DNA from: Spirochaetaceae bacterium | GTDB lineage: Bacteria; Spirochaetota; Spirochaetia; DSM-27196; SLST01 | Reading direction: 5' to 3' | Length of the DNA: 36,698 nt | NCBI GenBank assembly: GCA_007694025.1 | Contig: RECL01000310.1 | Coordinates: 1 to 36,698, forward strand | In this document: one piece after another, positions 1 to 36,698 of the stretch | Layout of the letters: each line of letters begins with the position of its first letter | How positions within the stretch are numbered: position 1 is the first letter of the stretch | Translations under genes and position numbers: made by a program | Notes under the pieces: model-generated | Told to the model about the DNA's origin: nothing | Seen by the model: only the letters and a program-made list of their open reading frames with translations | Databases searched by the model: none

Positions 1-1093
1 ATCGCACCGCTTCGGTCGTGAGCTCACCGGTAGCGGGTAACGCGCCGGTCGTCCGGCCGATCACGCGAATGCGGTCTGGAAGGGCCATTCGGATCGATCG
101 CTCGACAAACGGATAGCCGTCCTCCACGACGAGCACGCGCGTGACCGACGCGGGAAGTCTGTCGAACAGCGCCGGATCGTACGGGTAGTAGCCGATGTGC
201 GCGATCGCCGCGATGTGCGCGATCGCCGCGATGCGCGGGGTCGCCGCGATGCGCGGGGTCGCCGCGATGCGCGGGGTCGCCGCGACCCGCGGCGTGTCGG
301 TGCGTCGTCGGTCATCGCCGTCGTCCGGTTCGTGCATCGCCTCGAGCGCGTAGCTGCGTCCGATCCCGGCGGTGACGATCGCAAGATCGCCCGCCGGGTC
401 GACAACGGCCATCGTGTTGACCGTCGATGCAAAGGCGTGCTCCACGACGCGCGGCCACGAATCGACGCGCCGCCTCCACTGCGCGCGCGCGTTCACCGGG
501 ATCAGCGTCCAGCCAGCGCCTCCGCCGCGTCGCGAGCCGTCAGTGCCCATCGTTGGCCGGGTTGCCGGACGATCGAAGGTCACCACCGACCTGGTATGCG
601 CGACGCGCGTGACCAGTCGCAGCATCACCGGTAGCCCGAGCTCTCGCGACAGGTCGAACGCGGCGCGCGTCATATCGTACGCCTGCTGCGGATCAGACGG
701 TTCGACGCAGACGACCGACGCAAAGTCGGCGTAGTAGCGGCTGTCCTGTTCGTTTTGCGAGCTGTGCATTCCCGGGTCGTCGGCGACGGCCACGACCAGC
801 CCCGCCTTCAGGTCCAGGAGCGCCGCGTTCATGAACGGGTCGGCCGCGACGTTCAGCCCGACGTGCTTCATCACGACGATCGCGTCGGTGCCCGCCATCA
901 CCGCTCCGAGCGCCTGCTCGAAGGCGACCTTCTCGTTGCAGCTCCACTGTACGGTATAGCCGTCGCGGCGCGCGATGAGCGTTTCGATTATCTCGGTCGA
1001 CGGTGTGCCCGGGTACCCGTACGCCGCGCCCACGCCCGCGTGGATCGCGCCAAGCGCGACTGCCTCGTCGCCCAGGAGTAAGCTCTGCTCCAT
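1..1093 (-). CDS. iorA: Indolepyruvate ferredoxin oxidoreductase, alpha subunit (N-terminal 364 residues, cut by window edge)
   Basis: The enzyme oxidatively decarboxylates aryl pyruvates (indolepyruvate, phenylpyruvate) to aryl-acetyl-CoA with ferredoxin as acceptor, in the cytoplasm. The frame opens at ATG 1093 with GAGG about 10 nt upstream and stays open to base 1. The N-terminus reads LLLGDEAVALGAIHAG, then GYPGTPSTEI and WSCNEKVAFEQALGA, which is the typical TPP-binding Pyr domain of IorA. Later come VMKHVGLNVAADP and SSQNEQDSRYYADF, also family hallmarks. The C-terminal TPP and ferredoxin domains lie outside the window. Residues 271-300 are five tandem hexapeptides (AATPRI x3, AAIAHI x2) placed just before GYYPYDP. 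That is a loop/strand position where the family normally has no such insert. The gene follows the MarR-type gene on the same strand and has its own promoter. iorB probably lies beyond the edge (inference). Confidence 0.9.
   Translation of the reverse strand, partial: MEQSLLLGDEAVALGAIHAGVGAAYGYPGTPSTEIIETLIARRDGYTVQWSCNEKVAFEQALGAVMAGTDAIVVMKHVGLNVAADPFMNAALLDLKAGLVVAVADDPGMHSSQNEQDSRYYADFASVVCVEPSDPQQAYDMTRAAFDLSRELGLPVMLRLVTRVAHTRSVVTFDRPATRPTMGTDGSRRGGGAGWTLIPVNARAQWRRRVDSWPRVVEHAFASTVNTMAVVDPAGDLAIVTAGIGRSYALEAMHEPDDGDDRRRTDTPRVAATPRIAATPRIAATPRIAAIAHIAAIAHIGYYPYDPALFDRLPASVTRVLVVEDGYPFVERSIRMALPDRIRVIGRTTGALPATGELTTEAVR
194..283. repeat. 18-bp in-frame tandem repeat (5 copies) inside iorA
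   Basis: Five contiguous 18-bp units occupy 194-211, 212-229, 230-247, 248-265 and 266-283. The first two are identical to each other, and the last three are identical to each other, differing from the first pair at a few positions. A sixth, degenerate unit may follow at 284-301. On the coding (minus) strand each unit encodes one hexapeptide, so copy number changes keep the frame. Confidence 0.95.
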
Positions 1094-1108
1094 GAATCAT
1101 ACCTCGCT

Positions 1109-1123
1109 ATCGAATAGTTCGAT
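1109..1123. promoter_or_regulatory. Palindromic candidate MarR operator in the iorA leader
   Basis: A perfect inverted repeat ATCGAA-TAG-TTCGAT lies 8 bp downstream of the iorA -10 box and 15 bp before the iorA start codon. It would cover roughly +2 to +17 of the transcript. Size and symmetry fit a winged-helix MarR dimer, and a MarR-type gene is immediately upstream. Binding is inference. Confidence 0.55.
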
Positions 1124-1131
1124 GACGAGTC

Positions 1132-1161
1132 ATTGTAGGGGCGGGATTCACGATCGGTCAA
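1132..1161 (-). promoter_or_regulatory. Sigma70-type promoter for iorA
   Basis: On the minus strand TTGACC (1161-1156) and TACAAT (1137-1132) are separated by 18 bp. The -35 box overlaps the stop codon of the MarR-type gene, so iorA can be transcribed independently of its upstream neighbour. Confidence 0.65.
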
Positions 1162-1718
1162 GGTGAATCGGCGGCGTCGCGTCGATTCGCCCGAAATGCA
1201 TCCTGGCCGTCCAATAGTAGAGACTGGTACGCGCGCGCGTAGATCTCTCCCGGCTGGCCCGACGCGGTCGCGATGTGCTCGCGAAGCGACTCCAGGAAGC
1301 CGCACATCCGCGCAAACTCGTCGCGCGCGTGGTCGGGCACGACCGAAATCGTCGCAATCGTCTTTTCATGGACGATCGCGGAGAGTTCGCGCCCAGCGGC
1401 GGTCAGACCCAGGTGGACCACACGCCGGTCCTCTTCGCTTCGGCTCCGCTCGACCAGGCCGTCGGCGACGAGCTTGTCGACGACGGCGGTGATCGAGTGC
1501 TTCTCCAGCCCGAGCAGGTAGGCGATGTCGGTGCTCATCGGGCGATGCGACGAAAACTCGGCGTACCGAAGCACCAGAAGGATCAGGTGCTGGGAATGCG
1601 TGAGACCGTGCTCACGTAACAGCTCCGACAGGCCCTTCTTCATCATGTTCAGCGACTGTTCGGCCAGGAAGTAGAAGCGCTGTGCGTAGAGGTAGTCGGT
1701 GATGTCGGCGCTGTCCAT
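1158..1718 (-). CDS. MarR family winged-helix transcriptional regulator
   Basis: A 186-residue protein with a typical MarR layout. An N-terminal dimerisation helix (YAQRFYFLAEQSLNMMKKG) is followed by a recognition region, GLEKHSITAVVDKLVADGLV, and a wing with the family signature RSEEDRRVVHLGLTAAG. C-terminal helices complete the dimer interface. The start at 1718 is chosen because it gives a normal MarR length; the open frame continues upstream to 1925 but that part resembles nothing and overlaps the divergent promoter region. There is no Shine-Dalgarno sequence on this strand, and a good promoter places the transcript start only a few bases before the ATG. It probably controls iorA and perhaps itself; the ligand is unknown but an aromatic acid would fit the neighbour (inference). 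Confidence 0.88.
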   Translation of the reverse strand: MDSADITDYLYAQRFYFLAEQSLNMMKKGLSELLREHGLTHSQHLILLVLRYAEFSSHRPMSTDIAYLLGLEKHSITAVVDKLVADGLVERSRSEEDRRVVHLGLTAAGRELSAIVHEKTIATISVVPDHARDEFARMCGFLESLREHIATASGQPGEIYARAYQSLLLDGQDAFRANRRDAADSP

Positions 1719-1728
1719 CAGGAGGCGA

Positions 1729-1757
1729 AAGCTATTGGAGGCCGACAGCGGTGTCAA
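1729..1757 (-). promoter_or_regulatory. Promoter of the MarR-type gene
   Basis: On the minus strand TTGACA (1757-1752) and TAGCTT (1734-1729) have a 17-bp spacer. The expected start of transcription falls around 1722, only about 4 nt before the ATG at 1718, so the mRNA would be leaderless or nearly so. Confidence 0.6.
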
Positions 1758-1793
1758 TCGTCGCGGGTTTTCGGCCCCGGTGGCTGTTCTGGG

Positions 1794-1822
1794 CTGACAC
1801 GTCCGCGCGGCGGCGGTATCAT
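1794..1822 (+). promoter_or_regulatory. Promoter of the threonine aldolase gene
   Basis: CTGACA (1794-1799) and TATCAT (1817-1822) have a 17-bp spacer. Each box matches the sigma70 consensus at five of six positions. The predicted leader is about 20 nt and holds the ribosome binding site. Confidence 0.6.
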
Positions 1823-1848
1823 GAGTGGACCCGGGTAGAGGAGCTTCA

Positions 1849-2886
1849 ATGTCAGATCGATTTTTTGCGAGCGACAACGCGAGCGGTGTGCATCCGGAGG
1901 TGATGGCCGCGATCGCGAGTGCCAACGCGGGCCACGCGGTCGGCTACGGGGATGACCCGTGGACCGCGTCGGCGACGAAGGCGCTCGGGCGGGTGTTCGG
2001 TCGCAAGAGTTCGGTCTACTTCGTGTACAACGGAACCGGTGCGAACGTACTCGGAATCCAGTCCGCGCTTCGCGCGCACAACGCGGTGATCTGTACCGAC
2101 TGCTCTCACATCAATGTCGACGAGTGCGGCGCGGTCGAGCGCTTCACCGGCGCGAAGCTGCTTCCGGTTCCGTCGCCGTCCGGGCGCCTGGACCCTGCGC
2201 GAATCGAACCGCTGCTGTCGGTGTCCGGCGTGCCTCACCACTCGCAACCCCGCGTCGTGTCGATCACGCAGGCGACAGAAGTCGGGACCGTCTACTCGGT
2301 CGACGAGATTCGCGAACTGTCGCGCTTCTGTCGGCGGCACGACCTGGTGCTGCACATGGACGGCGCGCGGATCAGCAACGCCGCCGTTTCGCTCGGACTG
2401 GGGCTCTACGAGGCTTCCGGCAAGCTCGGGGTAGACATCCTGTCGCTTGGTGGGACCAAGAACGGGCTGATGTTCGGCGAAGCGGTCGTGTTTTTCCGTT
2501 CCGATCTGGCCGATGAGTTCGAGTTCATCCGCAAACAGGGCACGCAGCTCGCGAGCAAGATGCGCTACATCGCCGCGGGCTTCGAAGCGCTGTTCGCGAC
2601 CGATCTGTGGGAGCGGAACGCGCGACACGCAAACGAGATGGCGACCTATCTGTGCGAGCGACTCGATACGCTTCCAGAGGTCGAGGTCGTTCAGCCGGTC
2701 CACGCGAACGGCTGTTTCGTGAAGCTGCCACAGAGCGCGATACCGCGCGTGCGAAAGAGCTTCTTCTTCTACGTCTGGGACGAGCCGCTCGGGGTCGTCC
2801 GGTTCATGTGCAGCTACGACACGACGCGCGAAGACGTCGATGCTCTCGTCGCCGCGATTGGCGACGCCGTCGGCGGCGTGCAGTAG
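1849..2886 (+). CDS. ltaE: Low-specificity L-threonine aldolase
   Basis: A PLP enzyme that cleaves L-threonine/allo-threonine to glycine and acetaldehyde in the cytoplasm. The 345-residue protein starts MSDRFFASDNASGVHPEV and has the aldolase features YGDDPWT, FVYNGTGANVLG, the PLP-contact HMDGARISNA and the Schiff-base lysine K204 in SLGGTKNG. The ATG at 1849 has GAGGAG 8 nt upstream. An in-frame ATG at 1825 would add eight unsupported residues. The gene stands alone with its own promoter, diverging from the MarR-type gene. Family assignment is firm. The exact substrate preference (threonine, allo-threonine or phenylserine) cannot be read from sequence. Confidence 0.92.
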   Translation: MSDRFFASDNASGVHPEVMAAIASANAGHAVGYGDDPWTASATKALGRVFGRKSSVYFVYNGTGANVLGIQSALRAHNAVICTDCSHINVDECGAVERFTGAKLLPVPSPSGRLDPARIEPLLSVSGVPHHSQPRVVSITQATEVGTVYSVDEIRELSRFCRRHDLVLHMDGARISNAAVSLGLGLYEASGKLGVDILSLGGTKNGLMFGEAVVFFRSDLADEFEFIRKQGTQLASKMRYIAAGFEALFATDLWERNARHANEMATYLCERLDTLPEVEVVQPVHANGCFVKLPQSAIPRVRKSFFFYVWDEPLGVVRFMCSYDTTREDVDALVAAIGDAVGGVQ

Positions 2887-2955
2887 CGAGTTCGCCGTCG
2901 GGACGGCGCACCCGGATCACCGACAGCCGCGTAGTCGCGCATTCCCCGCGGCCCC

Positions 2956-2984
2956 TTCTCACCGCCGGCCCGATCGGGTAGAGT
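2956..2984 (+). promoter_or_regulatory. Weak candidate promoter for the GH4 glycosidase operon
   Basis: TTCTCA (2956-2961) and TAGAGT (2979-2984) are 17 bp apart, upstream of the glycosidase gene. The -35 match is poor, so an activator may be needed or the true promoter may be elsewhere in the 167-bp gap. Confidence 0.3.
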
Positions 2985-3053
2985 AGTGAGGATCCCAACG
3001 AGCTGCGCCCGGGGACAGGGCACCCGGGGACAGCGTAAAATCCAGGAGTGTAT

Positions 3054-4388
3054 ATGATCAAAATCACCTTCATCGGTGCCGGCAGCACCGTCTTCGCGAA
3101 GAACATCCTCGGTGACACGATGCTCACCGAGTCGCTGCGCGACGCGCACATCGCGCTCTACGACATCGACGCGGAGCGGCTCGAAGAGTCGCGGATGATG
3201 GTTGAGAACCTCAACCAGTCGGTCAACGACGGTCGATCGACCGTATCGGCGCACCTGGGCGTGGAAACGCGCAGAGAGGCGCTGAAGGACGCCGACTTCG
3301 TCGTGAACGCGATCCAGGTCGGCGGCTACCGGCCGAGTACCGTCATCGACTTCGAAATCCCGAAGAAGTACGGGCTGCGCCAGACGATCGCCGATACGCT
3401 CGGGATCGGCGGGATCTTCCGCGGCCTGCGCACGATTCCGGTCATGGTCGACTTCGCGCACGAGATGGAAGAAGTGTGTCCCGACGCGCTGCTCTTGAAC
3501 TACACGAATCCGATGGCGATCGTGACCGGCGCGGTGCTGCGCGCGACCGACATTGCGACCGTCGGCCTGTGTCACAGCGTCCAGTCGTGCGTGCCGAGTC
3601 TTCTGAAGTCACTCGACATGAACGAGTATATCGAAGGCGCGCAGTGGAAAATCGCCGGGATCAACCACATGGCGTGGCTGCTCGAGCTCACGGCAGGCGG
3701 CACCGACATCTATCCCGAAGTCAGGAAGCGCGCGTTCGCGAAGAACGACAAGGCGGTCGCCGACGGCTCCACCCACTGGGACATGGTGCGCTACGAAGTG
3801 ATGCGCCATTTCGGGTACTACGTGACCGAGAGTTCCGAGCACAACGCCGAGTACAGCCCGTTCTGGATCAAGTCGGGCTACCCGGAGCTGATCGACCGAT
3901 ACGGTATCCCGCTCGACGAGTACCCGCGCCGGTGCGAGAAGCAGATCGAACAGTGGGCTGCTCGCAAGAACGATATCGTGCACAACGCATCGCTCGAACA
4001 CAAGCGATCGCACGAGTACGGATCGTACATCATGGACGCGGTCGTCACGAACGTGCCGACGAGGATCCACGGGAACGTACTCAATAACGGCGTGATCACG
4101 AACCTTCCCGACGAAGCGGTGGTCGAAGTCGCGTCGCTCGTCGATCAGAACAAGGTACAGCCGACGTATCAGGGTGCGTTGCCGACGCAGTGCGCCGCGA
4201 TGAACATGACGAATATCAACGTCCAGCTTCTGACGATCGAAGCGGCGCTCTCCGGTAGCCGCGAACGGCTCTACCAGGCCGCGTACCTTGACCCGCATAC
4301 CGCAGCCGAGCTCCCGCTCGCGAAGATCAGGCAGATGTGCGACGAGCTGATCGACGCGCACGGCGACATGCTGCCGAAACTCGCATGA
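3054..4388 (+). CDS. melA: Glycoside hydrolase family 4 protein, alpha-galactosidase (MelA) type
   Basis: GH4 enzymes use NAD and a divalent metal in a redox-assisted hydrolysis of glycosides in the cytoplasm. The 444-residue product begins with the dinucleotide fold ITFIGAGSTVFAKN. It has NYTNPMAIVTGA, the metal-ligand cysteine in GLCHSVQ and the metal-ligand histidine in GINHMAWLLEL, in the normal order and spacing. ATG 3054 is chosen because AGGAG lies 5 nt upstream; the GTG at 3048 overlaps that site. The CHSVQ form fits alpha-galactosidases, but alpha-glucosidase or galacturonidase activity is possible in GH4. The next gene overlaps its stop codon, so the pair is translationally coupled. 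Confidence 0.82.
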   Translation: MIKITFIGAGSTVFAKNILGDTMLTESLRDAHIALYDIDAERLEESRMMVENLNQSVNDGRSTVSAHLGVETRREALKDADFVVNAIQVGGYRPSTVIDFEIPKKYGLRQTIADTLGIGGIFRGLRTIPVMVDFAHEMEEVCPDALLLNYTNPMAIVTGAVLRATDIATVGLCHSVQSCVPSLLKSLDMNEYIEGAQWKIAGINHMAWLLELTAGGTDIYPEVRKRAFAKNDKAVADGSTHWDMVRYEVMRHFGYYVTESSEHNAEYSPFWIKSGYPELIDRYGIPLDEYPRRCEKQIEQWAARKNDIVHNASLEHKRSHEYGSYIMDAVVTNVPTRIHGNVLNNGVITNLPDEAVVEVASLVDQNKVQPTYQGALPTQCAAMNMTNINVQLLTIEAALSGSRERLYQAAYLDPHTAAELPLAKIRQMCDELIDAHGDMLPKLA

Positions 4389-5560
4389 GCGACGGTGGTG
4401 CCGTCGCGGTGACGGTGAAGGATTCTCGTGACCCGATCGGCGTCGCGGTGATCGGCGCGGGTAGCCGCGCCCGGTTTGTCGTCGGGCAGCTCCTGCGCGA
4501 CGGAGAGCGCGTCGCGGTGCGGTCGGTGTTCGATCCTGATGCGGCCGTTGCCGCCGAGTGCGCTCGCGCCTGGGAGCGGACTCCCGACATCGTCAAATCG
4601 GCCGCTGAGGCGATCGATCGCGACGACGTCGACTGGGTCATGGTCTTCTCACCGAACGCGTACCACCGTGATCATATCATGGCGGGCTTCGCGGCTGGTA
4701 AGCACGTCTTCTCAGAGAAGCCGCTTGCGACGACGATCGACGACTGCCGTGCGATAAGCGACGCGCACGCGACCAGTGGGTTGCACTTCGCGACCGGGTT
4801 CGTCCTCAGGTACGCGCCGCTCTACCGCGCGGTGCGCGAGCACCTCGACTCGGGAACGATCGGCAGGGTTCTGTCGATCGACGCGAATGAGAACATCGCC
4901 CCCGACCACGGCGCGTACATCATGAGAAACTGGCGACGCCACAAGGAGCTGTCGGGGCCGCACATCCTGGAGAAGTGCTGTCACGACCTGGATCTGATCA
5001 ACTGGTTCGCCGGATCACTGCCGACGCGAATCGCCGCGTTCGGCGGGCTTGATCTGTTCGTCCCGGAGAATCGTGACCTGGTCGATCGGTTCCGTGGCGA
5101 CGATGGCCGCAGCGTCTTCGGCGGCTGGAACGATCCGCACGCGGTCGACTGCCCGTTCTCATCGGACAAGTCGATCATGGATACGCTCGTGTCGATCATC
5201 GAGTATCGCAACGGCGTGAAAGTCCAGTTTCAGGCGACGATGTCGAACGCGATCCCCGAGCGTCGGATGTACCTTTCGGGGAGCGAAGGCACGATGATCG
5301 CCGAACTCTACACCGGAAGCCTGCGCGTGCGGCGACTCGGAGAAGCCGAGCAGGCAGTCGACGCGACCGGGGGCGGCCACGGCGGCGGCGACTCGTTCAT
5401 CATGAAGGAACTCTACCGGACGATGACCGACGGGGTCCCACCCGCGTGCAGCGGCGAAGAGGGATTGCAGAGCGCGGTCGTCGCGCTCACCATCGACGAA
5501 GCAGCGGAGAGTGGTCGCGTGATCGACCTGGAGCCCGTGTGGGGGTCGCTCGGGCGGTAG
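4385..5560 (+). CDS. Gfo/Idh/MocA family NAD(P)-dependent oxidoreductase
   Basis: A 391-residue sugar or cyclitol dehydrogenase-like protein. The Rossmann fold is at residues 17-35 (VAVIGAGSRARFV). VFSEKPLA is the conserved EKP loop, and HILEKCCHDLDLINW holds the His/Asp region of the C-terminal catalytic domain. The start overlaps the GH4 stop as ATGA (4385-4388), a classic coupled junction, so an in-frame ATG at 4337 inside the GH4 gene was rejected. The context suggests it oxidises a sugar or sugar acid released by the glycosidase. The substrate is not determinable from the sequence. Confidence 0.87.
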   Translation: MSDGGAVAVTVKDSRDPIGVAVIGAGSRARFVVGQLLRDGERVAVRSVFDPDAAVAAECARAWERTPDIVKSAAEAIDRDDVDWVMVFSPNAYHRDHIMAGFAAGKHVFSEKPLATTIDDCRAISDAHATSGLHFATGFVLRYAPLYRAVREHLDSGTIGRVLSIDANENIAPDHGAYIMRNWRRHKELSGPHILEKCCHDLDLINWFAGSLPTRIAAFGGLDLFVPENRDLVDRFRGDDGRSVFGGWNDPHAVDCPFSSDKSIMDTLVSIIEYRNGVKVQFQATMSNAIPERRMYLSGSEGTMIAELYTGSLRVRRLGEAEQAVDATGGGHGGGDSFIMKELYRTMTDGVPPACSGEEGLQSAVVALTIDEAAESGRVIDLEPVWGSLGR

Positions 5561-5567
5561 TCCTCTT

Positions 5568-6089
5568 TCAGGAGCCGATCGCGTCGGAACCGGCGCGATC
5601 GCGAAGCGCAACCGGCGGACCGAGTACCTCCCGGTAGACGATCGCCTGCTGGAGCGGAGTCAGGCGCGCTACGCGGCGCGCTGCGATCTGTCCGCGCGCT
5701 GGTGTCGCCCCCCGCGCGGGCGATGGTCGCTCAACGGCGCGCTTGGGACGCCCTGCCGACAGCGGTTCGCGCGTCGCTTCGCGTTCGCGGTCGCTCCCGC
5801 CCGGCGCGCGGTCGGGCCTGACGATCCGCGACAGGATCGATGACTCGCCCGCATCGTAGCGCGGGGTGGGTCGCGCCGGCTGCCCGCGGGCGGCCGGCAC
5901 GCGTGCAGCCTGCCCGCCGCTCTGGTCGCGTGCACCCTCCGGTGAGACGCCGCCCTTAGTCGCTTCCGCCTGATCCTGCGCCGCGGCCTCTTCTTCGCGC
6001 ATCCGCGCGCGGCGGCCGATCAGCAGCAGTATCGGCAGCAGTCCAAGCAGCGACGCGAATATCAGCGAAAAGAGCTGACCAAAATCCAT
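5568..6089 (-). CDS. Small N-terminally anchored protein of unknown function (flotillin operon)
   Basis: A 173-residue protein with one N-terminal membrane helix (about residues 6-24, LFSLIFASLLGLLPILLLIG). A long Arg/Ala/Pro/Glu-rich, probably disordered cytoplasmic region follows. A short conserved-looking tail (LTPLQQAIVYREVLGPP) ends the protein and may be its interaction site. I do not recognise a family. It begins 3 nt after the floA stop codon and is the last gene of the nfeD-nfeD-floA operon. An accessory role in the flotillin membrane domain is therefore plausible (inference from position only). Confidence 0.7.
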   Translation of the reverse strand: MDFGQLFSLIFASLLGLLPILLLIGRRARMREEEAAAQDQAEATKGGVSPEGARDQSGGQAARVPAARGQPARPTPRYDAGESSILSRIVRPDRAPGGSDREREATREPLSAGRPKRAVERPSPARGATPARGQIAARRVARLTPLQQAIVYREVLGPPVALRDRAGSDAIGS

Positions 6090-6092
6090 CGG

Positions 6093-7109
6093 TTACCGGT
6101 TCTCCGGCGGCGGCGATCCTGCCGATCCGTCTTCGTCGCCTCCACCGATTCCGCGTCGCATCGATGTGTCGGCCTCGATGTTCTTCAGTCGATAGTAGTC
6201 CATGATGCCCATGTTGCCGGCGCGGAACGCCTCCGCGATCGCCCTCGGGATCTCGGCTTCGGCGAGGACTACCTTCGCGCGATTCTCCTGCGTGAGAGCG
6301 CGCATCTCCTGTTCGAGCGCGAATGCCGCGGCGCGTCGCTTCTCCGCCTCCGCCTGGAAGCGGCGCATGTCGGCCTCGGCCTGATCGGCCTGCAGCTTCG
6401 CCCCGATATTGTCGGCGACGTCGATGTCGGCGATGTCGATCGACAGGATTTCGAACGCCGTGCCCGCGTCGAGTCCTTTCTCAAGCACTCGCTTGGAGAT
6501 CAGATCGGGATTCTCGAGCACCGTCTTGTAGTTCTCCGACGAGCCGATCGTCGTCACTATTCCTTCACCGACGCGCGCGATGATCGTCTCTTCGGTCGCG
6601 CCACCAACGAGCCGCTCGATGTTCGCGCGGACCGTGATCCGGACCTTCACCTTGAGCTGGATACCGTCGCGCGCGACCGCGTCGATCGCCTGCTTGCCCT
6701 TGCTCGGGTCGGGGCAGTCGATCACCTTCGGGTTGACGCTCGTCCTGACCGCTTCCAGGACGTCCCTGCCGGCCAGATCGATCGCCGCGGCGCGCCCGAA
6801 CGGCAGTGGAATGTTCGCCTTGCTCGCCGCTACCAGAGCCTGGCTGACGCGTGCTACGTCACCGCGGGCAAGGTAGTGCGTCTCCAGAAGGTCGCTGTCG
6901 AGCGGGAGGCCTGCCTTGGTCAGCATGATGCGCGCGTCGACGATTACCGACGGGTTCACCTTGCGAAGGTACATCCCGATAAGCCGCGCGGGTCCGACCG
7001 GAGCCCCCGACAGGAGCGCGCGGAACCAGAGCCCGAAGAACTTCACGAAGAGCACGAGCAGTCCGAGCGCGACGATTCCCAGTACCGTGTAGATAATTAC
7101 GATTTCCAT
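6093..7109 (-). CDS. floA: Flotillin-like protein FloA
   Basis: FloA is an SPFH-domain scaffold of bacterial functional membrane microdomains. The 338-residue product has an N-terminal membrane-inserted segment (residues 3-35) and the FloA hallmark [29 protein letters not shown] follows, then an SPFH/band-7 domain that includes [25 protein letters not shown]-terminal Ala/Glu-rich coiled coil ([17 protein letters not shown]) drives oligomerisation. Length is normal for the family. GGAGG lies 7 nt before the ATG, and the stop codon of the short NfeD abuts the start codon. NfeD-flotillin pairing is a well-known arrangement. Confidence 0.95.
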
Positions 7110-7676
7110 CTATGCCTCCATCTTATCGTTCGATCCGGCCGCATCGTTCGATCCGGCCGCATCCGCGTGACGCGCCGCGATCGTTCGCACGACGACCCTG
7201 CTTCCCTCAACGCGCGTCACGCGGATCGGGCTGCCGTTATCGATATACTCTCCCGACGTGACGACGCTTATCCGGTTCGACCCGAACCGCGCGGTACCCG
7301 ACGGTCGCAGCACCGTGATCGCTTCGCCTTCGTCACCCACATCGACCGGCACAGCCTGGCGGCCGGCGCCTTCGCGCGGGCCGAGCCCACCGTTGTCGAA
7401 GGTCGGGACCGTATCCCCCAGGATGAGCCTTCGTCCGACCGGTGTATTCGGAAACGCCTTCAAACCGATCACGACCGCAACCGGAGTCACGACCAGGCTA
7501 GTGACCAGCACGATACTCCCGGTCAACAGATCGTGATACGCGTACCCCAGAACGACCCCGGCCACGATCGAACCGGCCCCTGCCAGGCCGATCATGCCCG
7601 CGGCGGGCACGAAGATCTCGACGTAGATCGCGAGGATTCCGACTGCAAGCAGCGCGAACGACACCCAGAGTGGCAC
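7110..7676 (-). CDS. Short NfeD-like membrane protein (NfeD1b type)
   Basis: A 188-residue protein with hydrophobic helices at about residues 4-22, 25-45 and 50-73, then the C-terminal NfeD OB-fold. That domain contains GDEGEAITVLRPSGTARF and EYIDNGSPIRVTRVEGSRVV. It lacks the serine-protease domain of the long NfeD encoded just upstream. Translation starts at GTG 7676, which overlaps the previous stop as TAGTG, with GGAGGG about 7 nt upstream. The last residues carry a tandem duplication (DAAGSN twice) that lies outside the fold. It probably works with FloA in membrane organisation. Confidence 0.88.
   Translation of the reverse strand: MPLWVSFALLAVGILAIYVEIFVPAAGMIGLAGAGSIVAGVVLGYAYHDLLTGSIVLVTSLVVTPVAVVIGLKAFPNTPVGRRLILGDTVPTFDNGGLGPREGAGRQAVPVDVGDEGEAITVLRPSGTARFGSNRISVVTSGEYIDNGSPIRVTRVEGSRVVVRTIAARHADAAGSNDAAGSNDKMEA
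7126..7161. repeat. 18-bp tandem duplication at the 3' end of the short nfeD gene
   Basis: Two identical 18-bp units, 7126-7143 and 7144-7161, encode a duplicated hexapeptide near the protein C-terminus and keep the frame. Confidence 0.9.
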
Positions 7677-9178
7677 TATACCCTCCGTACGACCGTGCGA
7701 TTGCCGGTCGCCGCGACGATCTCCACGTCGACGCCCGCCTCGATGTAGTCACCATCAGACTCGACCGGGACGACGTCGTCGTCGAAGGTCGCCTTGCCGG
7801 CCGGCCGAAGCGGCGTCACCGTTGTGCCGCGTCTGCCGATCAGACCCTGCTCAACCGATACGTCCTGTACTGTGAAGCCGGGCGCCGCCTGCGTGTCGGC
7901 CAGGATGAGCCGTGAGAAAGCCCTGAACCGCGGTACGAAGTGCGCAAGCACACCGAACGCGATGAGCGCGCCAACGATGTTGCCGATCACGATCAGCACG
8001 TTCTGGTGGAACGCGCGCCACTCCCACTCGAAGTCGGGGATCACGAAGGTCTGCAGCGACAGAATCAGCGATATCGCGATCAGCGCCATTCCGGAGATGC
8101 CCGCGATGCCGAACCCTGGTATCACGAAGATCTCGAGCACGAGCAGCACCGTACCCAGGATGAACAGCAGCAACTCGAACGATCCGACCCGACCGAGCAA
8201 TCCGTTGGCCGCGAAGATCACCGCGAAGCAGAGAATGCCGATCGCACCGGGGATGCCGAAGCCGGGGCTCGTGATCTCAGCGAACAGCGCGATGAGCCCG
8301 ATCAGGATCAGCAGGCTGGTCAGCCCGCCGCCGGTCAGGATCGACACGGCCTGATCCGCGGTCGACGGTTCGAGCCGTACGATCTCCCGGTCTTCGACGC
8401 CGAGCGCCGCGCGCAACTGATCGAGCGATCCGACCGTACCGTCGGACACGCCGTACCGCTCCATCTCTCCGGCGGTCAGCGACAGGAGCTTCCCAGCTTC
8501 CGACACGACGCGACCCACTTCCACCTCGCGGCCGTCGCGTTCGGCGTCGCGCAGGAGCGCCTCCAGTTCGCCTGAGGTCACAACCGTGATCGTGTCGCCT
8601 TCGATGACCTCGTACAGTTTGATGTCGAAGTCGACCATCGCGCGGGCGATCGCCACCGGATGGCCGTTCTTCTCAGCGAGCGCCGCCATCTGCGTGCGCA
8701 CCGCGCTGACGGTCTTCTCGTCGGCCGGCTGCGAGCCTTCGGGCCCCTGGATAACCGGTGCGGCGGAGCCCATCGACGTGCCGGGGGCCATGTAGATAGC
8801 GTCGGTCGCGAGCGCGATCAGCGCACCGGCAGACCAGCTCACGCCGGTTCCCGCCGGCGACACGTTCACAAATGCCACCGTACGGACGTCGGTGAGGCTG
8901 CCGATGATAGTGGTGATCTGCAGCGTAGAATCGACTCTGCCGCCAAAGGTGTCGATATCGAAGATGATGTGGCTTGCCCCCGCGCGTACGGCGGCGTCGG
9001 TGCTCCGACGCAGGAAGACCATCAGGCTGGGGTTGATCTCACCATGGATCGGGATCACGTATACCGGTCCGGTATCGGCCGAAGCGGTGACGGAGAACGC
9101 GAGTAGCGTGGTCGCGAGCAGTACAACCATCGACACCACCCGCGCGCGTGAAGCGCGGCGCAGCGCGGTTCGTATCAT
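7676..9178 (-). CDS. Long NfeD protein: ClpP-class serine protease plus membrane and OB-fold domains
   Basis: A 500-residue protein. A signal sequence (basic MIRTALRRASRAR, hydrophobic VVLLATTLLAFSV) precedes a ClpP/1510-N type protease domain. That domain has VYVIPIHGEINP, FDIDTFGGRVDS and the nucleophile region SWSAGALIALATDAIYMAPG. Four to five hydrophobic helices follow (LLILIGLIALFAEITSPGFGI onward), then a C-terminal NfeD domain with TPLRPAGKATF. The family cleaves membrane proteins such as stomatin/flotillin relatives. The start at 9178 is chosen because the signal peptide begins there; the frame stays open upstream to 9589 across another gene. There is no good ribosome site, and TATAAT ends only 6 nt before the ATG, so the transcript may be leaderless. 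First gene of the floA operon. Confidence 0.9.
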   Translation of the reverse strand: MIRTALRRASRARVVSMVVLLATTLLAFSVTASADTGPVYVIPIHGEINPSLMVFLRRSTDAAVRAGASHIIFDIDTFGGRVDSTLQITTIIGSLTDVRTVAFVNVSPAGTGVSWSAGALIALATDAIYMAPGTSMGSAAPVIQGPEGSQPADEKTVSAVRTQMAALAEKNGHPVAIARAMVDFDIKLYEVIEGDTITVVTSGELEALLRDAERDGREVEVGRVVSEAGKLLSLTAGEMERYGVSDGTVGSLDQLRAALGVEDREIVRLEPSTADQAVSILTGGGLTSLLILIGLIALFAEITSPGFGIPGAIGILCFAVIFAANGLLGRVGSFELLLFILGTVLLVLEIFVIPGFGIAGISGMALIAISLILSLQTFVIPDFEWEWRAFHQNVLIVIGNIVGALIAFGVLAHFVPRFRAFSRLILADTQAAPGFTVQDVSVEQGLIGRRGTTVTPLRPAGKATFDDDVVPVESDGDYIEAGVDVEIVAATGNRTVVRRV

Positions 9179-9184
9179 ACGCGC

Positions 9185-9190
9185 ATTATA
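9185..9190 (-). promoter_or_regulatory. Candidate -10 box of the nfeD-floA operon
   Basis: A perfect TATAAT on the minus strand ends 6 nt before the ATG at 9178. No convincing -35 box is visible at 16-18 bp. The spacing would start transcription at the A of the ATG. Confidence 0.45.
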
Positions 9191-9232
9191 CTCCGATTCT
9201 GACCAACGGGCGAGCGCTACGGGCGGCGCTGC

Positions 9233-9261
9233 TTGCAGTCTGCGCGGTGATAGCATATACT
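9233..9261 (+). promoter_or_regulatory. Promoter of the M23 peptidase gene
   Basis: TTGCAG (9233-9238) and TATACT (9256-9261) are separated by 17 bp. The predicted leader is about 40 nt and contains GGTGGAG before the TTG start. Confidence 0.55.
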
Positions 9262-9307
9262 CTGCAGTGTTCATACGATTACGCCGACCATAGAGGTGGA
9301 GCTTTTT

Positions 9308-10360
9308 TTGCACTCGGAAGACTCGAGACAGATCGGCAACGAACATAGTGCTCACTACGCCCGCCTTCGTCGCGCCGTCCGGGTTGTGATCTCGTGGGTC
9401 GCCCGACTTCCGGAGCGACTCCTGCGCTACGGCCGCCAGCGGATCACGATCATGCTCGTGCCGCACACCGAACGACAGGTACACACGCTTCAGGTGCGCG
9501 TCTTCGCGATGCTCTTTCTGGTCTTCCTGCTCGTATCCGTTGCCGGTGGTTTCTCCTATCTCCTTACCGTATCGCATGATACAGATCAACTTGTCCGTGA
9601 CAGCAGCGTCCGGATCAGGGACGCCGAAGCGAGCCTGGAAGAGGTCCGTTCTGAGATCGTCGTGTTCCTGCAGGCGTACGACGAGTTTCGGGCCGCGCTC
9701 ACCGGCACACTGCGCCGAATAGAAGGAAACGCCGGCCTCGGCAGCAGCCGCGCTGGTGACTTCGATCTGGCCTCGCTCCTTCGGACGGCCGACCTGGCCG
9801 AAGAGGGATTGCAGGAGATTCAGTATCTGCAGCGCGCCGTCTCATCGCTGCGCGACGCGATCGGTCCGCTTGGCGAACTGTCTGACGTGATCGGTCTGCA
9901 CCGCGAGCTCCTGCGCGACATCCCGAACATGTGGCCGCTGATCAACGGGCTCGGGCGTGTAACGATGGAGTTCGGACCGAATGTGCACCCGTTCCTGAAG
10001 ACGTGGTACATGCACCGCGGCTTCGATATCTGGTGGCACACGGGCACGCCGATCGTCGCCGCCGGTAACGGCGTAGTCGCCGATGCCGGGTTCGATCCGA
10101 TCAGCGGGTTCGGCTGGTTCGTAGAGATAGACCATCCGTACGGATTCCGCAGCAAGTACGCGCACATGAATACCGTCGATGTTCGCCGCGGACAGCACGT
10201 TACGCAGGGGCAGCGGATCGGGACGCTCGGTAGCAGCGGCAATTCGACCGGGCCGCACCTCCACTTCGAGATCCATATCGGTACCGAGCTCATCGATCCG
10301 GCTCACTTCCTGAAGCTCTCCACCCCCGACTTCGCGCGCCGCGTCCGCGACCGTCTGTAG
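9308..10360 (+). CDS. Membrane-anchored M23 family (LytM) metallopeptidase
   Basis: A peptidoglycan endopeptidase or divisome/envelope activator of about 350 residues. It has a basic cytoplasmic N-terminus, one membrane helix (VFAMLFLVFLLVSVAGGFSY), a helical coiled-coil linker and a C-terminal LytM domain in the periplasm. The zinc and catalytic motifs are intact: H236 and D240 in HRGFD, the KYAHM histidine, and H317/H319 in GPHLHFEI. It should therefore be an active enzyme rather than a degenerate EnvC/NlpD-type activator. I chose TTG 9308 because GGTGGAG ends 6 nt upstream; GTG 9296, in the same frame, would lie inside that site. It is transcribed divergently from nfeD. Confidence 0.87.
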   Translation: MHSEDSRQIGNEHSAHYARLRRAVRVVISWVARLPERLLRYGRQRITIMLVPHTERQVHTLQVRVFAMLFLVFLLVSVAGGFSYLLTVSHDTDQLVRDSSVRIRDAEASLEEVRSEIVVFLQAYDEFRAALTGTLRRIEGNAGLGSSRAGDFDLASLLRTADLAEEGLQEIQYLQRAVSSLRDAIGPLGELSDVIGLHRELLRDIPNMWPLINGLGRVTMEFGPNVHPFLKTWYMHRGFDIWWHTGTPIVAAGNGVVADAGFDPISGFGWFVEIDHPYGFRSKYAHMNTVDVRRGQHVTQGQRIGTLGSSGNSTGPHLHFEIHIGTELIDPAHFLKLSTPDFARRVRDRL

Positions 10361-10388
10361 TCGGCGACGGTAACCGTTGCCACCTCTT

Positions 10389-10799
10389 TCAGTCGTCGCT
10401 GCGCTGCGAACCGATGCCGCCGTGATCCACGACGAGCTTCATCACGTACGTGACCCATCCCATATCCAGATCGAGCGCGTAGTCGTTGACAATATCGCCG
10501 ATGACGGCCCAGTCGCTTCGGTCGAGCGGATCGTTCTGTTCGTCGTACTGTTCGGCAAACAGGTCGGCCACGTCCGCAAGGTAGCGTGCGTCGTCGAAGA
10601 ACACGCCGGCGGACCCGCTTCGTTCGATGATGCGCTCAGCGAACAGATCGAACACCTCGTCCGCCATCGATCCAGGCAAGGCCGGCAGCACTCCGATGAA
10701 CGCGGGGCGAACGAGCGCGACCTGCTCGTCATGCGGCTCATCGCGATGCTCCTTGCGCAGCTTTGACAGGCGACCCAGGAATCGTTCGGACTGAAACAT
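10389..10799 (-). CDS. Conserved-looking protein of unknown function
   Basis: A 136-residue soluble, acidic protein with a strong ribosome site (AAGGAG 7 nt before the ATG). I do not recognise the family. The N-terminus is basic and helical (FLGRLSKLRKEHRDEP). The middle contains VFFDDARYLADVADLFAEQYDE and the end is DLDMGWVTYVMKLVVDHGG. No signal peptide, membrane segment or metal-binding motif is evident. It is convergent with the M23 gene and divergent from the 10868 gene. Its reality is supported by codon use and the ribosome site. Confidence 0.7.
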   Translation of the reverse strand: MFQSERFLGRLSKLRKEHRDEPHDEQVALVRPAFIGVLPALPGSMADEVFDLFAERIIERSGSAGVFFDDARYLADVADLFAEQYDEQNDPLDRSDWAVIGDIVNDYALDLDMGWVTYVMKLVVDHGGIGSQRSDD

Positions 10800-10819
10800 C
10801 GTATCTCCTTCGCGGCTTC

Positions 10820-10848
10820 TTGACCGGAGTCTGAAGCCCCCCTACAAT
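10820..10848 (+). promoter_or_regulatory. Promoter for the 10868-12690 gene pair
   Basis: TTGACC (10820-10825) and TACAAT (10843-10848) are separated by 17 bp. A GAGGAGGAG ribosome site follows at once, so the leader is about 13 nt. The boxes are the same hexamers seen at iorA. Confidence 0.65.
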
Positions 10849-10867
10849 CGCAGAGGAGGAGCGTCTT

Positions 10868-11194
10868 GTGAAGAGCACGTCGCCGCTCAACGTGTTGAGC
10901 GATTTCTCGATGGACGACCGAACCGTCCACATTCACCCGAACGACGGATTCGACCTCGGTCTGATGACGACCGAGTACGTCGTCCGTCTCTACGTCGGCG
11001 ATTCTACCGACCCCGATCAGATCGACGAGTCGGCGTTTGCGTACGGCAAGATCCTGCTCAAGAACAGCGTCCGTGGTGGGCAGGTCGAACTCGGCCTGAA
11101 GGCGGCTGAGAAGCTGAACGGCTCCCGAAGCGCGGTGCTCCGGTTCGCCACTGGCGAGAAGTACGGCACGCTCCTCGTGAACCCTTCGAGTTGA
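10868..11194 (+). CDS. Small protein of unknown function, coupled to the downstream lipoprotein
   Basis: A 108-residue soluble protein starting at GTG 10868 with a very strong GAGGAGGAG site 7-8 nt upstream. It looks like a beta-rich domain (TVHIHPNDGFDLGLM, EYVVRLYVGDS, GGQVELGLKAAEKL, AVLRFATGEKYGTLLV). I do not recognise a family; there is no signal peptide or membrane helix. Its stop codon overlaps the next start as TTGA, so the two proteins are made together and may act together. Confidence 0.72.
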   Translation: MKSTSPLNVLSDFSMDDRTVHIHPNDGFDLGLMTTEYVVRLYVGDSTDPDQIDESAFAYGKILLKNSVRGGQVELGLKAAEKLNGSRSAVLRFATGEKYGTLLVNPSS

Positions 11195-12690
11195 CCGCGA
11201 TCCGTCGGTCCCTTCTCATCGCCGCATGCTGCGTCGCAGTCGTCGGTTGTCCGACGATTCCCGACGCGGCACCGCCCGCGGTTTCGGATCCGACGACGTT
11301 CCTGGGCCTGGCCGTCGCAGAGGCGACCAGGCTTGTCGACCGGATGGAACGGATGCGCCTCTACGTCGATATCGCCGACGGGTATCTGGCGATCGACGAT
11401 ATCGTGAGCGCTCGCGGACTCGCGCGGAGCGCTCTTGCGCTCGGTCGCGACGTCGCCGAGACCGAAGAGGGTGTCATCGCGCGGGTGCGGATGCTTGCGC
11501 TCCTCGGCGCGATCGGTGACCCGATCGCAGCGACCGTGATGGCCGAAGCGGTCGCATTCGTCGATCAAAGCTCGGACGACCGAATCCGCGCAACGCTGTT
11601 GCCGCTGATCGTACAGAGCGCGCTCGCGTCGGGCGAACAGCTTCGCGCGGGGCTCCGGGATACGGTGGACCAGGTTCTGATCATCGAAGAGCCGGCGCTC
11701 CGGGTAGAAACGATCGTCCGCGTCGCCCAGGCGTACCAGGCGGCGGAGGCGGGGCTGTCGGTCGCGGGGCTGATCCAGCAGGCGATCCCGGCGGCGCGCA
11801 GCGTCGCGAACCCGTCGCGGCGGCTGCTTCTGATCGCGTCGCTTGCGCGGCTTGCGACTACGGCTCAGGACGCCGACCTGGTCGTACGGCTGACGCGGAT
11901 CGCAAAGGCGGAAGTCGACGGAATCGGTGCGATCGAGTCGGTCGCCGATTCGCGTTACGCGTTGCAGGCGATCGAGTTGTTCGCGCGGGCAGGCGCCGTC
12001 GATGTCAGCCGCCGAATAGAGGAGCGCCTGGTCGATCCCGCCGCGGTTATACGCGCAGCAGCCGTGCTCGCGCGGGGCGCTGTGTCAGCCGCGGAGCGCC
12101 GCGCGACGCTCGAGCGGGTCGCACGCGGGATCGATGCGATTGACGACGACCTGCGCCGGGCCGAGACGCGGCTTCTGGTTGCGTCTGAGCTGTTCGATGC
12201 GGCGGCTCCCGTACGGAGCACGCAGCTGACTTCGGCGGTTCAGAGCGCGCTGGTCGACACCCCGCGGCTCCAGGACAGCGTCGAGCTTCTTCAAGGGGTG
12301 GCACGTCTTCGCGTTCGCCTGGATCAGATCGGCCCCCTGACCGAACTCCTGGACGGCGCGCGCGATGAGTACATCCGGGGCGTAATCGCGCTCGCCGCTG
12401 CCGAACAGCTGATCGCCGACAACCGGTTCGGCCTGGCCGACGACTTCCTGGTCGTCGCGTTGCTCGCGAGCGACCGCGCTACGTTCCTGGCCGATGCGCT
12501 GCGCGAGCAGGTGGTTCCTGGATTCGTTCGCACATCGAGCGCCCGGCTCGCGATCAGGACGATCGAGCGCATGGAAGACCGGACGCTGCGCGCGCGCGCG
12601 GTTGCCCGCTTTGCGGTCCTTGCCGAGCCGGAAGGTCTGATGACTTCGATCCTTCGATCTGACCTGGCGTCGGTGCTCGCCGGACGGTAG
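11191..12690 (+). CDS. Lipoprotein with long alpha-helical repeat region, unknown function
   Basis: A 499-residue protein with a lipoprotein signal peptide: RR, then SLLIAACCVAVV, and a lipobox ending at Cys20 (VVGC). The mature part is nearly all amphipathic helix, rich in Ala, Arg, Leu, Asp and Glu. Recurrent 30-40-residue helical hairpins such as RLYVDIADGYLAIDDIVSAR look like TPR/HEAT-type solenoid units. I cannot name the family. Translation starts at TTG 11191, overlapping the preceding stop as TTGA. It is probably an envelope scaffold protein at the inner or outer membrane (inference from the topology). No catalytic motif is seen. Confidence 0.75.
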   Translation: MTAIRRSLLIAACCVAVVGCPTIPDAAPPAVSDPTTFLGLAVAEATRLVDRMERMRLYVDIADGYLAIDDIVSARGLARSALALGRDVAETEEGVIARVRMLALLGAIGDPIAATVMAEAVAFVDQSSDDRIRATLLPLIVQSALASGEQLRAGLRDTVDQVLIIEEPALRVETIVRVAQAYQAAEAGLSVAGLIQQAIPAARSVANPSRRLLLIASLARLATTAQDADLVVRLTRIAKAEVDGIGAIESVADSRYALQAIELFARAGAVDVSRRIEERLVDPAAVIRAAAVLARGAVSAAERRATLERVARGIDAIDDDLRRAETRLLVASELFDAAAPVRSTQLTSAVQSALVDTPRLQDSVELLQGVARLRVRLDQIGPLTELLDGARDEYIRGVIALAAAEQLIADNRFGLADDFLVVALLASDRATFLADALREQVVPGFVRTSSARLAIRTIERMEDRTLRARAVARFAVLAEPEGLMTSILRSDLASVLAGR

Positions 12691-12706
12691 CTTCGCAGAG
12701 ACCCCT

Positions 12707-13426
12707 TCAGGAGATCGTTGTGCCGACGAAGCGACGCCCGGCAAGGAGCGCGTCAAGATTCTCTAGGTTCCGCCCGTCGGCGGCTATCACCGTCATCCCC
12801 AGCGAAGCGGCCAGTCTGGTCGCCACCGGATCGAACGGTGTGTTCTTGCCCGGAGTCCAGTCGTCGCCGACGATCGCAAACAGCTCCTGCCAGCTCATGG
12901 ACTGCAGCGGCCGTGCGTCGGGATCTGTCCTGGGATCGGCGGTGTAGATCATCGCGATATTGCTCAGGTTCACGACGCGATCGGCGCCGACCGCCTGCGC
13001 CGCGTAGACCGCGACCGTGTCGGTGGAGAAGCCCGGCTTCCAGCCGCCTCCGACCATCACCCGCGACTGGTTCGCGGCGATCGTAGTCGGATCGGTGAAG
13101 ACCGGTGCCGAACAGAGCTCCGCGAACGCCGCCTTGACGATCGCCGCGTTCACACGCGTCGCCGCGATGCCGATCTCATCCAGAAAGGCCGAGTCTACGT
13201 TCGGGTCGAGCTTCCGCGCGGCGGCCTGTGAAGTCCGGGCGGTCGCGCCTCCGCCGATCACAAGCACCAGCCGGCGCGCGCGGTCGGCGTCCAGATACGC
13301 GCGCATCGATCCGGCGAAGGCCGACACGAATGCGACGTCGACGCCGTCGGGCACCACGATCGATCCGCCGACCGACACGACGGTGACCGAAGAGCTTCCG
13401 GTGGTGCTGTCAGCGTTGTCGGGCAT
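12707..13426 (-). CDS. pyrH: UMP kinase (archaeal/spirochaete-type amino-acid-kinase fold)
   Basis: Phosphorylates UMP to UDP in pyrimidine nucleotide synthesis. The 239-residue protein has the amino-acid-kinase fold with VVSVGGSIVVPDG, VLVIGGGATAR and LDEIGIAATRVNA. GGGWKPGFSTDTVAVYAA, VNLSNIAMIYTADPRTDPDA and FDPVATRLA follow. This pattern belongs to the archaeal-like subgroup rather than the usual E. coli PyrH. A 12-residue polar N-terminal extension precedes the core. There is no Shine-Dalgarno sequence; TAGACT ends 6 nt before the ATG with TTGATC 17 bp further upstream, so the mRNA may be leaderless. Confidence 0.9.
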   Translation of the reverse strand: MPDNADSTTGSSSVTVVSVGGSIVVPDGVDVAFVSAFAGSMRAYLDADRARRLVLVIGGGATARTSQAAARKLDPNVDSAFLDEIGIAATRVNAAIVKAAFAELCSAPVFTDPTTIAANQSRVMVGGGWKPGFSTDTVAVYAAQAVGADRVVNLSNIAMIYTADPRTDPDARPLQSMSWQELFAIVGDDWTPGKNTPFDPVATRLAASLGMTVIAADGRNLENLDALLAGRRFVGTTIS

Positions 13427-13432
13427 GCGCGG

Positions 13433-13461
13433 AGTCTACTCTGACTGAAGCCACCGATCAA
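13433..13461 (-). promoter_or_regulatory. Promoter of pyrH
   Basis: On the minus strand TTGATC (13461-13456) and TAGACT (13438-13433) have a 17-bp spacer. Six bases separate the -10 box from the ATG at 13426, which leaves no room for a leader. Confidence 0.55.
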
Positions 13462-13486
13462 GTCGGAAACCGTTGCCAAAACGTAG

Positions 13487-13492
13487 TATCTT
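13487..13492 (+). promoter_or_regulatory. Candidate -10 box of the 13499-20778 operon
   Basis: TATCTT ends 6 nt before ATG 13499, and an overlapping TAGTAT (13484-13489) is an alternative. No clear -35 box is visible and there is no ribosome site, which again suggests a leaderless first gene. Confidence 0.35.
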
Positions 13493-13498
13493 GTGAGT

Positions 13499-14242
13499 AT
13501 GAACGGTGACCTGACCCGATTTCTTCAGGAGTGGCCGTACGATCCCGAGCAGAATATCCGCCTCGTCGATGCGGAAGGCGGACACCAGGTACTGCAGGTC
13601 AGGCAGCCGCTCGGGATCGAGCAGTACGAGCTCGACGGGCGACCCGACGGCGCGCGACCAAACGGGTACGACACGATGGTCGATGCGGTTCAGACAAGAC
13701 TCGCCGAGCACGTCGGCGCGCAGGGATCCGAAACCGGGTTCACGCTGACGCACACCGAATGCGCCGCTATGCAGAACGAAGGCGTGCTCTTCTACTATCG
13801 CTACCTGATGCTCTACCAGCTCAACGACTTTGACCGGGTCGTACGCGACACGTCGCACAATCTTGCGATCTGCGATCTGTTGCAGCGGTTCTGCGACAGC
13901 GACTCCGACCGCGTGGCGGTCCTTCAGTACAAGCCGTACATCTACCGCATGCACGCGGCGGCGCAGGCGATGCGCCATATCCAGCTCAACGACCGCGCCC
14001 AGGCCAGGGAGACGATAAAGGCGGCGATCGGTGTCATCCAGGCGATGAAGGAGGTCGACACTCCCGCGTTTCAGTTCGAGCGGGTGCGATCGGTGAACTA
14101 CCTGCGCTCCACGCTCGACAAGATCGATACGGAGCACGACGATCCGGCGGACGAACTTGCGTCGGAGCTCGCCGACGCGGTCGCGCGCGAGGACTACGAG
14201 CGGGCGGCCGAACTTCGCGACCACATTCGTGGGCTGACTTGA
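13499..14242 (+). CDS. UvrB/UvrC (UVR) motif-containing protein
   Basis: A 247-residue cytoplasmic protein. The C-terminal 30 residues, including LADAVAREDYERAAELRDHI, are a UVR motif, the helical hairpin through which UvrB contacts UvrC and which also occurs in ClpC/McsA-type proteins. The rest is a spirochaete-type helical domain (FLQEWPYDPEQNIRLVDAEGG near the start) in which I recognise no catalytic site. The start is ATG 13499; GTG 13493 is also in frame but equally lacks a ribosome site. First gene of a seven-gene run with lolA-like, rodZ-like, rimO and pcrA genes. Its role is unknown; proteostasis or protein-protein adaptor functions are possible. Confidence 0.82.
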   Translation: MNGDLTRFLQEWPYDPEQNIRLVDAEGGHQVLQVRQPLGIEQYELDGRPDGARPNGYDTMVDAVQTRLAEHVGAQGSETGFTLTHTECAAMQNEGVLFYYRYLMLYQLNDFDRVVRDTSHNLAICDLLQRFCDSDSDRVAVLQYKPYIYRMHAAAQAMRHIQLNDRAQARETIKAAIGVIQAMKEVDTPAFQFERVRSVNYLRSTLDKIDTEHDDPADELASELADAVAREDYERAAELRDHIRGLT

Positions 14243-14274
14243 CAAACCGGGGCTGCTGCAAGAAGATCGGGGCA

Positions 14275-14964
14275 ATGATTCGTTCTCTATCCCGCACATT
14301 TGGTGTGGTTCTGCTTCTTGTATTGTCTCCGCTTGTCGCCGGTGCGCAGTCGATGCTCACGGCCAGTGAGTTCCTGGCCAACGTCGCGGCGAACTACGCG
14401 ACCATCGAAGACTACACGGCGACGATGGTCTGGACCGATGAGACCGGCACGATGCGCGGGGCGCTGCTGTACAAGCGGCCGAACATGATCCGCATCGACT
14501 TCACGCAACCGAAGGATCAGGTCATCGTCTCCAACGGTCGCGTGCTGCAGATCTACATCCCCGCCGTCAACGTTGTCCTGCGACAGGATCTGCGCGGTTC
14601 GACCGCCACAGTCCCCGGAGGGCTCGCCACCGCGGAGGGGCTTGCGCTGCTGCGGCGCAACTATACCGTCGCGTACCTGGAAGGGCCCGAGCCGGTGCCG
14701 TTCAGTCCCGACTCCCCGGAGCTGGTGACAAGACTTCGCCTGGATAGCCGGCAGACTACCGAGGCGTTCCGGCGGCTGATTCTCAGTGTAGACAGCGAGG
14801 GGCTCATCCGGCGGATCGAGGGCACCCGGATCGACTGGTCCGAGGTAAGAATGACGCTTTCGGACATCCGGGTGAATCAGCGCCTCTCCGATCAGACCTT
14901 CGAGTACACGCCGGATCCGTCGGCGAGTATCAGCGAGAACTTCCTGACCAACCCCGAGGGCTGA
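14275..14964 (+). CDS. LolA-like outer-membrane lipoprotein carrier protein
   Basis: A periplasmic protein of 229 residues. The signal peptide is MIRSLSRTFGVVLLLVLSPL ending AGA, with cleavage likely before QSM. The mature part follows the LolA pattern: ASEFLANVAANYATIEDYTA, GALLYKRPNMIRIDFTQP, and VIVSNGRVLQIYIPAVNVV, then beta strands ending near DQTFEYTPDPSA. LolA carries lipoproteins from the inner to the outer membrane. The start at 14275 gives a normal signal peptide. A TTG at 14239 overlaps the previous stop and would add 12 residues, so it remains possible. It is followed at once by the rodZ-like gene. Confidence 0.83.
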   Translation: MIRSLSRTFGVVLLLVLSPLVAGAQSMLTASEFLANVAANYATIEDYTATMVWTDETGTMRGALLYKRPNMIRIDFTQPKDQVIVSNGRVLQIYIPAVNVVLRQDLRGSTATVPGGLATAEGLALLRRNYTVAYLEGPEPVPFSPDSPELVTRLRLDSRQTTEAFRRLILSVDSEGLIRRIEGTRIDWSEVRMTLSDIRVNQRLSDQTFEYTPDPSASISENFLTNPEG

Positions 14965-16077
14965 ATGGAGTCAGTTGGAGCGCGGCTTCGCCATACCCGA
15001 GAGTCTCACGGCTATACGATCGAGCAGGTCGCGCGCGACACGCACATCGCCAAGCGTTTCATCGATGCGCTCGAGAACGAGGATTTCTCCGCGTTCCCGG
15101 GCGATCCGTACCTGATCGGTTTCATGCGCACCTACTCCGACTACCTCGGGCTCAATCCCCAGGAGACCATTCAGCTCTACCACAACATGCAGCTGCAGGA
15201 GCAGCCGCCGCCGATCGAGGAGCTCATCGCGCCGCGGCACCAGCTGCCCGTCGGCCGGATTCTCATCGTAGCCGTCGCGATCGCCGCGGTCGTCGGGATC
15301 GGATATCTGGCGGTAACCAGCGACGTGTTTGTCCGGCAGCCTGAAGACGCTACGCCGGTAGCCGAACAGCCGTCGACGCCGGTTGGGCGAACGCACCGAA
15401 TGGTCGAACAGATCGTTGAACAGCGCTTCGCGCTTGGCGACCGGATCGTCGTGCCGGTGCTCGACGTCGACTACACCGTCACGATTGCCGCGATCGGCCA
15501 GAGTCTGACGCTGCGCTACGGCGACGCCGAACGCGCGATCGGCGCCGACCAGGACGCGGTGCTCGATCTGACGCAGGACGGCCGGGCTGATCTGCGCGTC
15601 GTCGTCAGACGGCTCGAGACCCAGGAGACACCACCGACTGCCGTTTTGCGGTTTGATCGCGGCGGAGTCCCCGCGGCGGCCGCCGTCGTCGACGATGGGG
15701 CCGTCCAGGATTCGGGCCTGCCCGACTTGGGGGCTACTTCGATTCCCGCCCGGGAGGCGCAGGCGCGGCTGATCACGCAGGCGACCACGGCCGCCCCCTT
15801 CACGATCCAGATCAACTTCGTCGGGAACACGATGGTCCGCTATCAGCTCGACTCCGCGCCGCGCGTTGAACAGTATCACCAGAGCGGCCAGTCGATCTCT
15901 GTGACCGCGCAGCGCCAGATCAAGCTGTGGGTCTCCAACGCGGGTAGCACGCGACTCCAGGTCGCCGGTCAGGACGTTCCGCTCGGTGGTCCGGGTCAGG
16001 TCACGGCGGCGCTGATCGCGTGGGTGCCCGGTCAGCAGACCGGCGACCAGCTGCTTCAGATCTTTCCGGTCTACTGA
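14965..16077 (+). CDS. RodZ-like cell-shape protein (HTH_25, membrane helix, DUF4115)
   Basis: A 370-residue bitopic membrane protein. Residues 1-75 are an Xre-type HTH domain (GARLRHTRESHGYTIEQVAR and HIAKRFIDALENEDFSAFPG), which in RodZ contacts MreB rather than DNA. A single helix spans about 95-117 (ILIVAVAIAAVVGIGYLAV). The periplasmic part ends in a DUF4115-like beta domain (residues about 270-355). The linker is longer and richer in predicted strands than in E. coli RodZ. The start directly follows the lolA-like stop codon (TGA then ATG), so the two are coupled. A rod/helical-shape role fits a spirochaete. Confidence 0.82.
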   Translation: MESVGARLRHTRESHGYTIEQVARDTHIAKRFIDALENEDFSAFPGDPYLIGFMRTYSDYLGLNPQETIQLYHNMQLQEQPPPIEELIAPRHQLPVGRILIVAVAIAAVVGIGYLAVTSDVFVRQPEDATPVAEQPSTPVGRTHRMVEQIVEQRFALGDRIVVPVLDVDYTVTIAAIGQSLTLRYGDAERAIGADQDAVLDLTQDGRADLRVVVRRLETQETPPTAVLRFDRGGVPAAAAVVDDGAVQDSGLPDLGATSIPAREAQARLITQATTAAPFTIQINFVGNTMVRYQLDSAPRVEQYHQSGQSISVTAQRQIKLWVSNAGSTRLQVAGQDVPLGGPGQVTAALIAWVPGQQTGDQLLQIFPVY

Positions 16078-16083
16078 TCGCGC

Positions 16084-17451
16084 ATGTCGTCCTCCAGTCG
16101 CTCGACCCGTCGCTTCTTCATCGAGAACCTCGGGTGCGCAAAGAATCAAGTCGACGCAGAGGTCATGATCGCGGCGCTCGAACGCGACGCGTGGGAGTGC
16201 GCCGACGATCCGGGCGGCGCCGATGTAATCCTGGTCAACTCATGCGGCTTCATCGAGCCTGCCAAGCAGGAGTCGATCGACGTGACGCTCGCGATGCTCC
16301 ACGACTACCCCGACGCGCGCGTCGTTGTGACCGGGTGCCTGTCGCAGCGCTACCCCGACGAGCTCGTCGTCGAGATTCCGGAGCTTGCCGGGGTCTTTGG
16401 CAATCGCGCGCCGCATCGGATCGCGGAGTTCCTGCGAACGCTCGACGCCGGCGGCACGCGGGTGTCGGTCCCCGACGCCGCGCTCGATTCGCACGAACGG
16501 AGCCGCCTGCTGTCGCTCCCGGGCTCCGCGTACGTGAAGGTCAGCGAAGGGTGCGATAACCGTTGCTCGTTCTGCGCGATTCCTCTGATCCGCGGGCGCG
16601 CGCGAAGCAAGCCGCTCGACGCGATCGTCACGGAGGTCCGCACGCTCGTAGACCGGGGGATCCGGGAGATCAACCTGGTCGCGCAGGACCTGGCGTCGTA
16701 CGGCGCGGATCGCGACGCCTCGCAAGCCGGGCGCAGCGCCACCGGAGAGACGCTCCTTCGCGCAATATCGCAGCTTCCAGGAGAGTTCTGGGTCCGGCTG
16801 CTCTACGTCTACCCCGACCGGTTTCCCGAAGGATTTCTGGACATCGTGCGTGATGACCCGCGGATCCTCCCGTACTTCGACATACCGTTCCAGCACGCGT
16901 CGACCGCGGTGCTGCGCCGGATGGCGCGTCCCGGAACCGCCGACGGGTACCTGGACCTGGTTTCACGGATCAGAGACGCGCTTCCCGACGTGTTCCTGCG
17001 GTCGACGTTTCTGGTGGGTTTCTTTGGCGAGGACGACGCGGCGTTCGACGAGCTGCTCGAGTTCCAGCAGAGGGTGCAGCTCGACTGGCTCGGCGTGTTT
17101 CCGTACTCCCCCGAAGACGGCACCCGTGCGATGAAGGGCAGCCCCCCGCTCGATGTATCTCCCGAACTCGCGCTGCGCCGGGCCGATACGGTCGCTGAAC
17201 GGCAGCGGCCGATCACGCACGAACGGGTCGAGCGCCTCGTCGGGCGCACGCTCGACGTGCTCGTCGAAGAGCTCGTGCCGCAGGAGCCGCTCGCGCTCGG
17301 GCGGTGCTACGCTCAGGCCCCCGACGTCGACGGCGCCGTCGTGATCCACGTCCCCGATCCTGCAGACGGGCCCATGGTCGTTCCCGGCGATTTCATCCGG
17401 TGCCGGATCGTTCGCCGCAACGGACTGGACGTGGAAGCGGTGCCGCTATAG
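16084..17451 (+). CDS. rimO: Ribosomal protein uS12 methylthiotransferase RimO
   Basis: Radical-SAM enzyme that adds a methylthio group to a conserved aspartate of ribosomal protein S12. The 455-residue protein has the N-terminal UPF0004 domain with three cluster cysteines (ENLGCAKNQVDAE, VNSCGFIEPA, VTGCLSQRY). The radical-SAM site is C157/C161/C164 (CDNRCSFC), followed by AIPLIRGRARS. A C-terminal TRAM domain ends the protein. GCAKNQVD and the IRGRARS sequence distinguish RimO from MiaB. Only 6 nt separate it from the rodZ-like gene. Confidence 0.95.
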   Translation: MSSSSRSTRRFFIENLGCAKNQVDAEVMIAALERDAWECADDPGGADVILVNSCGFIEPAKQESIDVTLAMLHDYPDARVVVTGCLSQRYPDELVVEIPELAGVFGNRAPHRIAEFLRTLDAGGTRVSVPDAALDSHERSRLLSLPGSAYVKVSEGCDNRCSFCAIPLIRGRARSKPLDAIVTEVRTLVDRGIREINLVAQDLASYGADRDASQAGRSATGETLLRAISQLPGEFWVRLLYVYPDRFPEGFLDIVRDDPRILPYFDIPFQHASTAVLRRMARPGTADGYLDLVSRIRDALPDVFLRSTFLVGFFGEDDAAFDELLEFQQRVQLDWLGVFPYSPEDGTRAMKGSPPLDVSPELALRRADTVAERQRPITHERVERLVGRTLDVLVEELVPQEPLALGRCYAQAPDVDGAVVIHVPDPADGPMVVPGDFIRCRIVRRNGLDVEAVPL

Positions 17452-17460
17452 GATCGTAGC

Positions 17461-19566
17461 GTGTCAGGTCTCCCCGAGCTCGATTCGCTCAACGACGCGC
17501 AGCGCGCGGCGGTGCTCCACTGCGAAGGGTCGCTACTGATCCTTGCCGGAGCGGGATCGGGCAAAACCCGCGTCATCACAGTCAAGATCGCGTGGCTCAT
17601 CAGGCATTACGGCGTGTCTCCGCACTCGATCCTGGCCGTCACCTTCACGAACAAGGCCGCCGGCGAGATGCGGCAGCGCGCCGCGGCGATCACCGCCGAA
17701 GCCGGTGACGCGATGATCCGGACCTTTCACAGCTTTGGCGCGTGGATGCTCAGGCGCAACGCCGCGGAGGCGGGGCTGTCGCGCACCTTCTCGATCTACG
17801 ACGATGACGATGCGGTGATGCTGCTGCGCTCGATCTACCCTGAAGAGAATCGCGCAACGCTCGTCCGCTACGCGCGGCAGATCAGTCGCGCAAAGGACTA
17901 CGGCTTGCGCGCGGCCGACAATCTGGACGTCATCACGCACGAGCCCGAGTTCACAGAGGTCTACCGCGCGTACCAGGAGCGGTTGCAGGAGATCGGCAAC
18001 GTCGACTTCGGCGAGCTGATCCTGAAGCCCGTCGAGCTGCTCCGTGATACTCCGGCGATCCGTACCCGGCTCCAGCAGCGCTTCCGCTACATTCTGGTCG
18101 ACGAGTATCAGGACTCGAACGTCGCGCAGCACGAACTGTTGAAGCAGCTTGCGAACGACTCGACCTACGTCTGCGTCGTCGGCGACGACGATCAGAGCAT
18201 CTACCGGTTTCGTGGTGCAGAGGTCAGGAACATCCTGACGTTCGCCGACACCTTTCCGGGGACTTCGATCGTCAAGCTCGAGCAGAACTACCGGTCGACC
18301 AACCCCATTCTGGAAGTCGCCGGGGCGGTTGTGCGCAACAACGTCGGGCGGCTCGGCAAGACACTATGGACCGATCGTGCCGGCGGGGACGCCCCGACGG
18401 TCAACCTCCTGCGCGATCAGGACCACGAGGTGGAGTTCTGCCTGAGCCTGATCGAACAGGACGACGTCGAGACCGCGATCCTCTACCGGACCAACGCGCA
18501 GAGCAGGCTGTTCGAGACCGCGTTCCTGCGCGCGAACGTGCCGTACCGCATCGTTGGATCGCTGCGCTTCTACGAGCGCGAAGAGATCAAAGACGCGCTC
18601 GCGCTGCTGCGTCTGGTCGCGAATCGCCGCGACGAGATATCGTTCCGCCGGATCGTCAACAAACCGACGCGCGGGCTCGGCGACAAGAGCGTCCAGGCGG
18701 TCGCCGATCGCCTGACCGACGCGCGCGGTGACCTGTTCATAGCCGCTGAGGCCGCGATCCCCAAGCTCTCCAAACGCGCCGCGTCGGCGCTTCGAGCCTT
18801 CGTCGACACGGTCACCGCGGTGACAGGGACGCTTGGCACCGGAACGCTGTCCGACTTCACCGAGCGGCTCATCCGCGACAGCGGCCTCTGGGAGCACCAC
18901 GCGGCCAACACCGACGAGGTGACCGCGAAGACGAAGCTCGAAAACCTGGAGGAGCTTGTCAACGCGGCAAGCCTCTACCCGGCGACCGAAGAGGGCCTGA
19001 GCGAGTTCCTGGAGTTGATCGAGCTTGACCAGGGGCGCGAGCTTGACGCCGATGAGTCTGCGCGCGTGACGCTGATCACGATGCACAACACGAAGGGATT
19101 GGAGTTCGACCGCGTGATCATCACCGGTCTGGAGGAGGGGCTCTTTCCTCGGGGCGCCGACACCGACCCCGATGAGATCGAGGAGGAGCGAAGGCTCTTC
19201 TACGTGGCGGTGACCCGCGCCCGCGACCAGCTGCACCTCTGTTCGTGCGCGTCGCGCAGGCTGCACGGGCAGACGAAGGAGTGTGCTCCAAGCCGCTTCC
19301 TGAACGAGATCCCGAGCGAGCTCATCGCGCGCCGCGGGCTCCCCCGAACCGGGCATCCCGCGGGTGCGCGCGCCCGCGCGGCTTCGACCGCCGCGGGGCT
19401 TCCGCCCGGCGCTGCGGTCTACCACGACGACTACGGTGCCGGCGTGGTCACGCGCAGCTGGGACAGCGACGGCGAACCGGTCGTCCAGGTGCAGTTCGAG
19501 ACCGGCCGCACCGCGCGGTTTCTCACGCGTTACTCCACCCTGGAAAGGATCGCCGGTGATCTGTAA
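17461..19566 (+). CDS. UvrD/PcrA-type ATP-dependent DNA helicase (superfamily 1)
   Basis: A 701-residue 3'-5' DNA helicase for repair and replication restart. All SF1A motifs are present in order: SLNDAQRAAV (Q motif), AGAGSGKTRVI (Walker A), LVDEYQDSN (Walker B), GDDDQSIYRFRGA, EQNYRST, TMHNTKGLEFDRV and EEERRLFYVAVTRAR. The last 60 residues (GAAVYHDDYGAGVV onward) form the Tudor-like C-terminal domain found in PcrA/UvrD. The GTG start is 9 nt after rimO. PcrA and UvrD cannot be separated with confidence; Rep is less likely because of the C-terminal domain. The next gene starts inside its 3' end. Confidence 0.92.
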   Translation: MSGLPELDSLNDAQRAAVLHCEGSLLILAGAGSGKTRVITVKIAWLIRHYGVSPHSILAVTFTNKAAGEMRQRAAAITAEAGDAMIRTFHSFGAWMLRRNAAEAGLSRTFSIYDDDDAVMLLRSIYPEENRATLVRYARQISRAKDYGLRAADNLDVITHEPEFTEVYRAYQERLQEIGNVDFGELILKPVELLRDTPAIRTRLQQRFRYILVDEYQDSNVAQHELLKQLANDSTYVCVVGDDDQSIYRFRGAEVRNILTFADTFPGTSIVKLEQNYRSTNPILEVAGAVVRNNVGRLGKTLWTDRAGGDAPTVNLLRDQDHEVEFCLSLIEQDDVETAILYRTNAQSRLFETAFLRANVPYRIVGSLRFYEREEIKDALALLRLVANRRDEISFRRIVNKPTRGLGDKSVQAVADRLTDARGDLFIAAEAAIPKLSKRAASALRAFVDTVTAVTGTLGTGTLSDFTERLIRDSGLWEHHAANTDEVTAKTKLENLEELVNAASLYPATEEGLSEFLELIELDQGRELDADESARVTLITMHNTKGLEFDRVIITGLEEGLFPRGADTDPDEIEEERRLFYVAVTRARDQLHLCSCASRRLHGQTKECAPSRFLNEIPSELIARRGLPRTGHPAGARARAASTAAGLPPGAAVYHDDYGAGVVTRSWDSDGEPVVQVQFETGRTARFLTRYSTLERIAGDL

Positions 19567-20479
19567 CGTCGACACGACGCTCCTTACGCTCCTCCCGCGC
19601 ATCCGCCGCGCGCGAGGGTACCGACTCTACACGCCCGATGGCCGCAGGCTGATCGACTGCTATCAGGACGCCGGCCGCGCGATCCTGGGCCACCGCGCCG
19701 CCGGACTCATCCGCGACACGAAGGCGGTCATCGAGCGAGGATGCCTGGTCCCGCTTCCGTCGCCGGAGGCTCACCGCGCACGCCAGGCGATAGTGCGGCT
19801 GCTCGCAGCGTGCGACATTCGGGTCGAAGAGGCCCAGGTAGGGCTCTACGCGACCAGGGTCGACGCCGATGCGGCGCTCGCCGGCGCGGGGCTTGCCGTC
19901 GCGGGCCGGTCACCGGTCGCGCGCGACCTGGCCGATCCCGATCTGCCCGCAGACGCGGGGCCCGTCGTCGTGTGGCGGCCCTTTGTGCGCGACCGCGATG
20001 CGATCGCCGGACGGTGCGACGCGATCGTGCCGACCGTGCCGTGCCCGTCGTTCTTTTCGGTCGTCCCCGTCGTATTCAGCGGCCGCAGCGCGCCGGACGG
20101 GGCGCTCCTGCCGGAGGCTATCCTGCGCGCGCTCGCGTCGTCGGCCACCGCACTGGTCCGCGCGCTCGGCGACGCGCCATCGGGGCCCGACGACGCGCCA
20201 TCGGGGCCCGACGACGCACGGCTGCACCCGCCCGATCTGGCCGGGTTTCGCGCTGTCGGACCCTACCTGTGGCCCGTTGCCACACCCGCCGAACGCGACC
20301 GTCCCGACTGGTACCGCAACCGGTTCGAATCGTTCCTGCGCGCGGGTATCGTGATCAGCCCGGACGTACGGTGCCCGTCGATCGTGCCCGGCGAGCTGTC
20401 GGATGGCGAACGGAAGCTACTCGAGCGGGCCGCGGGCGAAGCCGCTTCGTCAGACGAAGCCGCCGAAGAGGAGGGGTGA
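19556..20479 (+). CDS. Protein of unknown function with class-III aminotransferase-like N-terminus
   Basis: A 307-residue protein starting at GTG 19556, 11 nt inside the helicase gene, with GGAAAGGA about 8 nt upstream. Residues 10-50 (RARGYRLYTPDGRRLIDCYQ, then GRAILGHR) resemble the N-terminal segment of class-III PLP aminotransferases such as glutamate-1-semialdehyde aminomutase. The remaining protein is too short, and I cannot find the PLP-lysine motif, so it is unlikely to be an active aminotransferase. A tandem heptapeptide DAPSGPD occurs near residues 206-219, and the C-terminus is acidic. It ends overlapping the next gene by one base. It is either a diverged spirochaete-specific protein or a remnant. 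Confidence 0.72.
   Translation: MICNVDTTLLTLLPRIRRARGYRLYTPDGRRLIDCYQDAGRAILGHRAAGLIRDTKAVIERGCLVPLPSPEAHRARQAIVRLLAACDIRVEEAQVGLYATRVDADAALAGAGLAVAGRSPVARDLADPDLPADAGPVVVWRPFVRDRDAIAGRCDAIVPTVPCPSFFSVVPVVFSGRSAPDGALLPEAILRALASSATALVRALGDAPSGPDDAPSGPDDARLHPPDLAGFRAVGPYLWPVATPAERDRPDWYRNRFESFLRAGIVISPDVRCPSIVPGELSDGERKLLERAAGEAASSDEAAEEEG
20171..20212. repeat. 21-bp tandem duplication (two copies) in the aminotransferase-like gene
   Basis: Two identical 21-bp units, 20171-20191 and 20192-20212, encode DAPSGPD twice and keep the frame. Confidence 0.9.
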
Positions 20480-20778
20480 TGGGAGTCGATCAGATCATCA
20501 CGATGGGTTCACGATTCGTGATCGGTGCGGTGGCGACATTCCTGGCGATACTCGTGTGGTCACGGACGCGCGACACCGCGTGGATGCTCATCGTGGTCGG
20601 AACCGTCGCGCACTACGGCGATGTCGTGCTCTCAGCGCTGGAGACGCTCGGCATGGTGCGGTTGGACCAGGTGACCATTCGGGGCGTAGCGGTGTTCCCG
20701 CTGATACTGACGAATGTTCCGATGCTCTTCTTCTCTATCGCATTCCTGGTCATCGTCGTCCGCCGCCGGATGCAATAG
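20479..20778 (+). CDS. Small three-helix membrane protein of unknown function
   Basis: A 99-residue protein with three predicted membrane helices: about residues 12-28 (FVIGAVATFLAILVW), 34-52 (AWMLIVVGTVAHYGDVVL) and 68-95 (VAVFPLILTNVPMLFFSIAF onward). It ends in a basic RRRMQ tail. The ATG overlaps the previous stop as TGATG, so it is the last gene of the UVR-lolA-rodZ-rimO-pcrA run. I do not recognise the family. The final 147 bp lie antisense to the ferredoxin gene. Confidence 0.75.
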   Translation: MGVDQIITMGSRFVIGAVATFLAILVWSRTRDTAWMLIVVGTVAHYGDVVLSALETLGMVRLDQVTIRGVAVFPLILTNVPMLFFSIAFLVIVVRRRMQ

Positions 20779-20967
20779 CGGACGCACGCAGATCGCTGCG
20801 ACCGGACAGTCGTGCATGACCGCGGCAACTTCTGCGATCAGCGCGCCGTCGACGCCCGACACGATGACGTCGGCGGCGACGTGGTCGACCTGGAACACTT
20901 CCGGCAACGTCTCTTCGCACAGGCCACACCCGACACAGCGCAGCCGATCGATCGATACCTCGTGCAT
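20632..20967 (-). CDS. Single-cluster ferredoxin with an antisense-encoded C-terminal tail
   Basis: Residues 1-62 form a compact ferredoxin with the cluster motif CVGCGLCEETLPEVF and the distal cysteine in HDCPVAAI, consistent with one [4Fe-4S] (or [3Fe-4S]) centre. The family usually ends close to this point. Here the frame continues for another 49 residues of charged low-complexity sequence (PAADDDDQECDREEE onward) read on the strand opposite the end of the membrane protein gene. Without a Shine-Dalgarno site, the ATG at 20967 is preceded by TATCTT ending 6 nt upstream. It could serve oxidoreductases such as the IorA enzyme, but that is only inference. Confidence 0.8.
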   Translation of the reverse strand: MHEVSIDRLRCVGCGLCEETLPEVFQVDHVAADVIVSGVDGALIAEVAAVMHDCPVAAICVRPLLHPAADDDDQECDREEEHRNIRQYQREHRYAPNGHLVQPHHAERLQR

Positions 20968-20973
20968 ACGCCG

Positions 20974-20979
20974 AAGATA
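20974..20979 (-). promoter_or_regulatory. Candidate -10 box of the ferredoxin gene
   Basis: TATCTT on the minus strand ends 6 nt before the ATG at 20967. No good -35 box is visible. The arrangement matches the other candidate leaderless starts in the window. Confidence 0.35.
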
Positions 20980-21046
20980 CTGACTCCGGGCCGCGGCGGC
21001 GACGGCGCACGCGCCGCTTCGCGCGGTGCCGGGAGGTAGCGGGTGG

Positions 21047-21074
21047 TTGACACTATCGCGGAATTTGCTATCTT
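21047..21074 (+). promoter_or_regulatory. Promoter of the small membrane protein-rplM-rpsI operon
   Basis: A perfect TTGACA (21047-21052) and TATCTT (21069-21074) are separated by 16 bp. A leader of about 25 nt follows and ends in GAGGAGG before ATG 21107. Confidence 0.7.
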
Positions 21075-21106
21075 ACATGAACGTTTCGAAGGTTGAGGAG
21101 GTCTTG

Positions 21107-21340
21107 ATGGTAGCCCTGATCGTAGGTCTGGTGTTTATCGCGTTTGCTGTCTACTCGGTGCTTCCGGTTGCGTGGTCGCTTCAGTGGTGGCCCTACGTGG
21201 TTGACTTCCTCAAGGGCGGTGTTCCTATTCTTGCCATCTTCGTCGGTCTGATCGCGGTCTTCATCGGCATTGCCGATATCAAGGACCGGATCGAGGCGAA
21301 GAAGGAAGAAGCGGAAGAGGCTGCCGAGAAGAACGAATAG
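21107..21340 (+). CDS. Small two-helix membrane protein upstream of rplM
   Basis: A 77-residue protein with two membrane helices (about residues 2-20, ALIVGLVFIAFAVYSVLP, and 36-55, GGVPILAIFVGLIAVFIGI). A charged helical tail, DRIEAKKEEAEEAAEKNE, follows. ATG 21107 is chosen for the strong GAGGAGG site 6-7 nt upstream; an ATG at 21077 in the same frame would lie next to the promoter. The family is not known to me. Its position as first gene of a ribosomal-protein operon suggests high, growth-linked expression. Confidence 0.78.
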   Translation: MVALIVGLVFIAFAVYSVLPVAWSLQWWPYVVDFLKGGVPILAIFVGLIAVFIGIADIKDRIEAKKEEAEEAAEKNE

Positions 21341-21357
21341 ACTTTCGGGAAGAGCAG

Positions 21358-21789
21358 ATGAAGACCCTATTTGTCAAAACGCAGGATGTTGCGCGCAACT
21401 GGTACGTTGTCGATGCCGAAGGCATGATTCTTGGGAAGCTCGCGACGAAGGTCGCGACCCTGCTTCGCGGGAAGCACAAGCCCGAGTTCGCTCCGAATCA
21501 GGAGATTGGTGACTACGTGATCGTCATCAACGCCGACAAGGTTCGCGTAACCGGCAACAAGCCGATGCAGAAAATGTACTATCACCACTCGGGATACCCG
21601 GGGGCGCTCCGGTCGCGGAGCTTCGAGCAGATGATGGGCCACAAGCCGACCTATCCGGTCGAGCATGCGATCCGCGGGATGCTGCCGAAGAACCGGCTTG
21701 GGCGGAAGTTGTTCACGAACGTTAAGGTCTACGCCGGACCGGACCATCCGCACGCTGCACAGCAGCCGGAAGTCCTGTCCATACCGTAA
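21358..21789 (+). CDS. rplM: 50S ribosomal protein L13 (uL13)
   Basis: Structural protein of the large ribosomal subunit. The 143-residue product has the usual length and signatures: [34 protein letters not shown], and the family signature region [20 protein letters not shown]. The rplM-rpsI order is the normal bacterial arrangement. Confidence 0.98.
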
Positions 21790-21803
21790 AGGAGTCTGAG
21801 GAA

Positions 21804-22196
21804 GTGGAGCAGAACCTGGCACAAGGCACCGGCCGGCGCAAGACGTCGGTCGCTCGCGTCTACCTCCGGCAGGGTACCGGGAAGATCAGCATCAACGGTC
21901 GGGACCTGGGTGAGTACTTTCCCAATCAGGTCCAGGCGTACATCTGCGAGCAGCCGCTCGCGGTGACCGACAACGTCGGCAAGTTCGATGTGGTCGTCAA
22001 CGTAATCGGCGGCGGCCCGTCCGGGCAGGCCGGCGCGATTCGCCACGGTCTTGCGCGTGCGCTTGTAAAGCACGACGAGACCAACCTCCCGTCGCTGCGC
22101 GCGAACGGATTCATGACGCGCGATCCGCGAATGGTCGAGCGGAAAAAGTATGGACAACCCGGAGCACGGAAGAAGTTCCAGTTCTCCAAGCGTTAA
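21804..22196 (+). CDS. rpsI: 30S ribosomal protein S9 (uS9)
   Basis: Small-subunit protein of 130 residues, the typical length. Signatures are [38 protein letters not shown] and the invariant basic C-terminus [11 protein letters not shown] that reaches the P-site tRNA. It starts at GTG 21804, with AAGGAG upstream, 14 nt after rplM. Its last 47 bp overlap the predicted start of recX. Confidence 0.97.
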
Positions 22197-22845
22197 GGTA
22201 CAGGAGCTCGCGAAGAGCAGACGGAGGAGGCCCGGGCAGGAGATACACGTCGTCCTGTCCGACGCTTCCTCTTTTTTTGTTTCGATGCGCGTCTGGGAGG
22301 AATCACCGTTCCACGAAGGTGACGAGCTTCCGGTCGCGGTCTGGCAGTCGATCCTGGATCGCAGCGCGATCGTTCAGGTCCGCGGACAGGCGATCTCTCT
22401 CCTGGCTCGATCCGAACACAGCCGTTTTCTCCTGACACAGAAGCTCCTGCAGCGCGATCTTCCGGTCGACATCATCCGATCGGTGCTCGACGACCTGGAG
22501 CGCGATGGGGCACTGTCCGATCGGCGCTACGCCGAAAGCTGGGTGCGCAGCCGACTGTCGGGGCACCCGGAGGATCCGCGCCACATGGTCGCGCGACTGC
22601 GCGAGCGCGGTATCGCCGGTGATCTGGCCGCCGCCGCCGTCGAGTCGGTGATGCGCGACGACGGTACCGACGAAGCCGGGCTTGCCCGCGAGTACGCAGA
22701 GCGTCTGACCCGGCGGCGCGCGCTGTCGGGCGAACAGATCGTCGACAAGCTCGTACGGCGCGGGTTCTCTCACCGGGTCGCGCGATCGGTCGCGGCCGAC
22801 GCGGCGTCGGACGATTCGGCGTCGGACGATCCCGGGTTACGTTGA
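22150..22845 (+). CDS. recX: Regulatory protein RecX
   Basis: RecX binds within the RecA filament groove and limits recombinase activity. The 231-residue product has the RecX helical repeats: [46 protein letters not shown], and later [20 protein letters not shown] and [14 protein letters not shown]. The only ATG giving a complete N-terminal region is 22150, inside rpsI; no GTG or TTG lies between there and the conserved part, so start confidence is moderate. A 15-bp tandem duplication lies near the C-terminus. recX is here beside rpsI, not recA. Confidence 0.85.
22804..22833. repeat. 15-bp imperfect tandem duplication at the recX 3' end
   Basis: Units 22804-22818 and 22819-22833 share their first 11-12 bases and give the repeated peptide ASDD in the acidic C-terminal tail. 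Confidence 0.75.
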
Positions 22846-22871
22846 TATTCTGGATGTTTCACATATATACT
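22842..22871 (+). promoter_or_regulatory. Upstream candidate promoter of the HTH-receiver gene
   Basis: TTGATA (22842-22847) and TATACT (22866-22871) are 18 bp apart; TATATA at 22864 gives a 16-bp spacer. The site overlaps the recX stop codon. Confidence 0.5.
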
Positions 22872-22899
22872 TGCCGAAACGCGTGCAGACTGCTACCAT
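22871..22899 (+). promoter_or_regulatory. Downstream candidate promoter of the HTH-receiver gene
   Basis: TTGCCG (22871-22876) and TACCAT (22894-22899) have a 17-bp spacer. Together with the site at 22842 it makes a tandem promoter arrangement. Confidence 0.4.
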
Positions 22900-22934
22900 A
22901 GAGGTAAGTCCCGGTCAGCGTTCGAGGGAGAACC

Positions 22935-23549
22935 ATGGCAAGAAACGACAAGAAGGTGCGGATATTCTCCGCGCTCGAAGTAGCGAACATCTGCGGAGTC
23001 GTAAACCAGACCGCCATCAACTGGATCAAGAACGGCTATCTCAAGGCGTTCACGACCCCGGGCGGCCAGTACCGGGTCTACTCGGAGGATCTGGTCCAGT
23101 TTCTTCACTCGCGCGGCATGAGAATGCCCGAAGAGCTCCAGCGCGTGCTCGACGAACAGATGGACGTCGACACCGCGCTGATCGTCGACGATGACCACGA
23201 CCTGAACAACCTGATCACGCAGTACCTCGCGAAGAAGCGCAGCGGCCTGGAGGTCTTCCAGGCGTTCGACGGATTCGAGGCCGGGAAACTCCTCGCCGAA
23301 AAAAAGCCGGGTCTGGTTGTTCTGGACATCGACCTGCCCGGCGTCAACGGCCACAAGCTTGCGCGAAGCATCAAGGAGTCGAGCGGGCCGGCCAAGCCGA
23401 TCATCGTCGCGATCTCCGGGCTCGACGACCCGGAGGAGCAGCAGGCGATCCTCGACGACGGAGCCGACGCGTTTGTCGCGAAGCCGCTCGAGCTCGACCA
23501 GCTCCTGGCGGTGATCGAACGGCTCATCGAGGAACGAACCTCGATCTGA
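22935..23549 (+). CDS. Response regulator with N-terminal MerR/excisionase-type HTH and C-terminal receiver domain
   Basis: A 204-residue protein. Residues 9-65 form a winged HTH of the MerR/excisionase class (FSALEVANICGVVNQTAINW and TTPGGQYRVYSEDL). Residues 78-200 form a CheY-like receiver with the acidic pocket ALIVDDDHD, phospho-acceptor D131 in VVLDIDLPG, AISG and K183 in VAKPLE. All residues needed for phosphorylation are present. The order (DNA-binding first, receiver last) is the reverse of standard response regulators. No histidine kinase gene is adjacent. GGGAG precedes the ATG. Targets are unknown. Confidence 0.87.
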   Translation: MARNDKKVRIFSALEVANICGVVNQTAINWIKNGYLKAFTTPGGQYRVYSEDLVQFLHSRGMRMPEELQRVLDEQMDVDTALIVDDDHDLNNLITQYLAKKRSGLEVFQAFDGFEAGKLLAEKKPGLVVLDIDLPGVNGHKLARSIKESSGPAKPIIVAISGLDDPEEQQAILDDGADAFVAKPLELDQLLAVIERLIEERTSI

Positions 23550-23553
23550 GCGC

Positions 23554-23832
23554 ATGCCCGATCACAAAGCGTTTCGTGCGGTCGTCCATGGTCGAGTTCA
23601 GGGGGTCGGGTTCCGGTACTCGGCTCGATCGATGGCTTCGCGCCTGGGCGTCCACGGATTTGTCCGCAACGAGCCCGACGGATCGGTCTACGTGGAGGGG
23701 GAGGGGAGCGCGGCGGCCGTTGACGCGATGATCGACTGGCTCAGGAAAGGCCCCCCGCACGCGCACGTGACCGACGTCGATCTCAGATCGACCGCTCAGA
23801 AGGGCTACTCCGCGTTCACCGTGGAAGCGTAG
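23554..23832 (+). CDS. acyP: Acylphosphatase
   Basis: Hydrolyses carboxyl-phosphate bonds of acylphosphates such as acetyl phosphate. The 92-residue product has normal length. The phosphate loop with the catalytic arginine is GRVQGVGFRYSARSMA, and the catalytic asparagine is in GFVRNEPDGSVYVEGEG. It begins 4 nt after the response-regulator gene, so the two are co-transcribed. It could affect acetyl-phosphate available to that receiver (inference). Confidence 0.95.
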   Translation: MPDHKAFRAVVHGRVQGVGFRYSARSMASRLGVHGFVRNEPDGSVYVEGEGSAAAVDAMIDWLRKGPPHAHVTDVDLRSTAQKGYSAFTVEA

Positions 23833-23834
23833 AC

Positions 23835-23865
23835 AAAAAAAAAGGCCCCGGTATGACCCGGGGCC
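23835..23865 (-). terminator. Rho-independent terminator of enolase
   Basis: An 8-bp GC-only stem (23844-23851 with 23858-23865) and a 6-nt loop are followed on the minus strand by nine T residues (23843-23835). On the plus strand no T-tract follows, so it serves the enolase transcript. A second small hairpin lies at about 23869-23884. Confidence 0.88.
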
Positions 23866-23897
23866 CCGGCCGGCGCTTGCCGGCATCATCGACACCT

Positions 23898-25234
<1,337 letters not shown>

Positions 25235-25247
25235 CTGGGAGTCGTTG

Positions 25248-25253
25248 TAGAAT
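25248..25253 (+). promoter_or_regulatory. Candidate -10 box of proS
   Basis: TAGAAT ends 5 nt before GTG 25259, with only a weak TTTTCG at the -35 position. No ribosome site is present, so this is another possible leaderless start. Confidence 0.4.
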
Positions 25254-25258
25254 AGCGA

Positions 25259-26968
25259 GTGCTCTACAGCAAGCTGGTCGGAAAGACGTCGCGCGACAGG
25301 CCACGATCGGTACGAAGCCGGGGTCAGGAGCTCCTGCGCCGCGGTGGATTCATCGCGCCGCTCGCGCAGGGCCTCTACTCGTTTCTCCCGCTCGGCTATC
25401 GTGTAGTGCAGCGCATCACCGATCTTGTGCGTAGCGAGATGCGCGCGCTCGACGGTCAGGAGGTGCTGCTGCCGGTGGTCAATCCGCTCGAGCTGTGGAA
25501 CCGGAGCGGTCGCGAGTCGATCCTGGGTCGCGACATGATCAGGTTTCGCGATGCATCGTCGCGCGCGATGGTACTCGCGCCGACGCACGAAGAGGCGATG
25601 GTCGAACTGGTGAAGTCGATGATCGGCTCGTATCGCGATCTGCCGCTGTTCCTCTACCAGTTTCAGACGAAGTACCGCAACGAGCTTCGCCCGCGCGGAG
25701 GGCTGCTACGCACGCGCGAGTTCGTGATGAACGACGGTTACTCGTTTCACCGGTCGTTCACCGATCTGAACAACTTCCTCCCCAAGGTGTACGCCGCGTA
25801 CGAGCGGATCCTCAAGTCGTGCCGCGTCCCCTTTCTCACCGCTGAGGCCGCGGTCGGGGCGATGATGGGAGACCGATCGTTCGAGTTTCTGATGCCGTTC
25901 GACGGCGGCGACGATACGGTGATCACGTGCCCGGGCTGCTCGTACGCGGCAAACCGTGAGGTAGCCGTCGGCACGGTTGCGGTTGACTCCGGGGCGCCGA
26001 AGCCGACTGCGACCGTACACGTCGGTGATGTGGTGAGCATCGCGGAGGTCGCCGCGAAGATAGGGGTGCCGACAAGCAGGCTCGGGAAGACGATGATCTA
26101 CTCGTGCGAAGCGGGGATCGTGTTTGCGGTCGTCCGGGGCGACCAGATGGTGAGCGAGGAGAAGCTCGCCCGGGTGCTCAACGTTGCGGCGGTACGCCGC
26201 GCCGATTCGCAGGAGCTCTCCTTCCTGGGGATCGATCCGTTGGTAGCGAGTCCGCTCGGTCTTCCGTCGGATCTCCTTGCGCTCGACGGCGGCATCCGGA
26301 CGGTCGTTGATACCGTGGTCGCCGAGTCGTCCAATCTGGTCTTTGCCGCGAACGAACCCGAGGTCCGTTACGTGAACGTGAACTTTGGACGCGACTACGA
26401 CGGAGAGATCGTTGCTGACATCTCGCAGGTCGGCGGCGGCGCGCGCTGCGTCGACTGCAACACGCCGCTTGTGTTACAGCGCGTCATCGAGCTTGCGCAC
26501 GTGTTCAGACTCGGTGACTACTATTCGCGGCGGCTACGGCTGACGCTGACCGACAGCAACAAGCGCCGTTTCAACCCGCTGATGGGCGCGTACGGGATCG
26601 GGATCGGACGGCTGATGGCCGCGACCGCGGAGGCGAACAACGACAGGCGGGGGCTCAACTGGCCGCATCATCTTGCGCCGTTTCGCGTCTATCTGGCGGG
26701 GATCGGTCGATCGCCACGAGTCGCGCGGGGCGTTGAGGCGATCCACGACGAGCTTGCCGACTGTCTGCTCGACGACCGGATGGTGTCGATCAGCACGAAG
26801 TTCCGCGACGCCGATCTGATCGGCGTACCCTACCGCGTCATCGTCGCGCGTCGGTTCGAGGATGACGGAGAGGTGGAGATCCTCACGCGCGGTTCCACGC
26901 GTGTGATACGTGCGCACGCGAGCCAGATCGCGAGCGCGATCGAACAGATAGCAGGAAGCCTGTCATGA
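25259..26968 (+). CDS. proS: Prolyl-tRNA synthetase (bacterial type, with editing insertion)
   Basis: Charges tRNA-Pro. The 569-residue class II synthetase has GLYSFLPLGYRVVQRI and VLAPTHEEAMVELV. Motif 2 is YRNELRPRGGLLRTREFVM, then NDGYSFH. An insertion of roughly residues 225-390 resembles the YbaK/ProX editing domain for mischarged alanine. Motif 3 is GAYGIGIGRLMAA, and a C-terminal anticodon-binding domain ends the protein. Length fits the bacterial class. The start is GTG 25259 without a Shine-Dalgarno sequence. The next gene overlaps the stop by 4 nt. Confidence 0.96.
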   Translation: MLYSKLVGKTSRDRPRSVRSRGQELLRRGGFIAPLAQGLYSFLPLGYRVVQRITDLVRSEMRALDGQEVLLPVVNPLELWNRSGRESILGRDMIRFRDASSRAMVLAPTHEEAMVELVKSMIGSYRDLPLFLYQFQTKYRNELRPRGGLLRTREFVMNDGYSFHRSFTDLNNFLPKVYAAYERILKSCRVPFLTAEAAVGAMMGDRSFEFLMPFDGGDDTVITCPGCSYAANREVAVGTVAVDSGAPKPTATVHVGDVVSIAEVAAKIGVPTSRLGKTMIYSCEAGIVFAVVRGDQMVSEEKLARVLNVAAVRRADSQELSFLGIDPLVASPLGLPSDLLALDGGIRTVVDTVVAESSNLVFAANEPEVRYVNVNFGRDYDGEIVADISQVGGGARCVDCNTPLVLQRVIELAHVFRLGDYYSRRLRLTLTDSNKRRFNPLMGAYGIGIGRLMAATAEANNDRRGLNWPHHLAPFRVYLAGIGRSPRVARGVEAIHDELADCLLDDRMVSISTKFRDADLIGVPYRVIVARRFEDDGEVEILTRGSTRVIRAHASQIASAIEQIAGSLS

Positions 26969-27897
26969 TAGAGTCGCTGCGGATGAGCCGGGAGCTGATA
27001 GACCAGGTGATCTTCGGGATGGAGAACCAGGACGCGGTCTACGTCCTCGACGCCCGCGAGTCGACGGTCGTACCGATCGACGAGGCAGACGCCGATTCGA
27101 CCGATCGCTATATCGAGCTTCCGCGCTGGCGCAGCGTTGACGGCTACAACCTGATGGAGCAGTTCGTTGCCACGCTCCACAACCCGATCTTCCGCGAACG
27201 GCTTCGGGCGATTCTTGCGTCGGGTAGAGGCGTGTTCCGGCAGTTCAAGGACACGGTGCGCGAGCGCCGGGAGATCGAGCGCAGCTGGTACCTGTTCAAG
27301 GAGCGCCACATGCGTTCGCTCGTCGTCGACTGGTTCAACACGCTGCGCGAAAGCGAAGGGCTTGCCCGGTTGGAGGCCGAGTTCAATGAGACCGAAACGA
27401 CCGAGCTCATCGACATCGACTTCGAGTTCAGGCTGGCCGACGCCGGCGACGCGGAGACGATCGTCGAGCTCGATCGCGCGGCGTTTGACGAAGTGTTTGC
27501 CGATCGCGACCCGGCTGTCGTGCAGCTGCACCGCGATCGGCGACGCGAAGGCGTTCCTTCCCCCGACGCTCCACAGAGCGTCGTGATCGTCGGTCAGACA
27601 TCGGGTGAGGAGTTCGCCGCGTTCCTGTGGGCGGTCGTGCACGAGCGCGACGGCGCGCGCGTCGCGTTCGTCGAACAGTTCTACGTGCTCCCGGACTTCC
27701 GTGGCCTTGGCCTTGGGCGCGGGCTCTTTTTCCACGCCGTCGGCGAGCTACGCAAGCAGCGCGTCGGTGAGATCGTACTGGAGTTTCTGGGTCCCGGCAC
27801 CGAACTGGCGTCGAGTTTTCAGAAGTACGGGATGACCACGCTGTCGGTCGAACTGTCGCTCGACGTCGACCGGTGGTACCGTTCGGAACTGCTGTAG
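26965..27897 (+). CDS. UPF0158-like domain fused to a GNAT acetyltransferase domain
   Basis: A 310-residue cytoplasmic protein. Residues 1-140 (LIDQVIFGMENQDAVYVLDA, YIELPRW, LHNPIFRERLRAILASGRGV, FRQFKDTV) match what I know of the UPF0158 family, whose function is unknown. Residues 150-305 form a GNAT fold with the acetyl-CoA loop region FYVLPDFRGLGLGRGLFFHA. The ATG overlaps the proS stop as ATGA, so synthesis is coupled to prolyl-tRNA synthetase. The acetyl acceptor is unknown. The gene converges on the acyltransferase gene with a 27-bp gap and no clear terminator. Confidence 0.8.
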   Translation: MIESLRMSRELIDQVIFGMENQDAVYVLDARESTVVPIDEADADSTDRYIELPRWRSVDGYNLMEQFVATLHNPIFRERLRAILASGRGVFRQFKDTVRERREIERSWYLFKERHMRSLVVDWFNTLRESEGLARLEAEFNETETTELIDIDFEFRLADAGDAETIVELDRAAFDEVFADRDPAVVQLHRDRRREGVPSPDAPQSVVIVGQTSGEEFAAFLWAVVHERDGARVAFVEQFYVLPDFRGLGLGRGLFFHAVGELRKQRVGEIVLEFLGPGTELASSFQKYGMTTLSVELSLDVDRWYRSELL

Positions 27898-27924
27898 CGC
27901 CGCCCTTCAGCGACCGGCCGCGGT

Positions 27925-28845
27925 TCAGCCGCCGGCGTTGAGTCTGCGGACGCGTTCGGCCTCGGCTGCGGCGTGGAGCGTCTCCAGTCGCGCCATCACC
28001 GCGTCGGCGACCGCCTGCTTCGCATCCTCTGCAGCCGTGGCGGGCATTCGCGCGGCGTCGCGGAACTCTGCGCACGACAGCGGCTCTGAGACGTTCAGGA
28101 CTACAAGATCCCGCGTGGCCAGGTCGCGGTTCATGTCGCCGGTCGGGTGGATCCGCAGCACGTTGCCGGCGATCGACACCAGTACCATCGACTCGAACGA
28201 CTTCAGGTAGGAGTCGACCTCCTTGACGCCGCGTTTGGTGTCGGGTTCGCCCTCGCGGTAGCGGGTGCCGCTGGGAAAGACCAGAATCATGTGGCCCTCG
28301 TGCTTCAGGCGGATCATCTGGCGCGTTGCCGCCATGTTGATCTCGCGGCTGCGGGCCTGTTCGCGCTTGAGCGCGTCGGGATCGCTGATCTTGAGCAGGC
28401 TCCGCGACGGGTAGATCACGATCCGCGTGTACGCTTCGGCGAATGCGTGCACGTACGGGCTTTCTTCGTTCAGCTTCATCCCGGCGATCGCGGTGATCCG
28501 GTCGGCGATGTCCTCTCCGTCGGCTGCGCGCAGGAGGTAGTCGAGGCACGGTATATCGAAGTTGGAGTAGTGTTCCATCAGGATCAGGCACGGCACGCCG
28601 CGCGCCGATCGGTCGGCCAGGTCGCGCAGGTGGTCTATGCCGACGATGCCGCTACCAGGGAGCGCGAGCTGTTCCATGATGCGGTGAATGAAGGCCCGAT
28701 TCGGTTCCTTTCCTGGCTGGTAGACGGTCGCCGAAGTGGTCAACCGCTTGTCCGAGTCGGAGGTTGGCGGGAGCTCCTGCGAGCGCGCTGCGAACTCCGG
28801 CGAGCGGAACAGCTCCAGAATCGGTCCCAGAATCTCTGGCTCCAT
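27925..28845 (-). CDS. PlsB/PlsC-type glycerophospholipid acyltransferase
   Basis: A 306-residue acyltransferase, probably glycerol-3-phosphate 1-acyltransferase, of phospholipid synthesis. The catalytic HX4D motif is H92-D97 in LMEHYSNFDIP, and the substrate-binding motif is FPSGTRYREGEP at 190-201. RIVIYPSRSL lies between them, as in the family. There is no obvious membrane helix. GGAGG lies 9 nt before the ATG. From memory, Borrelia burgdorferi has a comparable acyltransferase (BB_0327) beside the flcA homologue BB_0326, so the neighbourhood appears conserved. The choice between glycerol-3-phosphate and lysophosphatidate as acceptor is uncertain. Confidence 0.83.
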   Translation of the reverse strand: MEPEILGPILELFRSPEFAARSQELPPTSDSDKRLTTSATVYQPGKEPNRAFIHRIMEQLALPGSGIVGIDHLRDLADRSARGVPCLILMEHYSNFDIPCLDYLLRAADGEDIADRITAIAGMKLNEESPYVHAFAEAYTRIVIYPSRSLLKISDPDALKREQARSREINMAATRQMIRLKHEGHMILVFPSGTRYREGEPDTKRGVKEVDSYLKSFESMVLVSIAGNVLRIHPTGDMNRDLATRDLVVLNVSEPLSCAEFRDAARMPATAAEDAKQAVADAVMARLETLHAAAEAERVRRLNAGG

Positions 28846-28929
28846 TTAGTGCCTCCGTGGTATACGCGCGCCGCGCAGTAGGGTCCGAATCGGGATCTCC
28901 CCAGGGACGCAAGGGTAACCCTACCAGAT

Positions 28930-29631
28930 TCAGCGTAGCTCTACAACGCTGACGGTTGCGCCGGCAAGGTGGTATCGCCGGTCGCGGTTGGTCGGATCCG
29001 GCACGCGCTGCCCGTCGACCGAGAAGTAGTAGAGGTGTTCACCGGCGGGCAGGCGCACCCTCCGGACGAAGTGGCCGGGTCGTTCCTCGTGCATCGGGGT
29101 CAGGAACGGATCCCATCCGTTGAAGCTGCCGACCAGTGCCACTCGGCTTCCGGCGGGAGCTGTCAGCGTGAACTCGACGATTCCGTCGGCGACGACGATC
29201 GGAGTCTCCAGCGGCGAGCGATCCCGCGACGGAATCGGCGTCGTCGACAGCCGTACCCCCCAGCGGTCCCGGACTTCGCCGGGAGCGTGCGGATCGGTCG
29301 TCCAGATGCCGTCGACGATCAGGCGGTAGCGCGCCTCGGTGATGTCGCCCGGGAGGTCGACGAGCAGCACGTAGACGCCCTGGTCGTTGCGCCGGAAGCG
29401 ATGGATCGTCTGAAACTCGTCGTGCGCGAACGCGATCGCGACCGTGTGGATCCGGCTCGGTCGGTCGTCGGGAAACTGGTACGTGAACAGCATCTGTCCG
29501 CCCAGCAACCTCGGGGGGCCCGAACGCTCGATGCCGGCGATCTCGAGTGTGACGGTGAGCGACTGCGCCAGGAGAATCTGCGAAAAGAGCGCGAGCGCGA
29601 TTACCAGGCTACTTCTTCTGTTCATACCCAT
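28930..29631 (-). CDS. Secreted protein with C-terminal CBM48/AMPK-type glycogen-binding domain
   Basis: A 233-residue protein. The signal peptide is SSLVIALALFSQILLAQS, probably cleaved after LAQ or nearby. The middle region (residues 40-130) looks like a beta-sandwich (IHTVAIAFAHDEFQTIHRF, YRLIVDGIWTTDPHAPGE). Residues 148-233 are a CBM48-like domain with VALVGSFNGWDPF and GEHLYYFSVDGQRVPDP. No catalytic domain is present, so binding or structural function is likely. The first ATG is 29631; ATG 29625 is equally possible. There is no ribosome site, and TATTGT ends 5 nt upstream. It precedes the acyltransferase gene and diverges from the FlcA-like gene, so a periplasmic or collar-linked role is conceivable. 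Confidence 0.83.
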   Translation of the reverse strand: MGMNRRSSLVIALALFSQILLAQSLTVTLEIAGIERSGPPRLLGGQMLFTYQFPDDRPSRIHTVAIAFAHDEFQTIHRFRRNDQGVYVLLVDLPGDITEARYRLIVDGIWTTDPHAPGEVRDRWGVRLSTTPIPSRDRSPLETPIVVADGIVEFTLTAPAGSRVALVGSFNGWDPFLTPMHEERPGHFVRRVRLPAGEHLYYFSVDGQRVPDPTNRDRRYHLAGATVSVVELR

Positions 29632-29635
29632 CTGC

Positions 29636-29642
29636 TACAATA
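29636..29642. promoter_or_regulatory. Overlapping divergent -10 elements between the CBM48 and FlcA-like genes
   Basis: The 7-bp TACAATA gives TACAAT on the plus strand (29636-29641) and TATTGT on the minus strand (29642-29637). Only one direction could be occupied by polymerase at a time. The -35 boxes are weak in both directions. Confidence 0.35.
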
Positions 29643-29706
29643 GAACATCGACATGGAGTCGCATGCGCTTTACGAACCGCCAAATTCGCCGAAACTAAAG
29701 TAAGGT

Positions 29707-32700
29707 ATGCCGTCTCTTCAGGACATTCGCCGATTCAACGCCCGGCTCATCTCTCTTGGTAATGAGCCGGAGGTCGTTCGCTCGTGGGGCGAAGAGATGG
29801 AAGACGTGCCCGAGCCCGAGCAGGGACTCGACACCGACCTCTCCGATCTGCTCTCTGACTCCGGCCCCCTCGACGACGAACCGCTGCCCCGCACACGCCC
29901 CCCCGACTTCTCACAGCTCCTGGCCGAAGAGGCCGAGCCGTCCGACGAACCGACTCCCGGGTTCGACGACGCTTTCGACGACGCGGGGGCGGAACCCGAC
30001 GACGACGTGGCCGACTTCTCCTTTGACGACGCGCTCGATGACGTGTCCGACGACGCGCCGGCGGAACCCGACGACGCGCTCGACGATGCGTTCGGTGAGC
30101 CCGACGACGACTTCGCGTTCCCCGATGTCGACGCCGGATCGGTCGATGTCGACGCCGGATCGGTCGATGTCGACGCCGGATCGGTCGATGACGACGCCGG
30201 ATCGGTCGATGACGACGCCGATGACCCGTTCGCGGGCGACGACATGTCCGCGCTGATCGAAGGGCTCGGCGACGAACTCGACGCCGCCGTCGACGAGGAC
30301 GAAGTCGACGAGGGCCCCGAAGAGGGTGAGGCGGGCGGTTTTGATGACGCCGGTTTTGACGACGCCGGCGTCGAGGACGCCGACGACGCCGACGGCTTCT
30401 CATTCGACGACGAGCTGTTCGGCGCCGGCGATCTGGACACCGCCGACTACAGCCAGGACGACGCCGGCGATCAGGGAGCGGCTGACTTTGGCGACGTCGG
30501 CGATCTGGACGCGGGTGACTTTGACGCGCCCGGCGAGCCGCCCGGCGCCGACGCTGAGGTCGACGACTTCGGGGCCGACGGGTTTTCGCTCCCGGACGAG
30601 GAGTTCTCGTTCGACCTGGCCGATGACGAGACCGGTTCCGGCGCGGAGATCGAGCCGGCGCTCCCTGACGACGGAGGGGTCGACGCGGGCGAAGGGTTCG
30701 ATGACCTGGGTGGGTTCGAGTTTTCCGACGAGGAGTTCGCAGAGACCTCATCGCCCGACGATGACTTTTCGTTCGAGGAGCCCGCGGTCCCCGGCGCTGC
30801 GCCCGGCGCGTCGTCGGCCGAAGACGAGCCGGCGGACCTCGATGAGATCGGTGACGACGACCTGGACGAGTTCAGCCTGGGAGACTTCGGCGCCGAGTTC
30901 GGGGTGCTCGAAGAGGCAGGGCCGAGCGAGGAGGATCTCAATCCCGCGGTCAACGTCCCCGAGCTCGTCGAGTCGGCGGCCGCCGTTCCGGGTGACTTCC
31001 AGCTCAACCAGACCGACTTCCGGCAGCTTCAGAAGTCGCTCGCCGGTCTGCCGCTCAATCTGAAGCTGGAAGTCGAGCGGGTCGTCTCCGAGGCGAAGGG
31101 CACGAAGGGCGAGGTTGAAAAGCTCTGCCGGATGCTCGTCGACTCGCGCTCGCCCCAGGAGATCGCCACCTACACGGGCCGGATCGTCGGCAAGCAGATC
31201 CGGATTCCCCGCGGGTATGAGAAGCAGACCGGGCGCGAGTTCGAGCAGGACCGCGACAGCTTCGCGTACCAGTTCAGAGAGAACGTGCTGCCGATCGTAC
31301 GCCTGGCCGCGATCCTTGCCGGCGTCGTGATACTGCTGGGCGTGGCTGGGTACAACCTGGTCTACCGGCCGCTCTACGCCAGGTCGCTCTACCAGCAGGG
31401 GCTCGATCTGGTGCTGAACGACCAGCACTCGCTGGGTAACCAGACCTTCGCGCGCGCGTGGAGCGTCTGGGAGAACCCCGAGTGGTACTACCGCTACGCC
31501 GACGCGTTCGTCGAGCGGCGGCAGTACAACCTGGCGCGCGAGAAGTACGACGAGCTGCTGTTCGGGCGCGACTCTGCGGGCCGCGCCGAGGCGAACCGAT
31601 GGCTCGCCGCGCGCCAGTTCCTGCCGGTCGTCACGGAGTTCTCACCGCCGCGTCGCGGGATCCTGGCCGCCGCGCGGTTCGAATCGCAGATCGTCGGCTC
31701 GTACGACCGCGCGGAGCTTCTGCTGCAGCTCGCGCTCGCCACCGACGTCAACGACTACGATGCGCGCCTTGCGCTCGGCGACAACTACCTCCGGTGGGCC
31801 GATGAAGACCCCGCGCGGTTTGAGGACGCGCGCGTATCGTACGCACGGCTGATCGAGCGGTTCGGGCAGACCGATGAACTCCTGTTCCGTATGCTCCGCT
31901 ACTTCATCCGGACCGACAATATGCCGCGCGTGATCGAGCTGCGCGACGCGTTTGAAGCCGACCCGCGCGCGCGGATCAACGCGGAGATCTACGCCGAGCT
32001 CGCCGGCTACCTGATCGACAACGACCGGATCGATGGGGTCGAGCGTATCCTCTTCCGCGCGATGGACGTCGATAACCGAATTCCGGAGCTCCATTACGAG
32101 CTCGCGCGGCTCTACCGTGAGATAGGCGCGATCGGAGAGGAGCGGTTTGCGTTGCGCACCGCGCGCGATCTCCTGGCGGCCGCCGAGCCGCTGACGCCGC
32201 GCCGCCGCGCGAAGCTCTCCGATACGTACACGCGCATCGGAGAGAACGAGTACGCCTCAGGGCAGTTCATCACCGCGCAGGAGCAGTTCACGGCCGCGAT
32301 CGCGCTCTACGAAGAGGGGCTTCGAAGGCGCATCCTGGGCTCCGACCCGGTTCTTGCGCGCGCGTACGCGCGGTTGGGCGATATCTTCTTCTACGTCGGG
32401 CGTGACTACGAGTCGGCGCTGTCGCAGTTCCTGCTCGCGGAGCAGAACGGCTACCGCACCCCCGATCTCCACTACAAGCAGGGGTTCATCTACTATCGGT
32501 TCGAGCAGTTCGATGCGGCGATCGACCGGTTCCGCCGCACCGCGGAGGATCCGGCGGGACTCACGAACGCGCTCATCTGGGCGACCGCGAACACGCACTA
32601 CCGGCGCGGCAGCTATTTCGCCGCGGAGGCGTACTACCGCGAGCTCATCGACCGGGTCGAGCGCGAGCGCGCGTCGATCCGCACCCTGCTGATCGACGAA

Positions 32701-33000
32701 GACCCGCGCCACCGATCGGTGATCGAATACATGATTCGCGCGTACAACAACCTGGGTGTCACGCTGCAGCGGCTCCACACGCAGACCGGTCGCGCGATGC
32801 AGTACACCGACGGGCTCGTCTTCCTGACCAGGTCTACCGAGCTGTCGGAGAACTATCGTCGTGACCTGGCGACGCTTGCGCGCTCACCGGCGGTCGACCT
32901 TGCGTTCCTGAACCAGAGAGAGGCGCTCTTTCCGCGCCCCGAGTTCGAGATGCAGATCTACGGGCAGATCCCCGACGACCTGGATCATCTGGTCTTCTGA
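29707..33000 (+). CDS. flcA: Large TPR membrane protein, FlcA-like (periplasmic flagellar collar protein)
   Basis: A 1097-residue protein. It begins PSLQDIRRFNARLISLGNEP, then about residues 30-430 are extremely acidic (Asp/Glu/Gly/Ala/Phe) with repeated FDDA and SFDDE phrases. A globular segment (about 435-520) comes before one membrane helix at about 528-550 (LAAILAGVVILLGVAGYNLV). The periplasmic part (555-1097) carries many TPR-like units (WYYRYADAFVERRQYNLARE; YARLGDIFFYVGRDYESALS). In Borrelia, FlcA (BB0326) has a cytoplasmic N-terminus, one helix and TPRs, and builds the motor collar that recruits stators. The neighbouring acyltransferase supports the assignment. AAGG lies 4 nt before the ATG. 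The product is long for the family because of the acidic region. Confidence 0.68.
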   Translation: MPSLQDIRRFNARLISLGNEPEVVRSWGEEMEDVPEPEQGLDTDLSDLLSDSGPLDDEPLPRTRPPDFSQLLAEEAEPSDEPTPGFDDAFDDAGAEPDDDVADFSFDDALDDVSDDAPAEPDDALDDAFGEPDDDFAFPDVDAGSVDVDAGSVDVDAGSVDDDAGSVDDDADDPFAGDDMSALIEGLGDELDAAVDEDEVDEGPEEGEAGGFDDAGFDDAGVEDADDADGFSFDDELFGAGDLDTADYSQDDAGDQGAADFGDVGDLDAGDFDAPGEPPGADAEVDDFGADGFSLPDEEFSFDLADDETGSGAEIEPALPDDGGVDAGEGFDDLGGFEFSDEEFAETSSPDDDFSFEEPAVPGAAPGASSAEDEPADLDEIGDDDLDEFSLGDFGAEFGVLEEAGPSEEDLNPAVNVPELVESAAAVPGDFQLNQTDFRQLQKSLAGLPLNLKLEVERVVSEAKGTKGEVEKLCRMLVDSRSPQEIATYTGRIVGKQIRIPRGYEKQTGREFEQDRDSFAYQFRENVLPIVRLAAILAGVVILLGVAGYNLVYRPLYARSLYQQGLDLVLNDQHSLGNQTFARAWSVWENPEWYYRYADAFVERRQYNLAREKYDELLFGRDSAGRAEANRWLAARQFLPVVTEFSPPRRGILAAARFESQIVGSYDRAELLLQLALATDVNDYDARLALGDNYLRWADEDPARFEDARVSYARLIERFGQTDELLFRMLRYFIRTDNMPRVIELRDAFEADPRARINAEIYAELAGYLIDNDRIDGVERILFRAMDVDNRIPELHYELARLYREIGAIGEERFALRTARDLLAAAEPLTPRRRAKLSDTYTRIGENEYASGQFITAQEQFTAAIALYEEGLRRRILGSDPVLARAYARLGDIFFYVGRDYESALSQFLLAEQNGYRTPDLHYKQGFIYYRFEQFDAAIDRFRRTAEDPAGLTNALIWATANTHYRRGSYFAAEAYYRELIDRVERERASIRTLLIDEDPRHRSVIEYMIRAYNNLGVTLQRLHTQTGRAMQYTDGLVFLTRSTELSENYRRDLATLARSPAVDLAFLNQREALFPRPEFEMQIYGQIPDDLDHLVF
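30124..30207. repeat. 21-bp tandem repeat (4 copies) in the acidic domain of the FlcA-like gene
   Basis: Units at 30124-30144, 30145-30165 and 30166-30186 are identical, and 30187-30207 differs by one base. A partial fifth follows. They encode DVDAGSV/DDDAGSV at residues 140-167. Confidence 0.95.
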
Positions 33001-33019
33001 CGCGTCGCCGCCGGCGGCC

Positions 33020-34108
33020 TCAGACGTCGACCATCCAGCCGAAGGTGTCGGGCCTGGTGCCGTACTGGATCCCCTTCAGGTGGAGGCGCAGTTCGTGCGT
33101 CATCTCTCCGACCTTTCCGTCGCGCAGGACGCGCGTCTTTCGGTCGTGCTCGATCGACTCTATGTAGGATACGCCGGCCGCGGTGCCGGTCACGAAGCAC
33201 TCGACCGTGTCGTCCATCACCTCATCGATCGTGATGCGCCGCTCCTCAACGGTGATCCCGCGTGAACGCGCGATTTCGATCACGCTCAGCCGGTTGATCC
33301 CCGGAAGCACGGTGTCTTCGAGCGACGGGGTGACAAGCGTCCCGGAGGAGAGCAGGAAGAAGATGTTGCAGCTCGACCCCTCCTCGACGTACCGTTTCTC
33401 CGTCGAGTCCAGGAAGATCGCCTCCATGTAGCCGAGCTTTTCGACCGACTTCTTCGTCATCGTCGGGATCACGTAGTTCGCGTCGCACTTGATCCAGCCG
33501 GTGCCGCCGGGTGTCGCGCGCACCTTGTTCGTCGTGATCGCCTTCGCCGGAGCGGTCGGGTCAAAATAGCTGCCGACCTCGGTCTGTATGATGACGACCC
33601 ACGGCCGCGCGCTCAGGTTCAGCCCGATTCCGGGTTCTGAGTAGCTGAACGGGCGAATGTAGACCGAACTCGCGGTCGCGAAGTCGTCGGCCTCCCACTT
33701 CGGGTTGAACTCGGGCCGGAAGCCGATATCGGCGTTGCGCCGGGTCGTCTCTATGCACGCGGCGACGAAGAGCTCCTCCGGGTAGGCGGGCATCATCAGG
33801 CCCTGCATCGACCGGTTCATCCGCGCGGCGTTCTGATCGGGGCGGAACAGCCTCATCGACCCGTCGGCCTGCGGAAAGGCTTTCAGCCCTTCGAAGCACC
33901 CCATCCCGTACTGCGTCGTATAGTTGACCAGCGGAAGCTCGGGGAAGGAGTTCCGCGATCCGATGAGCGCGAGCCGCTCTGTCTCCGGCATCGCGGCCTC
34001 TTCGGCCGGGGTACGGTGCGGTTTTTCGGTGTACGACTCGGTCCAGGTCCCGCGTCCGTTCGACTGCGCCAGGTACGCCCACGGGTACATCGCTAGTGTG
34101 AAAGCCAT
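33020..34108 (-). CDS. ilvE: Branched-chain-amino-acid aminotransferase
   Basis: PLP fold-type IV transaminase for leucine, isoleucine and valine. The 362-residue protein has YTTQYGMGCFEGLKAFPQ, LFRPDQNAARMNRS, VYIRPF, the PLP lysine in GGTGWIKCDANYV, VEEGSSCNIFF and VLPGINRLSVIEIA. The start at 34108 (MAFTLAMYPWAYL) is the family's usual beginning; the frame continues to 34303 but would run through the manC start. No Shine-Dalgarno site is visible. It is divergent from manC with a 22-bp gap. Confidence 0.93.
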   Translation of the reverse strand: MAFTLAMYPWAYLAQSNGRGTWTESYTEKPHRTPAEEAAMPETERLALIGSRNSFPELPLVNYTTQYGMGCFEGLKAFPQADGSMRLFRPDQNAARMNRSMQGLMMPAYPEELFVAACIETTRRNADIGFRPEFNPKWEADDFATASSVYIRPFSYSEPGIGLNLSARPWVVIIQTEVGSYFDPTAPAKAITTNKVRATPGGTGWIKCDANYVIPTMTKKSVEKLGYMEAIFLDSTEKRYVEEGSSCNIFFLLSSGTLVTPSLEDTVLPGINRLSVIEIARSRGITVEERRITIDEVMDDTVECFVTGTAAGVSYIESIEHDRKTRVLRDGKVGEMTHELRLHLKGIQYGTRPDTFGWMVDV

Positions 34109-34118
34109 GGGCCCATGA

Positions 34119-34124
34119 TACAGT
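34119..34124 (+). promoter_or_regulatory. Candidate extended -10 box of manC in the ilvE-manC gap
   Basis: TACAGT preceded by TGA gives an extended -10 (TGN) 6 nt before ATG 34131. The complementary strand reads TACTGT from 34125 to 34120, a possible -10 for ilvE, so the two promoters may overlap in the 22-bp gap. Confidence 0.35.
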
Positions 34125-34130
34125 ACGCGC

Positions 34131-35219
34131 ATGGCTGACGCAACGATAATCATGGCGGGCGGGTCGGGAACCCGGCTGTGGCCGGCTTCGATCGGCAACA
34201 GACCGAAGCAGCTCCTGCGGATCGGCGGACGCGAGAGTCTGATCGCGCAGGCGGTGATCCGCGCGGCGGCGGCGACGCCCTCCGGTCCGATCGTGATCGT
34301 CACGCACCGCGAACACGTCGCGGGGATCGCCTGCGATGTCGATGAGCTGTCGGCCGGGGCTCTTCCCGGGATCGCGAGCAGGGTAGTCTACCTTCCCGAA
34401 CCGGTCGGGCGGAACACGGCGCCGGCGATCGCGCTCGGCGTCGCCTTTCTGCACGCACAGTGCGGCGCCGACGCGTCGGTGCTGGTGCTTACCGCGGACC
34501 ACGTGATCGAACCGCTTTCAGCATTCGTGCGCGACGCCGATGTCGCCTGCGAGGTCGCGCGCGACGGCTACCTGGTCTGCTTCGGGATCCCTCCGGAGCG
34601 CCCGGAGACCGGCTACGGCTACATCCACGCGGGCGACCCGGTCGGCACGGGTTCTGGCGCGCGCGTGCGTGCGTTCAAGGAGAAGCCCGATGCGCCAACG
34701 GCCAGTCGCTACGTGGCCGACGGCGGCTACTACTGGAACTCGGGGATGTTCTGCTTCACGGCGGGGCTCTTCGGGAGCGAGCTCAGCGTTCACGCTCCGG
34801 AGATCTCCGGACGCTTCGCCGACGCGGGGCCGATCGTGGTATCGGAGCACCCCGACGGCGCGCGGTACGCGGACCCCGATGCGCTCATTCTGCTCTACGA
34901 GTCGCTGCCGAAGATAAGCGTCGACTACGCGCTTCTTGAGCGCAGCGACCGCGTTGCGGTGGTCCCGGCGACCTTCGGCTGGAACGACGTCGGCAGCTGG
35001 GACGAGGTCGCGCGGCTGTCTCCGGGCGGGGCGCCGGAGGGCGCGCCGGTGGTCCAGATCGACGCGGAGGGCAACCACATCGACACCGACCTCCCGGTCG
35101 CGGTCTGCGGCGTGAGCGACATCCACGTGATCGTCAAAAACAACCGCATCCTCATCTGCCGCCGCGGCAGCAGCCAGCTGGTCAAAGACGCGGTGGAAGC
35201 GATGGGGGAGGGGGCGTAG
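34131..35219 (+). CDS. manC: Mannose-1-phosphate guanylyltransferase (monofunctional)
   Basis: Makes GDP-mannose from GTP and mannose-1-phosphate for surface glycans. The 362-residue protein has the nucleotidyltransferase signature MAGGSGTRLWPAS, then RPKQLL, GRNTAPAIALG and LTADHVI. ERPETGYGYIHAG, AFKEKPDAPTA, YYWNSGMFCF, SVDYALLERSD and FGWNDVGSWDE follow. It lacks the C-terminal phosphomannose isomerase domain of bifunctional enzymes. A TGNTACAGT sequence sits just before the ATG and no ribosome site is visible. Confidence 0.94.
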   Translation: MADATIIMAGGSGTRLWPASIGNRPKQLLRIGGRESLIAQAVIRAAAATPSGPIVIVTHREHVAGIACDVDELSAGALPGIASRVVYLPEPVGRNTAPAIALGVAFLHAQCGADASVLVLTADHVIEPLSAFVRDADVACEVARDGYLVCFGIPPERPETGYGYIHAGDPVGTGSGARVRAFKEKPDAPTASRYVADGGYYWNSGMFCFTAGLFGSELSVHAPEISGRFADAGPIVVSEHPDGARYADPDALILLYESLPKISVDYALLERSDRVAVVPATFGWNDVGSWDEVARLSPGGAPEGAPVVQIDAEGNHIDTDLPVAVCGVSDIHVIVKNNRILICRRGSSQLVKDAVEAMGEGA

Positions 35220-35242
35220 GGGCCGGCTTCGTTGCCGTGAAC

Positions 35243-35455
35243 TCAACGTTCCAGGCCAAGTTCTTCTCTCAGATCGGCAACGTGTTTCCGGGGTTCATCA
35301 CGCTCAAGCACCGCCAGTGCCAGCAGATAGTCCTCACGCTCTTCCAGGTAGTCCTGAACAGCCTGTCTCACATAATAGCTCTTGCTCCGCCCCGTCTCGT
35401 GCGCAAGGCGGTTCAGTTTGTCCTCTGTTTCGCGATCCAAACGTACTGCCAGCAT
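35243..35455 (-). CDS. RelB/DinJ-like ribbon-helix-helix antitoxin, no toxin gene adjacent
   Basis: A 70-residue protein with a ribbon-helix-helix N-terminus (MLAVRLDRETEDKLNRLA, ETGRSKSYYVRQAVQDYLEE) and a helical, charged C-terminus typical of toxin-binding tails. In RelBE-type loci a ParE/RelE toxin of 85-100 residues follows directly. Here the minus strand downstream runs into manC after 23 bp, and I find no toxin-like frame there or upstream. It may act as an orphan autoregulator or a relic that neutralises a toxin elsewhere. Confidence 0.78.
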   Translation of the reverse strand: MLAVRLDRETEDKLNRLAHETGRSKSYYVRQAVQDYLEEREDYLLALAVLERDEPRKHVADLREELGLER

Positions 35456-35473
35456 GATCCACCTCGTGAACGA

Positions 35474-36415
35474 TCAGTAAACCTCGGTTTCGCGTTCGAT
35501 GCGTTTGCGGATTTCGGCGGCGAAGGAGAGCGCGATTTCGAACGCGACGCGGTCGGTGCCGCCCATTTCGCGGTAGCGCGCGAACTCTTCCTCTACGAGC
35601 TTGATGTACGCGTCGTGGTGTTCGGAGAGCGCGATGAGCGCTTCGCGCGTGCCGTAGCCTTCGTCGCGCGCGTGGAGCACGCCTGAGCGCACCTCCATCG
35701 CCTGTCGGGCCTGCTTGAGGTAGTGGCCTGAGAGCGTATCGATCGGGATGCGCTGCAGGATGTGGCGCGGAGCGGCGCGCGAGGCTTCGGCGTCTTCGCG
35801 CTCCATGTCGGCGTAGTTCTTCCTGATCGCGGCGAAGATCTCGTCTGTGGTCCGCCTGAAGTTCGCGACGATCGGGCCGCGCTTGTCCTGCGGGGTCCTG
35901 GCGGTGACTTCCTTGAGCTGTTCCATCTCACGGTTGTACCGGGTGAGCCCCAGGAGGATGTTCTTCACCTGCTGGCGGTTACGGAGCGCGGCGTCCTCTT
36001 TCACGCGGGTCTGGATGTCGGCGATGATGCTCTTCACGTCGATCTCCCGGTCGGGGTCGATCACGACCGGTTCTTCGGTCTGCGCGGCGGGTGCACGGAC
36101 GCGGATGTCACCGGTTGCGATGTAGCGCTGGACGGTGTTCACGTACGACAGGATCGCGAAACGCTCTGCGATCCGCCCCATCTGCTGCGCGTTCAGCGAC
36201 CGGTAGCGCGCGTCATCCAGGAGCCGGAACGCTTCGTCTGCGACGCGCCGCTTGTATTCCACGCAGCCGCGTTCGGCGGCGAGCTCGATCGGTTCGATCT
36301 CTGCCTGCAGCGCTTCGCGCGACAGTCCGATCGCGTCGGCGCGCTTCTCCAGGTTGGCTCCCGCCGATTCGAACTGCGTCCAGTCGCCGCGCACGCGGCC
36401 CGATGCATCTGCCAT
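35474..36415 (-). CDS. Predicted coiled-coil/helical protein of unknown function
   Basis: A 313-residue soluble, almost entirely helical and highly charged protein. Sections such as RGDWTQFESAGANLEKRADA, IIADIQTRVKEDAALRNRQQ and KLVEEEFARYREMGG suggest long coiled coils. There is no signal peptide, membrane helix or catalytic motif that I can recognise. ATG 36415 is chosen because GGAG lies 6 nt upstream; a TTG at 36433 is in frame. It is separated from the antitoxin gene by 18 bp on the same strand, so the two may be co-transcribed. It is transcribed away from the secreted-protein gene at 36655. Confidence 0.72.
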   Translation of the reverse strand: MADASGRVRGDWTQFESAGANLEKRADAIGLSREALQAEIEPIELAAERGCVEYKRRVADEAFRLLDDARYRSLNAQQMGRIAERFAILSYVNTVQRYIATGDIRVRAPAAQTEEPVVIDPDREIDVKSIIADIQTRVKEDAALRNRQQVKNILLGLTRYNREMEQLKEVTARTPQDKRGPIVANFRRTTDEIFAAIRKNYADMEREDAEASRAAPRHILQRIPIDTLSGHYLKQARQAMEVRSGVLHARDEGYGTREALIALSEHHDAYIKLVEEEFARYREMGGTDRVAFEIALSFAAEIRKRIERETEVY

Positions 36416-36551
36416 TGCGTCTCCACGAAACAAGATACCATATCCCGGAATCGGTTGACAGCCGAGAGAATCGGATAAAAAAGAGCGGATCTGGAGCCGA
36501 ACATCATATATTACAATGATTTACGAACCGATTCGACGCCATCTGAAACGC

Positions 36552-36580
36552 TTGACACCCCTGTGGGGGTCGGCTATACT
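36552..36580 (+). promoter_or_regulatory. Strong sigma70-type promoter of the secreted-protein gene
   Basis: A perfect TTGACA (36552-36557) and TATACT (36575-36580) are separated by 17 bp. The spacer contains the inverted repeat CCCC-TGT-GGGG (36558-36568). The leader is about 68 nt. Confidence 0.8.
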
Positions 36581-36591
36581 ACGCCACAAAT

Positions 36592-36603
36592 CCTAAGATT
36601 AGG
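36592..36603. promoter_or_regulatory. Palindrome in the leader of the secreted-protein gene
   Basis: CCTAA-GA-TTAGG lies about 5-16 nt downstream of the predicted transcript start. Further short dyads follow (GGAT-AAA-ATCC and GGCT-GG-AGCC). It could be an operator or an mRNA-stabilising structure. Confidence 0.4.
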
Positions 36604-36654
36604 GGATAAAATCCTGCCGTTGGCTGGAGCCCCTTAAGCTTCGAGGAGGAATTA

Positions 36655-36698
36655 ATGAAGAAGCTGAGTATTCTATTGGTCGGGCTTGTCCTGATCGC
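36655..36698 (+). CDS. Start of a secreted protein (cut by window edge)
   Basis: Only 14 complete codons are visible: MKKLSILLVGLVLI, the basic and hydrophobic parts of a signal peptide. A strong GAGGAGG ribosome site lies 6-7 nt upstream, and a near-consensus promoter lies 75 bp upstream. Expression should be high. An outer-membrane or periplasmic protein is likely, but the mature protein is outside the window. Confidence 0.8.
   Translation, partial: MKKLSILLVGLVLI

Follow-up and report, generated by a model that had tools for sequence, protein, structure and literature searches.

An acidic, length-variable tail with recurring phenylalanine motifs in the spirochaete collar protein FlcA

FlcA stabilises the stators of the flagellar motor and is required for the motility of spirochaetes. 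According to the available text of PMC11750108, in Borrelia it is found in the collar with 16 copies and it binds FliL and MotB; in the Borrelia work which we have found, the contacts reported (FliL, MotB and FlbB) either involve the C-terminal part of the protein or name no cytoplasmic segment. The C-terminal construct of Borrelia FlcA comprises aa 360–931 (PMC8609358, available text). The published work on structure and binding of FlcA which we have found deals with its periplasmic part. The family itself is already known: NCBIfam describes both ends of the protein and a variable middle. In the FlcA papers which our search listed we found no description of acidity, disorder or motifs in the tail, and the only use of the word "acidic" found in the flagellar literature on FlcA concerns FlbB; the original BB0326 paper may say more.

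The available texts of PMC11870540 and PMC7990780 regard FlcAB of Borrelia as the equivalents of PflAB; we take the equivalence of FlcA and PflB from this literature alone. Campylobacter jejuni with a PflB that lacks its N-terminal cytoplasmic region keeps 50% of its motility, and a partner in the cytosol was proposed in that study (PMC11870540, available text).

Here we study the FlcA of a Spirochaetaceae bacterium. We will call window the whole stretch of DNA analysed, 36,698 nucleotides of contig RECL01000310.1. Its FlcA was compared with 60 others from 392 spirochaete genomes, which gives 61 proteins in 19 families. From the genes with listed coordinates and full-length frames, the 60 were taken so as to cover many families and genera; flcA genes broken by contig ends, such as those of G259, G391, G322 and G361, were left out. 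A further set contains 17 homologues, and other classes of the phylum account for 12 of these; tails shorter than 140 residues and one tail with a masked stretch were excluded from it. In the 61 proteins the tail is defined as the region from residue 40 up to the folded part.

The FlcA gene in the window and in other spirochaetes

The flcA gene, which codes for a periplasmic flagellar collar protein, is found in positions 29707..33000 of the + strand, stop included, as an open reading frame of 1097 aa. Both NCBIfam models of FlcA match it above their cut-off: FlcA_CTERM (NF047371) gives 603.2 bits in residues 437–1092, with a cut-off of 300, and FlcA_NTERM (NF047372) gives 46.8 bits in residues 1–38, with a cut-off of 28. 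The orthology of the TPR part with FlcA, on which an earlier sequence-only reading of this DNA depended, is therefore upheld: judged by its sequence the protein is FlcA, an ordinary example of the family. The region to which that reading called attention, 29707–31281, corresponds to residues 1–525. The genome has a single FlcA match and it also encodes FliM.

The full-length structure was predicted with AlphaFold2 on a 54-sequence alignment. The protein starts with a conserved N-terminal element, residues 1–39 (29707..29823, + strand), which begins with MP and has two predicted helices, 4–17 and 20–26, with pLDDT 71–83 over residues 1–40. The acidic tail follows, residues 40–436 (29824..31014, + strand), and is predicted to be disordered, with pLDDT <50 in residues 51–429. 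Close to the membrane there is a predicted helical domain, residues 430–524 (30994..31278, + strand), which we will call J. Its model, of 95 residues, has four helices, with pLDDT ~83–92 over residues 1–70 and pTM 0.69. Foldseek found no match of this fold in the PDB at E ≤ 0.001, and the best VIA-align Z was 3.4. The predicted transmembrane segment is a hydrophobic stretch of the translation at about residues 533–553 (31303..31365, + strand), contained in a long predicted helix, 519–570. In the model this single membrane helix separates the disordered and helical N-terminal part from the helical repeats of the TPR domain, residues ~570–1092 (31414..32982, + strand). The TPR domain falls within the FlcA_CTERM match and is modelled as all-helical, with pLDDT mostly >90. 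A Pfam scan of the protein at E ≤ 1 gave TPR-type families and one weak DUF4538, nothing else. The TPR side is periplasmic in Borrelia (PMC11750108, available text), so that by analogy the TPR domain of the window protein should be periplasmic, and the N-terminal element, the tail and domain J should be cytoplasmic. Such a cytoplasmic part makes up from one third to over half of FlcA.

FlcA is linked to flagella. FlcA_CTERM is found above cut-off in 205 of the 392 spirochaete genomes and in none of 14 control genomes. Its matches below the cut-off are uninformative, since some appear in 11 of the 14 controls, presumably through their TPRs. FlcA_NTERM is above cut-off in 166 of the 392 genomes and has no match at all in the 14 controls; among the matches listed there is a single one per genome. 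FliM is present in all 30 FlcA-bearing genomes chosen. Family f14 has no FliM in the 10 genomes tested, and no above-cut-off FlcA among the matches listed.

Some genomes have peculiar features. Four of them (G063, G169, G245 and G203) have a normal FliM and a second FliM-domain match within open frames of 571–783 aa. In two others, of family f12 and genus g18 (G149 and G317), FliM is found only in a very divergent form (E 5e-9 and 3e-11) and FlcA_CTERM matches only weakly (E ~1e-9): their motor is perhaps remodelled or in decay, or they may have a different system. In G259 and G391 flcA is split, with its N-terminal match on one contig and its C-terminal match on another, probably because repetitive tails break the assemblies; FlcA tails may be under-reported in assemblies. 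Finally, a gene with an AMPK1_CBM/CBM48 domain adjoins flcA in the window (28930–29631, − strand) and is transcribed divergently from it. A homologue of this gene, also divergent and at most 1.2 kb upstream of flcA, is found in 51 of the 65 loci whose upstream sequence reaches 800 nt or more. It is a conserved companion of the collar gene.

Acidity, length and repeats of the tail

The window tail (40–436) has 35.8% D+E and 0.5% K+R, with a net charge of about −140. The acidic, repeat-rich stretch which the sequence-only reading saw ahead of the membrane helix is thus present, and its size of about 400 residues is correct for 40–436, but the first 38 residues of the protein belong to the conserved N-terminal element (FlcA_NTERM). 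The tail was also called very long. It is so in comparison with family f9, probably Borrelia, which has tails of 204 and 217 residues, but its 397 residues occupy only the 25th place among the 61 FlcAs, with lengths from 204 to 902: it is longer than in Borrelia FlcA, as had been said, and not special in the family. In D+E content it is the 12th of the 61 tails.

All 61 tails are acidic, with a net negative charge of 16 to 45% (NCPR); the periplasmic C-terminal part of the same proteins is charge-balanced. The tails of the 17 further homologues are also acidic in all cases. A long acidic tail is common to the whole FlcA family, and its length is free to change. If FlcA has 16 copies as in Borrelia, the ring would carry a charge of about −2200.

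The sequence-only reading offered adaptation to salt as one possible explanation of the tail. Several isolate names among the nearest named relatives (L144–L151) look like soda-lake sediments, which would speak for it. A salt-adapted acidic proteome was discarded: a sample of 176 ORFs of at least 200 aa, taken from the window and 20 other stretches (~6% of the genome), has a median pI of 5.67, and in no ORF other than FlcA is there a 200-residue stretch with more than 20% net negative charge. FlcAs from other lineages have an acidic tail as well, without exception, and this family-wide acidity makes a salt explanation unneeded. That the window tail is acidic as an adaptation of an organism from a saline habitat is hardly credible.

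The most visible repeat of the window tail is a 21-bp tandem array (30123..30220, + strand), with 4.7 copies and 98% matches. It gives the four-copy repeat already noticed: three copies are DVDAGSV, starting at residues 140, 147 and 154, and one is DDDAGSV, at residue 161. Since the 21-bp copies are near-identical, the block is a product of recent slippage. DVDAGSV is found in none of the other 60 tails; it is a minisatellite and it was ruled out as a conserved motif. Of the other 60 tails, 4 contain the phrase FDDA, which has five copies in the window tail, and 1 contains SFDDE; the nearest relative examined, L142, has SFDDE. Both were also ruled out as conserved phrases by these counts. Tandem arrays in other FlcA tails are built of different units. 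An example is the tail of L227, with many tandem copies of a 21-residue unit which contains FELPD: it is a natural amplification of the F-phrase described in the next section.

Conserved short elements

For motif counts 10 sequences of the same genus as another one were removed from the 61, which leaves 51 tails, one per genus. From sequence conservation, the best-conserved piece of the presumed cytoplasmic half is the N-terminal element of ~39 residues: in the 51 sequences Pro2 is found in 50, Glu20 in 49, Pro37 in 48 and Phe10 in 47. Related N-termini (MPKYEDL..., MPSDRDL...) are found in some other classes (L232, L233 and L235).

The best 15-residue pattern found by an unsupervised search over the 51 tails is DLDEFSLGDFGAEFG with its relatives. 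In the window this box corresponds to residues 385–399 (30859..30903, + strand). Its EM objective is 655; 10 shuffled sets average 411, and none of them exceeds 432. Residue F389 is almost invariant in the 54-sequence alignment. When the box is scored with its own family held out, it gives p = 0.001 in the window and p < 0.01 in 20 of the 51 tails; it appears with p < 0.05 at 20–75 residues ahead of the folded part in 17 of the 51. The strong form, EFSLGDFG, is found in families f1–f6 and f17–f22, and also in the f10 tail (p = 0.06); in one more tail of f3 the box position reads FSMGD. In family f7 the held-out scoring gives p < 0.01 in 0 of 13 tails: the box has there another form (FEIPGF). 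In f7, f8 and f11 its position is often occupied by FEIPGF, FSIPGF or FSLPGI. A search of the PDB for the box as a known ligand gave no match at E ≤ 10.

A simpler pattern, F-x-[LIMV]-[PG]-x, which was chosen post hoc after reading these same tails, has 149 copies in the 51 tails, versus 25.6 ± 4.7 in 200 shuffles, with a maximum of 39. The enrichment is ~6x with respect to shuffles and 12x with respect to the reversed pattern (149 vs 12). A copy is present 20–70 residues ahead of domain J in 37 of the 51 tails (3.3 in shuffles, maximum 8), and the density of the motif is 2.7x higher in the zone before J than elsewhere. In the window the copy in this zone is EFSLGDFGAEFG. A dispersed copy is the phrase FSLPDEEF, residues 293–300 (30583..30606, + strand), which the sequence-only reading had pointed out together with further F-phrases scattered in the tail; they are indeed there. 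Its comparison of all these phrases with short linear motifs survives for F-x-[LIMV]-[PG], enriched 6x over shuffles and recurring near the folded domain, but fails for FDDA, SFDDE and DVDAGSV.

The motif is absent from 5 of the 51 tails, including both f9 (Borrelia-type) tails. The 17 further tails, which are partly independent, have 30 copies versus 5.8 ± 2.3 when shuffled, or 14 versus 5.0 ± 2.1 if one tandem array is removed; the 12 tails from other classes have 11 versus 3.6 ± 1.9. It is missing in 8 of the 17. The enrichment in the class and the weaker values of the further set indicate a genuine motif of the class, whose strength outside the class is weak to moderate.

We also looked for peptides of other flagellar and chemotaxis proteins. 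An N-terminal profile of FliM/FliY was built from 30 loci (L252–L281). Peptides like LSQDEIDxLL reach p < 0.05 in 3 of the 51 tails, with a median p of 0.52 and p = 0.27 in the window. The shorter form EIDxLL is found in 6 of the 51 tails (Fisher p 0.016). A CheY-binding motif of the FliM/FliY type was rejected, as the profile is not enriched over shuffles. The tail of L074 contains the phrase VDDLLDSIG, which in our view resembles FliM and the C-terminus of CheZ; a PDB search with this peptide gave nothing at E ≤ 10.

Possible role of the tail and its known relatives

The reading which we prefer, and on which we are evenly divided, is that the tail is a disordered polyanionic tether with docking peptides for a candidate cytoplasmic partner in the motor. 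In this reading FlcA is a TPR protein at the periphery of the collar, held by a single membrane helix, and its TPR domain would lie outside. The far end of the tether would be the conserved N-terminal element, acting in docking, and the F-x-[LIMV]-[PG] peptides would lie along it, the most constant of them about 50 residues before the small helical domain at the membrane. The tether might fish for its partner at the rim of the motor; candidates are MotA, the C-ring or a positioning factor. Capture of the partner might help to put FlcA and its stator unit in place. Acidity would keep the tether extended and soluble, so that the length of the spacer could drift while the peptides stay. The sequence-only reading, which suggested that the tail may serve for multivalent docking or ion sensing, took a variable length without retention of motifs as an argument against its own proposal. 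The length does drift, but the N-terminal element and the F-phrase are kept, which is the evolution expected of a tether with docking peptides.

The charge might suffice by itself. The tail would then act as a bulk polyanion, in spacing, in solubility or in the buffering of ions or protons at the cytoplasmic mouth of the stator, and the F-phrases would only modulate disorder. We consider this rather unlikely. It agrees with the net charge of about −140 for each chain of the window protein and with an acidity more universal (61/61 and 17/17) than the motif (46/51 and 9/17), but charge alone is not expected to give 149 forward copies against 12 reversed ones, or a copy near J in 37 of 51 tails, and the sequence of the N-terminal element has been conserved. 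The pLDDT of 71–83 for residues 1–40 in the full-length model and the presence of J, a conserved helical domain beside the box, suggest another use of the same peptides: the N-terminal element and the F-box could bind J of the same or a neighbouring FlcA, and control the assembly of the FlcA ring instead of recruitment. This we find improbable. Least probable of the three is a functionless neutral linker which tolerates slippage, as the range of lengths (204–902), the minisatellite array and the 21-residue FELPD array of L227 would allow; the conserved motifs, an acidity universal over many families and the precedent of PflB speak strongly against it.

The preferred tether with docking peptides can be extended to the whole ring, although we regard the extension as doubtful. 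About 16 tails around the motor would make up a dense polyanion, bearing F-x-[LIMV]-[PG] stickers by the dozen as well as 16 N-terminal anchors; they might behave as a sticker-and-spacer polymer and form a cytoplasmic capture zone. If so, this zone would keep at the collar the stators, the C-ring or a positioning factor, and it would be a second, cytoplasmic half of the collar, one which would escape tomograms owing to its disorder. The cytoplasmic part of FlcA offers a defined target for the question of which cytoplasmic protein the collar holds.

Among the closest systems is its own family: the NCBIfam FlcA models and BB0326, the FlcA of Borrelia burgdorferi, share with the window protein the conserved N-terminus, variable middle, membrane helix and TPR domain. 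The window tail is about twice as long as the f9 (Borrelia-type) tails (397 vs 204 and 217) and somewhat more acidic; unlike it, the f9 tails have no F-x-[LIMV]-[PG]. HubP/FimV, according to the available text of PMC12918733, are polar membrane proteins which resemble the FlcA tail in having a long cytoplasmic region, acidic, unstructured and variable in length, sometimes with acidic repeats. However, they have a periplasmic LysM and a cytoplasmic TPR, whereas the TPR of FlcA is separated from the tail by the membrane helix. The Pfam scan at E ≤ 1 gave no LysM match in the window FlcA. We have rejected FlcA as a member of HubP/FimV, as it has no LysM match and its TPR is across the membrane from the tail; the acidic region of HubP/FimV may be considered a physical analogue. 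A profile search of the PDB did not give PflB among the best 60 matches listed, which were mostly designed or eukaryotic TPR proteins. PflB of C. jejuni, as described in the available texts of PMC11870540 and PMC7990780, is like FlcA a peripheral TPR protein with one membrane helix and an N-terminal cytoplasmic region, which acts as a stator scaffold. By this analogy it appears to be the best functional precedent for the FlcA tail.
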